Assembly (NCBI GenBank): GCA_009993955.1
Contig: JAACSL010000020.1
Span: 1 to 64,000 of the forward strand
Direction: 5' to 3'
From: Paraglaciecola sp.
Lineage (GTDB): Bacteria > Pseudomonadota > Gammaproteobacteria > Enterobacterales > Alteromonadaceae
Length of the DNA stretch: 64,000 bases
Each line of letters starts with the position of its first letter. Position 1 is the stretch's first letter. Position numbers and translations under genes: made by a program. This document shows positions 1 to 64,000 of the stretch, piece by piece. The notes beneath the pieces were generated by a model that saw only the letters and a list, made by a program, of their open reading frames with translations, had not been told where the DNA came from and did no database searches.

Positions 1-107
1 GTTCCTCTGTTGGTTCCCACTTTCTTGGTCGAAAGATCGGATCTTGGAACAGGCATTTAGTTCAATTTCTTAAACAGGATTGGGGTTATTTAGAATGGAA
101 AACGGTC

Positions 108-476
108 ATGCAAACCAACGATCAAACGATTCCCACTTTGCCTAGTCGAGACATAAGTAAAACAGTTGCGTTTTATCAGTGTTTGGGATTTAGCGGAGGC
201 GCTCATGGGTTCAACCCAGACTACGCTATTTTACAGCGTGGTGTGATTGAACTGCATTTTTTTGCCCATGCGTTGTTGATACCCCAAGAATCATCGTTTG
301 GTTGCTACATTCGGGTTGTTGATGTTGAAAGTATCTATCTTGCATTTAGGGCTGCAAATTTACCTCAACATGGCATACCTCGCATGGATAAACTTGAAGA
401 TAAACCCTGGGGTTTACGTGAATTTGCGGTGGTTGACCCAGACGGAAATTTGCTGCGAATTGGCCAAATTATTTAA
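108..476 (+). CDS. VOC-family protein (glyoxalase/bleomycin-resistance-like)
   Basis: A 122-residue protein with one vicinal-oxygen-chelate module pair. The opening PTLPSRDISKTVAFYQCLGF is the usual first strand and helix of bleomycin-resistance-type VOC proteins, and the end REFAVVDPDGNLLRIGQ is the usual last strand. VOC proteins bind a metal or sequester drugs; the substrate cannot be told here. The reading frame stays open upstream to the left window edge, but the ATG at 108 gives the expected single-domain length and starts just ahead of the first conserved strand. No cognate neighbour is visible. A bleomycin-resistance role is possible but not shown. Confidence 0.8.
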   Translation: MQTNDQTIPTLPSRDISKTVAFYQCLGFSGGAHGFNPDYAILQRGVIELHFFAHALLIPQESSFGCYIRVVDVESIYLAFRAANLPQHGIPRMDKLEDKPWGLREFAVVDPDGNLLRIGQII

Positions 477-780
477 ACCCTGTCAGGCGAATTTGCCCAG
501 TAGCAAAGGCGTAAGCAAACATCTTTATATCTGGGTGAATAAAGCTTACTCTCTTGGTGTGCAGCAAGATGACGCACCTAGGCATCATGAAACTCGCTAA
601 CGTAACAGCGTCGATACCGATAAAGTCATAACTCATTACAAATCGACATTTCTCTCTCTGTTTTTTCGTTTGTTATATGGATGTTCATACAGGTATACTT
701 AAACCCAGTGGTGCTGTGGTCATGAAAATTCTTTCATCGTATTTGACCAATTTTAACTCCAAAAAATGAGGGAATATCCC
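477..780. other. Intergenic region upstream of the RND operon
   Basis: About 300 bases without a convincing gene. The only structure I see is a possible sigma-70 promoter near the right end, listed separately. The longer frame running across 298-600 overlaps the VOC gene out of frame and has no ribosome-binding site. Confidence 0.5.
670..699 (+). promoter_or_regulatory. Possible sigma-70 promoter of the RND pump
   Basis: TTGTTA at 670-675 and TATACT at 694-699 are separated by 18 bases, about 80 bases before the adaptor start codon. The -10 fits the consensus well, the -35 only partly. Confidence 0.3.
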
Positions 781-1902
781 ATGTCGCGCAAACTTGCCGT
801 CGTGTTTTCAATTATATTGTTAGTCATCATTATTGCGGTGATCGGTGGCATTAAAGCGGCACAAATTGGTTTTATGATGGAAAGTGGTGCCTCGTTTGCG
901 CCTCCACCAGAAACGGTGAGTGTCACCCAAGTTGAAGAGCAAAATTGGCCTGATACGGTCTCTGCTGTAGGAAGTCTAGAAGCGTGGCAAGGATTGATGG
1001 TGAGTGCCGAGGTCAATGGGCGCATCAGTGCTATTCATTTTGAATCGGGACAAACTGTTAAAGCAGGCGATCTGTTGCTCGAACAAGAATCGGGCAATGA
1101 ACAAGCGCAACTGCGTGCTGCCCTTGCGCGTCTTGAATTAGCAAAAAGCAATCAAACTCGTTTGGCATCGCTTCGTAAACAGCAATCTGTCTCGGAAAGT
1201 GCATTAGATGAAGCCGCCGAGCAACTTGAATCAGCACAAAGTGAAGTTCAAGATCTAAAAACGACACTCGCGAAAAAGCGCATTGTGGCGCCTTTTGCCG
1301 GGCGTTTGGGTATCCGTCAAGTTTACTTAGGGCAAGATTTACAGGCTGGGACATCTGTCGTTACCTTGCAATCTATCGAACAATTGCGGGTTAATTTTCG
1401 GGTACCGCAGCAGTGGTTAAGCAAAATGCAACCGGGCTACCAAGTGAGAGTGGGGGCCGTAGACAGCGAAATTGTTGCAGGTGAAATTATTGCCACCGCC
1501 GCTGAAATTGATCGTGCTACCCGAAATCTGCATGTACAAGCCAGAATCCCCAATCCTAATCTTAGCTTTCTGCCGGGCATGTCGGTGGGGCTGGAAGTAG
1601 CATTGCCTAGCGCACAGAATGTATTAGCCATCCCAGCCACGGCAGTGTTATACGCCCCTTATGGTGATACGGTGTTTGTGATTGAAGAAAGTGATAATGG
1701 TAACGAAAGCAAAACGGTGCGCCAACAGTTTGTGCGCCTTGGTGCCACACGCGGCGATTTTGTCAGTGTGGAAGCCGGTTTAACAGCAGGACAAAAAGTG
1801 GTCAGCGCTGGGGCATTTAAATTGTTTAACGGCATGCCCATCGTGATCAGCAAAAACCCTGAACCAGTGCGCAGTTTGTCACCACAGCCAACTGATTCTT
1901 GA
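781..1902 (+). CDS. RND efflux periplasmic adaptor subunit (HlyD/AcrA type)
   Basis: Membrane fusion protein joining an inner-membrane RND pump to an outer-membrane channel. From the chosen start it has an N-terminal membrane anchor (about residues 5-25, no lipobox), a split lipoyl domain, a Gln/Ala-rich coiled-coil hairpin (about 90-160), the motif KKRIVAPFAGRLGIRQV that re-enters the lipoyl domain, and a beta-barrel/membrane-proximal region. Length (373 aa) is normal. An ATG at 766 is in frame, but the Shine-Dalgarno GAGGGAA at 768-774 lies 6-7 bases before the ATG at 781, so 781 is preferred. The RND pump gene follows 11 bases later. No outer-membrane channel gene is next to it, so it probably uses a TolC encoded elsewhere. 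Confidence 0.9.
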   Translation: MSRKLAVVFSIILLVIIIAVIGGIKAAQIGFMMESGASFAPPPETVSVTQVEEQNWPDTVSAVGSLEAWQGLMVSAEVNGRISAIHFESGQTVKAGDLLLEQESGNEQAQLRAALARLELAKSNQTRLASLRKQQSVSESALDEAAEQLESAQSEVQDLKTTLAKKRIVAPFAGRLGIRQVYLGQDLQAGTSVVTLQSIEQLRVNFRVPQQWLSKMQPGYQVRVGAVDSEIVAGEIIATAAEIDRATRNLHVQARIPNPNLSFLPGMSVGLEVALPSAQNVLAIPATAVLYAPYGDTVFVIEESDNGNESKTVRQQFVRLGATRGDFVSVEAGLTAGQKVVSAGAFKLFNGMPIVISKNPEPVRSLSPQPTDS

Positions 1903-1913
1903 GGGTAAACACC

Positions 1914-4900
1914 ATGCATTTTACCGACTTATTTATCCGCCGCCCCGTGGTGTCAATCGTGGTCAGTATTCTGATCTTGATTGCCGGATTTCAGGCGGCC
2001 AGTTCTTTAACCGTGCGTCAGTACCCCAAAAGTGATGTTTCGGTGATCAATATCCAAACGGTCTACATTGGTGCCAGCGCCGATTTGGTTAAAGGCTTTA
2101 TTACTACACCCTTGGAACGCGCTGTGGCCTCTGCCGATGGCATTGATTACGTTGAATCCACGTCTTCAATGGGTGTATCAGAGATCAAAGTACATTTAAA
2201 ACTCAACTTTGATCCAGTGCGGGCGATGTCAGAGATCAGTGCAAAAGTGAATGCTGTGCGCGGTCAATTACCACCTGAAGCCGAGGTTCCGGCCTTAAGT
2301 ATTGTCTCTGCTGATAGCGAATTTGCCGCTGCTTATCTGAGCTTTACCTCCAATATTTTGTCGCAGAATCAAATTACCGACTACCTCACCCGCAGCATTC
2401 AACCGCGTTTAGCGGCCATCGATGGTGTACAAAAGGCCGAAACCCTTGGTGGGCGAGTGTATGCCATGCGTATTTGGTTGAAACCAGAAGCGATGGCTGC
2501 CGTTAATTTAAGCCCCTTAGAGCTCAGGCAAGCGCTCACCGCCAACAATGTGCAAGCCACATTAGGGCAAACCCGTGGTGTATTAACTCAGGTTAATCTT
2601 AGTGCCGATACAGATTTGCACAGTGTGCAGGATTTTGAAGAGTTGATCATTCGCCGCAATGCTCAAGGTACCGTGCGTTTGAAAGATGTCGCTGACGTAG
2701 AATTAGGGGCAGAAGATTACAATACGGTGGTGAGCTATTCGGGACAAACTGCCGTGTTCATGGGGATTTGGGTGATGCCCACCGCCAACGCCCTTGACGT
2801 CATGCAAGCGGTGCGTAAAGAAATGGCGGCGATACGTGAAAAGCTGCCCACCGGGATGGACGCCATGGTGTCTTATGACTCCACGGAATATATTGAAACG
2901 GCCATTGAAGAAGTGGTGAAAACCCTGTCTGAAACCCTGCTCATTATTGTTATTGTGATTTTCTTGTTCTTGGGTTTTAGTCGTTCGGTACTTATTCCAG
3001 TGTTAGCCATACCCTTGTCGTTAATTGGCGCCCTGTTTTTGATGCAGATGTTTGGTTTTACACTGAATTTATTGACCCTATTAGCCATTGTATTGAGCGT
3101 GGGACTGGTGGTGGATGACGCCATTGTCATGGTGGAAAACATTGAGCGCCACATAGAAGAAGGTAAATCGCCTGTGCAAGCGGCCCTCATCGGTGCGAGA
3201 GAATTAGCTGGGCCAATCATTGCCATGACTATCACACTGGTTTCAGTGTATGTACCCATAGGCTTCCAAGGTGGCCTGACGGGTACCTTGTTCCGCGAAT
3301 TTGCTATCACCTTGGCTGGCGCCGTGTGTATTTCAGCGGTGGTGGCTTTGACGTTATCACCCATGTTGGGCTCTCGTTGGTTACAAGCTCATAAGAAGGT
3401 TAAAGCGCCGTTGGGTGGCGCCTTTGATGCGTTTCAACGCTACTACTCACGTTCACTGGCGGGCAGTTTACGCGCTCGTCCAGCGGTGTATTTATTTTGG
3501 GTCGTCATATCGGCCCTGGCCTGTGTGATGTACATGATGTCGCCCACTGAATTAGCCCCCAATGAAGATCAAGGCATCATTTTTGGGATCACAGAGACAC
3601 CGGCAAATAGCACCATTGAGCAATCGGTTTTTTATGTGAATCAAGCCAACGATGTCTATATGAGTGTAGAAGAAACCGACTTTACCTTTTTGCTGACCTT
3701 TCCCAATTTCGGCTTCTCAGGCATGGTGTTCAAACCTTGGGATCAGCGTGAGCGAAGCGTGTTTGATATTCTGCCCGAAGTGCAACAAAAGCTGAGCGGA
3801 ATCAGTGGCGTGCGGATCTTTCCCTTAACTCCCCCAGCCTTGCCGGGTGGCGGAAATTTCCCATTCGAATTTGTGTTAACTTCTCAGGCCGAACCTATTG
3901 AAATTTATGAAATTTCTCAGCAGCTAGTGAACAAGGCAACAGAAAGTGGCATGTTTGCTTTCCCTCCGATGATTGATTTAAAAATCGATCAGCCCAACGC
4001 GACACTCAAAGTCAATCGCGAAAAAGTCGCCGAACTCGGACTCGACTTGCAAACCGTGACACGTGATCTGGCCGTGTTATTAGGGGGCAACTACGTCAAT
4101 CGTTTTAACATGGAAGGCTACAGCTATAAAGTGATCCCGCAAGTTAAACGCAGCGAACGTTTGAATCCACAAGACATCGAAGATTTATATGTGAGTGGTC
4201 CTAACGGCAACTTAGTGAGAGTGGCCGACATTGCCAAAGTGGAAGTGAGCACCGTGCCGCGCAGCATCAATCGAATGCAGCAAATGAACTCGGTAAAGAT
4301 CAGTGGGCAAACAACCACATCACTGGGTGATGCGCTGCAATATATGGAAAACGAAGCCAATAAAATCATGCCGCAGGGTTACAGCATTGATTACACCGGG
4401 CAGTCACGCCAGTTTAAATTGGAAGGAAATTCTTTTTTACCGGCCTTTCTGATGGCAATCACCATGATATTTTTGGTGCTGTCAGCCCAGTTTAATAGCT
4501 TCCGTGATCCCTTAGTTATTTTGGCAGGTTCGGTGCCTTTGGCCTTGTTTGGTGCCATGGTCTTTACCTTCTTGAAAATACCGGCGCCTATGCCTTATTG
4601 GACAGACAGTTGGACCACAACCCTGAATATTTATTCCCAAGTGGGATTGGTGACCTTGGTTGGTTTAATTGCACGTAACGGTATTTTGGTCGTGGAATTT
4701 GCTAACAAGTTACAAGAGCAAGGCCTAAGCAAGTTAGACGCAGTGCAACAAGCTTCGATTATTCGTTTACGTCCGGTTCTGATGACGAGTATCGCCACCA
4801 TCGCCGGTCACGTGCCACTCATTTTTGCTAGTGGCGCAGGGGCAGGTGCGCGTAATGCCATTGGTTTAGTTTTGGTGTGTGGTATGGCCATTGGAACGCT

Positions 4901-4994
4901 GTTTACCTTGTATGTATTGCCGTCAGTTTACATGTTGTTAGCCAAAGATCATGCGGCTCACGAGAACCTAGCAACAGAGCAAATTCCCGCGTAA
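1914..4994 (+). CDS. RND family multidrug efflux transporter (HAE-1/AcrB type)
   Basis: Inner-membrane proton-driven exporter of 1026 residues, the standard length. It starts MHFTDLFIRRPVVSIVVSIL, typical of HAE-1 pumps, and has twelve membrane segments with two large periplasmic loops. The proton-relay Asp pair is present in VGLVVDDAIVMVENIERH near residue 400. The TM10 lysine of AcrB (K940) is an arginine here (GLIARNGILVVEF near residue 920). A TTG at 1899 is in frame and overlaps the adaptor stop, but GAGGG at 1901-1905 precedes the ATG at 1914 by 8 bases. It forms an operon with the adaptor. Substrate range cannot be read from sequence. Confidence 0.93.
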   Translation: MHFTDLFIRRPVVSIVVSILILIAGFQAASSLTVRQYPKSDVSVINIQTVYIGASADLVKGFITTPLERAVASADGIDYVESTSSMGVSEIKVHLKLNFDPVRAMSEISAKVNAVRGQLPPEAEVPALSIVSADSEFAAAYLSFTSNILSQNQITDYLTRSIQPRLAAIDGVQKAETLGGRVYAMRIWLKPEAMAAVNLSPLELRQALTANNVQATLGQTRGVLTQVNLSADTDLHSVQDFEELIIRRNAQGTVRLKDVADVELGAEDYNTVVSYSGQTAVFMGIWVMPTANALDVMQAVRKEMAAIREKLPTGMDAMVSYDSTEYIETAIEEVVKTLSETLLIIVIVIFLFLGFSRSVLIPVLAIPLSLIGALFLMQMFGFTLNLLTLLAIVLSVGLVVDDAIVMVENIERHIEEGKSPVQAALIGARELAGPIIAMTITLVSVYVPIGFQGGLTGTLFREFAITLAGAVCISAVVALTLSPMLGSRWLQAHKKVKAPLGGAFDAFQRYYSRSLAGSLRARPAVYLFWVVISALACVMYMMSPTELAPNEDQGIIFGITETPANSTIEQSVFYVNQANDVYMSVEETDFTFLLTFPNFGFSGMVFKPWDQRERSVFDILPEVQQKLSGISGVRIFPLTPPALPGGGNFPFEFVLTSQAEPIEIYEISQQLVNKATESGMFAFPPMIDLKIDQPNATLKVNREKVAELGLDLQTVTRDLAVLLGGNYVNRFNMEGYSYKVIPQVKRSERLNPQDIEDLYVSGPNGNLVRVADIAKVEVSTVPRSINRMQQMNSVKISGQTTTSLGDALQYMENEANKIMPQGYSIDYTGQSRQFKLEGNSFLPAFLMAITMIFLVLSAQFNSFRDPLVILAGSVPLALFGAMVFTFLKIPAPMPYWTDSWTTTLNIYSQVGLVTLVGLIARNGILVVEFANKLQEQGLSKLDAVQQASIIRLRPVLMTSIATIAGHVPLIFASGAGAGARNAIGLVLVCGMAIGTLFTLYVLPSVYMLLAKDHAAHENLATEQIPA

Positions 4995-4996
4995 CA

Positions 4997-5030
4997 GGTG
5001 CCCGACATTTGGGCACCCTCGAGATTCGAG
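4997..5030 (+). terminator. Hairpins just after the RND operon
   Basis: GGTGCCC (4997-5003) pairs with GGGCACC (5011-5017) across a 7-base loop, and CTCGA/TCGAG follows at 5018-5030. There is no T tract, so intrinsic termination is uncertain; it may only protect the mRNA 3' end. Confidence 0.35.
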
Positions 5031-5068
5031 CTGTTCATTTTATCGAAGTAGCCTGATCGTTCTAGTTT

Positions 5069-5090
5069 AAGGGCCTATCCTTGGCCCTTT
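5069..5090. terminator. Bidirectional terminator between converging genes
   Basis: AAGGGCC (5069-5075) pairs with GGCCCTT (5083-5089) across 7 bases, between the converging RND and SDR genes. The flanking A/T stretches are short (two to three bases). Confidence 0.5.
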
Positions 5091-5097
5091 GCACGCT

Positions 5098-5862
5098 TTA
5101 GATTGATGTTGAACCGCCGTCTACCGGCAGTGTGATGCCTGTGGTAAAACTGGCTGCATCAGAGCATAAATAAAGCACAGCGGCTGCCACTTCTTCAGCG
5201 CGACCCACACGACCAATAGGGTGCATAGCATGAATGGTGGCGGCTTTTTTAGGATCATCGTTGACTGCACGTCGATACATATCGGTATCAATAACAGCGG
5301 GGCAAACGGCGTTAATGCGAATACTTTTTTTTGCATATTCCACCGCTGCTGATTTTGTCAGACCTACCACGGCATGTTTACTGGCGCTGTAAATACTCAT
5401 GGTGGGTGCGGCACCTAAACCCGCTACAGAGGCTGTGTTAACAATCGCCCCACCGCCATTTTTTAACATCGTACGGATCTCTTGTTGCATACACAGCCAC
5501 ACACCTTTGACATTCACGGCCATGATCTTGTCGTACGTTTCGTCGATGCCCTCAGCTAATTTTGCTGCTTCAAATTCCAACCCCGCGTTGTTAAACGCAA
5601 TATCTAACCGGCCATAGTGTTGATGAATCATGTCGAAAAGCGAATGAACGGACTCCTTAGAGCTGACGTCACACAACTGGAAAACGGCTTGGCCACCCAG
5701 GTCACTAATGGCTTTGGCTACATTGGCACCGGATGGATTGATATCAGCCAATACCACAGTGGCACCTTCATGGGCGAAGGCTTTAGCGGTGGCTTCACCA
5801 ATGCCAGCGGCGGCACCGGTAACCAAAACTATTTTCTGTGAAAAACGCGATGATGTATGCAT
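5098..5862 (-). CDS. SDR-family oxidoreductase
   Basis: Classical short-chain dehydrogenase/reductase, 254 aa. It has the cofactor motif TGAAAGIGEA (residues about 15-24), the NNAG motif in the AFNNAG segment, a catalytic Ser in VNTASVAG, Tyr and Lys in IYSASKHAVVG (about 156-160), and a C-terminal ITLPVDGGST. The Asp at the end of beta-strand 2 (VVLADINP) suggests NAD rather than NADP. It is similar to glucose/cyclohexanol dehydrogenase-type SDRs, but the substrate is unknown. It is monocistronic, convergent with the RND operon and followed by a shared terminator. Confidence 0.88.
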   Translation of the reverse strand: MHTSSRFSQKIVLVTGAAAGIGEATAKAFAHEGATVVLADINPSGANVAKAISDLGGQAVFQLCDVSSKESVHSLFDMIHQHYGRLDIAFNNAGLEFEAAKLAEGIDETYDKIMAVNVKGVWLCMQQEIRTMLKNGGGAIVNTASVAGLGAAPTMSIYSASKHAVVGLTKSAAVEYAKKSIRINAVCPAVIDTDMYRRAVNDDPKKAATIHAMHPIGRVGRAEEVAAAVLYLCSDAASFTTGITLPVDGGSTSI

Positions 5863-6162
5863 AACAAAACTCTATTCAAGGTTGATTGGACTAGGTGCAG
5901 CTTAACAAGATGACAGGGCATCGTTTATTGTTGTTGTCCATACTCCAATATCAGCAGAATTTATGGCCTTGGCTTTAGGTGTAAAATTGCGGGGCTAGAC
6001 CCAGGGCAAATGCCGTGATTGATGGCCTGCGGTCATTAAACATTATGTTTGTTTATACCTGAACGTTATTCGCTGTCTATCAGTACAAAGCTATGTGTAA
6101 AATAGTGCTTAGCCCATAAAGTCTTGCAGTAGACTTTGCTCAGAAGGTGTGAGGAAAAAAAC
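5863..6162. other. Divergent intergenic region
   Basis: Three hundred bases between two divergent genes. It presumably carries both promoters, but I could not identify a convincing -35/-10 pair, operator or small ORF. Confidence 0.4.
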
Positions 6163-6798
6163 GTGTTTGAAGAACAGGAAAAGCCCGAGATCAGGTTGCG
6201 TGAAATAAATCGGCTAAAGAAAAAAATCAATTTTGGCAATATCTCGAATTTCTATCATTCGGTTTCAACATCCCTAGGGTTGGCTGAGGGCATGTATAAA
6301 TACGGTTTTGATAATTCCTTGGATAGTCTCCTCGACAAAAAAAACTGGAATTTACAGGCCTTAGGTGGTTCAGAAAATAAAATGGGTGAGATTCAATGTG
6401 ACAAGATGCCTCGCTTGTCCATCTATAAACTGTTCACCAACTCTGGCTTTGAAATTCACTGTATTCCTTGGTTAAAAGATCGCGAATTTGAGCATGAAAT
6501 GCACAACGTACCTGAGATGGAATTTAAGGTATGGAACCCCAATTTAATGAAGGTGGTGTTTCGCATTTCGCAGTTGCACAAATTCATTTTGTTTTATTTT
6601 GAGCACGGCGACGAAGCTGATCTCGAGTTGATCAGGTATGCCCACAACATCACCGAAAATTTTGTGGATGATCTGTGCACCAAATTGAATGTGCAGAAAG
6701 TGCACGGCGTGTCGGTGCGTGGTTTTTTTGATTACGCCGAAAAGAAAATGAAAAACGGCGAACCCGTATACCTGCCCCAAGTCTATAAATTCGAATAA
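6163..6798 (+). CDS. Hypothetical protein
   Basis: I do not recognise this family. From the chosen start it is a soluble, charged protein of 211 residues with no signal peptide or membrane segment, rich in aromatic residues in its second half (KFILFYFEHGDEADLELIR, SVRGFFDYAEKK). A TTG at 6136 is in frame, but the GAGG at 6151-6154 sits 8 bases before a GTG at 6163, making GTG the better start. It stands alone between the SDR gene and the molybdenum hydroxylase pair, on the same strand as the latter but about 110 bases away, so co-transcription is possible but unsupported. Confidence 0.65.
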   Translation: MFEEQEKPEIRLREINRLKKKINFGNISNFYHSVSTSLGLAEGMYKYGFDNSLDSLLDKKNWNLQALGGSENKMGEIQCDKMPRLSIYKLFTNSGFEIHCIPWLKDREFEHEMHNVPEMEFKVWNPNLMKVVFRISQLHKFILFYFEHGDEADLELIRYAHNITENFVDDLCTKLNVQKVHGVSVRGFFDYAEKKMKNGEPVYLPQVYKFE

Positions 6799-6906
6799 TT
6801 GCGGGAAATAAAGCCCCGCGGATCAGTGGTTATAGTCTATGGTTAATAACGAACTGCGATGGCCCAGCAGCCCTTGCCTCGTTAACTTCTTAGACAGGAC
6901 AACCTC

Positions 6907-7404
6907 ATGATTCAATTTACCCTCAATGGCAAAGCAATCACATCCACCGCAGAAGAGGACACGCCGCTATTGTGGGTGATTCGCGATGAGTTTGGTTTAA
7001 CAGGCACTAAATTTGGTTGTGGTATTGCCATGTGCGGAGCCTGTACCGTGCATTTTAATGGCAGCCCTGTGCGTTCATGTTCACTACCACTGAGTGCGGT
7101 AGCCAATGCGGACATTCGCACCATCGAAGGTTTAGCCAACCAACATCCTTTGCAACAAGCATGGGTGGATCATCAAGTACCTCAGTGTGGATACTGTCAA
7201 TCAGGTCAAATTATGCAAGCAGCAGCCTTATTGGCCAGCAACCCTTCCCCCAGTGACAACGATATTGTCCAGTACATGAGCGCCAATTTGTGCCGTTGTA
7301 TGAGTTACAAACGCATAAAAGCGGCCATCAGTTCGGTGGCAGCAAAATCTACTGAGGTGGTGCAGATATATCAACCCGCGCGCACTGACAAGGAGGTAAG
7401 TTAA
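6907..7404 (+). CDS. iorA: (2Fe-2S)-binding subunit of a molybdenum hydroxylase (isoquinoline 1-oxidoreductase alpha type)
   Basis: Electron-transfer subunit of the xanthine oxidase family, 165 aa. The N-terminal plant-type ferredoxin cluster has C38, C43, C46 and C58 (FGCGIAMCGACTVHF, RSC). The second [2Fe-2S] site is in CGYCQSGQ and LCRCMSYKRI. It lacks an FAD domain. A Shine-Dalgarno-like AGGAC precedes the ATG by about 7 bases. The stop codon is one base from the start of the molybdopterin subunit, so the two are translationally linked. Members of this two-subunit group hydroxylate N-heterocycles or oxidise aldehydes in the periplasm; the actual substrate is unknown. Confidence 0.88.
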   Translation: MIQFTLNGKAITSTAEEDTPLLWVIRDEFGLTGTKFGCGIAMCGACTVHFNGSPVRSCSLPLSAVANADIRTIEGLANQHPLQQAWVDHQVPQCGYCQSGQIMQAAALLASNPSPSDNDIVQYMSANLCRCMSYKRIKAAISSVAAKSTEVVQIYQPARTDKEVS

Positions 7405-7405
7405 A

Positions 7406-9694
7406 ATGAATCCACTGCAGTTTAAACAACTCAATACCAGCCGTCGTCAGTTTCTTGTGGGTAGTGTGGGAGCAGGTTTGCTCATGGCCTTTGCCCCAGC
7501 GGTGAATGCCCTCTCCACACTCACGGGCAGCGCTAGCCAACGCCTAGATGCAAAGCTGTTCAGCCCCACGGTGTGGTTTGAGATAGATAGTAATGGCCTA
7601 ATCATCGTCAACATTGCTAAGGCGGAGATGGGGCAACATGTTGGTACAGCTTTGGCACGCATCGTGGCTGATGAATTGGGGGCCGATTGGCAGCAAGTGC
7701 AAATTAGACACGTGGACACTGATCCTAAATGGGGTTACATGGTAACGGGTGGCTCATGGTCAGTCTTTCAAAGTTATTTACCTATGTCGCAAGCGGGGGC
7801 AGCTGGTAGATCGGTATTACTGAGTGCCGGGGCCAAATTGTTAGGTGCCAATCCTCAAGAATGTAGCCTCGAAAACAGTCAGGTCACATGGAAAAACAAA
7901 ACGGTGAGCTTTGCGCAGATTGTGCAAAAGGGCGATATTGATAAAGTATTTAGTGCGGATGAACTGGCGACGTTTAGCCCAAAAAATCCAAACAAGCGCC
8001 AGTACATTGCCAAATCTGCTATGGCCTTAGATATTCCAGCCAAAACCAACGGTAGCGCTAAATATGGGATCGATGTTGAACTAAAAAACATGGTGTATGC
8101 ACGCCCTATCGTACCGCCCACCCGTTACGGCTGTGTGGTGAAAAAGGTAGATGACAGTGCGGCGAAGAAGGTGAAAGGTTATCTTGGTTACCAAATTCTG
8201 CAGGATAAAAGTCATACCTTACAGGGCTGGGTGAGTGTCATTGCTGAGCATTACTACGCAGCGGTTAAAGCCAGCAATCTGATCAAAGTAGACTACGAAC
8301 TTGGCGAAACTGCGACGGTTAGTGAAGCTGATATTATTCAACAAGGTACTGTCTTGTGTGCTGACCCAACCAGCGGTGCGTTAGTGGTAAACGAAGGTGA
8401 TATCAAGGCGGTAGCCGGTCAGGCAGAGCAATCCATTCAGGCTAATTACCATACAGCGACGGCATTGCATTTCACCATGGAGCCAGTCAATGCAAGCGTG
8501 GAATTTGTTGATGGTATCTGTCATGTGCATACAGGTAATCAGTGGCAGTCGTTGTTTTTACCGGTGGTGGCGCAGGCATTAGGTTTAGCTGAAGACAAAG
8601 TGCTTATTCATCAATATTATTTAGGCGGTGGTTTTGGACGTCGCCTAGCCGGTGATTATATGATCCCTGCCGCGTTAACAGCGCAAGCCTTGGGTAAACC
8701 GGTAAAACTGGTATTTACCCGTGAAGATGATGCGCGCTTTGACTGTGTGCGTTCGGCTTCTGTGCAGCAAATGCAAGCCTATTGGGACAAAAACGGCAGA
8801 CTATTGGGTATCGATCATGCCGCCGCTGCGGGATGGCCCACTTTGACCATGGCCCCCGGATTTCTGCCAGATGATTTAGACAAAAAAGCCAAATACGATC
8901 CTTTCTCCATATCCGGCGCTGATCACTGGTATACCCTGAAAAACCATCGGGTGAGAGCTATCAATAATCCCTTAGCGCAACAAACCTTTGTGCCTGGTTG
9001 GTTGCGCGCGGTGGGGCCAGGCTGGACTGCATGGGCAGTGGAATCATTCATGGATGAAATTGCCCACCACATGCAACAAGATCCCCTGGCGTTTAGGATG
9101 GCTTTGTTAGATGCAAGTGGTAAAAATGCCGGCAAGGCACCTGAAGCGGTAGGCGGAGCAAATCGATTGGCCTCTGTGTTGCAGGCAATTAAAGCCAAGG
9201 TCAATTGGGGGCAAACCTTAGCTAAACATCAAGGCATGGGGTTGGCGGTTTCCTCAGGTCAAGAACGCACCATGCCCACTTGGGGGGCGTGTGTTGCTCA
9301 CGTTGAGGTTAATCCTAACACTGGGGTTGTGAAGGTATTAAAACTCACCAGCGTAATGGACTGTGGCACGGTTGTGCATCCCGACGGTGCGCTGGCGCAA
9401 ACTGAGAGCGCGATGTTATGGGGTTTGAGTTTAGCTTTGCACGAAGGTACAGCGTTTGCAGATGGCCAAGTCAAAGACACCAATCTCAATACCTATAAAC
9501 CACTGCGCATGAATGCGGTACCCGAGTTAGACATTAGTTTTATACAAAATAATGAGTTTCCCACAGGATTGGGTGAGCCGGGACTGATTGCTGTGGCGCC
9601 AGCCATTGCCAATGCCGTGTTTAATGCTGTGGGCGCACGGGTGCGTAGCTTACCCATCCAGCCAGATGCAGTGTTGGCGGCACTTAAAGCCTAA
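7406..9694 (+). CDS. iorB: Molybdopterin-binding subunit of a periplasmic molybdenum hydroxylase (isoquinoline 1-oxidoreductase beta type)
   Basis: Large catalytic subunit, 762 aa, the usual size. A Tat signal is visible: SRRQFLVGS at residues 12-20 followed by a hydrophobic stretch ending APAVNA, so the folded complex is probably exported with the Fe-S subunit as a hitch-hiker. Family motifs include YYLGGGFGRRLAGDY and the C-terminal GLGEPGLIAVAPAIANAVF, with the family's catalytic Glu in the GLGEPG loop. GGAGG lies about 10 bases upstream of the ATG. No FAD subunit, cytochrome partner or XdhC-type maturation gene is next to the pair. Confidence 0.88.
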   Translation: MNPLQFKQLNTSRRQFLVGSVGAGLLMAFAPAVNALSTLTGSASQRLDAKLFSPTVWFEIDSNGLIIVNIAKAEMGQHVGTALARIVADELGADWQQVQIRHVDTDPKWGYMVTGGSWSVFQSYLPMSQAGAAGRSVLLSAGAKLLGANPQECSLENSQVTWKNKTVSFAQIVQKGDIDKVFSADELATFSPKNPNKRQYIAKSAMALDIPAKTNGSAKYGIDVELKNMVYARPIVPPTRYGCVVKKVDDSAAKKVKGYLGYQILQDKSHTLQGWVSVIAEHYYAAVKASNLIKVDYELGETATVSEADIIQQGTVLCADPTSGALVVNEGDIKAVAGQAEQSIQANYHTATALHFTMEPVNASVEFVDGICHVHTGNQWQSLFLPVVAQALGLAEDKVLIHQYYLGGGFGRRLAGDYMIPAALTAQALGKPVKLVFTREDDARFDCVRSASVQQMQAYWDKNGRLLGIDHAAAAGWPTLTMAPGFLPDDLDKKAKYDPFSISGADHWYTLKNHRVRAINNPLAQQTFVPGWLRAVGPGWTAWAVESFMDEIAHHMQQDPLAFRMALLDASGKNAGKAPEAVGGANRLASVLQAIKAKVNWGQTLAKHQGMGLAVSSGQERTMPTWGACVAHVEVNPNTGVVKVLKLTSVMDCGTVVHPDGALAQTESAMLWGLSLALHEGTAFADGQVKDTNLNTYKPLRMNAVPELDISFIQNNEFPTGLGEPGLIAVAPAIANAVFNAVGARVRSLPIQPDAVLAALKA

Positions 9695-9705
9695 GTCGAG
9701 CCTAC

Positions 9706-9738
9706 AAAAAAGCTCAAGCGCGAGCTTGAGCTTTTTTT
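9706..9738. terminator. Strong bidirectional intrinsic terminator
   Basis: AGCTCAAGC (9711-9719) pairs with GCTTGAGCT (9724-9732) around a GCGA tetraloop, flanked by A5 upstream and T6 downstream. It sits between the converging iorB and DUF2167 genes and can serve both strands. Confidence 0.9.
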
Positions 9739-9755
9739 GCCTAAAGGTGGTGTGT

Positions 9756-10670
9756 TCAACTGTCGTTTGTTTGGTTTTTGCGCCAGAACAGCTTTTTAAC
9801 AAACGCGCCCACTGCAACTAACAATATTATGCCGAATTTTTTCAAGAATAAAAAAGCCGCTGCGAGTAAACCGGTTTTAGCCAGTACTTTACCGGCCACT
9901 AAGGCGCCGATACCGTAAGCGGCGACTTCATCAAGCTCAGGATCAAAATCTGCGTAACGTGAACCTTGATTAAATTCAGCCATGGCCAATACGTTGTCAA
10001 GGTTGGTGGAGATTTGTGGTAGTTGATCCATTCCTGCGATGAAGTTCAGCACCAATACCCCCTTACGACCCAGAACCCGTATGTTGTAGTTCAAGGTATT
10101 CACCGGCGCATCACCAAATTGAATTTCTTTGGCCCAATGCAGTTTATTGCTGGTGGCGTCGTAATATGGCTTTGCTGCCCACCCTACCAGTTTTATAGGA
10201 ACATAACCTTGTTCCACCCTTGCTTCACTGGTAAGCGCCGTATCTTCCTGCATTTGTATCAGTAACTCGTCGTAATTCAAATCAGCAGCATCTTCATCAC
10301 TGACATAACCATCTTGCTCATATTCGATGGTCACGCCCCAGGAGTCCGAGTCAAAAGGTGTGGTATCGGCTGGAAATAACATGCCAAGCAGCGCTACTCG
10401 GTTGCCGGGTGGATTGCCCCAAATTTCTTCCAGTACTTTTTTGCTGTCTTGTTTATTCAGGTAATAAAATGATTCAGGCACGGTCAACGTGGCGACCTGA
10501 TTGGCTAATTGGATCTCGCCCGTTTGCCGCTCGATTGATGCCCAAAGTGCCTGCGACCACTCGGCGTATTGCTGTTGTTCGCTGAGTTCGTTAGGGGCGC
10601 TCTCTTGCGCCAACAGCGGTGGCACAAAACAACAGAGTAAAATGAAATACAGCTTGGCTAGCGTTGGCAT
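9756..10670 (-). CDS. DUF2167 family membrane protein
   Basis: About 304 residues with a cleavable signal peptide (MPTLAKLYFILLCCFVPPLLA), a periplasmic domain with the DUF2167 features (WGNPPGNRVALLGMLFP, SWGVTIEYEQDGYVSDEDA, HWAKEIQF, NYNIRVLGRKGVLVLNFI), and C-terminal hydrophobic segments ending in a basic tail (KKLFWRKNQ). The open frame extends to 10709, but AAAGGA lies 4-5 bases before the ATG at 10670 and the signal peptide begins there. The function of DUF2167 is unknown. It is transcribed alone and shares the strong downstream terminator with iorB. Confidence 0.8.
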   Translation of the reverse strand: MPTLAKLYFILLCCFVPPLLAQESAPNELSEQQQYAEWSQALWASIERQTGEIQLANQVATLTVPESFYYLNKQDSKKVLEEIWGNPPGNRVALLGMLFPADTTPFDSDSWGVTIEYEQDGYVSDEDAADLNYDELLIQMQEDTALTSEARVEQGYVPIKLVGWAAKPYYDATSNKLHWAKEIQFGDAPVNTLNYNIRVLGRKGVLVLNFIAGMDQLPQISTNLDNVLAMAEFNQGSRYADFDPELDEVAAYGIGALVAGKVLAKTGLLAAAFLFLKKFGIILLVAVGAFVKKLFWRKNQTNDS

Positions 10671-10949
10671 AAAGTCCTTTTCATGGATTGAGTGAATTTT
10701 TTTGAGCATAACGCCAAAATGTCGCCAAACACAGTTTTACTTGTCTGCGTAGCGTAGATTGATAGTCGACTGAGCAAAAATCCAGCAATTCAGCCAAGGA
10801 GCCTGAGCGGCGCATTAAAAAATCAATACTGCTGGGAATAAATATGGTGAAATCCACGGATAACTTTCTGACAAAGTTACGTGTTATGTTATTGTTTAAT
10901 AGCTAAAACATTTATTGTTCATTCACTTGTAAGAAAACATTGGAACGCT

Positions 10950-12404
10950 ATGAAAACTCTTTCTGATATTGGTCTTATTGGCCTTGCTGTCATGGGTGAA
11001 AACCTTATCCTCAATATGGCCAGTAAAGGTTATACCGTTACGGCTTACAACCGCTCAACTGATAAAGTAGAACATTTCATCAACGGCAGAGCCAAAGGCA
11101 TGTCGATTCGTGGCGCCTATTCGGTAGAAGAGTTAGTCAACTCCCTTGCCAGCCCACGTAAAATTATGATCATGGTGAAATCTGGCGCGCCAGTGGATGC
11201 AACAATTGAGCAATTGGTGCCGCATTTAGACAAGGGCGATATTATTATCGACGGCGGCAATACCCATTTCCCCGATACCATACGCCGCGAAAAATACTTG
11301 GCTGAAAAGGGCATTCATTTTGTTGGTGCCGGTGTTTCAGGTGGTGAAGAAGGGGCGCTCACTGGGCCGTCCATTATGCCCGGTGGTTCTGCCGAAGCAT
11401 GGCAAGCAGTCAAACCTATCTTCCAAAGTATTGCTGCCAAAGTGGATGATGGCTCACCTTGTTGTGATTATGTCGGTGAGAATGGCGCAGGGCATTTTGT
11501 GAAGATGGTGCATAACGGTATTGAATATGGCGACATGCAGTTGTTGTGTGAAGCTTACCAAATTATGAAAGAAGTCTTGGGCCTGACAGCTGATGAAATG
11601 CATGAAGTGTTCAAGCAATGGAATACCACAGAACTCGACAGCTATCTGGTGGAAATCACACGGGACATTTTGGCTTATAAAGATAGCGACGGTAGCCCTT
11701 TAGTGGAAAAAATCCTCGATACTGCAGGGCAAAAAGGCACGGGTAAATGGACGGGTGTTATTGCCCTTGACCTGGGTGTGCCCTTAACACTTATTGCAGA
11801 ATCGGTGTTTGCTCGGTGTATTTCAGCCTTAAAATCTGAGCGTGTAGCGGCGTCTAAAGTGTTGTCTGGCCCTGAAAAAACCTTTAGTGGCGACAAAGCG
11901 GCCTTCATTGAAGATTTGCGCCAAGCTGTGCTTGCATCGAAAATCGTTTCTTATGCACAGGGTTACACTCTGATGCGCGAAGCGGCTAAAGAATTTAATT
12001 GGCACCTAAACTATGGTGGCATTGCCTTAATGTGGCGTGGCGGTTGTATTATCCGCTCGGCGTTTTTAGGAAAAATTAAAGATGCCTTCGATAAAAACCC
12101 AGAGCTAAATAACTTGTTATTGGATGAGTACTTCACTAATACCGTGGTCAATGCGCAAGCCGGTTGGCGCAAGGTGGCAATGAGTGCCATTGCCAATGGT
12201 GTGCCTGCGCCTTGTTTAACCGCTGCCTTGAACTATTTTGACGGTTATCGTACCGAGCGTTTACCAGCTAACCTGTTACAAGCTCAACGAGATTATTTCG
12301 GCGCACATACTTACGAACGCACCGACAAACCACGTGGTGAGTTTTTCCACACCAACTGGACTGGGCGTGGTGGCAATACTGCTTCGTCCACCTATAACGC
12401 CTAA
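10950..12404 (+). CDS. gnd: 6-phosphogluconate dehydrogenase, decarboxylating
   Basis: Oxidises 6-phosphogluconate to ribulose-5-phosphate with CO2 release and NADPH formation (oxidative pentose phosphate pathway, cytosol). From the ATG at 10950 it is 484 aa, with the NADP fold IGLAVMGENLILNMA, the substrate loop GVSGGEEGALTGPSIMPGG and the catalytic Lys in HFVKMVHNGIEYGDMQL. The open frame runs 23 codons further upstream, but that extension is not part of the family. It stands alone; zwf and pgl are not in the window. It is functionally linked to the xylose genes at 58-61 kb only through pentose phosphate metabolism. Confidence 0.96.
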   Translation: MKTLSDIGLIGLAVMGENLILNMASKGYTVTAYNRSTDKVEHFINGRAKGMSIRGAYSVEELVNSLASPRKIMIMVKSGAPVDATIEQLVPHLDKGDIIIDGGNTHFPDTIRREKYLAEKGIHFVGAGVSGGEEGALTGPSIMPGGSAEAWQAVKPIFQSIAAKVDDGSPCCDYVGENGAGHFVKMVHNGIEYGDMQLLCEAYQIMKEVLGLTADEMHEVFKQWNTTELDSYLVEITRDILAYKDSDGSPLVEKILDTAGQKGTGKWTGVIALDLGVPLTLIAESVFARCISALKSERVAASKVLSGPEKTFSGDKAAFIEDLRQAVLASKIVSYAQGYTLMREAAKEFNWHLNYGGIALMWRGGCIIRSAFLGKIKDAFDKNPELNNLLLDEYFTNTVVNAQAGWRKVAMSAIANGVPAPCLTAALNYFDGYRTERLPANLLQAQRDYFGAHTYERTDKPRGEFFHTNWTGRGGNTASSTYNA

Positions 12405-12428
12405 CTCACTCACAGTATCAAAAACAAA

Positions 12429-12471
12429 AGGCCTTGGATCATTTTAAGTAATCCAAGGCCTCTGTTTTTTT
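12429..12471 (+). terminator. Intrinsic terminator of gnd
   Basis: AGGCCTTGGAT (12429-12439) pairs perfectly with ATCCAAGGCCT (12451-12461), followed by CTG and a run of seven T. Confidence 0.9.
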
Positions 12472-12758
12472 GCGGATTGATCAATCGCCACTTTATCGTT
12501 GTTTTTGGTGTGATCCTCACCTTCCCGGGGGGATAAGCTAAGGTTCCCTGAACGTATTGACCAATACACGTTACACTAACCTTAGCAGAAACTAGGCCAA
12601 TTATTTTTCATTATATCTTTCAGATAGTTAGCTTGTTTGATTACTAAGTTCACTGACTGGCTTGCACAATAATTGGGATTTGCTTAGTTATGGAGCCCTA
12701 AAACGGGGCGGCAGGTATGGGGGATTTGTGCCACTGATTTTGCAGCGTTAACTGGGAT
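12472..12758. other. Intergenic region downstream of gnd
   Basis: The gap between gnd and the converging yacL gene is about 350 bases including the terminator. I see no gene or repeat in the remaining part. Confidence 0.5.
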
Positions 12759-13118
12759 TCAGGCAGGGTTTAAAAAGTCCTGCCAAGCCTCAATCAACTG
12801 TTTGATATCTTCTAAACCACAGCCTATTTGCAGATTTTCGTCTAACTCAGTGCCTTCGGGCAATTCATCATCTTCCTGCCATAACATGGTCTTGAACTGA
12901 AGTTCGGCTTCGTCTTGATCTAACACCAAGTCGTAATCTTTACCGTTTACCACTATTTGGCGTTTTTGTTTACTTTCAAGTAGGGCGATATTGATCAACA
13001 AGCCTTGGATAGCTTGCATATCATCGCCAATTTCATGGCTAAGCCAATCCCCAAAATGCCCCAATTCACATTCGGCTATAGGGCGACCTGTTACATCACG
13101 ATAAAATTGATAATCCAT
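12759..13118 (-). CDS. yacL: YacL family protein (UPF0231)
   Basis: Small acidic cytosolic protein of 119 aa. The start MDYQFYRDVTGRPIAECELGH matches the opening of E. coli YacL, and the C-terminal half has the same acidic stretch followed by CGLEDIKQLIEAWQDFL. The molecular function of UPF0231 is not known. It lies 22 bases downstream of ygjP on the same strand, so the two are probably co-transcribed. Confidence 0.88.
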   Translation of the reverse strand: MDYQFYRDVTGRPIAECELGHFGDWLSHEIGDDMQAIQGLLINIALLESKQKRQIVVNGKDYDLVLDQDEAELQFKTMLWQEDDELPEGTELDENLQIGCGLEDIKQLIEAWQDFLNPA

Positions 13119-13140
13119 GGTTCATGTCATAGTGGTTGAG

Positions 13141-13647
13141 CTACCATACTTTACCAGAATGCTCTAATTCCGTCAGATAAACTCGCACTTCGAACTCGAG
13201 TTGATGGTAGTCGGGCAACATATGCTGACAAAGCTGGTAGAACGCTTTGTTGTGATCTTTTTCTTTTAGGTGAGCTAGCTCATGCACCACAATCATATTC
13301 AGAAAAAGCGCAGGTGTTTGTTTAAATAAAGTACTGATCCGAAGTTCGTTTTTGCGTTTGATTTTGTTGCCTTGCACTCTCGCTACATAGCTGTGTAAAC
13401 CCAAGGCTTGATTCACCACATGGATTTTATTATCGAAGGCTATTTTACTTAAGGGCGCGGTTTTCTTGAGAAAATGATTTTTCAGATCAAGCACGTAGTC
13501 ACGCAAGTCATTGTCATTGGCAACGTTATGAATACCTTGGTGTTTACTTCGTAGCCAGTCACCGAGTTGATTACGCTCTAACATGGCGCTGACCTGTTGC
13601 ACAATGCTGGGTGAATAGTGAGCTAAATAGGGTAATGGCGTAGTCAT
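13141..13647 (-). CDS. ygjP: YgjP-like zinc metallopeptidase (DUF45/M48-like)
   Basis: Predicted cytosolic zinc protease of 168 aa. The HExxH motif is in VVHELAHLKEKDHNKAFYQL, with a following Asp/His-containing segment as in YgjP/SprT-like proteins; the C-terminal DYHQLEFEVRVYL also matches the YgjP pattern. It is the first gene of a probable ygjP-yacL operon. A 16-bp-arm inverted repeat begins only 9 bases upstream of the start codon and a 14-bp tandem array follows, so the promoter or 5' leader is likely within or beyond these repeats. Confidence 0.85.
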   Translation of the reverse strand: MTTPLPYLAHYSPSIVQQVSAMLERNQLGDWLRSKHQGIHNVANDNDLRDYVLDLKNHFLKKTAPLSKIAFDNKIHVVNQALGLHSYVARVQGNKIKRKNELRISTLFKQTPALFLNMIVVHELAHLKEKDHNKAFYQLCQHMLPDYHQLEFEVRVYLTELEHSGKVW

Positions 13648-13655
13648 GTGTCATC

Positions 13656-13702
13656 GTTCAACGGAAATCATGGCAATCATAACCCAATGATTTCCGATGA
13701 AC
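13656..13702. repeat. Inverted repeat upstream of ygjP
   Basis: GTTCAACGGAAATCAT (13656-13671) and ATGATTTCCGATGAAC (13687-13702) are inverted copies with one mismatch over 16 bases and a 15-base loop. It would form a strong hairpin in the ygjP leader or could be a protein-binding site. Confidence 0.75.
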
Positions 13703-13704
13703 TA

Positions 13705-13828
13705 GGTGTGGCACCCACGGTGTGGCACCCACGGTGTGGCACCCACGGTGTGGCACCCACGGTGTGGCACCCACGGTGTGGCACCCACGGTGTGGCACCC
13801 ACGGTGTGGCACCCAAGGTGTGGCACTC
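13705..13828. repeat. 14-bp tandem repeat array
   Basis: Eight head-to-tail copies of GGTGTGGCACCCAC starting at 13705, 13719, 13733, 13747, 13761, 13775, 13789 and 13803 (the last with one change, CAC to CAA), plus a degenerate partial ninth at 13817. Each unit contains a small inverted repeat GGTG-TGG-CACC. The period is not a multiple of three and there are no spacers, so it is neither coding nor CRISPR. It lies between the convergently oriented end of the chemoreceptor gene and the ygjP leader on the minus strand. Confidence 0.9.
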
Positions 13829-13852
13829 AGTCTTTATTCTTCAGCGAGTGCC
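13822..13852. repeat. Inverted repeat at the edge of the tandem array
   Basis: GGCACTC (13822-13828), the divergent end of the array, is repeated inverted as GAGTGCC (13846-13852) with 17 bases between. It lies 41 bases past the chemoreceptor stop and could act as its mRNA 3' hairpin; there is no T tract on the minus strand. Confidence 0.5.
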
Positions 13853-13892
13853 AAGGTGGGCATGGGCCTAGCGTTGTGCTGTTCAGTGTTGT

Positions 13893-15428
13893 TTAACCAA
13901 AGGTTAATCCTAATGACACCAATGATTGTGTGCGTTTCTCAATGCTATTTGACTCTTTTTCCACAATATCGGCTTGTTCTAAGTTGGCTTTGGAAGAGTC
14001 GCTAATATTGGTCATATTGCGACTGATCTCTTGTGACACCATGCTTTGTTCTTCAGATGCAGTGGAAATCTGCGCGGCAAGATCAGAAATAAGGGTCACC
14101 TCATCATATACTTTAAATACCAAGGCACGGGTCTCATCTGTTTCTTTCACACAGTCTTCTGCAGCATCCTTACCCTTGTGCATGGTTTTTGACCAGCTCT
14201 GCAAAGTAGATTGAATTTCACTGATGGAGCTTTGAATTTGTTCTGTTGCTTTGTGTGTGCGACTTGATAAGGCTCGCACTTCATCCGCTACCACGGCAAA
14301 ACCGCGTCCTTGTTCACCAGCACGCGCAGCTTCGATGGCTGCGTTGAGAGCCAGAAGGTTGGTTTGATCGGCAATGCCTTGAATTTCTTGCATGATCCCA
14401 CCGATTTTTTCGGCCTCTGCCGCCAGTTCTGTGGCAGAACTGGCCGAATTTGAAACATCTTTAGCTAAACCGGCAACACGCTCCATAGTACGAGTCATGG
14501 AATCGGTGGCTGCTTTACAATCAACATGCACAGACTCCACTTTTTTAGAGGTACTCACTGTATTACTTGCCACTTCACTGATCGAGGCCACCATTTCCTC
14601 AATGGCGGTCACAACTTGATGTATTTCACTGGTTTCTCGCTCTACGCCCTTTTTTGCTTCCAGCGCAGATGATCGTAATAAACCAACGCCAGAAGACAGA
14701 CTACTGGTGCCATCTATGATTCTTCCCAATATGGTTTTAATCCGACCTTCATCCATTTTTTTCATAAAATCAGCGACGCTAGCGATATTTTTACCGGAAT
14801 AAACTAAGCGTGAAATACTGTCATACTGACCTTGTTGGTCTAACAGATATTGGCGGAGTTGAATCAATTCGTCCTTAAACACTAGATAGGGCAGAGCAAT
14901 CAAGGCGAAGGCGACAAAGGGATAAAATAAAGCCAATACAGCTATAGCAAATGCCAAGGCTAAAAACACCATATCTTTGCTGAATCTAGCCGGAGCCGAT
15001 AATACAGCAGAGGCTTTGCCTTCATTTAGTTGACTGTATAAGGTTTGGGCGTTGGTTTTATATTCAGGCTGTAAGCGACGTCTAACCGACTGATACCCGG
15101 TTAATTGACCATCTTGATAAACGGGAGTAACAAAGGCATCAACCCAATAGTAGCGGCCGTCTTTACAACGATTTTTCACCGCGCCTCGCCATGCCTGTTT
15201 GGCTTTCAGTTTTGTCCACATATCGGCAAACGCCGCTTTGGGCATGTCTGGATGGCGAACAATATTATGGTTTTTACCGACGAGTTCTTCTTTACTGTAA
15301 CCGGCCACTTTGCAAAAGTTCTGATTGGCATAGGTAATAACACCACGAGTATCCGTGACGGACACAAGCTCCTCATCATGTCCGAAGGTCACTTCCTCGT
15401 TAATAATATTCTGCCCACTTCTTGCCAT
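13893..15428 (-). CDS. Methyl-accepting chemotaxis protein with PAS domain (Aer-like)
   Basis: Chemoreceptor of 511 aa. The N-terminal PAS domain (about residues 10-120; [47 protein letters not shown]) is of the Aer type, which usually binds FAD and senses redox or oxygen. A hydrophobic hairpin (about 150-185) anchors it from the cytoplasmic side, and the C-terminal signalling hairpin carries [20 protein letters not shown]. No periplasmic ligand domain is present. An ATG at 15446 is in frame, but GGGAG lies 8 bases before the ATG at 15428. No other chemotaxis genes are nearby. Confidence 0.9.
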
Positions 15429-15660
15429 CGGTAGTACTCCCAACATTTGCTTTAACAGACCGAGTCATCGCGACCCATCTTGTTCATTGTATCGTCAATA
15501 AACGTTTAAAACTTAAGACTATATGCAGATTGGCAGAAGGCAAATTTATGTAGCGCACTTTGCGAATTTAACGAACAACGGTCTGGCAAGGCCAGCAAGT
15601 GTTTGGAATTGCTCCTAAAGCTTGTATGCTGCATGCAAATAAGGCGAGGGTTAGTTTTCA

Positions 15661-16851
15661 GTGAAAGACATTGTTATTGCGGGGGCTGGTATCGGCGGCT
15701 TAACCGCTGCTTTAGCACTGCGCCAGCAAGATTTTAATGTGCGGGTGATTGAGCAGGCTGAGTATTTATCAGAGATTGGTGCTGGCTTACAACTCAGTCC
15801 CAATGCGATGCACGTTATGCAGGCCTTGGGTATCAGTCAACCGCTCTGTGCTGTTGCATTTCGTCCAAAGGCGGCCCAGATGCGTCACTACCAAAGCGCT
15901 AAACTATATTTTTCGGTACCCTTAGCCGAGGCTTGTATCAGCCGCTACGGTGCACAGTATGTGCATATTCATCGCGCCGATTTGCAACGTGTACTGTGGC
16001 AAGCGTGCCAACAGGCTGGGGTAAGTTTCCACTTTTCCGAATCGGTTATTGGTTACCACCACGCAGACAGTGGCGTTCATATCCACCTTGCGTCAGGACA
16101 GTCTTGGCAAGCAGATTGTTTGATTGGTGCGGATGGCATTAAATCGAAAGTCCACAGTGCCATGTTAGGTGAGCAACAGGCGCGTTTTACCGGGCAAGTT
16201 GCATGGCGAGGCACGGTGCCAAGCCAGTGTTTGCCAACAGGATTAGTCAGCGAAAACGCTAATTTGTGGGTGGGGCCGGGTCGACATTTTGTCAGTTATT
16301 ATGTGCGCTCAGGTGAAGCCGTTAATTTTGTCGCTGTCGAAGAGCGCAGTGACTGGCAAACGGAGTCGTGGAGCCAACTAGGCGATGTACAGGAACTACG
16401 CCGCGCTTTTGCAGGTTGGCATCCAGCGGTGAGTGACATACTAGCCGCCACACAGCAATGTTATTTATGGGCCTTACATGACAGAGCGCCACTATCACGT
16501 TGGACAGATGGGCACGTAGCTCTGTTGGGGGATGCCTGTCATCCAATGTTGCCTTTTCTCGCCCAAGGCGCTGCCATGGCTATGGAAGACGCGTATGTAC
16601 TCGCCGCGATGCTAAAACAATTCACCGACATCAAACAAGCGCTGCTGCAATACCAGCAACGTCGATTGCCAAGAACGTCGACTATTCAGACTCAAGCCCT
16701 TAAAAATGCTGCCTTGTATCATATGCAAAATCCCTTGCAGCGGACAAAGTTGGATATATTGGCCGGGCTATCTGCATGTGGCTTAAGTGATCAAATCGCG
16801 GTGAGAAAATTAGACTACATCTATAACTACAATGTGGTAGATAGAAGCTAA
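15661..16851 (+). CDS. FAD-dependent aromatic monooxygenase (salicylate hydroxylase-like)
   Basis: Group A flavoprotein monooxygenase, 396 aa. It has the FAD dinucleotide motif IAGAGIGGLTAALALRQ at the N-terminus, the NAD(P)H/FAD motif LIGADGIKSKV mid-protein, and the second FAD motif VALLGDACHPMLPFLAQGA. The segment EIGAGLQLSPNAMHVMQALG is typical of salicylate/3-hydroxybenzoate hydroxylases. The start is GTG with GAGGG about 11 bases upstream. No ring-cleavage genes are adjacent, so the substrate is uncertain; other options are kynurenine or urate (HpxO-like) oxidation. Confidence 0.82.
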   Translation: MKDIVIAGAGIGGLTAALALRQQDFNVRVIEQAEYLSEIGAGLQLSPNAMHVMQALGISQPLCAVAFRPKAAQMRHYQSAKLYFSVPLAEACISRYGAQYVHIHRADLQRVLWQACQQAGVSFHFSESVIGYHHADSGVHIHLASGQSWQADCLIGADGIKSKVHSAMLGEQQARFTGQVAWRGTVPSQCLPTGLVSENANLWVGPGRHFVSYYVRSGEAVNFVAVEERSDWQTESWSQLGDVQELRRAFAGWHPAVSDILAATQQCYLWALHDRAPLSRWTDGHVALLGDACHPMLPFLAQGAAMAMEDAYVLAAMLKQFTDIKQALLQYQQRRLPRTSTIQTQALKNAALYHMQNPLQRTKLDILAGLSACGLSDQIAVRKLDYIYNYNVVDRS

Positions 16852-16992
16852 CATCCTGATTTTATTGTTTTACCTTGCTGAAATATAGTTTGAACTTTAG
16901 AGTGGAAATATTGCCGTCCTGCGTTGCATGCCTACCAGCCAACTACGTAAGCAAAACGTGATTAATTTTCAATATTATAAGAATCTATCAAT

Positions 16993-19900
16993 GTGCCTCG
17001 ACTTTATCTAATCATAGTTTTATTCATACTGGGTTTTTCAAATCCAGTGTCCGCCAAATTATTTAAACATCTCACTGTCGATGACGGTTTACCACAAATG
17101 TCTGTTTATGCCTTAGAAAAAGATGCTACGGGCTACATGTGGGTTGGCACTGGTGATGGCTTAAGTCGTTATGACGGCTATCATTTTGTTACCCTAGACT
17201 ACGAAGCGAATGCGGCAAGGCTACCGAGTCATACTGTCTCTGCATTAAAAATGGGCAAGGATAATATTCTGTGGGTAGGCACATCAATGGGGGTGGCGAG
17301 AGTCAATACTCAAGACTTAACAGTTTTGCCAGCGCTAAACCTTAGGGCTGAAGATGTGTTGCAGATTGTTTCTCACCATGACTCTATGTGGATTGTTCAA
17401 CGTAGTGGTATTAGTGAATTCAGAGGGGGAACTAAAACACGCTTTTTTTCTATAGACGATCTGGATGTCTTAGCGATAGCTATTACCGAAAACAGCATGT
17501 GGATAGGTACCAGCCAAGGGTTGTTTGTTTTTGATTTAACGACCGGGTTAATAGACAAGGTTAGCGCTATAAACGAGCTAGTTGACTTCATTTTCTCCCA
17601 TACAAGTGAAGAATTATTGTTAGCTACTGCGTCTGGTCTGGTTAAGTTTAATATCCATTCCCAAAACATTGAGTACTACTCGATAGGCAACTTTAGTGAT
17701 GTTAACAAACCGGGGCATATTTCTTTTATCGCAAAACACTCTAATGGACATATTTGGTTAGGTAGTTGGAACGAAGGGCTTTATGAACTTGATGAAAATT
17801 TGCAGATTCTTAATGTATATACCTATACAAAAGAAGACGAAAGTAGCTTGTCGAACAACGAACCCAAATCAATTTATATCGATGACGACACGATCTGGAT
17901 CGGCAATCAGGGCGGTGGTATTAATCTACTGTGGAGCAGAGCACTTCTAATCAAACATATCGGGAAAGTGCCACAAAGCAAAGCCTTGTCTCATCCACTG
18001 ATACGCAGTATTGCAGAAACCGGCGACGCGCTGCTGGTGGGCACCTCAGATGGTTTAAACAAAATAACCTTCAGCGACCATCAGCACATGAATGTTGAAG
18101 TGGCCACTATTATTGGAGATTGCACTGCTGAGAATCGGGCTGTATCAGCCATTACACCAAAACAAGACGGTAAGATTTTGGTGGGCACCACTGGCGCGGG
18201 GCGTTGTTCATTGTTCGAGTACGATGCAAAACAGAACGAGCTTCACCCTTTGCCTTACTCCGAGAAATTTCAATATCTTGGTATCAACCAAATTCTGCAA
18301 CTGACAAACGGAGTTACACTCCTTTTAACAGTTGATGGGATTTATCAAATTGGCGAAAAAGAACTACAGCGGCTGGCTGAGTTTGCAATATTAAATGAAC
18401 AAGTGGTTTGGTCTGGCATGCAAGATACACAAGGACGCTTGTGGCTTGGCACCCATTCGCAAGGTATATATTTGTTTAGCCCTAGCTTCGAGCTTGTGGC
18501 GCATTTTGAAAATGCACCACAACAAACATCCTCACTATCATCAAATTATGTTAAGAGTTTTTTGCAAGTGACTGATGGCAGTATTTGGATAGGTACTGCG
18601 GCAGGGTTAAATCGATTTAATGAAAAGTCGCAGTCTTTTAGCGTATTAACTACCGCAGATGGCCTTAGTAACAATACAATTTACGGCATTCTAGAAGATG
18701 AGCTAGGTTACTTATGGCTGAGCACCAACGCCGGGATCAATCGGTTTAATCCAGTAGACAAACACATTTGGCAACTCGATAAAGCTGATGGCTTACAAAG
18801 TTCGGAATTTAACACTGGTGCCTATTTCAAACGAAAAAATGGACAACTGGTATTTGGCGGCATAAATGGGATCAACATCCTACAAGCAAACAAGCTTCAC
18901 CCCAAAGAAAACACCAATAAAATTAGGATTGGGCAGCTTTCACTTAGCTCAGAAGGCAATCAGGTAGAGCGTTTTTTCTATGTCGATGATCTGAGCGATT
19001 TGCAACTAAATTATCAGAATACGCGCACGCAATTAAGCCTCAGTAGTTTAGCATTTATTAATCAAAAGCACGTGCAATATGCCTACCAACTTATCGGACT
19101 TAGTAACAAATGGTTTGATTTACCCATTGGCGAGAATGTCATTTCTTTCAGTGCCTTAGCATCTGGTTCATACAGATTAATGCTGAAGTCACGCAACAGT
19201 GACGGTATATGGTCAGCACCGCAGTTCGCATTGCACATGCGCGTCGTGCCAGCACCGTGGTTTTCACCTGTCGCTTTTATCTTTTATTTACTCTTTTTTA
19301 TTCTTGTCTCTTTCGGTTTATACAATTGGCGAATTAATATTTTGAAAAACAACCAGCGAAAATTGGAGGAGCAAGTATTTGAGCGGACAGAGACCATCAA
19401 CCAACAAGCCCAAGTATTAGTTTTACAAAATGAAGTACTGCAAAAAACTATTGCTGAAAAAGACAATATCTTTGCGCACGTTACGCATGAATTCAAAACT
19501 CCCTTAACGTTGGTGTTAAATCCTTTGAAATCACTGAGTGCGGACGCATCAGAATCTCAAAAAACATTACTCGAACTTGTTGAGCGAAACAGTCAGCGAT
19601 TGAATTATCTTGTTGATCAATTAGTTGGTTTCAGTGAGATTGCAAAAAACAATGCCGAAAATCATCTGCAAGTCATTGATCTAAATAAAAAACTTAAATT
19701 CTATTTGTCAGACTTTTCAGCCATTTTTAACGAAAAATCTATTCGAGTTGAATTGTCGGTAGATGAACATTTTTATGTCGCCCTACCACTAAATATTCTT
19801 GATTTAGTACTGTCTAACTTGATTTCCAATGCGGCCAAATATTGTAGTGAAAAAGGCATTATCAGCGTAAGTATTGCAGCTAGTTCAGTGGAATTCTGCA

Positions 19901-20988
19901 ATCTAAGTATTACGAATACCCATAAAAATTTGTCCGATGAGCAATTGAAAAGAATGTTTGAACGTTTCTATCGAGTGCCTATGCATCAAACTCAAGTGCC
20001 TGGTACGGGCCTCGGTCTAGCCTTAGTTAAAGATGCGCTGTCCATTTTTAATTGCCAAATTCTCGCCAGAAACGTGGATGCGGGGATTGAAATATCGTTA
20101 ACCTTACCACGCGCCACTGGACAATCTGAATATCCACAACAAACAGCTAAGCCTTTGACCAATAAACTAAAACAGACGTCGTTACCACAGCACCTCGAGA
20201 TTAAAGTTCAATCAAAAATTGATAGTGGTCTTCCTTTGTTATTAATTATTGAAGACGATCCGGATATGCGCACATTGTTGCACCTACAACTAGCTTCTCA
20301 CTTTGATTTACTCGTCTTTAGTCTACCGGAAGAGGGAATTCAGGCGGCTATCGAGCAAATCCCAGACATCATTTTACTTGACTACATGCTGCCGCAGTTA
20401 AATGGAGATGAAGTAACGTCAATATTGCGAAGCAAGGTCCTCACTTGTCACATTCCCATACCCATACTCACCGCCAAGGCTAATAAACAGACGAAGCTGT
20501 CAACCATGCGCGCCCTAGTTGATGACATTATGGCCAAGCCATTTGACACAGAAGAGCTGTTGGTTCGATTGCATTCATTACTTGAAATCAGGCAATTATT
20601 AAGTAAAAAACAACAGAATTCATTTGAAATAATAAAGGCTTCAGCAAATCAACTGCCAGATGTTGACCAAGCATTTCGCTTAGCTCTCAATGACATCTTG
20701 CAACAACACTATAGCGATGCAGATTTTGATATTGTTAAGCTGGCGAATTTGCTCAACGTGAGTGAACGTCAATTACAACGCAAATGTAAGTCCTGCCTTG
20801 ACCTTAGTCCTAAATCCTACATTCGTGATTTTCGACTAGTGCGTGCCAAAGAAAAACTCCAAACAGGAGAACAAATTACCCGTGTTGGCTACGACTGTGG
20901 TTTTTCCTCGTCCGCCTATTTTACGCAATGTTACAAAGCGTACTTTGGTCATTCACCCAGTGAGTTTAAAAAAGACCTGCAGGCATAG
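16993..20988 (+). CDS. Hybrid two-component system (beta-propeller sensor, histidine kinase, receiver, AraC output)
   Basis: One-protein signalling system of 1331 aa. A signal peptide (ending PVSA) is followed by about eleven Reg_prop propeller repeats (MWVGTGDGLSRYDG, IWIGTAAGLNRFN, YLWLSTNAGINRF), a Y_Y_Y domain, a membrane segment (about 755-780), a coiled coil, HisKA with His in HVTHEFKTPLTL, a HATPase domain (NLISNAAKY, GTGLGLALVKD), a receiver (IEDDP, ILLDYMLP, AKPFD) and an AraC-type HTH. Such proteins usually sense an oligosaccharide in the periplasm and switch on a neighbouring polysaccharide locus, but none is next to it. The ATPase G1 box (normally DxGxG) reads NTHKNLS. The start is GTG, without a strong ribosome-binding site. 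Confidence 0.92.
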   Translation: MPRLYLIIVLFILGFSNPVSAKLFKHLTVDDGLPQMSVYALEKDATGYMWVGTGDGLSRYDGYHFVTLDYEANAARLPSHTVSALKMGKDNILWVGTSMGVARVNTQDLTVLPALNLRAEDVLQIVSHHDSMWIVQRSGISEFRGGTKTRFFSIDDLDVLAIAITENSMWIGTSQGLFVFDLTTGLIDKVSAINELVDFIFSHTSEELLLATASGLVKFNIHSQNIEYYSIGNFSDVNKPGHISFIAKHSNGHIWLGSWNEGLYELDENLQILNVYTYTKEDESSLSNNEPKSIYIDDDTIWIGNQGGGINLLWSRALLIKHIGKVPQSKALSHPLIRSIAETGDALLVGTSDGLNKITFSDHQHMNVEVATIIGDCTAENRAVSAITPKQDGKILVGTTGAGRCSLFEYDAKQNELHPLPYSEKFQYLGINQILQLTNGVTLLLTVDGIYQIGEKELQRLAEFAILNEQVVWSGMQDTQGRLWLGTHSQGIYLFSPSFELVAHFENAPQQTSSLSSNYVKSFLQVTDGSIWIGTAAGLNRFNEKSQSFSVLTTADGLSNNTIYGILEDELGYLWLSTNAGINRFNPVDKHIWQLDKADGLQSSEFNTGAYFKRKNGQLVFGGINGINILQANKLHPKENTNKIRIGQLSLSSEGNQVERFFYVDDLSDLQLNYQNTRTQLSLSSLAFINQKHVQYAYQLIGLSNKWFDLPIGENVISFSALASGSYRLMLKSRNSDGIWSAPQFALHMRVVPAPWFSPVAFIFYLLFFILVSFGLYNWRINILKNNQRKLEEQVFERTETINQQAQVLVLQNEVLQKTIAEKDNIFAHVTHEFKTPLTLVLNPLKSLSADASESQKTLLELVERNSQRLNYLVDQLVGFSEIAKNNAENHLQVIDLNKKLKFYLSDFSAIFNEKSIRVELSVDEHFYVALPLNILDLVLSNLISNAAKYCSEKGIISVSIAASSVEFCNLSITNTHKNLSDEQLKRMFERFYRVPMHQTQVPGTGLGLALVKDALSIFNCQILARNVDAGIEISLTLPRATGQSEYPQQTAKPLTNKLKQTSLPQHLEIKVQSKIDSGLPLLLIIEDDPDMRTLLHLQLASHFDLLVFSLPEEGIQAAIEQIPDIILLDYMLPQLNGDEVTSILRSKVLTCHIPIPILTAKANKQTKLSTMRALVDDIMAKPFDTEELLVRLHSLLEIRQLLSKKQQNSFEIIKASANQLPDVDQAFRLALNDILQQHYSDADFDIVKLANLLNVSERQLQRKCKSCLDLSPKSYIRDFRLVRAKEKLQTGEQITRVGYDCGFSSSAYFTQCYKAYFGHSPSEFKKDLQA

Positions 20989-21068
20989 TGCCGTATGCAA
21001 GCAACTCCCCGGTAAACCGTTCCCACTAAAAATAAATCTTTAAATTAAATCATATAAATCAATAGCCT

Positions 21069-21188
21069 ATGCTAAATGTCGGATTATTGATACTGATTGT
21101 CGTGTTTTTAATAGTTAGTTGTTCATGCTCTTTGTATGGTTTTTTTTATGACGTTGTGAGCAACAAAACGACGTTGTTGACGCATTAG
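21069..21188 (+). CDS. Possible small membrane peptide (39 aa)
   Basis: A short frame encoding a hydrophobic N-terminal segment (LLILIVVFLIVSC) and a short polar tail. It has no clear Shine-Dalgarno and no family I recognise. It is listed because of the membrane-like composition and its position ahead of other small membrane and lipoprotein genes. Confidence 0.25.
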   Translation: MLNVGLLILIVVFLIVSCSCSLYGFFYDVVSNKTTLLTH

Positions 21189-21217
21189 CCAAGACCAACA
21201 AAAAGGAAACCATCAGT

Positions 21218-21499
21218 ATGATAATTATATTACCCATTATATTTGGCATCATAGGTGTGATCATTGCGGGCACCAAAGGCCGAAACCAATTTGCTTGGTT
21301 TGCCTGGTGCTTTCTTTTTCCGTTAATAGGCTTGGTTGTGTTGCTCTGCATGTCAAATCTGAAAAAGCGCGAACTAAAAGAAACTAAAACTTGCCCAAAA
21401 TGCGCTGAAAGAGTCAAGTTAGGTGCAATGGTGTGTAAACACTGCTCATATGATTTTTCAGTAGAATCAAAAAACGCGTTAGAAAGCACTCCTCAATAA
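21218..21499 (+). CDS. Small membrane protein with C-terminal zinc ribbon
   Basis: A 93-residue protein with two hydrophobic segments (about residues 1-17 and 24-44) followed by a zinc ribbon CPKCAERVKLGAMVCKHCSY (two CxxC knuckles). This arrangement is common in small bacterial proteins of unknown function. An AAGGA lies 11 bases before the ATG. It begins a run of small membrane or lipoprotein genes on the plus strand (21.2-23.7 kb). Confidence 0.7.
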   Translation: MIIILPIIFGIIGVIIAGTKGRNQFAWFAWCFLFPLIGLVVLLCMSNLKKRELKETKTCPKCAERVKLGAMVCKHCSYDFSVESKNALESTPQ

Positions 21500-21522
21500 C
21501 AGTCAATGTCTGGGAATAAATT

Positions 21523-22617
21523 ATGAATATATTGTCGACTTTTATTAGTTATTTTGGGTTTGTCATGTTTAGCGTTCAGCAGAACAAACGGCTTCTAACT
21601 AACGGTCTAGCAATAATCGCACTGACAGGCCTTGTAGTTGGCTGTGGCAAAACTACGGCTAGTATGCCTGAAGATCTAACTGGAAGTTATGCATTGCGAT
21701 TAGGAGAATCCTGCACTGTACCCCCAGAAGAGGAGGATCAGGTCTTTTTAAAACTTAACAAGAATGAAGATGGCCATTACACCATTGAGCTTTCGCCAAA
21801 GATCACCAGTCGTGCAGGGTTTCCATCAAGTGGTTCACAAATACCTGATGCCAATACGCATGATCTCAATTTTTTATTAGAAGACAATAAACTCAGCAAT
21901 ATTTCAATGTACCTAACAATTACCCCACTCGATGATACCTACATAGAACTTTCAAAATGGGACGTAATTACTAAAAGTTTTGACGGAAACTCTACTCTAG
22001 ATTTATTAGAAAAATTGGGTGAACAAGCAATTAAAGCCAAACAACAAGATATAATTTTTTCGAAAACAATATGTCTCGCCAATATCGAGCATGACCCATA
22101 CTCGGTATGGGGATATGTTCCACAAAATCTTTCTCGGGTAACGCAATTAGCGGATATCGATCCTCAATCCATCGGCGTAAATATGTCGCTTACAAGTGAA
22201 AATTGCCCTATAGGTTATTTCGAAGAAAAATTTAGTAGTCATAAATGCCGAGATATTTTGCCTCAGGCGGCTGCAGCTCAAGCATTCATCTCTGAAGAAA
22301 GGCGCAAGCTTAAGAAAACATTTTCTGGCATTGAGGCATGTTTGTTGGAAGGTAAGGGAGCCGTTGAGTCTTGTGAGAATTTCATTCAGGGTGAGTCTTT
22401 TGACGACCCCAATCAAATTGAGCAGGATGAATATGGTGATGTGCATTTAACCTACTACATAGACGTCCCGGAGTTTTCTACATTACGTTTTGATCTCTCT
22501 GCTTTTTACTATGGAGAAAAAGTATATTGGAGGAATATCGTTTCAAATTTTAGTGGTGGTTGTAAAGCTCGTGCTCTCTGTGAAGCGTTTGATCCCAATT
22601 TAATTTATAGCAACTAA
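21523..22617 (+). CDS. Hypothetical lipoprotein
   Basis: A 364-residue protein with an N-terminal hydrophobic stretch and lipobox LVVGC (cysteine near residue 41, or residue 27 if translation starts at the in-frame ATG at 21565, which gives a more normal signal-peptide length). The mature part has ten or more cysteines, suggesting disulfides in the periplasm, and contains GSYALRLGESC near its start. I do not recognise a family. Composition is AT-rich compared with the metabolic genes around it. Confidence 0.65.
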   Translation: MNILSTFISYFGFVMFSVQQNKRLLTNGLAIIALTGLVVGCGKTTASMPEDLTGSYALRLGESCTVPPEEEDQVFLKLNKNEDGHYTIELSPKITSRAGFPSSGSQIPDANTHDLNFLLEDNKLSNISMYLTITPLDDTYIELSKWDVITKSFDGNSTLDLLEKLGEQAIKAKQQDIIFSKTICLANIEHDPYSVWGYVPQNLSRVTQLADIDPQSIGVNMSLTSENCPIGYFEEKFSSHKCRDILPQAAAAQAFISEERRKLKKTFSGIEACLLEGKGAVESCENFIQGESFDDPNQIEQDEYGDVHLTYYIDVPEFSTLRFDLSAFYYGEKVYWRNIVSNFSGGCKARALCEAFDPNLIYSN

Positions 22618-22682
22618 AAATCCCGTGTTAAACCAAATATCTTAATCGTTGAACACTTTTTAATACAGTCAAGGAAACTCTG

Positions 22683-23139
22683 ATGTTACGTAATTATTTT
22701 ATATCTAAAAAACTACAGGTCTCTCTTTTTGCATTAATTCTAGCGAGTTGTGGTGACGGAACACCTGATGAATTAGATGCAATGAATGTCTTTAAGAATC
22801 AGTTTAATTCAGTTCTTATACAAACTGGACAAGTTAGAGTTGAAGAATTAAAAAAAAACCAATGGTCAGAATTCGGTTGTTTTAGGCGTTGAAGTTTATA
22901 CCTTATTTTATGAAGCAGCGTACTCCTTTCCAGAAGGGTTTAATTTACAGTGTTCTCCAGAAAAGGTTCAAGAGCTTCAAAGACAGCAAATGAAAAATAA
23001 TACGTGGTCAATTGGTGGGCCAGCAGAGTGCCAAAGGGTTGAATATAGAAGTATTGGTGAACGAGTTGAAACGAACGGGCAATTCATGTTTGAAAAAACT
23101 GAAAAAGGCTGGAAAGGGCCGGATGGAAATTATTATTAG
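22683..23139 (+). pseudogene. Small lipoprotein gene broken by a frameshift in a poly-A run
   Basis: Translation from the ATG at 22683 gives a signal peptide with lipobox LASC (MLRNYFISKKL..FALILASCGDG) but stops at 22892. The frame continues cleanly in the next phase after a run of nine A (22850-22858): removing one A joins VRVEELKK to TNGQNSVVLGVEVYTLFYEA and continues to GWKGPDGNYY at 23139. The full product would be about 151 aa. The break may be a true mutation, a sequencing error in the homopolymer, or transcriptional slippage. The function is unknown; the layout resembles the next lipoprotein gene. Confidence 0.7.
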
Positions 23140-23178
23140 GTCAAATTATATGAATAACTTACAAGGTAAAATATATGA

Positions 23179-23682
23179 ATGAGATATTATTTTTTATTAC
23201 TTTTCACTCACTTTTTATCTGGGTGTTCTTCACCGAAAATACCGGACTGCTTAGATGTTGAAGTTCAAAAAAAAGCGCTTAACAATCACTTGTATGAAAT
23301 GACTGATTTGAATTTGCGAGCATTAAAGAAGCAGAGGATAACGGAATCAAGGGCCCAATTTGATTACGCAAAATATATTAAGGAAGCAGAACAAATGCGG
23401 GAAAAAATCATTGAAGATATGGAGTATCGTATGGTGAATACTGCACCAATAAAAATTGAGGAAAATATTCAGAAGATATTTTGTGAAGCAAATGTTGAAA
23501 GGTCCAAAAAAGGCAAAGACAAATGGAAGTCGATAGGACCTGTCAAGATAAGTTTTACAGCCCAAATATTACAAGGGGACTTGAAAATTGAAAATACAAC
23601 ACAGGGAATCAGTGAATTAAGATCTCATGTATCCGATATAAAGCCTGTGATTGATGCTAACCTTCAACTAATCGAATACTAG
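23179..23682 (+). CDS. Hypothetical lipoprotein
   Basis: A 167-residue protein with signal peptide and lipobox LSGC (MRYYFLLLFTHFLSGCSSP). An out-of-frame ATG at 23175 is less likely because it lacks a lipobox and soon stops. The early helix (KALNNHLYEMTDLNLRALKKQ) resembles the equivalent part of the preceding broken lipoprotein (FKNQFNSVLIQTGQVRVEELKK), hinting at paralogy. The mature part is Lys/Glu-rich. No known family or function; strongly AT-rich. Confidence 0.6.
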   Translation: MRYYFLLLFTHFLSGCSSPKIPDCLDVEVQKKALNNHLYEMTDLNLRALKKQRITESRAQFDYAKYIKEAEQMREKIIEDMEYRMVNTAPIKIEENIQKIFCEANVERSKKGKDKWKSIGPVKISFTAQILQGDLKIENTTQGISELRSHVSDIKPVIDANLQLIEY

Positions 23683-23705
23683 AATATGGTTTGCCTCACT
23701 ACCCA

Positions 23706-24101
23706 ATGAACACAGTTATTGCCACCGCATTTGCTAACTACTCACCTTCGGTACGCACTGCGTTGTTACAAGTGCGTGAGTGGATTTTTGAGGTCGCTGC
23801 TAACAACCATAATATTGGTCAATTGCATGAAACCTTGAAATGGCAAGTGCCTAGCTATTTAACGATTAATCCGCAATCCGGTACAACGTTGCGTTTGCAT
23901 GCAGTTAAGGGGCAAGAGAATATCTTTGGTTTGTATGTGCATTGCCAAACCAGTGTAGTCAGTGAGTTTCAAAGTCTTTATCCTCAGCTAACTTACGAAA
24001 AAAAACGGGCTGTGTTATTTGTCCTTAATCAGCCTTTACCCGAGCAGATCATTAAACATTTTATTGAGTTGGCGCTGACTTATCATTTGTGGAAACGCTA
24101 G
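23706..24101 (+). CDS. DUF1801 domain protein
   Basis: Small cytosolic protein of about 131 aa with the DUF1801 pattern: VREWIFEVAANN, ETLKWQVPSYL, a central LRLHAVKGQENIFGLYVHC, and RAVLFVLNQPLP. DUF1801 proteins have a YdhG-like fold with unclear function. A TTG at 23691 is in frame, but the ATG at 23706 is preferred by length. The last 41 bases overlap the 3' end of the converging peptidase gene. Confidence 0.8.
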   Translation: MNTVIATAFANYSPSVRTALLQVREWIFEVAANNHNIGQLHETLKWQVPSYLTINPQSGTTLRLHAVKGQENIFGLYVHCQTSVVSEFQSLYPQLTYEKKRAVLFVLNQPLPEQIIKHFIELALTYHLWKR

Positions 24102-25326
24102 AAAAGGCCGTAGCTTCGGTTGCGAGCATCTGACCGACTAAAATGTCTGCGGCCAATTCAGCCACCTGTTTGATCACTTGTCTGTCGGTATTGTCACCCA
24201 TTTCATAGGTGATGGCATGTACGCCATAGGTATCGGCAATAAATTGTTTAAAAACGCCGTTGTCTTGATTTGTTCCTGGTTTCTGGACAACCTTAAATTC
24301 GATTTGTTGTGCGCTAATTTGCTTGGCTAAAGTGTCCAGCCACGCCTCGGTAAAATGGGCGGGTTGTGCGCCATGGTCGCTGGGCATGGTGTAAAATACA
24401 TCGTGCCAGGTTGAGTGAAAATCAACGGCGTAGACAATGTTTCCCCCGGCCTTAGTGATCTCATCAAAACGTCGTTTTACCGCTTGGGTTTCTACTTGGG
24501 AAAAGGCCTTCCAGTCGCGATTTAAATCAATGCCATTGGCATTGTGTCGCCAATTCCCTTTGCTTACGCCATCTGGGTTCAACAGGGGAATGGCTAACAC
24601 ATTAAAACGTTGTAGAAATCGTTGGTTTTGCGCTGTTTGTTCTAGCAGTTGGTCGACAAACGCGAACAGTGCCATGGCACCGGTGACTTCTGGCGGGTGC
24701 TGCCGTCCGAGGACGATAAGCCATTCTTTAGCAGAAGATGCAGGCTGATGTTGCAGGGCGAAAATGGCGCGCTGCTCACTCGATTGACCAATTTCTTCTA
24801 CCGTTATTTGTGGATTTTCTTTGTATTTTTCAAGCCATTGCTGATAGTGATCACTTACTAATAGTTCTTGCCCGGCAATGGTTTGTACTTGCTCAGTCAC
24901 CAGCAAATTGAAACGCAGGGTATTGGCGTTTATTTCATACGGCAGGGTTTGCCACTGCGCGCCAGCCATCCTGACTTTGGGCAGATAACGTGGTTTACGC
25001 TCTCCTACACTCAAGGTTACCTGCAAAGCTTGTGTTTGTTTTGCACTGACATCAAAGGCATACCAAGGGCTGCTGTTGATGGGAATATTTTCTGGGACTA
25101 AATGAAGCACAACGGCTTGTTCACTGACAAACTCACAGCCACCAATGGCGCCTGCTTCAAATTGCCAGTTGATGTTTACGTTGCCATTACCGCAAGCCGA
25201 TTCGGCATGGGCCCCATGCAGGGTGATTAAACTGAATAAAATATTGAGGCAGGTGTAGCCAATGAGTCGGGATATTGGCAGCCTGACTTTTTGCCTGAGG
25301 TGACAACGGGTTGGCAAAATTTGCAT
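24061..25326 (-). CDS. Exported M14 family zinc carboxypeptidase
   Basis: Predicted periplasmic metallocarboxypeptidase, about 421 aa from the ATG at 25326, which precedes a signal peptide (hydrophobic NILFSLITLHGAHA). Zinc-binding and catalytic elements of M14 are visible: GRQHPPEVTG (His and Glu ligands), NANGIDLNRDW (substrate Asn-Arg), DFHSTWHDVFY (third ligand His), and YEMGD (candidate catalytic Glu). The open frame extends to 25440 over the sigma-factor start, but the extension has no signal. It is divergent from the sigma/TBDR operon, so it may share its regulation and supply peptides or amidated products to it. Confidence 0.85.
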   Translation of the reverse strand: MQILPTRCHLRQKVRLPISRLIGYTCLNILFSLITLHGAHAESACGNGNVNINWQFEAGAIGGCEFVSEQAVVLHLVPENIPINSSPWYAFDVSAKQTQALQVTLSVGERKPRYLPKVRMAGAQWQTLPYEINANTLRFNLLVTEQVQTIAGQELLVSDHYQQWLEKYKENPQITVEEIGQSSEQRAIFALQHQPASSAKEWLIVLGRQHPPEVTGAMALFAFVDQLLEQTAQNQRFLQRFNVLAIPLLNPDGVSKGNWRHNANGIDLNRDWKAFSQVETQAVKRRFDEITKAGGNIVYAVDFHSTWHDVFYTMPSDHGAQPAHFTEAWLDTLAKQISAQQIEFKVVQKPGTNQDNGVFKQFIADTYGVHAITYEMGDNTDRQVIKQVAELAADILVGQMLATEATAFSSVSTNDKSAPTQ

Positions 25327-25378
25327 TTTGTGGTTTGCTTGTATTATGTTTTGGCCACTTAATATCCATAATTGCGCT

Positions 25379-25924
25379 ATGAATATCAACCAGTGGATGT
25401 CTGAGTTTGTTAGCAATACACAACACAAACTCCTCAGCATGTTAATGAATATGTTGCCGCGTGGTGAAGCAGAAGAAGTGCTGCAAGAAGCCTATCTGAA
25501 AGTATTTTTGGAATTAAGCAAAGGCACGCCCTTTGAACCACTGCCTTTTGTTTTTCGTGTCGCCAGAAATATTGCCATCAGTCGTTTACGCCATCAGAAA
25601 ATCGTTAGCCAGCATGAATGCAGCTTGCAGCAAGTTTCGCCTGGGGAAAACGAGGCGAACCCCTTGGAAGATGCGCTAAAAGTTCACGACCAAGATCAAT
25701 TGCTTATCGATGCGATTAATTCGCTACCGCCAATTTGTCGGCAAGTGTTTCTGTTACGCAAGCGCGAAGAAAAATCCCATACCGAGATAGCGCAGTTACT
25801 GAATATATCGGTGAAAACCGTCGAAAATCATTTGAGCAAGGGCATGCGTCTGTGTCGTTTGTATATCACCGCCCAGCGAGTGAAACATGAACAGCAACGC
25901 TCAGGTAAAACTGGTACTGCCTAA
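25379..25924 (+). CDS. ECF-type RNA polymerase sigma factor (FecI-like)
   Basis: Sigma-70 family factor of 181 aa with region 2 (EAEEVLQEAYLKVFLEL, FVFRVARNIAISRLRHQ) and region 4 (LPPICRQVFLLRKREEKSHTEIAQLLNISVKTVENHLSKGM). The ATG at 25379 fits the family length; the frame extends further upstream into the peptidase promoter region. Its stop overlaps the start of the next gene (TAATG), so sigma and anti-sigma are translationally coupled. It probably drives the TBDR gene downstream; the target promoter was not identified. Confidence 0.88.
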   Translation: MNINQWMSEFVSNTQHKLLSMLMNMLPRGEAEEVLQEAYLKVFLELSKGTPFEPLPFVFRVARNIAISRLRHQKIVSQHECSLQQVSPGENEANPLEDALKVHDQDQLLIDAINSLPPICRQVFLLRKREEKSHTEIAQLLNISVKTVENHLSKGMRLCRLYITAQRVKHEQQRSGKTGTA

Positions 25925-26403
25925 TGTCGATAGATGAGTGGCTAGGTTTTGGTGTACCTGAGGAGATCCTCGAACAGGCGACAGAATGGCTCGCGTTGTT
26001 AGACTCTAACCAGGTCACAGACAAGCAACGAGCCGCATTTTTTGCTTGGTTGGCCGCCGATCCTCTGCATGCCATTGCGTTTGAAGAATTATCTGAACTG
26101 TGGGCGCGTAGCTCGGTGATTAAAAACTTTCATCAGCTAATAGTCGAATCTAAGGTGCTGGCGTTTACTCGCCACGGGCAGTCTGGACCAGCGTTGCCCG
26201 TCATTGGATTGCAGCAAGCTGGCATGCTGCCAGCGGGCTTCCCTTCTGCAAGTGTAGGGATGTCGCAGCCCTCAAATGTCGTAGCGCTTAATGTCAATCC
26301 TGCAAACAGTGCTAGCTATACCAGTGCGCAAACCAGCACTTGGCTGCCATGGCTGAGTGTCGCCATCATTGTTATTGGTTTAGCTCTGCCATTTATCAAT
26401 TAA
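25924..26403 (+). CDS. Short FecR-like anti-sigma factor
   Basis: A 159-residue protein whose N-terminal part (EQATEWLALLDSNQVTDKQRAAFFAWLAADPLHAIAFEELSELW) is the DUF4880/FecR N-terminal domain that binds the sigma factor. It ends with a transmembrane segment (WLPWLSVAIIVIGLALPFI) and then stops: the periplasmic FecR domain that normally contacts the TBDR is absent. The linker (about residues 80-135) is Ser/Asn/Pro-rich. The start overlaps the sigma stop by one base. The signal must therefore arrive some other way than in FecR. Confidence 0.8.
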   Translation: MSIDEWLGFGVPEEILEQATEWLALLDSNQVTDKQRAAFFAWLAADPLHAIAFEELSELWARSSVIKNFHQLIVESKVLAFTRHGQSGPALPVIGLQQAGMLPAGFPSASVGMSQPSNVVALNVNPANSASYTSAQTSTWLPWLSVAIIVIGLALPFIN

Positions 26404-26583
26404 GCCATCTCACTCTTCATGCATCGCTGTTTGTTTTTTTAGGCGACCTTGCCGACAACAGGGCTCAGGTCAGCCATCTTTTAGTGAAATGTTATTTTTT
26501 TGTAAATAACGGTAGGGGATTTGTGGTGTTCATGCGTTACCTAAGCAAACACAACAATAAACACCTAGCACTAGGGGATAAAC

Positions 26584-29500
26584 ATGCAAAAAACAGCACC
26601 AGACCTCAAGCACTCAAACCCATCACAAGGCGTGTTTCAACGCAGCCTGTTATCACTATTTATCGCCTCAAGTTTCACTACTGCGGCGTATGCGCAAGAA
26701 ACTCCGAGTGATCAGGAAGCCAAAAGCGTTGAACGGGTAGAGGTTATCGGCAGTCACATCAAGGGTGGGCAAGTTGCAGAAGCCTTAGCGATTTCAGTAC
26801 TCGATTCAGAAGCCATTGCTAACCTGGGGATAGACTCGGGGGATGAGTTACTGGCCTTGATCCCTGAAAACGGCAACAACTACTTCAACGAAGCGGCCAA
26901 TATCGGTGGTGGGGTGAATGCGGCGCGTGGTGATGTCGGCGCGTTTAACCTCAGAAATCTGGGCACGGGTAATACCTTGGTGTTATTAAATGGGCGGCGC
27001 ATGGTGAATGAAGCGGCCTATCAAACTGAAGAAGTGGGTGGCAGTTTTGTGCCAGTGAATACTGTCAACTCCAACAGTATTCCGGTAGCAGGCTTGGCGC
27101 GTGTTGAAATCTTACGGGATGGCGCATCAGCAATTTATGGGGCAGATGCCGTGGCTGGTGTGGTAAACAATGTATTAAAAAGTGATTTTGTCGGTTTAAA
27201 CGTTAGCGGTCGTTGGACAGAATACAGCAATCTGCCAAGAGATGAGCAAACCGTCACCATTGAATGGGGTAAAGACTTCAATGATGGTCGCACGAATGTG
27301 AGTACCTTTTTTAACTACTACAAACGTGACCGTGTTAACTCACAAGATGATCCACGCTGGGCTGATTCCGACTTACGCTGGCGTTTGCCGGCCGACTCGC
27401 CCTTTGCTGACACCACCACCTTTCGAAACGACAGTGCCAACTCCCTGTATGGGCAATTTGATGCAGTGAGCAGTGTGTCTCGCACCAGCTTACCTGGCCT
27501 AATTACCGATAACGCGGGTGAGTTCGAAACCTACCCTGAAGGGGATGAGCGTTGCCAATATTCCATTGGTTATGGCACCTGTGGTGGCATTGATGGGCAA
27601 GGTACCTATCGTTACAACCTGAATGCTGATCGCGATCTCAGTTCAAAATTGGATCGCGCCAACATGTTTGTTTTTATCAATCATGAGTTTGATAACGGCA
27701 TGCAAGGCTTCACCGAGTTATCGTATTACAACTCGAAAACCAATCTTCGTCGCCATCCAAGTTCACCCTTTAGCGGCGTAGCCCTACGCGTGGCCGCCGA
27801 CAACTATTACAATCCACTGGGCCCGTGTGGTTCGCCCAATCGTCTGCCCGATAGCGTGATTGGTGACAATGTGCCGTGTTCGGGGGTGGCCTTAAATATC
27901 GATAACTACCGATTTGCTGAACTGCCACGCATTGTAGATAACGATGCGTCTACCTATCGTTTATTACAAGGTTTACGTGGCGAGCTAGGTGAATGGAGCT
28001 GGGAATCAGCCGTGTCTTACTCTAAGGCCAAACGCGAAGACGTTACCCACAATCGCGTGTCGAATAATTTGATTCAAGAGGCGCTAAACGACACCACGGC
28101 TGCAGCGTATAACCCATTTAGCGGCGGTATCAATAACAACATCGAACGCGCCTTAGTTGACGTAGAACGTATCAATGAAACCACACTGTCGACTTTTGAC
28201 GTGAAATTTTCTCATCCAGAAATCTATCGTTTACCCGCAGGTCCTGTGGGTTTTGTCGCTGGACTAGAATATCGCCGCGAAACCTTTGTTGATGACCGTG
28301 ACGACAGATTAGATGGCACGATTACCTTTACTGACTTAGACGGTGACACCTTTCCTTATGTATCTGACGTGGTCAATTCCAGCCCTTCACCCGACAGCAG
28401 CGGCAGCCGCAATGTATCGTCACTGTTTGGTGAGTTACAAATTCCTGTGCTGGCCAGTTTGAATGTACAAGCGGCACTGCGTTATGAAAACTTCTCTGAT
28501 ACGCGTGATACAACGGTAGGAAAGGTGGCTTTTGGTTGGCGCCCCCACGATGCAGTGCTGGTACGTGGTAGTTGGTCTGAAGCATTTCGCGCCCCCAATC
28601 TCGTCACCATCAATGAAAGCATTGTGGCGCGTAATAATACCCGTACTGACTATACCTGTTTATATGCCGCTGAAAATGGCGGTGATCCAGAGCAAAATAC
28701 CTTGGACTGTGTGAACAGTGTGCAGCGTATTGCCCAAGGCAGTGATGAACTGGTGCCAGAAGAATCAACCAATACCTCGATTGGTGTGGTGTTAACCCCC
28801 ACTGATGGTTTAACCCTTACCGTGGATTTCTGGTCCATCGAAAAAAATAACACCATTGGTTTGTTTGGTGAAGAAAACCACACCTTACTGGATCTCTTAC
28901 TGCGTTTAGAAGCTGGAACCGGTAACTGCGGTACCGTCTTTAACCCAGCGGTGTCGCGAGAGGAAGCGGGAGAAGGCGAAGCCGCAATTTACCAAGCAGC
29001 GGGTATTTGTCCGGCGGGTGACATCGAGTTTATTGACGACCGTTACACCAACCTTGATAAACGCACGGTGGAAGGTTACGACATCGGCCTTTATTACACC
29101 CTTGATACTGAATTGGGTGAATTTGACTTTAGTTATAATGGTGCCTTTTTAAGCAAGTTCGAACAGACCTCAGGTGGCAATGCAGCACGTTTAGTGGCGG
29201 CTCAAGAAGCTGGGTTAATCCCGTTGAGTTTCCCCGTTGCCGGTTTTGCCGATTTAATTGGACGCGATGGCAACCAGGATGAGCGCCATTCAGTTAAATT
29301 GGGTTGGAAAAAAGGTAAGTTGGCGGCCTCCTTAAGTGGTTTTCAAGTGGGTAGTTTTTATCAAAGTAGCCTAACCCTCGACGATGGCACGTTGTATGTG
29401 GTGCCGTCGATGACAACCTTTAACGCAACCGTCACTTATCGTTTTGATCTAGCAGAAACCAAATCTCGGGTGCGCTTTGGGGTGAGAAACCTCACAGACA

Positions 29501-29598
29501 AACGTGCACCTTTAACGGATGACAGTTTTGGTTACTTCTCTGATGCCCATAACGACTATGGTAGAAGTTATTATGTTGACTACCAAGCTTCGTTTTAA
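26584..29598 (+). CDS. TonB-dependent outer-membrane receptor
   Basis: A 1004-residue receptor: signal peptide ending AAYAQ, a TonB-box-like region (VERVEVIGSHI), a plug domain (LRNLGTGNTLVLLNGRR, VEILRDGASAIYGADAVAGVVN) and a 22-strand barrel ending in an aromatic residue (VDYQASF). The STN signalling domain found in FecA-type receptors is missing, as only about 15 residues lie between the signal peptide and the TonB box. AGGGG lies 7 bases upstream of the ATG. It follows the sigma/anti-sigma pair and precedes a DASS symporter, so it should import a substrate for that pathway. The substrate is unknown. Confidence 0.93.
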   Translation: MQKTAPDLKHSNPSQGVFQRSLLSLFIASSFTTAAYAQETPSDQEAKSVERVEVIGSHIKGGQVAEALAISVLDSEAIANLGIDSGDELLALIPENGNNYFNEAANIGGGVNAARGDVGAFNLRNLGTGNTLVLLNGRRMVNEAAYQTEEVGGSFVPVNTVNSNSIPVAGLARVEILRDGASAIYGADAVAGVVNNVLKSDFVGLNVSGRWTEYSNLPRDEQTVTIEWGKDFNDGRTNVSTFFNYYKRDRVNSQDDPRWADSDLRWRLPADSPFADTTTFRNDSANSLYGQFDAVSSVSRTSLPGLITDNAGEFETYPEGDERCQYSIGYGTCGGIDGQGTYRYNLNADRDLSSKLDRANMFVFINHEFDNGMQGFTELSYYNSKTNLRRHPSSPFSGVALRVAADNYYNPLGPCGSPNRLPDSVIGDNVPCSGVALNIDNYRFAELPRIVDNDASTYRLLQGLRGELGEWSWESAVSYSKAKREDVTHNRVSNNLIQEALNDTTAAAYNPFSGGINNNIERALVDVERINETTLSTFDVKFSHPEIYRLPAGPVGFVAGLEYRRETFVDDRDDRLDGTITFTDLDGDTFPYVSDVVNSSPSPDSSGSRNVSSLFGELQIPVLASLNVQAALRYENFSDTRDTTVGKVAFGWRPHDAVLVRGSWSEAFRAPNLVTINESIVARNNTRTDYTCLYAAENGGDPEQNTLDCVNSVQRIAQGSDELVPEESTNTSIGVVLTPTDGLTLTVDFWSIEKNNTIGLFGEENHTLLDLLLRLEAGTGNCGTVFNPAVSREEAGEGEAAIYQAAGICPAGDIEFIDDRYTNLDKRTVEGYDIGLYYTLDTELGEFDFSYNGAFLSKFEQTSGGNAARLVAAQEAGLIPLSFPVAGFADLIGRDGNQDERHSVKLGWKKGKLAASLSGFQVGSFYQSSLTLDDGTLYVVPSMTTFNATVTYRFDLAETKSRVRFGVRNLTDKRAPLTDDSFGYFSDAHNDYGRSYYVDYQASF

Positions 29599-29611
29599 TC
29601 GATAAACTTAC

Positions 29612-29649
29612 CACCAACACCTCGCCGGTTAAGGGCAGAGGTGTTGGTG
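29612..29649 (+). terminator. Hairpin between the TBDR and symporter genes
   Basis: CACCAACACCTC (29612-29623) pairs with GAGGTGTTGGTG (29638-29649), a perfect 12-bp stem with a 14-base loop. No T tract follows, so it may reduce read-through or stabilise the receptor mRNA rather than end transcription. Confidence 0.55.
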
Positions 29650-29695
29650 TGTGCCTTACTCGAACTCCGATTAATTAACCTGTGTGAGATAAACA

Positions 29696-31210
29696 ATGCA
29701 GTACAACTTGCCCGATTCTGGCATCCAAGAGCGCGGTCGCTATCAGGATGTCGGCTTATTGCTGGGGCCTATTATTTTTACCACGCTAATGTATTTCAGT
29801 AGTGACCAAGACGTGATGAGCGTGGCGGCATGGCGCACGGCTGCCGTCGGCTTGTGGATGGCTATTTGGTGGGCAACCGAAGCCATACCCGTGCCTGTCA
29901 CCGCATTTTTGCCCATCGTTACTTTTCCCATGTTGGGCATTGCTTCATTAAAAGAAGCTACCGCAGCCTACTCGAATCCCATTATCTTTTTATTTATGGG
30001 GGCTTTTGTATTGGCACTGGCCGTTGAGCGCTGGCATTTACATAAACGCATTGCCCTGAGTATTTTAAGTGTGACGGGCACCGACGGTAACCGCCTGATT
30101 GGTGGATTTATGGTGGTGGCTGCCTTACTTTCCATGTGGATGACCAATACGTCGACCACGATGATGTTGATGCCCATCGCCTTGTCTGTGACCACGGTGA
30201 TCTGTGACAACATCGACGGACTGTCGAAATCGCGTAAATCAAACTTCCAAGTGGCCATGTTATTAGGTTTAGCTTATGCCACTACCATTGGTGGTTTAGC
30301 GACCCTGGTGGGTACGCCACCCAATGCCCTGTTAGCCGCCTTTATCCAAGAAAATTATGGCATTGAAATATCCTTTGCGCGGTGGATGGCCTTAGGGGTA
30401 CCGATTATGTGTTTGATGCTGCCTCTGACGTGGTTACTTCTCACACGTTTTACCTTCAAAGTGGATATTCCAGCCAATCAGCACACCCAAGCCCACATCA
30501 ATAAATTACGTCGTGAGTTGGGCCCCATCACTCGCCCTGAAATGCGGGTGGCTATAATATTCGCTTTAGTGATCGTGTTTTGGATCCTCCGCCGGCCGAT
30601 TGCTAGCTGGTTTGATGCAGATTTTCTCACCGATCCCGGCATCGTCATGGCTGCTGCTTTGTTGTTGTTTATTTTACCCAGTGGTGCTGCGCACAATGAT
30701 GCAAGCAATACCCATCGACCCGCCGCTCAACCGCAATTGATGACGTGGCACGATGCCAGTCGTTTACCTTGGGGCGTGCTGATTTTGTTTGGCGGCGGCC
30801 TCAGTTTGGCCGCCAGCGTCTCCTCCACGGGTTTAGCACAATGGTTGGGTGAAAGTTTAATGCCCTTGGGTGATATGGGCATTCTTTTGCTCATTATCGC
30901 CGCCACTGGCGTGGTGATATTTCTGACAGAGTTGACCAGCAATTTAGCCACGACCGCGACTTTTTTACCGGTGATGGCCGCCGTTGCCCTGCAATTGAAC
31001 ATTTCCCCTTTATTGCTGTGCATCCCCATCACATTGGCAGCGAGTTGCGCGTTTATGTTGCCGGTTGCCACGCCACCTAATGCTATTGTGTTTGCCTCGG
31101 GTTTACTGAGCATTCCACAAATGGTCAGGGCGGGCATCCTCCTCAACATTCTTGGCATGGCCTTGCTCACCGCAGTGGCGGTGTGGTGGTCACCCTACAT
31201 TTTTGGATAA
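29696..31210 (+). CDS. DASS (SLC13) family anion:sodium symporter
   Basis: Inner-membrane transporter of 504 aa with about eleven to thirteen membrane segments. It has the two family Ser/Thr-Asn-Thr signatures (WMTNTSTTMMLMPIALS and ELTSNLATTATFLPVMA), each followed by a TPPN loop (GTPPNALLAAF and ATPPNAIVFASG). DASS proteins carry di- or tricarboxylates, or sulfate, with sodium. It follows the TBDR by about 100 bases and is followed 5 bases later by a hydrolase, so it probably takes the imported compound across the inner membrane. Confidence 0.92.
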   Translation: MQYNLPDSGIQERGRYQDVGLLLGPIIFTTLMYFSSDQDVMSVAAWRTAAVGLWMAIWWATEAIPVPVTAFLPIVTFPMLGIASLKEATAAYSNPIIFLFMGAFVLALAVERWHLHKRIALSILSVTGTDGNRLIGGFMVVAALLSMWMTNTSTTMMLMPIALSVTTVICDNIDGLSKSRKSNFQVAMLLGLAYATTIGGLATLVGTPPNALLAAFIQENYGIEISFARWMALGVPIMCLMLPLTWLLLTRFTFKVDIPANQHTQAHINKLRRELGPITRPEMRVAIIFALVIVFWILRRPIASWFDADFLTDPGIVMAAALLLFILPSGAAHNDASNTHRPAAQPQLMTWHDASRLPWGVLILFGGGLSLAASVSSTGLAQWLGESLMPLGDMGILLLIIAATGVVIFLTELTSNLATTATFLPVMAAVALQLNISPLLLCIPITLAASCAFMLPVATPPNAIVFASGLLSIPQMVRAGILLNILGMALLTAVAVWWSPYIFG

Positions 31211-31215
31211 ACATC

Positions 31216-32016
31216 ATGACGTTTAAGCAACAAGTACTTTGTTTGATTTTATTAAGTTGGCATTGCAGTGGGCTGGCCGATACTTTACCCAAGCCAATCA
31301 TCAAAACACTCGACACGCCGCCGCGTGTATTGTTTGTGGGCAACAGCTTCAGTTTTTACAACAATGGCATCCATAACCACTACTCTGCCTTGCTCAGAGC
31401 GGCGAATAAGTGGCAAACGGGCAAGTCCTATGCTCGTTTGAATACCATTTCGGGAGGGGCATTAAGTGAGCATGTTGTCAGTGTGCCACATCTACTGCAA
31501 GCCGCCGATAAACCCTATGATGCCGTGGTACTGCAAGGCCATAGCACTGAGCCTGTGAGTCAAAACAAAAAAGCCGCGTTTATCCAAGCTGTGCAGCAAC
31601 TTGATGCCAGTATCAAAAAGGCCAAGGCACGAACTATCTTGTTCATGACTTGGGGATATGCAGGCGAAGCGGCGATGACAGAGGCACTGGCTAAGGCCTA
31701 TATCGAGGCAGGTAACCGCATTCAAGCTTTAGTTGTGCCTGTGGGCTTGGCGTTTATGCAAGCACAGCAGCAATTTCCAGACATTAATTTGTATGTCAAA
31801 GATGTTTTGGGGGTCAATCAACACGGTGAACTCACCTATCGTAAGGAGGTAAAACACCCGAGTTCGGCAGGCACGTATTTGGCCGCCTGTGTTTTTTACG
31901 CCAGTCTGCAACAGGCATCACCGCTGGGTTTGGCTTTTCACGCGGATTTGGATCCTGAAACAGCGGCAAAATTGCAAGATCTGGCATGGCAGGTGACCCA
32001 AGCCTTTTTTGCTTAG
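31216..32016 (+). CDS. Exported SGNH/GDSL-type hydrolase
   Basis: About 266 aa with a signal peptide (MTFKQQVLCLILLSWHCSGLA). Block I of the SGNH fold is LFVGNSFSFYNNGIH (Ser nucleophile in GNS), the Gly/Asn block is ISGGALSEHV, and VVLQGHST is the third block. A His in EVKHPSSAGTYLAA fits the catalytic Asp/His block. It probably removes acyl or other ester groups in the periplasm. The in-frame codon at 31183 overlaps the symporter gene; the ATG at 31216 sits 5 bases after the symporter stop and starts the signal peptide. Confidence 0.78.
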   Translation: MTFKQQVLCLILLSWHCSGLADTLPKPIIKTLDTPPRVLFVGNSFSFYNNGIHNHYSALLRAANKWQTGKSYARLNTISGGALSEHVVSVPHLLQAADKPYDAVVLQGHSTEPVSQNKKAAFIQAVQQLDASIKKAKARTILFMTWGYAGEAAMTEALAKAYIEAGNRIQALVVPVGLAFMQAQQQFPDINLYVKDVLGVNQHGELTYRKEVKHPSSAGTYLAACVFYASLQQASPLGLAFHADLDPETAAKLQDLAWQVTQAFFA

Positions 32017-32223
32017 CTGCTCATCAACATTACATGGTCACCGTTACACTAAGCAACCATGGCTACCTCATGCCGCCTGTTAATCCCACCACCTGATGGC
32101 GAGACGTAAGGTGTAACACCGTTTTTTTACGCTGAGTTCCCTGTCTATTGCGCCCTTCGCTTGCTAGCTTACAACTGATGGTGGTGTGTGCAACTTACCG
32201 TTTGGGTAAGGCAGGGGGTAGGT

Positions 32224-33165
32224 ATGAGTAAAGTGTTGTTTTTGATAGTGTTTTTTGCTTGGTGCTGGCTTAGCGTAGCTACATCGCAGGCCCTTGCTCA
32301 AAACAAAGATCTAAGTGATATCGCAGCAGACGCCTATACGGCCGGGCAATGGCAGCAGGCGGCACAAGCTTATGAACAGGTGCTCAAACAGCAGCCTGAC
32401 AACCAAGGCGCGTGGTTTCGTTTAGGGCGTGTATATATTGAACTAAAGCAGGCTAATCTCGCCCAGCATGCGCTAAACAAGGCGCTGGTGGCGGGCAGTG
32501 TGCCGCTGCAATTTGTGCAAGTGCAATTAGCCCGTGCAGCCATGTTACAGAACCAGTCCGAGCAGGCAATCACCTGGTTAAATCAGGCAGCAAGCTTGGG
32601 TTTCAGCAATGCTACCAGCATCAGCCAAGAGCCTTTATTTGCCGGGTTAATGCAACATCCAGACTATGCCGTTGTGGCAAGAAAAATCGAAGAAAATGCC
32701 AGCCCCTGCATGTTTCAAGCACCTTATCGTGAATTTGATTTTTGGTTGGGGCATTGGTCGGTGTATGGCAATCCTGAAAAAACTGGCCCCCTGTATGGAC
32801 ACAACCAAATAAAACGTGAACAACAAGGGTGTTTGGTGATGGAATATTGGCAAAGTGCCAGTGGAGGGCCCGGTACTAGCATGAACTATTACGATGGCAC
32901 TAAGCAAAAATGGGTACAACATTGGGTGAGTGCCGGTGGCACGGTGATCAATATGGAAGGGGGCTTAGTGGCTGGCACCATGGTAATGCAAGGGCAAATT
33001 TTTTACATCAATACCAGCATCAACCCAGTAAGAGATTTTCGTGCCAGTTTCAGCCGTTTAGACCATGGCGTGGTGCGACAATATTTTGAAGAATCTATTG
33101 ATGCTGGGCAAAGTTGGTATCCGTGGTTTGAAGGGTTTTATTTCCCTGAGCCTGCACCGCAATAA
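32224..33165 (+). CDS. Exported TPR protein with DUF1579-like C-terminal domain
   Basis: About 313 aa. A signal peptide (VLFLIVFFAWCWLSVATSQALAQ) is followed by tetratricopeptide repeats (residues about 35-140; AYEQVLKQQPDNQGAWFRLG). The C-terminal domain (REFDFWLGHWSVYGNPEKTG, CLVMEYWQSASG, SMNYYDGTKQKWVQHWV) is the beta-barrel-like fold of DUF1579 relatives. AGGGGGTAGGT precedes the ATG at 32224. It is about 200 bases beyond the hydrolase on the same strand and may be separately transcribed. The function is unknown. Confidence 0.75.
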   Translation: MSKVLFLIVFFAWCWLSVATSQALAQNKDLSDIAADAYTAGQWQQAAQAYEQVLKQQPDNQGAWFRLGRVYIELKQANLAQHALNKALVAGSVPLQFVQVQLARAAMLQNQSEQAITWLNQAASLGFSNATSISQEPLFAGLMQHPDYAVVARKIEENASPCMFQAPYREFDFWLGHWSVYGNPEKTGPLYGHNQIKREQQGCLVMEYWQSASGGPGTSMNYYDGTKQKWVQHWVSAGGTVINMEGGLVAGTMVMQGQIFYINTSINPVRDFRASFSRLDHGVVRQYFEESIDAGQSWYPWFEGFYFPEPAPQ

Positions 33166-33220
33166 CGTATTATGCCATGCTTGTCATCTCCGCTTAGTAT
33201 TCTGGGTATCGTGTTGCGGC

Positions 33221-34396
33221 TTAGTCGACAATCAAACGCACCAATTTAACGTGGGGAATATTGGCAATGGCGGCTATCACCTGATCATTGTGGAGCTGCT
33301 CAACATCCAGAATATTGTAGGCCAGATTACCACGGCTTTTATTCATCATATCAAGTACGTTGATTTTGTTGTCGGCCAAAATAGACAATACTTGCCCTAA
33401 TACCCCTGAGACGTTTTCGTTGGCAAAAATGATGCGTTTGCCTTCGCAGCGAGCCATGCTGACATCGGGGAAATTGACAGCATTTTTAATGTTGCCATGT
33501 TGCAAATAGGCCATGAGTTGATCGGCGGCCATCATCGCGCAGTTTTCCTCTGCCTCAGCGGTAGACGCACCAATGTGTGGCATGGCGATAACATCCTTGC
33601 GACCAAAAAACAGCGGATCGGGGAAGTCACAGACGTAACCTCGCAATTTTCCGCTGTCTAAAGCGCTGACAAGGGCATTGGCATCAACAATGGTTTCCCG
33701 GGCAAAATTCAACAGGATCATGCCTGTTTTTGCCTGAGCTAAGGCTTCGGCATTGATCATGTTGTGGGTGGCTTCGATGGCGGGAACGTGCAAACTGACA
33801 TAATCACAACGCGCCAACAGCGCATGTAAATTTTCGGCTTTTTGCACTTGACTCGACAAACGCCAAGCGGCCTCAATGGACAAAGTAGGATCAAAGCCCA
33901 CCACCTTCATGCCTAACGCTAAGGCAATGTCGGCCACCAAGGAACCAATGGCGCCTAAACCAACAATGCCTAAGGTTTTGCCCAGTAATTCTTGCCCCGC
34001 AAAGTGTTTTTTATTGGCTTCTAAGACCTTGTGCAATTCGTTTTGGTCATGAATGTCGGCCAATGAATGCACATAATCGATGCCATGTTTAATACCCCGC
34101 GAACCCAGTAACAGCCCAGCTAATACCAGTTCTTTCACCGTATTGGCATTGGCACCAGGGGTGTTAAACACCACGATACCCCGCGCATTGCAGCTTTCTA
34201 TTGGTACATTGTTGACGCCTGCGCCGGCCCTAGCGACGGCCAAAACCGACGGCGCTAGGTCTTGGGGCAGTAACAGATGGCTGCGCAATAAAATAGCATC
34301 GGGATGTGCGATATCCGAGCCGACTTCGAAGTGCGTGCGACTAAAGCGTTCTAAACCTTTGACTGAAATTTGATTAAACGTTTTGATTTTAAACAT
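33221..34396 (-). CDS. serA: D-3-phosphoglycerate dehydrogenase with ACT domain
   Basis: First enzyme of serine synthesis: oxidises 3-phosphoglycerate to 3-phosphohydroxypyruvate with NAD. 391 aa from the ATG at 34396 (GAGAAAATT upstream). It has the NAD motif GLGAIGSLVADIALALGMKVVGFDP, catalytic Arg/Glu/His in NFARETIVDA, the CDFPDPLF region and MPHIGASTAEAEENC, and a C-terminal ACT domain (about 315-391). It is shorter than E. coli SerA and of the type without the intervening domain. It lies 41 bases downstream of serC, forming a serC-serA operon. Confidence 0.92.
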   Translation of the reverse strand: MFKIKTFNQISVKGLERFSRTHFEVGSDIAHPDAILLRSHLLLPQDLAPSVLAVARAGAGVNNVPIESCNARGIVVFNTPGANANTVKELVLAGLLLGSRGIKHGIDYVHSLADIHDQNELHKVLEANKKHFAGQELLGKTLGIVGLGAIGSLVADIALALGMKVVGFDPTLSIEAAWRLSSQVQKAENLHALLARCDYVSLHVPAIEATHNMINAEALAQAKTGMILLNFARETIVDANALVSALDSGKLRGYVCDFPDPLFFGRKDVIAMPHIGASTAEAEENCAMMAADQLMAYLQHGNIKNAVNFPDVSMARCEGKRIIFANENVSGVLGQVLSILADNKINVLDMMNKSRGNLAYNILDVEQLHNDQVIAAIANIPHVKLVRLIVD

Positions 34397-34437
34397 AATT
34401 TTCTCACTGGCCAGTTGGCTGGTTTTGCCGTCATGGA

Positions 34438-35550
34438 TTATTTGACCTGATGATAGGCCCAGCTCAACCACGGCAACAATGCGCGTAGGTTACTATTTTC
34501 GATGGTGGCGCCACACCAAATCCGCAGGCCAGCAGGGGCATCTCGATAGGCACCGATGTCATAGGCCACAGCGTGTTGTTCAAGCAACTTAATCATGGCT
34601 TTTACCGCGTCGGGTGACAATTGCAAACTCAAACAGACACTGGTGTTTGAACGAATGGCTGGGTCGGCGACCAAAAAATCAATCCAATCATGGTTTGCCA
34701 CAAAGTCAGCCAACGTGGCTAAATTTTGCTGACTGCGCTTAATGGTCTCCCTCACCCCACCAATGCTCACTACCCAATCGAGGGCATCGAGGTAGTCCAC
34801 CACACACAACATTGACGGGGTATTGATGGTGGCACCTTGAAACAAGTCTTCCATCAATTTACCCGCACTAGTCATTCTAAAGATTTTTGGCATCGGCCAC
34901 TTGGGCACATAAGACTCTAAGCGTGCCACCGCTCGTGGACTTAAAATTAACATGCCATGACCACCTTCACCACCCAGCACTTTTTGCCAACTGTAGGTGA
35001 TGACATCTAGCTTGCTCCAATCCATTTCTTGGGCAAAAACGGCAGAAGTGGCATCACAAAATGTCAAGCCTTGACGGTCGGAGGCGATCCAGTCGGCATG
35101 GGGGACTTTGGCGCCTGAGGTGGTGCCATTCCAAGTAAATACCACATCATGGTCGCTATTAACCTGAGTTAAATCAGGTAGTTGCCCATAGTCAGCACTG
35201 AGCACTCGCACATCGTTAAGTTTTAATTGTTTGATGATGTCAGTGGCCCACCCTTGACCGAAAGATTCCCAATACAACACATCCACCGGGCGCTCACCAA
35301 GCATGCTCCACATCGCCATCTCCATGGCACCTGTATCGGAGGCGGGTACCACCGCTACCCGATAACCCTCAGGCAGACCCAAAATAGTCGCCGTATCCAC
35401 ACAGGCTCGTTCGAGGGCTTTTTTGCCAATGGTGGCGCGATGTGAACGACCCAATACGCTAAGATCAAGTTGGCTAACATCGTAGCCAGGACGTTTAGCA
35501 CAAGGGCCAGAAGAAAAATTGGGGTTAGCAGGTTTAAGGGTTGGTTGCAT
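34438..35550 (-). CDS. serC: Phosphoserine aminotransferase (TIGR01365-type)
   Basis: Converts 3-phosphohydroxypyruvate and glutamate to phosphoserine and 2-oxoglutarate, using pyridoxal phosphate. From the ATG at 35550 it is 370 aa and opens with [14 protein letters not shown], the signature of the alphaproteobacterial/archaeal SerC type rather than the E. coli type. The Schiff-base Lys is in [17 protein letters not shown]. The open frame reaches 35670, but the extra 40 residues are not family sequence and GAGAG lies just upstream of 35550. It is the first gene of serC-serA; serB is not in the window. Confidence 0.92.
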
Positions 35551-35820
35551 GGGGCTCTCAAGCAGCAAAAGTGAACAAGTTGATACCAAATTGTACCTTA
35601 CAAGCGATTGAATTTTAGAGCTAATATTCAAGTGAAATGACATAGAACAAAGTGCATGACGGCCCTGCAAATCATCGTTATTGTTTGCAGCAAGACGCTA
35701 GACGCTGAAGACTTCTTCAATTAGGGTGGTGTTGGCGTGAATCAGCGCTTTTGTCGGTGTAAACGAATGAGCAAAAGTTGGTAAAAAAGTCTTTGTGTAT
35801 GGTGTTTATCAATATGAATT

Positions 35821-36765
35821 TTGGAGCAATGGTTGAGTAAAATAGCGAGTCTGAACGTTCAGCTAGTCACGTTTCTCTGCGGTTTAATCGGATGTATTTT
35901 TGCATCCTTGGTTGCTGCAAACGAGACGCAAAAGAGCTATGAAGTGCGCTATCCAGCCGTGGTGGGTGAGAGCTTATATGACAATCAGTCAAGGTACTTT
36001 ATTGAGGTATTGAAACTCGCGCTTAAAAAATCAGGTGTGGCGCATCACATTGTGTTTGTCGATATTCCTGATTTAGCCCAAGGTCGCAGTCAGTCGCTCA
36101 TCAATCAAGGGATCTACGATATCCATTGGCTTGCAACCAGCATTGAGCGCGAGCTTGCACTCAATCCGATACACATCCCCTTATATCGGGGGTTATTGGG
36201 CTTGCGCCTCGCTTTTGTTCATGGCTCAAAGCCGAACTTTTTTGCTCAAACCAGCGAGCTTGAGCAATTAAAACAACACTTTATGGGGCAAGGGCGTGAC
36301 TGGGTGGATACTAAAATTTTGAGTGACCATGGCTTTCGCATTTTGCCTGCCAGTACCACAGAATCTTTGTTTGACATGCTGCAACTTGAGCGTATTGATT
36401 ATTTCCCGCGCTCGATTTTAGAAATATGGTGGGAGGCGGATCATCAGAAAACCGCTACCTTAAGTGTGGATCCCTACCTTGCCCTTTTTTATCCTGAAGC
36501 CGTGTATTTTTTTGTGCGTAACGACGACCAAAAATTACATACTATTGTCTTAAGTGGGCTGAATAAGGCTATTCAGGATGGCTCTTTTCAACAAAATTTT
36601 AATCGATTTTTCGCTGACAACATCACACGTAGCAACCTAGACCAGCGCAAAATTTTTTATCTCAACAACCCTTATCTACCGGAAAAAACGCCCCTTGAGG
36701 ATAAACGCTTGTGGCATCCCCTTGTTTTAGAGAAACAATCCATAGCGCTAACATCATCAGAGTAA
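35821..36765 (+). CDS. Periplasmic solute-binding-like protein
   Basis: A 314-residue exported protein with an N-terminal hydrophobic segment (LVTFLCGLIGCIFASLVAA) and a type-II periplasmic binding protein fold resembling SBP_bac_3 proteins (VRYPAVVGESLYDNQSRYF, YDIHWLATSIERELALNPI, GSFQQNFNRFF). No transporter or sensor gene adjoins it, as is common for members of this group in Alteromonadales. No ATG fits: TTG at 35821 gives the full frame, and a second TTG at 35833 has GGAG 6-7 bases upstream. The start is therefore uncertain. Ligand unknown. Confidence 0.7.
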   Translation: MEQWLSKIASLNVQLVTFLCGLIGCIFASLVAANETQKSYEVRYPAVVGESLYDNQSRYFIEVLKLALKKSGVAHHIVFVDIPDLAQGRSQSLINQGIYDIHWLATSIERELALNPIHIPLYRGLLGLRLAFVHGSKPNFFAQTSELEQLKQHFMGQGRDWVDTKILSDHGFRILPASTTESLFDMLQLERIDYFPRSILEIWWEADHQKTATLSVDPYLALFYPEAVYFFVRNDDQKLHTIVLSGLNKAIQDGSFQQNFNRFFADNITRSNLDQRKIFYLNNPYLPEKTPLEDKRLWHPLVLEKQSIALTSSE

Positions 36766-36927
36766 CCAAACTCATGCTGTGTGTGGATAATTTGGCCTAC
36801 TTTTGTCTGTTTGCCTTGGCTTAGGTTCTGCTTGGCCAAACCGCAGGCTGATAAAACAGATGCGAAAATGATTATCTTGAGGCACCATAACACATCTCAA
36901 GCAGTAAGCAGATGTTGTTTAAACGAT

Positions 36928-37410
36928 ATGCAAAGACGTGATCTAAAAAAGCAAAATGCTGGTTTTACCCTCATCGAACTCATTATTGTGATTGTTATTC
37001 TTGGTATTTTGGCGGCCGTTGCTGCGCCACGTTTTATCAATATGAGCACTGATGCGCGCATTGCTTCCTTAGAGGGATTGGAGGGCTCACTGCGTTCCGC
37101 TGCAAACCTTGTCAATTTAAAAGCAAGATTGGAAAACAAAACTGATTGTGCCGCGAATCCTACTATTCAACTAGGCACCGACACTATCACACTACGTTGT
37201 GGTTACCCTTGCCCCCACCCCAATGGTATTGCCAAAGCGGTGAATGCTGATCCCGCATTTACTTGGGTTGGGGGGAATTGCGCTGGTGTACTAGGGGCAG
37301 TAGAGGTGCGACTCAACACTGCACCGGATCCAGCCAACTGTAAAATTCGTTACGTTTCCGCTCGGGCAACGCGAGTGCCAGGTTATACCCTGACAACCAC
37401 TGGCTGTTAG
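36928..37410 (+). CDS. Type IV prepilin (MSHA/MshA-like)
   Basis: A 160-residue pilin precursor. A short basic leader (MQRRDLKKQNAG) is followed by the processed N-terminus FTLIELIIVIVILGILAAV, with the Glu at position +5. The globular part has six cysteines (DCAAN, LRCGYPC, GGNCAG, ANCKI, TTTGC), enough for two or three disulfides. The class III signal and basic leader support the ATG at 36928; the frame is open further upstream without a signal. No pilus assembly genes are nearby. It may be a minor or alternative pilin used by a machine encoded elsewhere. Confidence 0.83.
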   Translation: MQRRDLKKQNAGFTLIELIIVIVILGILAAVAAPRFINMSTDARIASLEGLEGSLRSAANLVNLKARLENKTDCAANPTIQLGTDTITLRCGYPCPHPNGIAKAVNADPAFTWVGGNCAGVLGAVEVRLNTAPDPANCKIRYVSARATRVPGYTLTTTGC

Positions 37411-37494
37411 TCTCGGCCATTAATAATCAGCAACGCTCTGCTAACGGAGCAAGTGGTGTAATGTGGCAAAATGCTGCTGCAAAAGATCTTTTAC

Positions 37495-37682
37495 CTAGCC
37501 ATTACAATTTGGCGGGCTGATAACCACAAAAGGTTCCGCTAGTTCAGAGATTTCGATATCAGAAAAACGTTTTTTTGCCGCCAGAAAGTCAGTGGAGTAG
37601 TGATCTCGTTCGACCCACATTAACAGACTTAGGGTAACAGTAAGCAGAACAGCACAGTTTGCTGGATGAAATTATTATGCAT
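37495..37682 (-). pseudogene. Possible broken small membrane protein gene
   Basis: On the minus strand an ATG at 37682 has a strong Shine-Dalgarno (AAGGGGG, 37687-37693) and starts MHNNFIQQT, but stops after 17 codons. In the next phase the sequence continues as a membrane segment and polar tail (AVLLTVTLSLLMWVERDHY to FVVISPPNCNG) ending at a stop at 37495. Joining the two needs a one-base phase change near 37650. Together they would make a single-pass protein of about 60 aa. I do not recognise it; a chance arrangement cannot be excluded. Confidence 0.35.
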
Positions 37683-38059
37683 AAAACCCCCTTATTCGTT
37701 GCAATTTATTTAAGCCTTGAGTGAGTGTGCTAGCTTTAAACAGCAAACCTGTGTCTTCTGTCTGTCGGTAAAACAATTCAATTACCAAAATAGCTGAAAC
37801 AAGCATGTTTCACCTGAACATCTTAGTGGGCCTGGTGACAAAAATACCCTCTTTAACAGAGTTCACTTCGCCAAGTAACTTCAGTCAAAATCTTGAGTAA
37901 AAACGGTATCCAAGGGCGTAATTCTCAAAAGTAGTTTTGGCAGTGAGAGGAATGAGTAGAGCAGTACCACACTGAATAATACCTTACGAAAAAACCTAAT
38001 ATATTAGCTGTTATTACCTTCAGCCATCTGACTCTTGATCTGACTTTCTAGTTGTGAAT
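37683..38059. other. Gene-free stretch between the prepilin and the TetR gene
   Basis: The whole prepilin-TetR gap is about 650 bases. Apart from the possible broken ORF in its left part I see no gene, repeat or clear terminator. Confidence 0.4.
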
Positions 38060-38698
38060 TTAGCGAATTGGCTTTTTGACTAAGGGTTTGAGAGACGTTT
38101 CGTATTTTTGCTTGAGGGCTTCAATACTGCCAATGATCATGGTTACCGTGATATCTTCAATGGTTTGCCGACTGACATTGTGGCGTGTTAGGTAATGCCC
38201 GGCGGCGGCTGGCATACCAAAAGAAATATCCACCGCTGGCAATGCAACACTCATATCAATACCAAAATTATCCCGCACAACTTTTGCCAAATAAAGCACC
38301 GCTGTTTCGCGACTGTATTCAGTAGGATCACCATGGTCCTCAAGGCTTGGTTCTGAGGCAAGACGATCAAGTATTAAGCCTCTCTCTTCCATATAGGTTA
38401 GATACGCAGCGGTGACGCGTCTTACAAGTTGCTCAAAAGTCTCGGCACTCTCTGCGGCCTTGTTTTGTAGAATGCGTAATCGTTTGTATTCTCTGCGCAA
38501 CAGGGTCTGCAACAATTCTTTCATGCTCGGGTAATAAGCATAAACCAGACCTTTACTTATTCCCGCTTCCCTACCGAGTCTCTCCATGCTCAAAGCAGAC
38601 ACTCCCTCATTCGCGATTAATTCAGCCGCGCGATCTAGGATCAAATTTTTCCTTACCTCAGGTGAGAGTCGAGTGCGGGTTTTTTTTGCTTCTGCCAT
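38060..38698 (-). CDS. TetR family transcriptional regulator
   Basis: A 212-residue DNA-binding regulator. The N-terminal helix-turn-helix is in LSMERLGREAGISKGLVYAYYPSMKELLQ; the rest is an all-helical ligand-binding domain. The frame is open to 38839, but the ATG at 38698 gives normal family length. It lies next to the catabolic genes and is the best candidate to bind the three 20-bp palindromes at 41447, 41477 and 42442. Upstream of its own start, TCCGTCAATAG carries only a half-site (about 38733-38741), so strong autoregulation is not evident. The inducer is presumably the compound degraded by this cluster. Confidence 0.88.
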   Translation of the reverse strand: MAEAKKTRTRLSPEVRKNLILDRAAELIANEGVSALSMERLGREAGISKGLVYAYYPSMKELLQTLLRREYKRLRILQNKAAESAETFEQLVRRVTAAYLTYMEERGLILDRLASEPSLEDHGDPTEYSRETAVLYLAKVVRDNFGIDMSVALPAVDISFGMPAAAGHYLTRHNVSRQTIEDITVTMIIGSIEALKQKYETSLKPLVKKPIR

Positions 38699-38927
38699 AT
38701 AGCTGGTGATGATAATTATGCTAAGAAACTGTCCGTCAATAGTATGGATGGGCAGATGAAAAGCAAGCATTGTCTTTTGACGAATTGGCAAGGAACTTGA
38801 TAGCTTTGTTAAGGGCATATAGATAAAACTAATATGCAATTGTTAGCGGATTAAAAAAGACTCCGCAAAAAATGCGGGGCCAAGATACCTGAGACACCTT
38901 CAGGATTTCAACACACTTTTATTGAGG

Positions 38928-41382
38928 TTACTCAAATCGATAGGTGACACGCACACCATAAGTCCTTGGGTCAAGATAATTTGGTGTGCGGTAACGACCT
39001 ACTAAGGAGTTATCAACGCCTAAGCCGGTTATAGACGCTTCATCAGATGCATTTTTTACAAATGCTTCGAACTGCCACACATCATCCAGATCTCTGAGGG
39101 TTACACTCAAGTCAGATTGATGCCAACTGTCCTGCAAGTCTGTGGCAATGTTGTACAGGCGAGTATAAAATTTATCCTGCCAAAAGGTTTGTGCTCTGTA
39201 GGTAATCTCCCAGTTGTCGCTTACTTCATGGCTATATTGGATGCCAAACTGAACTGAACTTTCCGGAGAGAATTGCAAGGTTTTGCCTTTCAAATTGACC
39301 GGACCAGAGCCCGAAGGAGCAGAAATATCTGGTGAGGTAAAGAAGTCTTCTTTAATTTCGGTATCCAACAACGCCAGATTTAGATTGATGCGCAAGCCCT
39401 CTAGAGGCATAGAAAGAAACTCAAATTCGGCCCCTTTCACATCGGCATCGACGTTAGTATTAAACGTCGTACCATCGCCCAAAATACCACCTACTTGTAA
39501 ACCATCATACTGATAGACAAACGCGGTGATATTGGCCTGGAATGTGCGTTCTGCGAAAGTATTTTTGGTACCAAGCTCCAAGGCATTGATATATTCCGGA
39601 TCGAATGTTGGGAAGGAGGATTCACTTGCTCCTGGGTTTATACCACCCCCCTTATAACCACGAGATAATGTGCCAAAAAACAGAGTCTCTTCGGTAAGTT
39701 CAAGGTCGGGACTGTAGCTAAGGCCAATTTTGCCGGTTACTTCTTCCCAAGCTGTCTAGATCAAAGTCACTGGTTAAATAGGAACCGGGGGTAAAGGGAT
39801 AAATGTCCAGAGGTGAGATTGTGCGGGTTTTTACTTCTTTTTCTTCTTCGGTGTATCTGAGACCAACTGTTAATTTGAGGTCCTCGTTGATGTCATAATA
39901 ACCCTCACTGAATACTGCCCAGGACGTTGTTTTTAGTTCCGGAGTTTGAAAACTAAACGCGCCTAGCTCGTCGGGTAATGCTTTAAATGCGACAACAGCT
40001 GTTAACTCTGGCAGAAAAAACTCAACCAAAGACTCTGCATCATAATCCAAATAAAAGGCGCCAGCCGTAAAGTTAAACGGCGCATCTTGATAAGAGGCGA
40101 TCCTAAATTCTTGGCTCCACTGTTTACTGGCAGCATAATCTGTGCGCACGGTGCTATGTCTGGTGGTCAATTCACTGCGACCGCTAGGTAACAATAATGT
40201 CTGTGGCGTCAACATGGCATCACCACCATCACCACTATCAAAATCCCTTTCTGCCTGAGATTCCCTGTCATGATAAGCAGAGACTGAGGTAAACACATAA
40301 TCACCAAATTCATAATTGAACTCAAATGATACTAAGAGATCTTCAGCATTGAATACTGGTTGGTAGTCCATGCGAACTTTTCTGGGATCGCTGGGGTTGC
40401 TACGAGGAGAGCCATCTAGATTAGTATTATAAAAATCTGGGCGGGTAGTATAACCAAGCGCCCCTAATAACCCTGATAAACCTCCATTGGCTAGAGACCC
40501 GTCGGTAAAACTAGTATTGGGGAACTCATTGCCTAAGGTCTCACTGTTGTCACAACCAAGTACTGGATCTGCCTTACACAAAATGCCTACTACACCACTG
40601 CGGTCACTATTTTCTTTAAAGTACTGGGCAAACAAAAATCCATTTGCTTTGTCACTGAATTCAAAGCTAGTAGAGCTGCGCAGCGACCACTGGTCACGTC
40701 CGTCAAGGGAATCAAAACCGACATTTTCAGCAACATTTTCGGTGTAACCGTCACGTTTTACGGTGTTAAAGGCAAAACGTTGAAGCACATTTTCACTAAG
40801 AGGAATATTGACGTAACCGCTTGTTCTCAGACCATTATAATTGGCAAATTCGGTAGTGATTGAGGCTTCGAATATTTCATCGGGTCGTCTGGTAATCGTA
40901 TTCATTACCCCAGCTGTTGTATTACGGCCAAACAATGTTCCCTGTGGACCACGCAGTACTTCAATAGACTCCAAATCGTAAAATTCGTTTTGAATGGTAT
41001 TTGCGGTTAGATACACACCGTTAATGTGCACACCCAAGCCGGGATCAGCGGTAGCCGACACTGCCGTATTGCCAACGCCTCTCACGCTAAAACTTCCGTT
41101 CCCTGCAACCATGGCATTTGGCACTGCAAACTGGATGTCTAACGCATCCTCAATATCCTGATCTTCTAGCATGGTGCGACTAAAGGCACTTATTGCAATA
41201 GCGGTGTCTTGAAGAGACGTTATGCGTTTTTGTGCAGTGACTTCTATTATTTCGAGACCGACATTTTCTTTTTTCTTTTTGTCGTCAACTGCTTGTGCCA
41301 CGTCTTGAGCTATTGCAGATAAAGTAAAGGGTAATAGGGCAACAATACAAAACGTTGGTTTTATTAGATTTTTCTTTGGCAT
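38928..41382 (-). pseudogene. TonB-dependent receptor gene with one-base frameshift
   Basis: The gene would encode about 817 aa: signal peptide (ALLPFTLSAIAQ), TonB-box/plug (IEVTAQKRITSLQDTAIAIS, VLRGPQGTLFGRNTTAGVMN) and barrel ending VRVTYRFE. Frame one stops at 39718 after DLDS. Removing one base of the AA at 39749-39750 restores DS-WEEVTGKIGLSYSPD and the sequence continues without a stop to 38928. The start has GGGAGG 6 bases upstream. The frameshift could be genuine or a sequencing error, since both halves are otherwise intact. It is related to receptors of catabolic clusters in sphingomonads and marine gammaproteobacteria, and is controlled by two palindromic operators. Confidence 0.88.
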
Positions 41383-41446
41383 AATAGCCTCCCAGTCTTG
41401 GTATTCTTATGAGGTGTAAGTGTGGTTTAGACTCCTTAAACCCTCT

Positions 41447-41466
41447 TATTGAACAATTAGTCAATA
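41447..41466. promoter_or_regulatory. Operator 1 (TetR-type palindrome) at the TBDR promoter
   Basis: TATTGAACAATTAGTCAATA: 6-bp inverted arms around 8 bases. It covers about +1 to +20 of the predicted TBDR transcript and lies exactly 30 bases from operator 2, placing both on the same DNA face. Confidence 0.75.
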
Positions 41467-41472
41467 GTTGAA

Positions 41473-41501
41473 AATTTATTGACTGATCGTTCAATAGTCA
41501 A
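41473..41501 (-). promoter_or_regulatory. Predicted promoter of the TBDR gene
   Basis: On the minus strand TTGACT (41496-41501) and TAAATT (41473-41478) are 17 bases apart. The spacer is filled by operator 2, and operator 1 lies at the start site, an arrangement expected for repression. Confidence 0.6.
41477..41496. promoter_or_regulatory. Operator 2 (TetR-type palindrome) at the TBDR promoter
   Basis: TATTGACTGATCGTTCAATA; its reverse complement TATTGAACGATCAGTCAATA matches operators 1 and 3 outside a five-base centre. A further half-site GTCAATA follows at 41497-41503. Confidence 0.75.
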
Positions 41502-41620
41502 TATGTTTTTGTAAAATATTTGTTAAACAGTCTGTTTTTATTTTTCAGAAAGAATATTTGTTCAATTAAAACAAATGGTTAGTTAACGCTCTGGGTGAAT
41601 TGATATTTAGAATATCAATA

Positions 41621-42388
41621 CTAAAAATTGACTGTTTTTATCGCTCCGCCATCCACACGCAGATTTACACCGGTAATATTCGATGCTGCTGGACTGGCCA
41701 AAAACACCGCCGCATTTGCTACTTCCTGAGCTGTACCAAGACGGTTAAAAACGGAGATAGCTTCTGCACGTTTGAATAGTTCTGGTTGATGTTTCTCAAC
41801 GCTCTGCCAGAAGCCATTCTCATGATAAATGGGGCCAGGAGAGACTAAATTAACGCGAATGTTGTCTTTACCCAGCTTGTTGGCTAGCTGAGTAGCATAA
41901 GAAATCAACGCAGCTTTCATCGCCCCATATTCTGTCTCAGTAGGCATATTAGCGGTCATAATGGAGGCAATTGACGCTATGTACACGATGGAGGTGTCTT
42001 TGCCTTGTAATAAGTGGGGTAGGGCTAATTCGGTGGCACGTATGTGTTGCAATAAATCTGCTTCAAAGGCCTGCTTCCAACGTTCTAGGCCATGAAAGGT
42101 ATTCATGCTTGTAACGTTTGAAACGAGTAAGTCAAGGCCGCCTAGGTCGGCGATTGCGGTGTGAAACCATTGTTCAAATGCCTGTGAATTACTAACATCA
42201 ACGCTGTTGCCGTATACCGTTGCACCTTCAGCACGCCATTTGTTTATGGCAGATTGCAATGCCTCCTCACCCCTTGCGCATGTAGCAATGGCGGCGCCTT
42301 CATTGATGAGAGTTTGTGAGATTGCAAATCCGATACCTCGGCTACCGCCCGTCACAATTGCACGTTTGTTTCTCAGACCAAGATCCAT
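41621..42388 (-). CDS. SDR-family oxidoreductase (catabolic cluster)
   Basis: Cytosolic short-chain dehydrogenase of 255 aa with the cofactor motif TGGSRGIGFAIS, SNVTS in place of the usual NNAG, Ser in ASIAS, and Tyr/Lys in EYGAMKAAL. The end GVNLRVDGGAIKTVNF is standard. An ATG at 42409 is in frame, but AAGGA lies 8 bases before the ATG at 42388. It is divergent from the PQQ dehydrogenase gene and both share operator 3. As the only clearly cytosolic enzyme of this cluster it probably oxidises or reduces a hydroxy/keto product after uptake. Confidence 0.87.
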   Translation of the reverse strand: MDLGLRNKRAIVTGGSRGIGFAISQTLINEGAAIATCARGEEALQSAINKWRAEGATVYGNSVDVSNSQAFEQWFHTAIADLGGLDLLVSNVTSMNTFHGLERWKQAFEADLLQHIRATELALPHLLQGKDTSIVYIASIASIMTANMPTETEYGAMKAALISYATQLANKLGKDNIRVNLVSPGPIYHENGFWQSVEKHQPELFKRAEAISVFNRLGTAQEVANAAVFLASPAASNITGVNLRVDGGAIKTVNF

Positions 42389-42430
42389 AATGTTTTCCTT
42401 AAGACTCATTTGTAATGTAAGACAAAATTA

Positions 42431-42459
42431 ATTCTATACACTATTGAACTAATCGTCAA
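42431..42459 (-). promoter_or_regulatory. Predicted promoter of the SDR gene
   Basis: Minus-strand TTGACG (42454-42459) and TAGAAT (42431-42436), 17 bases apart, about 45 bases before the start codon and overlapping operator 3. Confidence 0.6.
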
Positions 42460-42461
42460 TA
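42442..42461. promoter_or_regulatory. Operator 3 (TetR-type palindrome) in the divergent promoter region
   Basis: TATTGAACTAATCGTCAATA, the same 20-bp element as at the TBDR promoter. It covers the -35 boxes of both divergent promoters, so one bound repressor could silence both the SDR and the PQQ dehydrogenase genes. Confidence 0.75.
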
Positions 42462-42472
42462 ATGTTTACATT
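42444..42472 (+). promoter_or_regulatory. Predicted promoter of the PQQ dehydrogenase operon
   Basis: TTGAAC (42444-42449) and TACATT (42467-42472), 17 bases apart, about 75 bases upstream of the start codon and overlapping operator 3. Confidence 0.5.
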
Positions 42473-42547
42473 TGTGTAACATTGTTAGTAATGTAAGCAA
42501 TACGGTGCGCTAAAAGCAGATGGTGTGCGGGAATGATTGGAGTAGGC

Positions 42548-44416
42548 ATGAAGATAAGAATTGACAGTAAGCGGACGTTGCTGTGGGGCGCTCTGCTCAG
42601 TATGTGGACAGTGAGTTCACCTATACTGGCGGCGGAAGTATCTGTTGATACCATGTTGTCAGAGGGGGAAAAGCACTTCCAAGTATTTTGCTCAAGCTGT
42701 CATTTGGGGGCAATGCTCGAAGCCCCAAAATTAGAGGCACTGCGTCTATATCCTCCTTCGCGTATCGTTGAAGCGCTTGAATCGGGTGTGATGAGCACGA
42801 TAGGTTTATCCATGTCAAAGCAAGATAAACAAAACGTGGCCTTTTACTTAACAGGTGAGTTGGCGGAAGATAATCGGCAGGAAACTCATTTTAGTTGCCC
42901 AGATAAAAAGGTCAGCACGCCCAAACTCAATATTGCCGCAAGCTGGAATGGCTGGGGTGCTGAACAAGCAAATACTCGTTATCAGCAATATGAAACTGAA
43001 ATAACCCCCAAAAATGTGCAAGATTTAAAATTAAAGTGGGCCTTTGCCTTTCCACAAGCAACCCGAGTTCGTGCTCAGCCTGTTGTTACTCCGCAAATGA
43101 CTTATATTGGCAGCCAGGAAGGCATCGTATATGCGCTCGATACTGAAACAGGTTGTGCTCACTGGCAGTATCAGGCTGAATCAGAAGTGCGAGGCGCTGT
43201 TTATTTGCACCATGATGAAAGCGGCATTCCCAATACTTTGTTATTTGGTGACTTTAAGGCCAATGTCTATGCCCTTGATGCCCAGACTGGCGCCTTATTA
43301 TGGCGTAGCAATATTGCTTATCATCAGCTTGCCACGGTGACAGGCTCTGTAATTGCAGATAAGCACAGGGTCTACGTACCGTTATCGTCTACAGAAGTGA
43401 TCCCTGCTGCACGTCCCGATTATGCATGTTGCACTTTTCGTGGCGGATTGGTTGCGCTTGACATTGAAACTGGGCAGACCGTTTGGACTACTTACACCAC
43501 AGATGAATCTCAACCTACTGGTGAAAACTCAGTCGGCACGAAACAATTTGGCCCTTCTGGCGCACCTATTTGGTCAGGCCCGACTTTGGATGCCAAGAGG
43601 GGCCTAATATATGCCACTACAGGTCAAAACTATTCTTCACCCGCCACGGCTACCAGTGACGCCGTTTTGGCCATAGACATCAACAATGGTGAAATCAAGT
43701 GGGTCACACAAGTGACTAAAGATGATGCATGGAATGGCGCATGTGTGCGCAAGACACCAAATTGTCCAGAGGAAAATGGCCCTGACTTTGATATTGGTGC
43801 CTCAGCGATGTTAGTCACGGATAAATCAGGTAAAGATAGATTAATCATCGGGCAGAAATCCGCCATGGTATATGCCCTTGACCCTGACCATAGAGGCAAG
43901 ATCTTATGGCAATTGCGTCTTGGCAGCGGTGGCACCATGGGAGGCGTGCATTGGGGGATGAGCTCTGATGGACAACAGGTATATGCCGGTGTTTCTGACC
44001 TACCTACAAACAATCCTTATAAAGAGGGAAAACCTCAGCCAGGACTGAATGCAATCGACTTGGTTACGGGCAAGCGTCGCTGGCATTACGCCCCACCAAA
44101 CATCTGCAATAAAGAAGATAAATATCAATGTTTTAACGGTATATCTGCAGCAGTAAGCAGCTCTCCAGGGTTGGTTTATTTTGGTGGTCTAGACGGTATG
44201 TTTCGGATAGTGGACGAATCCTCTGGAGAAGTATTGTGGGAATTCAACACTAAACAAAACATTGCAACAAGTAACGGTGTCCAGGGTTACGGTGGTGCCA
44301 TTGAAGCTGACGGTCCTGTGATCGCCAACGGATTGGTATTTGTTACCTCTGGTTATGACAAGTGGGGAGAAGCACCGGGGAATTTATTATTGGTTTTCTC
44401 ATTAGAGGGTAAGTAA
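42548..44416 (+). CDS. Exported PQQ-dependent dehydrogenase with N-terminal cytochrome c domain (polyvinyl-alcohol-dehydrogenase-like)
   Basis: Periplasmic quinohaemoprotein of 622 aa. A signal peptide ends SSPILAAE, a cytochrome c domain with haem site CSSCH lies about residues 45-115, and an eight-bladed PQQ propeller follows (repeats such as IVYALDTETGCAHWQYQ, GLVALDIETGQTVWTTY). Adjacent cysteines in YACCTFRGG correspond to the vicinal disulfide of quinoprotein alcohol dehydrogenases. The haem-first order resembles polyvinyl alcohol dehydrogenase. An ATG at 42533 is in frame, but GGAG lies 5 bases before the ATG at 42548. It should oxidise an alcohol group in the periplasm and pass electrons to the respiratory chain. 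PQQ synthesis genes are not in the window. Confidence 0.88.
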   Translation: MKIRIDSKRTLLWGALLSMWTVSSPILAAEVSVDTMLSEGEKHFQVFCSSCHLGAMLEAPKLEALRLYPPSRIVEALESGVMSTIGLSMSKQDKQNVAFYLTGELAEDNRQETHFSCPDKKVSTPKLNIAASWNGWGAEQANTRYQQYETEITPKNVQDLKLKWAFAFPQATRVRAQPVVTPQMTYIGSQEGIVYALDTETGCAHWQYQAESEVRGAVYLHHDESGIPNTLLFGDFKANVYALDAQTGALLWRSNIAYHQLATVTGSVIADKHRVYVPLSSTEVIPAARPDYACCTFRGGLVALDIETGQTVWTTYTTDESQPTGENSVGTKQFGPSGAPIWSGPTLDAKRGLIYATTGQNYSSPATATSDAVLAIDINNGEIKWVTQVTKDDAWNGACVRKTPNCPEENGPDFDIGASAMLVTDKSGKDRLIIGQKSAMVYALDPDHRGKILWQLRLGSGGTMGGVHWGMSSDGQQVYAGVSDLPTNNPYKEGKPQPGLNAIDLVTGKRRWHYAPPNICNKEDKYQCFNGISAAVSSSPGLVYFGGLDGMFRIVDESSGEVLWEFNTKQNIATSNGVQGYGGAIEADGPVIANGLVFVTSGYDKWGEAPGNLLLVFSLEGK

Positions 44417-44510
44417 TTGATTGCTTATCAACTTCACTTTTAATCGGTTAAATCAATTGCAAAGCCAGTACAACAGGTCTGAACTGGTGAATTTGCATTA
44501 GGAGAGCGTG

Positions 44511-45584
44511 ATGCATTTTTTTAAGAATCTGCTAATTACCAGTTTTATGGTGGCAACCATGTCAACGACTAACGCATTAGAAGTAGACAAAGACGCTTCT
44601 ATTAAAGATTCCCATACAAGCATTATGGGCATCAATCATATTGGTTTGTCAGTGAAGAACTTGGATCAAGCGTTGTCTTTTTATCAGAGAGCAACTGGAT
44701 TTGAGTTGATAAAACGGGAAAAAGTGTTTGCCAATAAGAATGCAGATGCACTTTTCGGTGGTGAAAATCTGCAATACGAAGTGGCAACCTTAAAAGCGCC
44801 CAATATGTTGTTTGAACTCACCGAGTTTGCCAGTAACAAAGACGCAAGATTAAGTGATACGCCTGTTCAGGGACCGGGTATGACGCATACCTGTTTTCAG
44901 TCTCCTGAAGCAGATTCTGGTTACACTAAGTTTGCTAAGGCAGGCACTCGTTTTGTTACCACAGGAGATGGTCCTGTTGATATAGGTGGCTATGGCGTTA
45001 CTTATGCGTACGGCTATGACCCTGAGGGCAATATGTTTGAATTAGAGCAGTTGGATGGAAATGTCTTGGCTCGGGCTGGTTATGACAATGCTTGGCAAAC
45101 TCATGGTTTCAGTATGTGGATGTCTCAGGTATCCCTGGCCACTCCTGATATTGATAAATTGATGGTTTTTTATCAAAAAGTGTTGGGGATTAAACCTTAT
45201 CGCACCACCCATGTCTCCAATAATCCGAAGATTGATAGTATTGCCAATTTTGCTAATACAGATTTAGACGGCGGTTGGTTTAAATTGAATGATAAATCTA
45301 AGGTAATGGAGTTTTGGCAATTTAATTCGCCTAAAACGGAGATCTATCAAGGCAAACGCAAGACTACTGATTTAGGCTACAGCTACTCTTTTGAAGTAAG
45401 AGACATTCAACAAGAATATAAACGTCTAAAGTCACTTGGTGTTGAATTCATTAGTCCTCCTCAACGTGTTGGTGAGTTTTGGCAGGTGTATGCCAGAGAT
45501 ATAGACGGCAATATATTCTCACTGCGTCAAGCAGTTGAACCTAATTCTCCTTACTCCATCGTGAATTTTGATATTCCTGGGTGA
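44511..45584 (+). CDS. Exported two-domain VOC protein (dioxygenase/glyoxalase-like)
   Basis: About 357 aa with a signal peptide (ITSFMVATMSTTNA) and two vicinal-oxygen-chelate domains: GINHIGLSVKNLDQALSFYQ with YDPEGNMFELEQ, and VSLATPDIDKLMVFYQKVLG with ARDIDGNIFSLRQ. Two-domain VOC proteins are often extradiol dioxygenases or related metalloenzymes, but export is unusual. AGGAG lies 6 bases before the ATG at 44511; the GTG at 44508 is in frame but less likely. It lies about 95 bases after the PQQ gene and 37 bases before the hydrolase, so the three form an operon. The substrate is unknown. Confidence 0.82.
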   Translation: MHFFKNLLITSFMVATMSTTNALEVDKDASIKDSHTSIMGINHIGLSVKNLDQALSFYQRATGFELIKREKVFANKNADALFGGENLQYEVATLKAPNMLFELTEFASNKDARLSDTPVQGPGMTHTCFQSPEADSGYTKFAKAGTRFVTTGDGPVDIGGYGVTYAYGYDPEGNMFELEQLDGNVLARAGYDNAWQTHGFSMWMSQVSLATPDIDKLMVFYQKVLGIKPYRTTHVSNNPKIDSIANFANTDLDGGWFKLNDKSKVMEFWQFNSPKTEIYQGKRKTTDLGYSYSFEVRDIQQEYKRLKSLGVEFISPPQRVGEFWQVYARDIDGNIFSLRQAVEPNSPYSIVNFDIPG

Positions 45585-45621
45585 TAACATCCGTTAGTCA
45601 TTTGACGATAAGGAAGTGAAT

Positions 45622-46623
45622 ATGAAAGCCTCTCCTCTACGCATATTTAGACCTTTATTTACCTGTCTTTGGGCTTTGTGTTTATGTGCTGAGGCATTAA
45701 GCCAAGAACCCGAATCTAACAACACCGTAATCAGCGATCCCCTTGGTTTTTATCAGCCGTCTACTGTGGACTCTAAGGGAGTCAAACTTCATTACCTGGA
45801 AGCAGGTCAAGGTGAGGTCATGATATTTTTGCATGGCTATCCTTTTTACGCCTTAAGCTGGGATAAGTTACTCAGGCCTCTGTCTTCCTTCTACCATGTG
45901 GTTGCGCCGGACAACCGAGGTTACAACCTAAGTGATAAGCCTTCCAAGATTGAAGATTACAAGCTACGTAAACTGGTGGGTGATGTCGCTGCACTAGCAA
46001 ATAAGCTTTCACCGAATGATAGAATTATCTTAGTTGGTCATGACTGGGGAGGAGCATTGGCCTGGACTTTTGCCCAAGTGCATCCGCAGCGCGTGAGCAA
46101 AGTCATCGTGATTAATGCCCCACCCTTTAACGTGTTGCTGGATAGCCTTAAAAATGATCCTGAACAACAACAAGCATCATCTTATATGGAGATACTCAAA
46201 AGCGGTAAGGTCGAAGAACTGTTTGCGCAAACAGGGCCGGAGATGCTGTGGAATTATGGTTTTAATAAGCTCCATACAGCAGGTCAGTTAGATGATGTCT
46301 TTAAACGAGAATTTTTTGCAGCATGGCGACAACCAAAGGCACTAAAATCTGCTTTAAACTGGTATCGTGCAAATATTCCGCCCTTCGATAAAATAGGTGA
46401 AAGCAGTTACTATCCAGTCAATGGAACGCGTATAAAGGTGCCCGCTTTGTTGATTTGGAGTGAAAATGAACGAACCTTTAGTCGCAGCAACATTGATAAA
46501 ACAGCTGAGTTAACTGATGACTTTCGACTGGAATGGATCATGGATACTGGACATAGCCCTTTTCTAGACAAAACAGAGCGAGTCATCGCTAAGATAACCA
46601 CATTCCTAGCGCCCGACAAATAA
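45622..46623 (+). CDS. Exported alpha/beta hydrolase (epoxide hydrolase/dehalogenase-like)
   Basis: A 333-residue protein with a signal peptide (CLWALCLCAEALSQ) and an alpha/beta hydrolase fold. Motifs are FLHGYPFYALSW (oxyanion), APDNRGYNLSDKP, the nucleophile elbow VGHDWGGALAW with Asp in the nucleophile position, and the catalytic His in MDTGHSPFLD. An Asp nucleophile is found in epoxide hydrolases and haloalkane dehalogenases rather than esterases. AAGGAAG precedes the ATG at 45622. It is the last gene of the PQQ-VOC-hydrolase operon, converging on the helicase gene 21 bases away. Confidence 0.86.
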   Translation: MKASPLRIFRPLFTCLWALCLCAEALSQEPESNNTVISDPLGFYQPSTVDSKGVKLHYLEAGQGEVMIFLHGYPFYALSWDKLLRPLSSFYHVVAPDNRGYNLSDKPSKIEDYKLRKLVGDVAALANKLSPNDRIILVGHDWGGALAWTFAQVHPQRVSKVIVINAPPFNVLLDSLKNDPEQQQASSYMEILKSGKVEELFAQTGPEMLWNYGFNKLHTAGQLDDVFKREFFAAWRQPKALKSALNWYRANIPPFDKIGESSYYPVNGTRIKVPALLIWSENERTFSRSNIDKTAELTDDFRLEWIMDTGHSPFLDKTERVIAKITTFLAPDK

Positions 46624-46644
46624 TCTAAAAACATTAACTTTCTT

Positions 46645-47922
46645 TTATTTATAGCGTTTACGATTCGATGAATTGTTTGAGGCAGTGCCACGACCTCTCG
46701 ATTGTCGAGGTTTGGTGGGAACTGGATGTGCCTCAAAATTACCGTATTCGTCTTCCTCATCAACAACAAGGTTGACTATTGCATTAGTTTTTGGCGCAAA
46801 CCCTAGAATATTTTTGTGCAATAACTTTCGACCGATAAACCGTTCTATCGCAGCTAATTGCTTGGCCTGATCGTCGCTGTAGAGAGAAATAGCCAAACCT
46901 GGCTTGCCAAAACGTCCAGTTCGACCAATACGATGCACATAATCTTCGGCCACAAAGGGCAGATCAACATTGATTACACAGGGAAGTTGCGGCACATCGA
47001 GACCCCGCGCAGCAAGATCCGTTGCCACTAATACCGCTAATGTGCCTTGTTTAAATGCCAATAGTATTTTAGTGCGTGCTTGCTGGCTGCGGTTAGCATG
47101 AATGGCCGCGGCTGAAAACCCCGCTTGCTCAAGTTGCTTCACCAAGGCATCGGCACCGTGTTTTGTGGCACTAAATACCAGCGTTTGTGGCCACTTCTGT
47201 TGTTTAAGTAGGTGAATGAGCAGGGCAGGTTTACGATCTTTGGCTACCGGGTGAAGCGTTTGCTGCACACTAGCAACGGTACTGTTGCTTTTACTGACCT
47301 CAAGCACTAGCGGGTCGTGTAACAGGCTATTTGCTAAGATCTTGATCTCGTTTGAGTAAGTGGCTGAGAATAAGAGGGTTTGATGCGCCACGGGCACTAA
47401 GCTTTGAATGCGTCGTATGTCATCAACAAAACCCAAATCCAACATGCGGTCAGCCTCATCCAGCACCAGCATCTCCAGCTCAGCAAAGTGCAGGGCTTGT
47501 TGCTGATGCAAATCCAACAAGCGCCCGGGGGTGGCAATTAACACGTCTATCCCCTCTTGCAATTGTGCAATCTGCGGCTCAATTCTTACGCCACCAGATA
47601 CCGCGCTTGAACGCAGTGCTAAATGTCGGGCATAAGTGTGCACGCTGTCAGCTACTTGGGCGGCCAATTCGCGGGTGGGAACCAAAATTAAGGCCCGTAC
47701 TGACTTTGCCGATGAACGCTGACCTGCCAACAACAACTGAAGAATAGGTAATACAAACGCGGCAGTTTTGCCGCTCCCGGTTTGTGCGGCGGCCAATATA
47801 TCGCGCTGACTTAGAATGGCAGGGATAGCGCGTAGTTGAATGGGCGTTGGTGAAAGGTACGCTTGCTCACTGAGGGTTTGCAGTAGTGCATCACCTAAAC
47901 CTAAACCACGAAATGTCATCAT
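46645..47922 (-). CDS. rhlE: DEAD-box ATP-dependent RNA helicase (RhlE type)
   Basis: RNA-unwinding ATPase of 425 aa. It has the Q motif (YLSPTPIQLRAIPAIL), Walker A AAAQTGSGKTAAF, PTRELAAQV, the LDEADRMLDLGF box, LLFSATYS, ATDLAARGLD and HRIGRTGRFGK, followed by a basic Arg/Ser/Asn-rich tail (PRQSRGRGTASNNSSNRKRYK), as in RhlE proteins. Two ATG codons in a row allow a start at 47922 or 47919. It works in ribosome maturation and mRNA turnover. It is monocistronic and unrelated to the flanking catabolic operon. Confidence 0.92.
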   Translation of the reverse strand: MMTFRGLGLGDALLQTLSEQAYLSPTPIQLRAIPAILSQRDILAAAQTGSGKTAAFVLPILQLLLAGQRSSAKSVRALILVPTRELAAQVADSVHTYARHLALRSSAVSGGVRIEPQIAQLQEGIDVLIATPGRLLDLHQQQALHFAELEMLVLDEADRMLDLGFVDDIRRIQSLVPVAHQTLLFSATYSNEIKILANSLLHDPLVLEVSKSNSTVASVQQTLHPVAKDRKPALLIHLLKQQKWPQTLVFSATKHGADALVKQLEQAGFSAAAIHANRSQQARTKILLAFKQGTLAVLVATDLAARGLDVPQLPCVINVDLPFVAEDYVHRIGRTGRFGKPGLAISLYSDDQAKQLAAIERFIGRKLLHKNILGFAPKTNAIVNLVVDEEDEYGNFEAHPVPTKPRQSRGRGTASNNSSNRKRYK

Positions 47923-48653
47923 TATCTATCTGCAAGAAAATATAGACAGCATCATAGCCTGTCATAGCGTTAAAGTTTCAAGATTAATAGGCATGCCAAC
48001 GAAGTTAAACGTGTTTAATGGCAAAATTGCAGCTACGTTGCTAATGACGGTGCGAGGCTTGTGTTAAGAAGTCGTGTATTAACTTGGCTTGCTATTCAAA
48101 ATAGCCTAAGGTTGAGTGGATTGTATAACACGCTACAGAAGTGAGCGGCGCAAGCAGGTTACGCCATTTAAGTTTAACTAACTGATTAAAAACCAAAAAA
48201 ATCCAGAATGGGGGTATACCACACTACCTCTATTGTTTGTGGATCGATGGGTTTTTGTTTACTTGTATTTGCCTGACTTGATACTGAGAATGTGGAAGTT
48301 ACGGCAAATAAGATGGCGAATACGGCTTTCTTTTTCACGGAATTTCCTTATGGTTTGGGATTAAGTCTAATTGCTTATTGCAAGGGGTCTTAGTTAAAAA
48401 ACCAGTACGGCATATGTGCTTTGTTCATATTTATTTGCCAAAAAACAGGCAAACCTACGTGGTCAGAGTAAAACAGCGATTTGTTCATTTCAAGTTTACT
48501 GACGGATTAATTAAGGCATGCGACATCATGAAAAGTGTCAACGCAATAGGTATTTTCATGGAAACCTTGTGTGACGGGAGTTAGCGGGTGTGTTGCAGCA
48601 ACTCATGCAATTATCTAGCATACTTGGCCAGACGATAAAAAAGGGGGCTTAAG
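47923..48653. other. Long intergenic stretch around a small peptide gene
   Basis: About 730 bases between the helicase and yjbQ genes. The only gene I can support is the 50-residue exported peptide at 48186-48338. A 68-codon frame at 48378-48584 lacks a ribosome-binding site and recognisable features. Confidence 0.5.
48186..48338 (-). CDS. Small exported peptide (50 aa)
   Basis: A GTG at 48338 preceded by AAGGAAATTCC (Shine-Dalgarno) starts a signal peptide MKKKAVFAILFAVTSTFSVS followed by SQANTSKQ, with a likely cleavage after SQA or SSQA. The mature peptide is only about 27 residues, ending WYTPILDFFGF. The features are those of a real secreted or periplasmic microprotein, but no family or partner is recognisable. 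Confidence 0.6.
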   Translation of the reverse strand: MKKKAVFAILFAVTSTFSVSSQANTSKQKPIDPQTIEVVWYTPILDFFGF

Positions 48654-49085
48654 ATGTGGTGTCAAAAAGAGCTGAGCTTGCGTGCAAAATCCCGGGGTTT
48701 TCACCTCATCACTGATGAAATTGTGCAGCATCTTCCAGAGCTAAGTAGGGTATCGGTGGGGCTGTTGCATGTGTTTATTCAACATACTTCGGCCTCATTG
48801 ACCATTAATGAAAACGCAGACCCCACAGTGCGCGCAGACTTTGAGCGTTTTTTTAACCAAGCCGTGCCAGAAAATGCACCTTATTATCAGCACCTTGATG
48901 AGGGCAGTGATGACATGCCAGCGCACTTAAAAGCCAGTATCTTAGGGTCAAGCATCAGTGTACCGATTACCCATGGCCGATTAAATTTGGGCATGTGGCA
49001 AGGTATTTATTTGTGTGAACACCGCAATCAAGGTGGTGGGCGCCGTCTAGTGGTAACCATGCAAGGTGAAGGGCTGACAGGCTAG
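48654..49085 (+). CDS. yjbQ: YjbQ family protein (UPF0047, secondary thiamine-phosphate synthase-like)
   Basis: A 143-residue cytosolic protein. Conserved features are [20 protein letters not shown] (His and Asn of the active site), [21 protein letters not shown] and [21 protein letters not shown]. YjbQ proteins show weak thiamine-phosphate synthase activity; the true role is unsettled. GGGGG lies about 6 bases upstream. Its stop codon directly abuts the stop of the converging alkC-like gene. Confidence 0.92.
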
Positions 49086-50192
49086 CTAGTTTGGCACACT
49101 TAATTCAAAACACTGACTGGCCACAGACTGACCATTAACCAAAATCTCAAGTTTATGGGTGCCAGCATAATATTGGCGGGTAGTAATGGCTTTGATGGCG
49201 TGGCGTTTTTGTATAGTGAGCTGCTGCTGGGCGGCTAAGTTGCAGGTTTTCAGTTTAAATACCTTGGCTTTTTGTTGGCCATTGGCCTTCATAAAATGAA
49301 TAGCAAAATCAATCACTAACGCTTGGTTGTTGGCGCTGGTGGAGGCAATCGAACAACTAAATTCTAAGTGATCACCCAATTGCAATTGCGTCGCTGTGAG
49401 ATGCAAGTGCACGGCTTGCAATGCCAGTTGCGGTTGATAGCCTAAAAGTTGCAAGACCTCGGGGTGACCGGCTTTGACCAAACTGCGGGTTGCATGTTTG
49501 ATGATCCAATGAGTGTGTGCACTGGCATCATGTTGCCAGTTTCGACAGATGGCAATGAGCAGCTCGGGGTTGTCTTTACTGATGTCATTGAGGTGATTAG
49601 CTACCGAGCGGCGTACATACAGACTCGGGTCGTTATTCAGTGTGGTTAACAGCGGTATCGCTGGCCGCGGGTCTTGGATAAACCCTTTGAGTTGCATGCC
49701 CCACGGCAGACGCGGACGGGGGCCTTCAGACACCAAACGCCTGACATGTTCATCATCATCGTGTACCCACTGGGCAAATTGTTGCATGCAATAGTCGAGA
49801 TGCGCGAGAATGAAGGGGCGAATGGCAAACTCGGCGGAAAACAAAGGTGTGAGTTTTTTGAGTAGAGCTAAGGCAACTTTAGGCTGTGCCAAACCATAGA
49901 CACTGGCGTAATCGATCAATGGCCACGCGGCAAAACTGCTGATCTTGGCAACAGTATCTTGCGTTCGCCACACGTGGGGAATGTTGCCAAGAATAGTCGC
50001 CGCTTGTGCAAAATCTGCAGGTAATACAGTATGCAGTGCTTGAATAATATGCATCACACGCTGTTTAAGCTCGTATTGTTCAAGACCATCGAGGGCGGCG
50101 GCACAAAACAGCTCAGACTCAAACGTGGGCATAAGCTCACTCAGGCAACGAGCAATATGCTGCACAGCCGCTTCACCCAATTGATTTTTCAT
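49086..50192 (-). CDS. DNA alkylation repair protein (AlkC-like HEAT-repeat glycosylase)
   Basis: A 368-residue protein of HEAT-like helical repeats, similar to AlkC/AlkD base-excision glycosylases that remove bulky or cationic alkylated purines. Family markers are SAEFAIRPFILAHLDYCM, VRRLVSEGPRPRLPWGMQL, YVRRSVANHLNDISKDNPELL and HWIIKHATRSLVKAGH. The C-terminal part (about 270-368) is a beta-rich, Ig-like domain as in AlkC. It is transcribed alone. Catalytic residues cannot be confirmed by eye. Confidence 0.85.
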   Translation of the reverse strand: MKNQLGEAAVQHIARCLSELMPTFESELFCAAALDGLEQYELKQRVMHIIQALHTVLPADFAQAATILGNIPHVWRTQDTVAKISSFAAWPLIDYASVYGLAQPKVALALLKKLTPLFSAEFAIRPFILAHLDYCMQQFAQWVHDDDEHVRRLVSEGPRPRLPWGMQLKGFIQDPRPAIPLLTTLNNDPSLYVRRSVANHLNDISKDNPELLIAICRNWQHDASAHTHWIIKHATRSLVKAGHPEVLQLLGYQPQLALQAVHLHLTATQLQLGDHLEFSCSIASTSANNQALVIDFAIHFMKANGQQKAKVFKLKTCNLAAQQQLTIQKRHAIKAITTRQYYAGTHKLEILVNGQSVASQCFELSVPN

Positions 50193-50333
50193 CGATATAA
50201 ATACTTATGCAATATGTTGGCTGTTATTGTCAGTACTGCGGGACACGCTTTCACCGAGAGACCTGGATGCTTGAGTTTTGCTTACATTGATAGTTGCACA
50301 TTTACTTGTGTGCAACTACCAAAATTTACCACT

Positions 50334-51404
50334 TTAAAATGCTATCTGATACCCCAGTGTTAGCATTGAGTCTAAGTCCATTTGGATACCGTTAACCTGA
50401 TAATTTAATGGTATTTGTAGTTCCAAACCCAAACGATGTTTTTCTGCTAACACACCATTTATGCCAACACCCACGAGCAAGTTATGACCACCATAGTTTT
50501 CTGGGTTGGCAGTGGTTACCGGTGCAGTAATCTTTTGATCGAATCCTTCAATTTGGTCACTGTGGCGATAAGTCAGGCGCACTGAGCTGCTGAAGGCCGC
50601 AGACCAAGCGTAGGCCAACCAGCCAGATAGCTGATTAAGGTTACCAATTTGCCATCTTTCGCTGTTGCGTCCAAATGCTTGTTGATGGAGTATTTGCGCC
50701 CCCCAACTAACTTGCTCAGTGGATCCGTTGTAAGTCAAACCAATTTCAGCTTGATGGCTACCATTGCCAGTTTGCATGCTATAGGGCAAACGCAAAGTAG
50801 TTCGCATGCTCATCGGCGTCAGTACTTCATCACTTTTTTCTATGCTTCCAGTGGGAATAATCCAGCCTACATTTGCATGGACTCGGTGGGCAGTATTCCC
50901 AAACAGATTGTACAACAATGCAATTTTAGTATCGCCCAAGCCTGTGCTCTGGGTGTCAAAGTCACTTAATACATTTGTACCCATGCCACCTTGATAGGTA
51001 GTTAGGCTCATATCTCGTCGTATTAGGTTTAGCATGGCCATTATTGTTACATCATTATTTGGAGCATACATCAATCCCAGCATGTGCATTGTACTTTGCA
51101 TATTTTTTGGTACCACCCGAACCGTTGGTGGCGACATCGGAGGATTGGCAAAAGGATTAGTTACTTGGGTAACAATGGTGTCGGGGCTAATCGACGAACT
51201 ACCTTGCAAATTGTCTGACATATGCATAGCCATAACGCGATAAGAAAGCATAAATTCACCCGATTTATGCATATGGTCGCCCATTACCCCTATGGGGGCA
51301 TGACCTGCTGCTTCTATTACTGCATGATTAGCATTGGCTAGGGCTTGGTTAGTAAACAAGCAGGATAAAGCAAAAGTGGTTTTAACAATAAAACGTTTAG
51401 ACAT
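50334..51404 (-). CDS. Met/His-rich outer-membrane beta-barrel protein
   Basis: A 356-residue exported protein: signal peptide ending NQALA, then HAPIGVMGDHMHKSGEFMLSYR and MAMHMSDN, a Met/His-rich start typical of a family of outer-membrane transporters found in metal-response loci, followed by an amphipathic beta barrel ending in Phe (LGYQIAF). GAGG lies 8 bases before the start. The next gene upstream is DUF2946-like, a family often found with copper genes, so a role in copper or another metal is suggested but not shown. Confidence 0.72.
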   Translation of the reverse strand: MSKRFIVKTTFALSCLFTNQALANANHAVIEAAGHAPIGVMGDHMHKSGEFMLSYRVMAMHMSDNLQGSSSISPDTIVTQVTNPFANPPMSPPTVRVVPKNMQSTMHMLGLMYAPNNDVTIMAMLNLIRRDMSLTTYQGGMGTNVLSDFDTQSTGLGDTKIALLYNLFGNTAHRVHANVGWIIPTGSIEKSDEVLTPMSMRTTLRLPYSMQTGNGSHQAEIGLTYNGSTEQVSWGAQILHQQAFGRNSERWQIGNLNQLSGWLAYAWSAAFSSSVRLTYRHSDQIEGFDQKITAPVTTANPENYGGHNLLVGVGINGVLAEKHRLGLELQIPLNYQVNGIQMDLDSMLTLGYQIAF

Positions 51405-51484
51405 GAAAGCGCCTCAATAAAAAAACTAAAACAGGCCCTGAGCCAAAACTCAGGGACACATGTGCTTGAAAATATGAATAAAAA

Positions 51485-51913
51485 TCAAACTAGTGTTGGT
51501 GGGGCGCGACTTAAAGCTAAAAGGTAAAAAGGCTGAAATAAAACGCTAAGATACTCATGTATAACGGATTCAGAAGTTGGTGGTATGGGGAAAAAAAACG
51601 CCGATATATCCCAGTCAATGTAATGTTTGGTTTGTGAGAGGTACGTAAAACTGCACTTTGGCGAGGCATATTCACTTGGGGAATCGGCAGGTGGTTCGAC
51701 AAATTCTAACTTGCCACTTTGATTATAGGTACTAACGGATATCCACTTGAAAGTACTTCCTGTACAGATGAGCATAACATTGTCATCTGCGTAGGCTTGC
51801 GCATGACGGATTAGAGACCCCGCCACCAAAACACTCGCTACACTATTAAACAATAATGCAAACAACATACTGTAAATTAGTGAAACCTTTTGGTTTTCAG
51901 ACAACTTGCGCAA
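51485..51913 (-). CDS. DUF2946-like exported protein
   Basis: A 142-residue protein with an N-terminal hydrophobic segment (SMLFALLFNSVASVLVAG), a Cys in MLICTGSTFKWI and a second in SPKCSFTYL, then a C-terminal hydrophobic hairpin region ending FQPFYLLALSRAPPTLV. This pattern, including the RAPP ending, matches DUF2946 proteins. The start at 51913 would be a TTG; an in-frame ATG lies about 15 codons later (51868). It lies 80 bases upstream of the outer-membrane protein on the same strand and probably in its operon. Confidence 0.6.
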   Translation of the reverse strand: MRKLSENQKVSLIYSMLFALLFNSVASVLVAGSLIRHAQAYADDNVMLICTGSTFKWISVSTYNQSGKLEFVEPPADSPSEYASPKCSFTYLSQTKHYIDWDISAFFFPIPPTSESVIHEYLSVLFQPFYLLALSRAPPTLV

Positions 51914-52085
51914 CTTTCAGTGACCCGACAAGATGAGTGGGTGAATGCGTTATTTAAACAGCAATGGATAGCTTCGACAAGTGTGCAAAAACCTTTCGAG
52001 TATTGAGCTGGCTCAGCTATGTTTCTATTTAACGACAGGAAAGCATTATATGTTTGGAAAACAACGTAAATAACCTTCCATCTAC
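51914..52085. other. Left part of a gene-poor stretch (51914-52434)
   Basis: About 520 bases separate the DUF2946-like gene and the xylanase gene. Apart from the decayed serine hydrolase fragment to the right I see no gene or repeat. Confidence 0.4.
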
Positions 52086-52363
52086 TTAATTCCCTCGCCT
52101 TGGCTCCTTACCCTTCTATTACTGTTGTCACACATCCAAAATGTATTAGCGCAGAAAACTTCAAGCGTCCCACTGCTATGCGCGGTAATGCCGCAGTTTT
52201 TCAAGGGGCTGGTCTGTTGGCTGAATCGGCAGAGGGCGATAAAATGCAGCAACACCATGAATATGCGATTGCCTCCATTACGAAGTTATTCACGGCCAGT
52301 CGAATACTGAGTTTCTTCGGCAAAAAGGGCAGCTTAGTTTTACCAGCACACGGGCTTTTTTGA
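52086..52363 (+). pseudogene. Decayed fragment of a serine hydrolase (beta-lactamase family)
   Basis: One frame (from 52101) reads like a signal peptide, WLLTLLLLLSHIQNVLAQKT. A second frame then gives AVFQGAGLLAESAEGDK and HHEYAIASITKLFTA, which has the SxxK catalytic motif (SITK) of class C beta-lactamase/penicillin-binding-like hydrolases, before stopping at 52363. The two frames differ by one phase and the remaining 300 or so residues are gone. It is best explained as a degenerate remnant. Confidence 0.6.
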
Positions 52364-52434
52364 CTGCAATGCCAGCATAAACCGTGATGTAGCGACAACA
52401 CATCTGGTCTTCGTCAAGGCTGCCTCTTATTGCT

Positions 52435-53571
52435 TCACTTGCCTTGTTTCAACGCCATCACTGCGTAGTACGCTGGTTTGGGCTGGCTGTTGCGATCAAA
52501 TAACAAGGGATAGTCACTGCGACCTTGCATCGGCCAATTGTTGCGCCAACTCATGCCATCGTCTGTGCCCCAAAACGTCACGCGCTCAATCACATCTTGA
52601 TGACGAATAAATATACGGAATAAATCAGCGTACATCTGACTTAATTGCGCACTGGCCTCGTCACTGATGCCATTGCGATAGGGGTTTAACTTTTCTTGCA
52701 GGGCAAAGTTTTGATTCACATCGGCCCCAGCTTCAGCGCCTTGGGGAAAAGGGATCACCGAGACATCCAATTCGGTAACATGCACTTTTACCCCAGCTGC
52801 AGCAAAGGCAATGATGGAATTTTCAACTTCTTGTAAGTCGGGGTGGGTGAGAGAGTAATGACCTTGCATACCCACACCATCAATGCGTAAATCTTTGGCT
52901 TTGAGCTGTTGCACAATGCGCACGGCACCGGCGCGTTTTTCGGGATTAAACAGGTTGTAGTCGTTATAAAATAATTGCGCGTTTGGATCAGCGGCATGGG
53001 CATATTCGAAGGCGCGTTCAAGCATGTCTTCACCAATGATTTTATACCACTTAGACTGGCGCATTGAGCCGTCTTCATTCAGTGCCTCATTCACTACGTC
53101 CCAACTTTGGATGCGACCTTTATAACGACCTACCACGGTATCGATGTGGTTTTTTAAACGAGCGAGCAGCACCTCGCGGCTGACTTCATTGCCTTGTTCA
53201 TCTAAAAACACCCAATCAGGCACTTGGCTGTGCCACAATAAGGTATGCCCAGTAACAAACATCTTATGCTGTTGGGCAAGTTCAACGAGTTTGTCAGCGG
53301 CGGCAAAATCGAAGGTATCAGGATTTGGATGAATGCGTTCCCACTTCATATCGTTTTCAGGGGTGAGGGCATTAAATTGCTGCGTGACCAAGTTACTGGT
53401 GACTGAATTTGGTGACATTAACTGCGCATTACCTAAAGCTGTACCAATTAAAAAGGCGCCTTGGTAGGCTTGTTTCAAACTACTTTGTTGCTCAACTTGC
53501 TGCGTAGTGGCACAGGCCCCGATTAACAAGGCCATGGCCGTCAAACCAATGAGTTTGGGGTGAAATTTCAT
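52435..53571 (-). CDS. xyn10A: GH10 endo-1,4-beta-xylanase lipoprotein
   Basis: Cleaves the beta-1,4-xylan backbone. 378 aa from the ATG at 53571, with a lipobox LIGAC in MKFHPKLIGLTAMALLIGAC, so it is membrane-anchored, probably facing the periplasm or cell surface. The GH10 barrel includes ENDMKWERIHPNPDTFDF, TLLWHSQVPDW, the acid/base Glu in WDVVNEALNEDG and the nucleophile Glu in VHVTELDVS, and ends with WGTDDGMSWRNNWP. No carbohydrate-binding module is present. It lies 66 bases downstream of the GH43 gene and likely forms an operon transporter-GH43-xylanase. It probably acts on imported xylo-oligosaccharides. Confidence 0.95.
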   Translation of the reverse strand: MKFHPKLIGLTAMALLIGACATTQQVEQQSSLKQAYQGAFLIGTALGNAQLMSPNSVTSNLVTQQFNALTPENDMKWERIHPNPDTFDFAAADKLVELAQQHKMFVTGHTLLWHSQVPDWVFLDEQGNEVSREVLLARLKNHIDTVVGRYKGRIQSWDVVNEALNEDGSMRQSKWYKIIGEDMLERAFEYAHAADPNAQLFYNDYNLFNPEKRAGAVRIVQQLKAKDLRIDGVGMQGHYSLTHPDLQEVENSIIAFAAAGVKVHVTELDVSVIPFPQGAEAGADVNQNFALQEKLNPYRNGISDEASAQLSQMYADLFRIFIRHQDVIERVTFWGTDDGMSWRNNWPMQGRSDYPLLFDRNSQPKPAYYAVMALKQGK

Positions 53572-53637
53572 ACTTTTGCTCCAATTAACGAAACGGGGAT
53601 GTGTCCAATTACAGCACATCCACAATGTACAAGGGCC

Positions 53638-54657
53638 TTAGTCAAGATAAGGTTTAAGAGTGTTAATTTTGCCATCTTGGCTGTAGTGAATTTCTGCCAT
53701 TTTCACTGAACGAAGATGGGTTATTCCCCCAGATAAAGTGGAATCGTGGTAAAACAAATACCACTTACCCTGAAATTCTGCGATGGAATGGTGGGTTGTC
53801 CAACCGAGCACCGGCTCCAAAATACGTCCTGCATAGGTAAATGGCCCGTAAGGGTTGTCACCTATGGCGTAACATAAAAAGTGGGTATTGCCGGTGGAGT
53901 AAGAAAAGTAATATTTTCCCTGATATTTGTGCATCCACGAGGCTTCAAAAAAACGTCGGTCATGGTCGCCAGCCAACAAGGCTTGACCGTTTTCATCTAC
54001 AATCACAATTTCTTTGGGGGTTTCAGCAAATTCCAGCATATCGTCAGTCAAGCGCGCCACGATTGGACCCAAAGCCGCTTCATTAGCCGCTGGTTCGCCT
54101 AAGCTCGCGTCATAACGGTTGTGACGATAATGTTGTAACTGTCCACCCCAAATGCCACCAAAATACATATAAAACTTACCGTCATCATCTTCAAATACGG
54201 CAGGGTCGATGCTGTAGCTGCCAACTATGGCTTCTGCTTGAGGCACAAAGGGGCCGACGGGAGAATCGCCAATGGCGACGCCAATTTGAAAAATATCATC
54301 CGCTTTTTTGGCCGGGAAATAGAAGTAATATTTGTCACCTTTTTTAGCGGCATCTGGTGCCCACATTTGACGGCTCGCCCAGGGCACATCGTTAACATGC
54401 AAGGCAACACCGTGATCAATGGTCGGGCTGTCGACTGAGGCCATGGACAGAACATGGTAATCTTCCATGCCAAAGTGATCACCGTTGTCGTTGAAGGCAA
54501 TGCCCGCTTCAATATCATGGGAGGGGTAAATGTATATTTTGCCATCAAACACATGGGCTGAGGGATCAGCGGTAAAGATGTGTTCAACCAAAGGCACAGA
54601 GATGGCCTTGTTTTTTAATGCTTGCAGTACCTGTGGGTCAAGCCGTTCTTCTGACAT
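53638..54657 (-). CDS. GH43 family beta-xylosidase/arabinofuranosidase
   Basis: A 339-residue intracellular enzyme (no signal peptide) with a five-bladed propeller. The three acidic residues of GH43 are visible: Asp in FTADPSAHVFDG, Asp in SIDPAVFEDDDGKFYMYFGG and Glu in FFEASWMHKYQGKYYF. It probably removes xylose or arabinose from imported xylo-oligosaccharides. The ATG at 54657 is preceded by AAGAGATAA; the upstream extension to 54711 is not family-like. It lies 56 bases after the GPH transporter gene on the same strand, which supports uptake followed by cytosolic hydrolysis. Confidence 0.92.
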   Translation of the reverse strand: MSEERLDPQVLQALKNKAISVPLVEHIFTADPSAHVFDGKIYIYPSHDIEAGIAFNDNGDHFGMEDYHVLSMASVDSPTIDHGVALHVNDVPWASRQMWAPDAAKKGDKYYFYFPAKKADDIFQIGVAIGDSPVGPFVPQAEAIVGSYSIDPAVFEDDDGKFYMYFGGIWGGQLQHYRHNRYDASLGEPAANEAALGPIVARLTDDMLEFAETPKEIVIVDENGQALLAGDHDRRFFEASWMHKYQGKYYFSYSTGNTHFLCYAIGDNPYGPFTYAGRILEPVLGWTTHHSIAEFQGKWYLFYHDSTLSGGITHLRSVKMAEIHYSQDGKINTLKPYLD

Positions 54658-54713
54658 GGATTTATCTCTTGGGTAACGACACAAGGGGCTTACCTTGTGC
54701 CTGTGTTGCACGG

Positions 54714-56183
54714 TTAGCTGTGTTGGTGTCTTGCCGCTAATTCTTGTTCAATTTTCAGTTCCATCGCTTTATTAATGCCGTAACCAAATAAACAGGCTAC
54801 TGCCAGATAAAAAGGAATGGAGGCAAAAATACTCACTGATAATTTAATACCATTGATGGTGGCGGCAGATTGCGCGGCTAGGTCGGCACTGTAATTGAAA
54901 TAATCCAAGATGCTCGACAGGAAGGATGAACCAAGGGTTAAACCCACTTTTAAACCTACAATCATCGCCGAAAAGATAATCGCGGTAGCACGATGATGGG
55001 TTTTGTACTCTGAATAATCCGCCACATCGGCAATCATCGCCCACAGCAAGGGGGTTGAAATGCCGTAGAATAATCCATGGAGAATCTGTGAAACAAATAC
55101 CGTGGTAATGGCATCACTGGGGTAGAAATAGAATGCGCTGATAAACACGGTAGACATAAACAATGAGGCGCCAAACACTTCACGTTTACCAAAGCGATCG
55201 GCCAAACTTTTGGAAAAGCCAATGCCGATAATCATAAAAATAATGCCACCGGCGTTGAACAAGCTAAAGCCAGAGGTAGCTGGATCTTTGGGCCATAAAA
55301 ATTCAGTCAAGCCCATGCTAGTCAGCATGTGGTTAAGACCATTGATAAAACTATTGAAACCAATATTTTCTAGAAAAACCGCAATCTGCCCGGCATCTAA
55401 ATAGTTTTCGAAGTAGTAGATGTACATGCCACCTTTAAGTGCCAAGGTAATAAACACCAGCACGGTGATCAAAAGCATCATGATCCACGGTTTGTTGCCA
55501 AACAAATCTTTTATGTCTTCTAGGATGGTGGAGCGCTGTTCTGGGCTGGGTACCACCCTTTCCTTTGTGGTGAAAAAGGTGATCAGGAAAAACACGATGC
55601 CCACAATGGACAAAAACGTCATGACTTTCTCAAAACCCACCGCCTTATCGCCATCTCCGGCAATCAAAACGAGGGGCAGCAATAAAACTTGAATGATAAA
55701 TTGTGCGATCATCACCGCTACAAAGCGGTACGACGACATGCTGTTACGCTCTTGCATGTTGCCGGTAATCACACCACTTAACGCTGAATAAGGCAGATTG
55801 TTGGCTGAATAAACCAGCAGTAGCAGCAGATAAGTCGTAAAGGCGTAATAAATTTTGCCCTCCGGACTAAAGTTAGGTGTGCTAAAGGCCAGTAAGGCAA
55901 TCACCCCAAAAGGCACCGAAGTCCACAGAATCCACGGTCTAAATTTGCCCCAACTAGTGTGGGTGCGGTCAGCTATCATGCCCATAAATGGATTGAAAAA
56001 CGCGGCAATCAGACCACAAATAAAAATCACGCTGGTGGCTGATTCCACAGGAATTTTGTACACATCGGTGTAAAAAAAAGCGATGAAGGTAACCAAGGTT
56101 TGAAAGACTAAATTGGCGGCTAAATCACCTAAACTGTAGCCAATTTTCTCGACCACCGAGAGCTTTTCTAAAGGTTGCTGCAT
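54714..56183 (-). CDS. GPH-family sugar:cation symporter (xyloside transporter type)
   Basis: Inner-membrane carrier of 489 aa, twelve membrane segments, of the glycoside-pentoside-hexuronide family (LSVVEKIGYSLGDLAANLVFQ at the start, GMIADRTHTSWGKFRPWILW in loop 2-3, and MIADVADYSEYKTHHRATAIIFSAM in the second half). It is most similar in pattern to XynB/XynT-type transporters for xylosides or xylo-oligosaccharides. It is the first gene of the minus-strand transporter-GH43-GH10 operon and divergent from the XylE-like symporter. The ribosome-binding site is weak. Confidence 0.92.
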   Translation of the reverse strand: MQQPLEKLSVVEKIGYSLGDLAANLVFQTLVTFIAFFYTDVYKIPVESATSVIFICGLIAAFFNPFMGMIADRTHTSWGKFRPWILWTSVPFGVIALLAFSTPNFSPEGKIYYAFTTYLLLLLVYSANNLPYSALSGVITGNMQERNSMSSYRFVAVMIAQFIIQVLLLPLVLIAGDGDKAVGFEKVMTFLSIVGIVFFLITFFTTKERVVPSPEQRSTILEDIKDLFGNKPWIMMLLITVLVFITLALKGGMYIYYFENYLDAGQIAVFLENIGFNSFINGLNHMLTSMGLTEFLWPKDPATSGFSLFNAGGIIFMIIGIGFSKSLADRFGKREVFGASLFMSTVFISAFYFYPSDAITTVFVSQILHGLFYGISTPLLWAMIADVADYSEYKTHHRATAIIFSAMIVGLKVGLTLGSSFLSSILDYFNYSADLAAQSAATINGIKLSVSIFASIPFYLAVACLFGYGINKAMELKIEQELAARHQHS

Positions 56184-56537
56184 TTGTTAGCCAATTGTAA
56201 TTTTTTATAGTGCGCCGATTGTAGCGACTTGCACTTATTTGGTAATTGCTATTTTCGCTTTCAGCATTATTTTATGTGGCCAAGGAGCCGACAGATTTTA
56301 TACTTTTATTCAAATAAATTAACAACCTAGGGAGTGTTTGTTGGTAAATAATGTGGTGATATTAAGCTAGCTTAACTAGACGTCATCTTAGGCGTATAAA
56401 CTGGCTTAGCTTGCTGTCATGACCTGCCTTCAAGCTTATGATTTTTCACAGGGAATTAACATATAGTTGTATGTCGTCTTAACTTCAGTATGCTGACAAA
56501 CAAAATTTTAATGCAACACGTTTTAAGAGGAATGAAT
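56184..56537. other. Divergent control region of the xylan and xylose transport genes
   Basis: About 350 bases between the GPH symporter and the XylE-like symporter. It holds a perfect palindrome (listed separately) and presumably both promoters; I could not place -35/-10 boxes with confidence. Confidence 0.45.
56362..56375. promoter_or_regulatory. Perfect palindrome TTAAGCTAGCTTAA, candidate operator
   Basis: A 14-bp perfect palindrome in the middle of the divergent region. It could bind a dimeric regulator of xylan genes. It does not resemble the direct-repeat sites of E. coli XylR. Confidence 0.4.
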
Positions 56538-57941
<1,404 letters not shown>

Positions 57942-57962
57942 CTCTTCGTTTTCTCTCAACGT

Positions 57963-57989
57963 AAAGCCGCTGATATAGCGGCTTTTTTT
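57963..57989 (+). terminator. Intrinsic terminator of the XylE-like gene
   Basis: AGCCGCT (57965-57971) pairs with AGCGGCT (57977-57983), a 5-base loop, then a run of T to 57989. Confidence 0.9.
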
Positions 57990-58031
57990 ATGTCTAACTG
58001 AGAATAAAAGTTTGCTTGTACACGTCACGAA

Positions 58032-58059
58032 ATAAAAAAAAGGCCTCAATTGAGGCCTT
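58032..58059 (-). terminator. Intrinsic terminator of xylA
   Basis: The 20-bp perfect palindrome AAGGCCTCAATTGAGGCCTT (58040-58059) is followed on the minus strand by a T run (58034-58041), about 70 bases past the xylA stop. Confidence 0.85.
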
Positions 58060-58128
58060 AAAAATTAACAGTGGACAGGACGGGCCACTGTGTTTAAGTC
58101 GACCCGGGGGGAGTCAACAAAAGTGGTA

Positions 58129-59448
58129 TTACCCGAATAAGATACGGTTAACCTTATTTTCTAACAGCTCTTGCTGACCACTGGCATGTTTGGGTTGCAG
58201 ATTATGTGCTGTGGCATACTCAGCCAAACTCGCTAAACTGTGTTCGCCATTGTTGATGGATTTACCTAAGCTACGGCTCCAACCGGCGTAACGTTGTTTA
58301 ACAAAGTCAGCAAGAAAATCGTTTTCTAAAATGGCAGCCGCTTTGCGAAGCGCCAGCGCTAAATGATCCATACCACCAATATGACCATGAAACATGTCTG
58401 CTGGATCAGAACTTTGACGACGCAATTTACAATCGAAGTTCATGCCACCTGTGGTGAATCCGCCAGATTTGAGGATTTCATACATCACTAAGGTCAGTTC
58501 CGGTACATCGTTAGGGAATTGGTCAGTGTCCCAGCCTAACTGAGCATCACCACGGTTTGCGTCTAAGCTGCCAAAAATGCCAAGTGACACAGCAGTTGCC
58601 ACTTCATGATGGAAACTGTGCCCGGCCAACGTAGCATGGTTGGCTTCAATGTTTACTTTAAACTCTTGCTCTAAGCCGTATTGCTTGAGGAAACCATAGA
58701 CCGTGGCACTGTCGTAGTCGTATTGGTGTTTAGTTGGTTCTTGTGGTTTGGGTTCGATTAACAACGCCCCTTTAAAACCAATTTTGTTTTTGTGCTCCAC
58801 CACCATTTGCATAAAACGGCCTAATTGTTCACGCTCTTGGCGCAAGTCTGTATTAAGCAAGGTTTCATATCCCTCGCGACCACCCCAAAGCACATAGTTT
58901 TCGCCACCTAAACGTTTGGTGGCATTCATACAATGAAATACTTGGGTGGCAGCATAGGCAAATACTTCTGGATCAGGACTGGTGATGGCGCCTGCACCAT
59001 AACGTGGATTACTGAATAAGTTGGCCGTACCCCACAACAGTTTCATACCCGTTTCAGCCTGTTTGGCGGCCAATACGTCGGTCATCTGGGCAAAGTTATT
59101 TACGTATTCTTTAATATTGCTACCCGCTGGTGCTACATCAAAGTCATGAAAGCAGTAATACGGTGCACCTAATTTGGCAAAGAATTCAAACGCCACGTCT
59201 GCTTTTTCTTTGGCACGTTGCATCTCATCGCCTGCCTGTAACCACGGGCGTGCAAAAGTGCCCTGGCCAAATACATCGGTGCCATCCCAACAAAAGTTGT
59301 GCCAATAACAGGAGGCAAAGCGCAAATGTTCAGCCATGGTTTTGCCCATGATCACTTCATCAGGGTTGTAGTGGTGGAAGGCTAGGGGATTGCTGGATCC
59401 CGTTCCTTCGTAACGAATTTTAGCGATGTTCTTAAAATACTCGGCCAT
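58129..59448 (-). CDS. xylA: Xylose isomerase
   Basis: Converts D-xylose to D-xylulose in the cytosol with two divalent metal ions. 439 aa, the class II length. Active-site elements are [11 protein letters not shown] (catalytic His), [14 protein letters not shown], the metal-binding [33 protein letters not shown] and [25 protein letters not shown] lies 5 bases before the ATG. It lies 135 bases downstream of xylB on the same strand; that gap may allow a separate transcript. Order xylB-xylA is the reverse of E. coli xylAB. Confidence 0.97.
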
Positions 59449-59583
59449 TAGGCTCTCCTAAACGATGCAAATCGACAATAGTTGGATGGGATGATCATGG
59501 TGTCTTACGCCCTGCAACTACAATTATGTTTTCTTGGTTAACTCTTGTTTTTTGTTGCTGAGTTGTTAATGGTTTTTACCGCC

Positions 59584-61044
59584 TCACACGCCATAAAGAG
59601 GCGATAGTTGGCGATACAATGCCTTGAAGGTTAGGCGACGCTGTTTGAGTGCTTCGACTCTAGCACTCACGGGTTTGAAGACCGCTTCCAGTGGTGGTTG
59701 TGGGCAGATCGTGGCGAGATTTTTATCGGTATCGATAGCCAACTGCGCCAATCGAGCAGCACCCAGTCCGGGGCCAACATCGCCACCCTGACGATAACTG
59801 ACAGGACGTGCCAGCACATCAGCTAGCAGTTGACGCCAGTACGCACTTTTCGCTCCACCCCCAATCAAGGTAATTTCATCCACCTCAACGCCAGAGGCAT
59901 GTAATGCATCCACCCCATCAGCGAGGGCAAAACTGACGCCTTCCAGTACGCTATACGTCAAGGCTCGTTGATCACTGCTGTGGTTGAGGGCAAAGAAGCT
60001 GCCGCTTGCTATAGGGTTATTGTGGGGGGTACGTTCGCCGCTTAAATAAGGTAAAAATATCGGGCAGTTTGCTAGTGCAGGTTGTTCGGATTCTAAGGCC
60101 GCTAACAATTCTGCGACTGAACGTTTAGCAATGTTATCGGCAAACCACTGCAAACAACTGGCTGCACTCAGAATAACGGACATGGCATGCCAAGTATTGG
60201 GTAGGGCATGACAAAAACTGTGCACTGCAGACTCTGGATTTGCTTTAAAACCGTCGGTGACCGCAAAATATACACCCGAAGTGCCCAAGGACAACATGGC
60301 TTGACCCGGTTTGACAATGCCAACACCGACGGCACCGGCAGCATTGTCACCACCACCCGCCACCACGGGAACGTTTTGCATGCCCCAACGTTGAGCGACC
60401 TCAGGTAACAAGGTGCCAGTAATTTGCGAGCCTTCAAACAAAGCTGGCATGTGTGTTTCATCGAGTCCACAGGCAGCCAGCAATCCCGGATGCCAGCAGC
60501 GTTTGCCCACGTCCAACCACATTGTGCCTGCCGCATCCGACATATCAGAGGCAAATTCACCGGTAATTAAAAAACGTAAATAATCTTTAGGTAACAATAC
60601 CTTGGCAACCCGTGCAAAATTTTCTGCCTCATGTTGCTTTACCCACAGTAATTTTGGTGCGGTGAATCCGGGCATCATCAGGTTGCCCGTCACCTCACGT
60701 GAATCAGGCACCAGGGCTTCGAGTTCTTTACACTGTTTTTCACTGCGGCCATCGTTCCACAAAATAGCGGGGCGAATAATTTGATGCTGTTTATCTAATA
60801 ACGTTGCACCGTGCATTTGCCCTGATAAACCAATCGCTTTGACTTGGTTTAAGTCGTGACGCTCTCGCAATTCATCTATTGCCGCGCAACAGCCCGTCCA
60901 CCAAACATTGGGATCTTGTTCAGACCAAAGCGCTTGTGGGCGAGTCACTGCATAGTGACTGGTGCTGCTATCCACGATATCGCCACGCTCATTTGTTAAC
61001 ACTAATTTAACACCTGAGGTGCCAAGGTCGATGCCTAAAAACAT
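59584..61044 (-). CDS. xylB: Xylulokinase
   Basis: Phosphorylates D-xylulose to D-xylulose-5-phosphate, feeding the pentose phosphate pathway. 486 aa of the FGGY kinase family: MFLGIDLGTSGVKLVL (ATP phosphate 1), AIGLSGQMHGATLLD, the catalytic Asp in VVAGGGDNAAGAVGVG, and LIGGGAKSAYWRQLLADVL (adenosine motif). AGAGGA lies 7 bases before the ATG. It is divergent from xylR, with 193 bases between, which should hold the XylR-controlled promoter. Confidence 0.97.
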   Translation of the reverse strand: MFLGIDLGTSGVKLVLTNERGDIVDSSTSHYAVTRPQALWSEQDPNVWWTGCCAAIDELRERHDLNQVKAIGLSGQMHGATLLDKQHQIIRPAILWNDGRSEKQCKELEALVPDSREVTGNLMMPGFTAPKLLWVKQHEAENFARVAKVLLPKDYLRFLITGEFASDMSDAAGTMWLDVGKRCWHPGLLAACGLDETHMPALFEGSQITGTLLPEVAQRWGMQNVPVVAGGGDNAAGAVGVGIVKPGQAMLSLGTSGVYFAVTDGFKANPESAVHSFCHALPNTWHAMSVILSAASCLQWFADNIAKRSVAELLAALESEQPALANCPIFLPYLSGERTPHNNPIASGSFFALNHSSDQRALTYSVLEGVSFALADGVDALHASGVEVDEITLIGGGAKSAYWRQLLADVLARPVSYRQGGDVGPGLGAARLAQLAIDTDKNLATICPQPPLEAVFKPVSARVEALKQRRLTFKALYRQLSPLYGV

Positions 61045-61169
61045 ACTGTATCCTCTGAATTTGATGGTAAAAGTCTATCAGAGAGTAATATTTTTAAAGA
61101 CCTGTAGAAGTGATTACGAAAATAAATAAACAAATAACATAAAGTATATGTGGGCTTACGCTATACTGC

Positions 61170-61191
61170 TTTGTAACAATTATGTTGCAAA
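61170..61191. promoter_or_regulatory. Inverted repeat in the xylB-xylR control region
   Basis: TTTGTAAC (61170-61177) and GTTGCAAA (61184-61191) are inverted copies with one mismatch, 6 bases apart, next to a -10-like TATACT at 61162-61167. It may be a XylR or CRP-type binding site, or a local regulator site. Confidence 0.35.
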
Positions 61192-61237
61192 ATACTAAAA
61201 AACATAAACCCTGTCGCTGTTTATTTTTGGAGTTCTT

Positions 61238-62437
61238 ATGTATCAAGCTAAGCACAGTATCAGTTTGTTGTTTAATGCCAATAAGGTATACGACCGACAA
61301 GTCATCGAAGGTATCGGTCACTATCTGCAATCATCGAAAGTGGATTGGGATGTGTATTTGGAAGAAGACTTTTTAGCTCGCTTAGAGCACATCGATGAGT
61401 GGAGTGGCGATGGCATCATTGCAGATTTCGACGATCCGGCTATTCAGGCCGCTTTAGTCAATTCAAAAGTACCTATCGTTGGTGTAGGTGGCTCATATTC
61501 TAATGAAAGCGATTATCCCAACGTGCCGTATGTGGCCACTGATAATTATGCAGTGGTGAAAGCCGCTTATGAACATTTGAAAAAGAAAGGCCTTGAGCGT
61601 TTTGCCTTTTATGGTTTTCCCTCTGACATGAACCATCGCTGGGCGATAGAGCGTGAGCGAGCCATGCTTAAATTGTGTAAACAAGATGGTTACGATTGCA
61701 GTGTGTATCGCGGTCATACCACCCGCCCTGAAACCTGGCAGTACTCCATGAACCGCCTGACTGATTGGATCCAAGGCTTGCCAAATCCGGTGGGCATTGT
61801 CTCGGTAACGGATGCTCGTGCCCGTCATATCCTGCAGGCTTGCGAACATGCAGGCAAGTTGGTGCCTGACAATATTTCCATCGTGGGTATTGATGATGAT
61901 GATATTGCCCGTAACCTCAGTCGCATCAGCTTAAGCAGTGTGACCCAAGGTTGCTTTGACATGGGCTTTCAAGCCGCAAAATTGTTGCATCGTTATCTCG
62001 ACAACCCTAACTTAAAAAGTAAACGCGTCATGGTGTCACCCGTGGGAGTATCCGAGCGCCAATCTACCGATTTTAAAGCCCTTAAAGATCCGTTTGTCAT
62101 TCAGGCGATGCATTATATTCGTCAGAATGCCTGCCGTGGGATCAAGGTTGAACAAGTGCTTGATTATGTGGGGGTCTCACGTTCGAACCTCGAACAGCGC
62201 TTTCGTGAAGAACGTGGCCACAGTATTCATACCGAAATTCATAATGAAAAGTTGGCAAAAGCCTGTAAGTTGTTGAGTCAAGAAGACATGTCAACCAATG
62301 AAGTCGCGCAAGTCTGCGGGTATCCATCGTTGCAGTATATGTATGCGGTGTTCAAAAAACACTTTGATCAAACCCCCCGTGAATTTCGCGACGGCACAAG
62401 CAAAGCCGATGCAGCAGAAATGTTAGAAGAAGCCTGA
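61238..62437 (+). CDS. xylR: Xylose operon regulator XylR
   Basis: Xylose-responsive activator, 399 aa. The N-terminal LacI/periplasmic-binding-like domain (about 1-270) opens HSISLLFNANKVYDRQVIEG, very close to E. coli XylR, and includes VSVTDARARHILQACEHAG and SIVGIDDDDIARNLSRISLSSV. The C-terminal AraC HTH (about 285-385) has VGVSRSNLEQRFREERGHSI and VCGYPSLQYMYAVFKKHF. GGAG lies 6 bases before the ATG. It is divergent from xylB and should activate xylB-xylA and possibly the transport genes. Confidence 0.95.
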   Translation: MYQAKHSISLLFNANKVYDRQVIEGIGHYLQSSKVDWDVYLEEDFLARLEHIDEWSGDGIIADFDDPAIQAALVNSKVPIVGVGGSYSNESDYPNVPYVATDNYAVVKAAYEHLKKKGLERFAFYGFPSDMNHRWAIERERAMLKLCKQDGYDCSVYRGHTTRPETWQYSMNRLTDWIQGLPNPVGIVSVTDARARHILQACEHAGKLVPDNISIVGIDDDDIARNLSRISLSSVTQGCFDMGFQAAKLLHRYLDNPNLKSKRVMVSPVGVSERQSTDFKALKDPFVIQAMHYIRQNACRGIKVEQVLDYVGVSRSNLEQRFREERGHSIHTEIHNEKLAKACKLLSQEDMSTNEVAQVCGYPSLQYMYAVFKKHFDQTPREFRDGTSKADAAEMLEEA

Positions 62438-62563
62438 TAGTTGAAAATCCAACGATGCTGTTGGCACGATATGTACCCCGGCGAATTCCGCTTGGGCATG
62501 ATCGTGCCGCCATCACAAAACGGGGGCATTGTCTGCCCGCCAGTTATGGATGTTTGAGTGCTG

Positions 62564-63013
62564 TTATTCTGCGTAAAACTTATGCTGGAACTTGAGGGTT
62601 GCTTGTTGGGTACCACTGTTGATCGTGACGTTAATGCGATACTGCTCTTGGTCACTAAAAGGCAGTACAGCAATGTAATATATCGCGTCGCCCTCTTTGA
62701 TTTCTTTGAAAGCCAAGGGTTTTACCACCCCTAACAAATTACTGGCCTCGCCAACCAACACCGCTTGTTGAGCTTGCTGAGTACTTTTGTCTAATACAGA
62801 AATATTCACCACCCCATTAAACTTACTGCGCATAATGCCATAAGTTTTAGCGATGTCTGGTGTCAGAAAGGTGCTGGTAAAGGCAATGTAATGCACATCC
62901 CAGGGGCCCAACTGCGTTTTTTGCTCTGCATGGCTGAGGGTCGTGAAGGGACCCACTGCGCTTAGCAACAACAACAGCGCTGCCCAAGCATATTGGTATC
63001 TAGAAAATGCCAA
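62564..63013 (-). CDS. DUF4426 family periplasmic protein
   Basis: A 149-residue exported protein with a signal peptide (ALLLLLSAVGPFTTLSHA) and the DUF4426 pattern: LGPWDVHYIAFTSTFLTPDIAKTYGI split over two strands, RSKFNGVVNISVLD, FKEIKEGDAIYYIA and LKFQHKFYAE. The function is unknown. Its start overlaps the end of the YggT gene by 14 bases, so they are co-transcribed in the usual gammaproteobacterial order proC-yggT-DUF4426. Confidence 0.9.
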   Translation of the reverse strand: MAFSRYQYAWAALLLLLSAVGPFTTLSHAEQKTQLGPWDVHYIAFTSTFLTPDIAKTYGIMRSKFNGVVNISVLDKSTQQAQQAVLVGEASNLLGVVKPLAFKEIKEGDAIYYIAVLPFSDQEQYRINVTINSGTQQATLKFQHKFYAE

Positions 63014-63542
63014 ACAAATCTCCCATGAGTTTTTGTAAGAATATCAGAATCAAAATTACCACCATGACAGACAGGTCTAAACCTCCCATGTCTGGTAGGC
63101 GTTTACGGATTGGGTACAACATAGGTTCAGTTAACTGGGCTAAGACTAATTCCATGGGATTGCGCCCCTGACTCACCCAACTCATGATGGCACGCAGGAT
63201 CAGCACATAAAAAACCAAGTCAAACGCTTCTTTAAGCACGATTAACAAAGCGAATGACGCCATGCCAAAAAAGTTGCCGAGGCTGGCGCCGGCAATCAGA
63301 CTCAAAGCGATAATTTGTCCCATGGCAACTAACCAAGCCAAGAGCAAGGTGGCGCTATCCATTCTGCCGAATGAGGGAATAATGCGGCGTAATGGCGCAA
63401 CCAGAGGATGCGTGGCTTTCACCACAAATTGACTAAAGGGGTTGTAAAAATCTGCGCGGGCTAATTGCAACCAAAAGCGCAGTAATACCACCATCAAATA
63501 CAGTTTAAACGGTAAACTAATCAAAAACTCAATAGAACTCAT
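63000..63542 (-). CDS. yggT: YggT family membrane protein
   Basis: Inner-membrane protein of 180 aa made of two YggT repeats, each with two membrane segments: LRFWLQLARADFYNPFSQFV and LILRAIMSWVSQGRNPMELV are the matching repeat cores, each followed by a P-x-x-x-R-R/K-x-x-P turn (PLVAPLRRIIPSFG, PMLYPIRKRLPDMG). The function is not settled; links to osmotic tolerance and division-related loci have been reported for relatives. It lies 60 bases downstream of proC. Confidence 0.93.
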   Translation of the reverse strand: MSSIEFLISLPFKLYLMVVLLRFWLQLARADFYNPFSQFVVKATHPLVAPLRRIIPSFGRMDSATLLLAWLVAMGQIIALSLIAGASLGNFFGMASFALLIVLKEAFDLVFYVLILRAIMSWVSQGRNPMELVLAQLTEPMLYPIRKRLPDMGGLDLSVMVVILILIFLQKLMGDLFGIF

Positions 63543-63602
63543 AGTGTGCTGACATCCTCAAAATAAAATAAAGGCCTCGGGTCAAGCAGACCCAACACCC
63601 AT

Positions 63603-64000
63603 TTAAAACGTTTCTGCCATTTCCCTGGCACGCTTAACGGCGGCTTGCATAGCCTTGGCAACAATGTTTGCTAATTGATGGTCGGCAAAACAGGCCAAAG
63701 CTTGCGCCGTGGTGCCACCTTTAGACGTAACTTGGGCACGAAGTTGGCTAATTTCAAGTTGCGGATTGTGACAAACCATTTCGGCTGCCCCCAACATCGC
63801 TTGTTGAACCAACAAACGTGCGGTGTGGTGGTCAAAACCTTGTGCCTCGGCTTCTTGCTGCATGGCTTCTAAAAATGCAAAAAAGTAAGCCGGACTCGAG
63901 CCTGCCGCCGCAATGACCCCATCAATTTGCGATTCGTGTTGGAGCCAAACGATTTCACCCACACTTGCCAGCATTTGCCCGGCAAATTCTCGATCCGCTG
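63603..64000 (-). CDS. proC: Pyrroline-5-carboxylate reductase, C-terminal part
   Basis: Last step of proline synthesis, reducing pyrroline-5-carboxylate with NADPH. Only the C-terminal half (about 131 residues) is inside the window; the frame runs out of the right edge. Visible are FAGQMLASVGEIVWL, AAAGSSPAYFFAFLEAMQ and AQVTSKGGTTAQAL, the conserved dimerisation and substrate-binding region. The N-terminal NADPH domain lies beyond base 64000. An internal ATG at 63974 is not the start. Confidence 0.95.
   Translation of the reverse strand, partial: ADREFAGQMLASVGEIVWLQHESQIDGVIAAAGSSPAYFFAFLEAMQQEAEAQGFDHHTARLLVQQAMLGAAEMVCHNPQLEISQLRAQVTSKGGTTAQALACFADHQLANIVAKAMQAAVKRAREMAETF

Follow-up and report, generated by a model that had tools for sequence, protein, structure and literature searches.

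Is a small gene cluster for uptake and oxidation in marine bacteria governed by one regulator and, if so, which one? In the window, i.e., the whole stretch of 64,000 nucleotides analysed, from contig C20 in a genome of 4.16 Mb (G000), an earlier note had pointed to three near-identical 20-bp palindromes, the second of them on the minus strand, and had proposed a single repressor for the whole pathway, most simply the TetR protein encoded at 38060. The palindromes are there, at coordinates identical to those it gave, and we consider it highly likely that they are the operators of that protein, predicted to act as a local repressor. Judged from sequence, this is very probably a local TetR regulon of an ordinary sort, whose novelty is in its details and not in its kind. 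What is gained is the passage from an inferred regulator assignment to a regulon with exact predicted operators, corrected promoters and an unlinked target in a relative.

The first predicted operator, O1 (TATTGAACGATCAGTCAATA; 41477-41496, minus strand), lies inside the spacer between the -35 and -10 boxes of the promoter of a TonB-dependent receptor (TBDR) gene. The second, O2 (TATTGAACAATTAGTCAATA; 41447-41466, plus strand), is at the expected start of TBDR transcription, and the third, O3 (TATTGAACTAATCGTCAATA; 42442-42461, plus strand), separates the SDR gene from the PQQ dehydrogenase gene, which is transcribed away from it. Measured start to start in the window sequence, O1 and O2 are 30 bp apart, the spacing that had been claimed for them.

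How unusual are such sites? A whole-genome scan for the motif found exact copies at O1, O2 and O3 and nowhere else in the 4.16 Mb. With as many as 3 mismatches allowed, 11 matches fall in the window, which are 8 distinct places as O1-O3 match on both strands, while shuffled windows average 2.19 and none of 100 reaches 11. For the genome at the same threshold, the count is 220 against 186 with a reversed-pattern control, and with so little bulk excess it is the exact copies, and where they are placed, that carry the signal. A further 20 places in the genome carry one or two mismatches (two with one, 18 with two) and all were inspected, without a convincing further target being found among them. 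Sixteen sit within mechanical ORFs of at least 100 aa, two of these (C8:92882 and C81:21491) also preceding another ORF, by 33 and 52 bp. The four outside such ORFs are a palindrome on contig C69, to which we return, C2:1474, 678 bp from the next listed start, C30:164600, which is without a nearby start, and C45:36358 (17.5 bits), which adjoins HGSNAT-like and FabA-like genes and, considered as a target, was judged to be chance. The one place with three mismatches in this genome to be inspected was 38722. Viral contigs gave scattered single matches in the motif scan, among the matches listed.

What would be controlled? On the minus strand the receptor is split across two frames, an N-terminal part of 554 aa with plug and barrel domains (39718..41382) and a C-terminal part in another frame (38928..39581). 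The longest open frame, 554 codons in the window, is 816-829 codons in six relatives, so the split (38928-41382) is either an assembly error or a sign that the receptor is being lost. The SDR oxidoreductase gene (41621..42409, minus strand; adh_short_C2, 159.2 bits) is followed across the O3 interval by that of the PQQ dehydrogenase (42533..44416, plus strand; PQQ, 106.7 bits), in which a cytochrome-c-like N-terminal part is accompanied by a Cytochrome_CBB3 score of 22.5 bits, under its cut-off of 27. Next on the plus strand come genes for a two-domain VOC/glyoxalase-fold protein (44508..45584; assigned by domain match) and an epoxide-hydrolase-like alpha/beta hydrolase (45616..46623; Abhydrolase_1, 99.7 bits), whose closest solved structures are epoxide hydrolases (E 2.2e-44). 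The gaps are 91 bp from PQQ to VOC and 31 bp from VOC to hydrolase, the 91-bp gap has no operator-like match (p=0.41), and the three genes form a probable operon of which the hydrolase gene is the last. Family searches of the cluster proteins returned general family names, with no substrate named. A terminator-like hairpin in the TBDR-TetR interval (38863..38877, minus strand) is a consensus match only, from a scan that found 13 such sites where shuffles lead one to expect 10.6.

The promoters themselves need care. A simple promoter scan gave 17 promoter-like sites where shuffles gave 20.6, hence no excess, and for that reason the promoter calls rest on conservation. The predicted TBDR promoter is TTGACT-17-TAAATT (41473..41501, minus strand): its -35 box (41501-41496) has its last base in common with O1, its -10 box is at 41478-41473, and O2 lies just downstream of the latter. 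That one TBDR site fills the promoter spacer and the other lies at the start site was already claimed, and sequence match and conservation both agree with such a placing relative to the predicted promoter. The predicted SDR promoter is TTGACG-17-TAGAAT (42431..42459, minus strand), with TTGACG in 5/5 loci and TAGNNT likewise. O3 had been said to cover both divergent promoters. The overlap holds, but the PQQ promoter as first scanned, TATACA-17-AATAAT on the plus strand at O3, is not conserved and has been replaced by TTGAAC-17-TACATT (42444..42472, plus strand), predicted from hexamers and spacing that are kept in all five loci, with the variants TTGCAC at -35 in L039 and TATATT at -10 in L035. 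It follows from this reassignment that the arms of O3 are back-to-back -35 boxes, an arrangement conserved in each of the five loci that have the SDR|PQQ pair, and the lasting asymmetry of O3 is explained by each arm doubling as a promoter element.

At the receptor gene too the architecture recurs. In eight of 10 TBDR promoter regions, all three paralogue loci included, TTGACT stands directly before the operator-like stretch, ending on its first base; the exceptions are L035, with TTGAAT, and L036, from which it is absent. Two copies of at least 11 bits are found in four of the seven non-paralogous TBDR regions (the window, L035, L162 and L194), at 30, 30, 29 and 30 bp respectively. One good and one weak copy are present in L039 (32 bp; 5.3 bits, the weak one being the spacer copy) and in L036 (30 bp; 4.9 bits). 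The L040 TBDR region has no second copy and its promoter copies are degenerate.

Are the sites kept where the regulator is kept? For the comparison, loci L034, L035, L039, L040 and L041 were taken as genomes G002, G008, G015, G021 and G009, as their contig coordinates agree, and were counted once; the species names attached to G genomes depend on this matching. The genus set is 22 genomes. With a scoring matrix built from the window's three sites alone, and each intergenic region set against 1000 dinucleotide shuffles, the cluster promoter regions of seven relatives (SDR|PQQ, TBDR, and SDR or VOC upstream regions) reach p<0.05 in 13/13 cases and p<0.01 in 12/13, these being uncorrected p-values for hand-picked regions of unequal length, taken from gene maps. 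At p=0.044 the TBDR region of L040 is the weakest of them, and its best match is away from the promoter. By the same matrix none of 11 control regions reaches p<0.05, the lowest value being 0.057. Exact copies in the genus set number nine (three in G000, two in G018 and one each in G008, G021, G002 and G010), of which eight are on promoters of cluster genes or their orthologues. The ninth, in G010, is within a TBDR ORF in a genome without a close TetR, and was taken as chance.

Intact TetR orthologues, of at least 76% identity, occur in six of the 22 genus genomes (G000, G002, G008, G015, G018 and G021), SDR orthologues of at least 75% in the same six, and PQQ orthologues in five of those six and in none of the others among the 60 genomes searched (E<=1e-80). 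In G005, VOC and hydrolase genes and a PQQ fragment are on a 4177-bp contig and a close TetR or SDR was not found, so co-occurrence of TetR with the whole cluster is imperfect; G005 may be a true exception, or its assembly may have a gap. In G002 (P. mesophila by contig coordinates) TetR and SDR are on contig C44 and the single motif copy at up to 1 mismatch, an exact one, is on C86, where it has on one side a TBDR orthologue, whose two parts are 67% and 79% identical, and on the other a hydrolase gene (45%) in divergent orientation. That unlinked target, detected by the motif alone, has the same 30-bp tandem pair as the TBDR promoter of the window. The choice of the TetR at 38060 as the simplest candidate for a single repressor is supported by the promoter sites of relatives, by the co-occurrence of TetR and SDR in 6/22, by the unlinked G002 target, and by a dissociation from another TetR, that of contig C69, in genome distribution.

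Eight named loci have a relative of the TetR: five are from Paraglaciecola and three from MAGs, of which two carry the label Cellvibrionales and the third Alteromonadaceae. In the two Cellvibrionales-labelled MAGs (L036 and L038) a TetR orthologue, of 78% and 81% respectively, is accompanied by an SDR gene and by one for a TBDR or a VOC protein, and either horizontal movement of the cluster or a binning error would account for it. L037 has a TetR orthologue of 79% with the cluster absent within the 18.6 kb examined, and 36 bp before an unrelated ORF there is the start of a near-site (13551). In P. polaris (L041; G009:C129:17565-18020) the TetR orthologue is in three pieces inside one 157-aa open frame and the SDR match is limited to the C-terminal part; from its sequence, the locus looks like one in decay. 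A class-wide search for the TetR (369 genomes, a sample of a larger group, with no more than 8 candidates scored; E<=1e-30) returned its own genome only, among the matches listed.

What kind of protein is it? The gene (38060..38698, minus strand) starts with the ATG at 38698, from which orthologues align, and encodes a TetR-family regulator of 212 aa, the proposed repressor (Pfam TetR_N, PF00440, 49.6 bits against a cut-off of 24), with an all-helical predicted structure of mean pLDDT 78.1. The BetI-type C-terminal domain (PF13977) has no match in it. The top NCBIfam model, FasR, scores 35 bits, far under its cut-off of 330, and Foldseek places FasR first and a HapR 15th, with no clear subfamily. 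Literature searches on TATTGAAC with TetR, or on Paraglaciecola, TetR, PQQ and TonB, gave nothing on the regulator among the matches listed.

Does it also control itself? In the TetR promoter there is a weak candidate operator, TATTGACGGACAGTTTCTTA (38722..38741, minus strand; 3 mismatches, p=0.021), which is overlapped by a -10-like TACTAT (38744-38739). Three of nine TetR upstream regions, the window included, are at p<0.05 (L034 0.001, L041 0.004, the window 0.021), and only L034 and L041 among the nine regions scored have better counterparts of the 38722 site. Accordingly worded, the claim of one repressor over the whole pathway stands, as a prediction, for the TBDR, SDR and PQQ promoters, and TetR control of its own promoter in the window genome is weakly indicated. 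The TetR promoter has, separately, a conserved block at 38739-38766, TTGCTT-16-TACTAT in the window, of which CTTGC is kept in 10/10 upstream alignments and ACTAT in 7/10.

How might such a regulon operate? When inducer is absent, TetR dimers would occupy O1, in the spacer, and O2, at the start and approximately three helical turns away, and would keep RNA polymerase from transcribing the receptor gene. On O3, a dimer would cover the opposed -35 boxes and so silence SDR and PQQ in both directions, the VOC and hydrolase genes included. The inducer, probably imported substrate or an early product, would then release TetR; that it might be an epoxide or an alcohol is a guess from the presence of a hydrolase and a PQQ dehydrogenase. 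From the DNA we infer that the protein binds, that it represses and does not activate, that the operon exists and that there is an inducer of this sort.

Could the same TetR instead activate, or both activate and repress, as is described for Vibrio LuxR, which is TetR-type (PMC2628434)? We think this unlikely. The protein's best NCBIfam model and best fold match are both FasR, named as an activator in NCBIfam, and to that extent activation has something in its favour, but O1 fills a spacer, O2 is on the expected start and O3 is over both -35 boxes, and it is because of this occupancy, together with -35 boxes near to consensus, that repression is preferred; promoters with TTGACT or TTGACG and 17-bp spacing would seemingly have little need of an activator. 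The use of TTGAC-type -35 boxes as part of the palindrome arms, and the small genome-wide excess at 3 mismatches, might alternatively be taken to mean that the likeness of the sites is a product of promoter constraint or of chance in AT-rich DNA. That reading is extremely improbable: dinucleotide shuffles and control regions give no such scores, O2 is neither a -35 nor a -10 element and nevertheless there is a good copy at 29-30 bp in 4/7 TBDR promoters, and the exact G002 copy came from the motif alone.

A competitor for the sites is a second TetR with a nearly identical operator. At G000:C69:56042-56061 (L008 6043-6062), flanked by genes for a FAD oxidoreductase and a Rieske oxygenase and near a gene for a BetI-type TetR (PF13977, 67.8 bits), is a perfect palindrome, TATTGAACACTCGTTCAATA, that departs from the motif by one mismatch, at one specified position, and to which the window matrix gives 23.2 bits. 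Both TetRs are present together in G000 and G018, and one could suppose that the C69 protein, or else a true LuxR/HapR protein, binds O1-O3. Genome distribution speaks against it. Near-full-length orthologues of the C69 TetR occur in G011, G018 and G020 (the match in G017 is broken), and the C69 palindrome is found in G000, G011, G018 and G020, 1-6 kb from a TetR of that type; G011 and G020 have the pair but nothing closely orthologous to the window TetR, while in G008, G015 and G021 the cluster sites are present and a C69-TetR orthologue is absent at E<=1e-30. From this split the two regulons are separable, though cross-talk between them is possible, from the likeness of the sites, in G000 and G018. 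As for LuxR/HapR proteins, members of the model NF040929 number 0/22 in the genus genomes at E<=1e-8, in a search without a positive control, the 14 control genomes also having none past the cut-off. Binding by any such other regulator is therefore very unlikely, and the window TetR, as repressor, is the reading that we prefer.

Why should Vibrio come to mind at all? The targets of LuxR, OpaR, SmcR and HapR are likewise 20-bp inverted repeats with outer TATTGA-N8-TCAATA, and the box of the LuxR/OpaR group, the MQSR box, is given in PMC3323551 as TATTGATAAA-TTTATCAATA; the outer hexamers and the length are common to it and the window operator, and the inner bases differ. The likeness of the proteins goes no further than the DNA-binding end. 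LuxR carries an N-terminal extension (PMC9736018), the window TetR and the HapR/OpaR group have an N-terminal KKTRTRLSPExRK stretch in common, and TetR residues 1-28 searched against PDB at E<=5 match HapR, OpaR, SmcR and LuxR only (six matches, two at about 0.002 and four at about 1.5). That the window TetR is itself a LuxR/HapR protein is ruled out, as NF040929 scores 25.5 bits on it against a cut-off of 350, over residues 4-68 only. Also, the Vibrio proteins are master regulators, whereas the window TetR seems to act locally, on no more than a few sites. It may read DNA as LuxR does. The opposed -35 boxes within operator arms and the likeness to the LuxR box are both of use for regulator prediction and for avoiding false LuxR-box calls.

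Another parallel is CifR of P. aeruginosa, a TetR-type repressor encoded near an epoxide-hydrolase gene, which a small molecule releases from the promoter DNA of the cif operon (PMC8244358); a title cited there speaks of two CifR binding sites. The likeness, known here from sequence alone, is of a TetR-type gene near an epoxide-hydrolase-like gene. The CifR gene is divergent from the hydrolase operon, whereas the window TetR is downstream of the TBDR gene, shares its strand and is some 7 kb from the hydrolase gene, and the predicted window regulon adds TBDR, SDR, PQQ dehydrogenase and VOC genes to what the CifR circuit has.

One can go further, tentatively and with more doubt than belief, and propose that a local catabolic repressor reads DNA in the manner of the Vibrio quorum regulators, that the LuxR-box mode extends beyond quorum sensing and may have its origin in single-cluster repressors or be held in common with them, and that in paralogues the operator drifts with the helix-turn-helix. 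Paralogous TetRs, 50-53% identical to that of the window, are in L165, L164 and L163 (G008, G015 and G016), in clusters with a linked SDR (51-56%), a hydrolase (40-43%) and, more distantly related, a TBDR (27-29%) and a VOC protein (24-25%). In all three the best TBDR-promoter match is again after TTGACT, with a shifted half-site: the operator-like stretch has drifted to TAATGTAT or TAATGAAT-N4-GTTCAATA or GTGCAATA. The helix-turn-helix of the paralogues differs as well, NISKSTVYSYFPS against GISKGLVYAYYPS in the window TetR.
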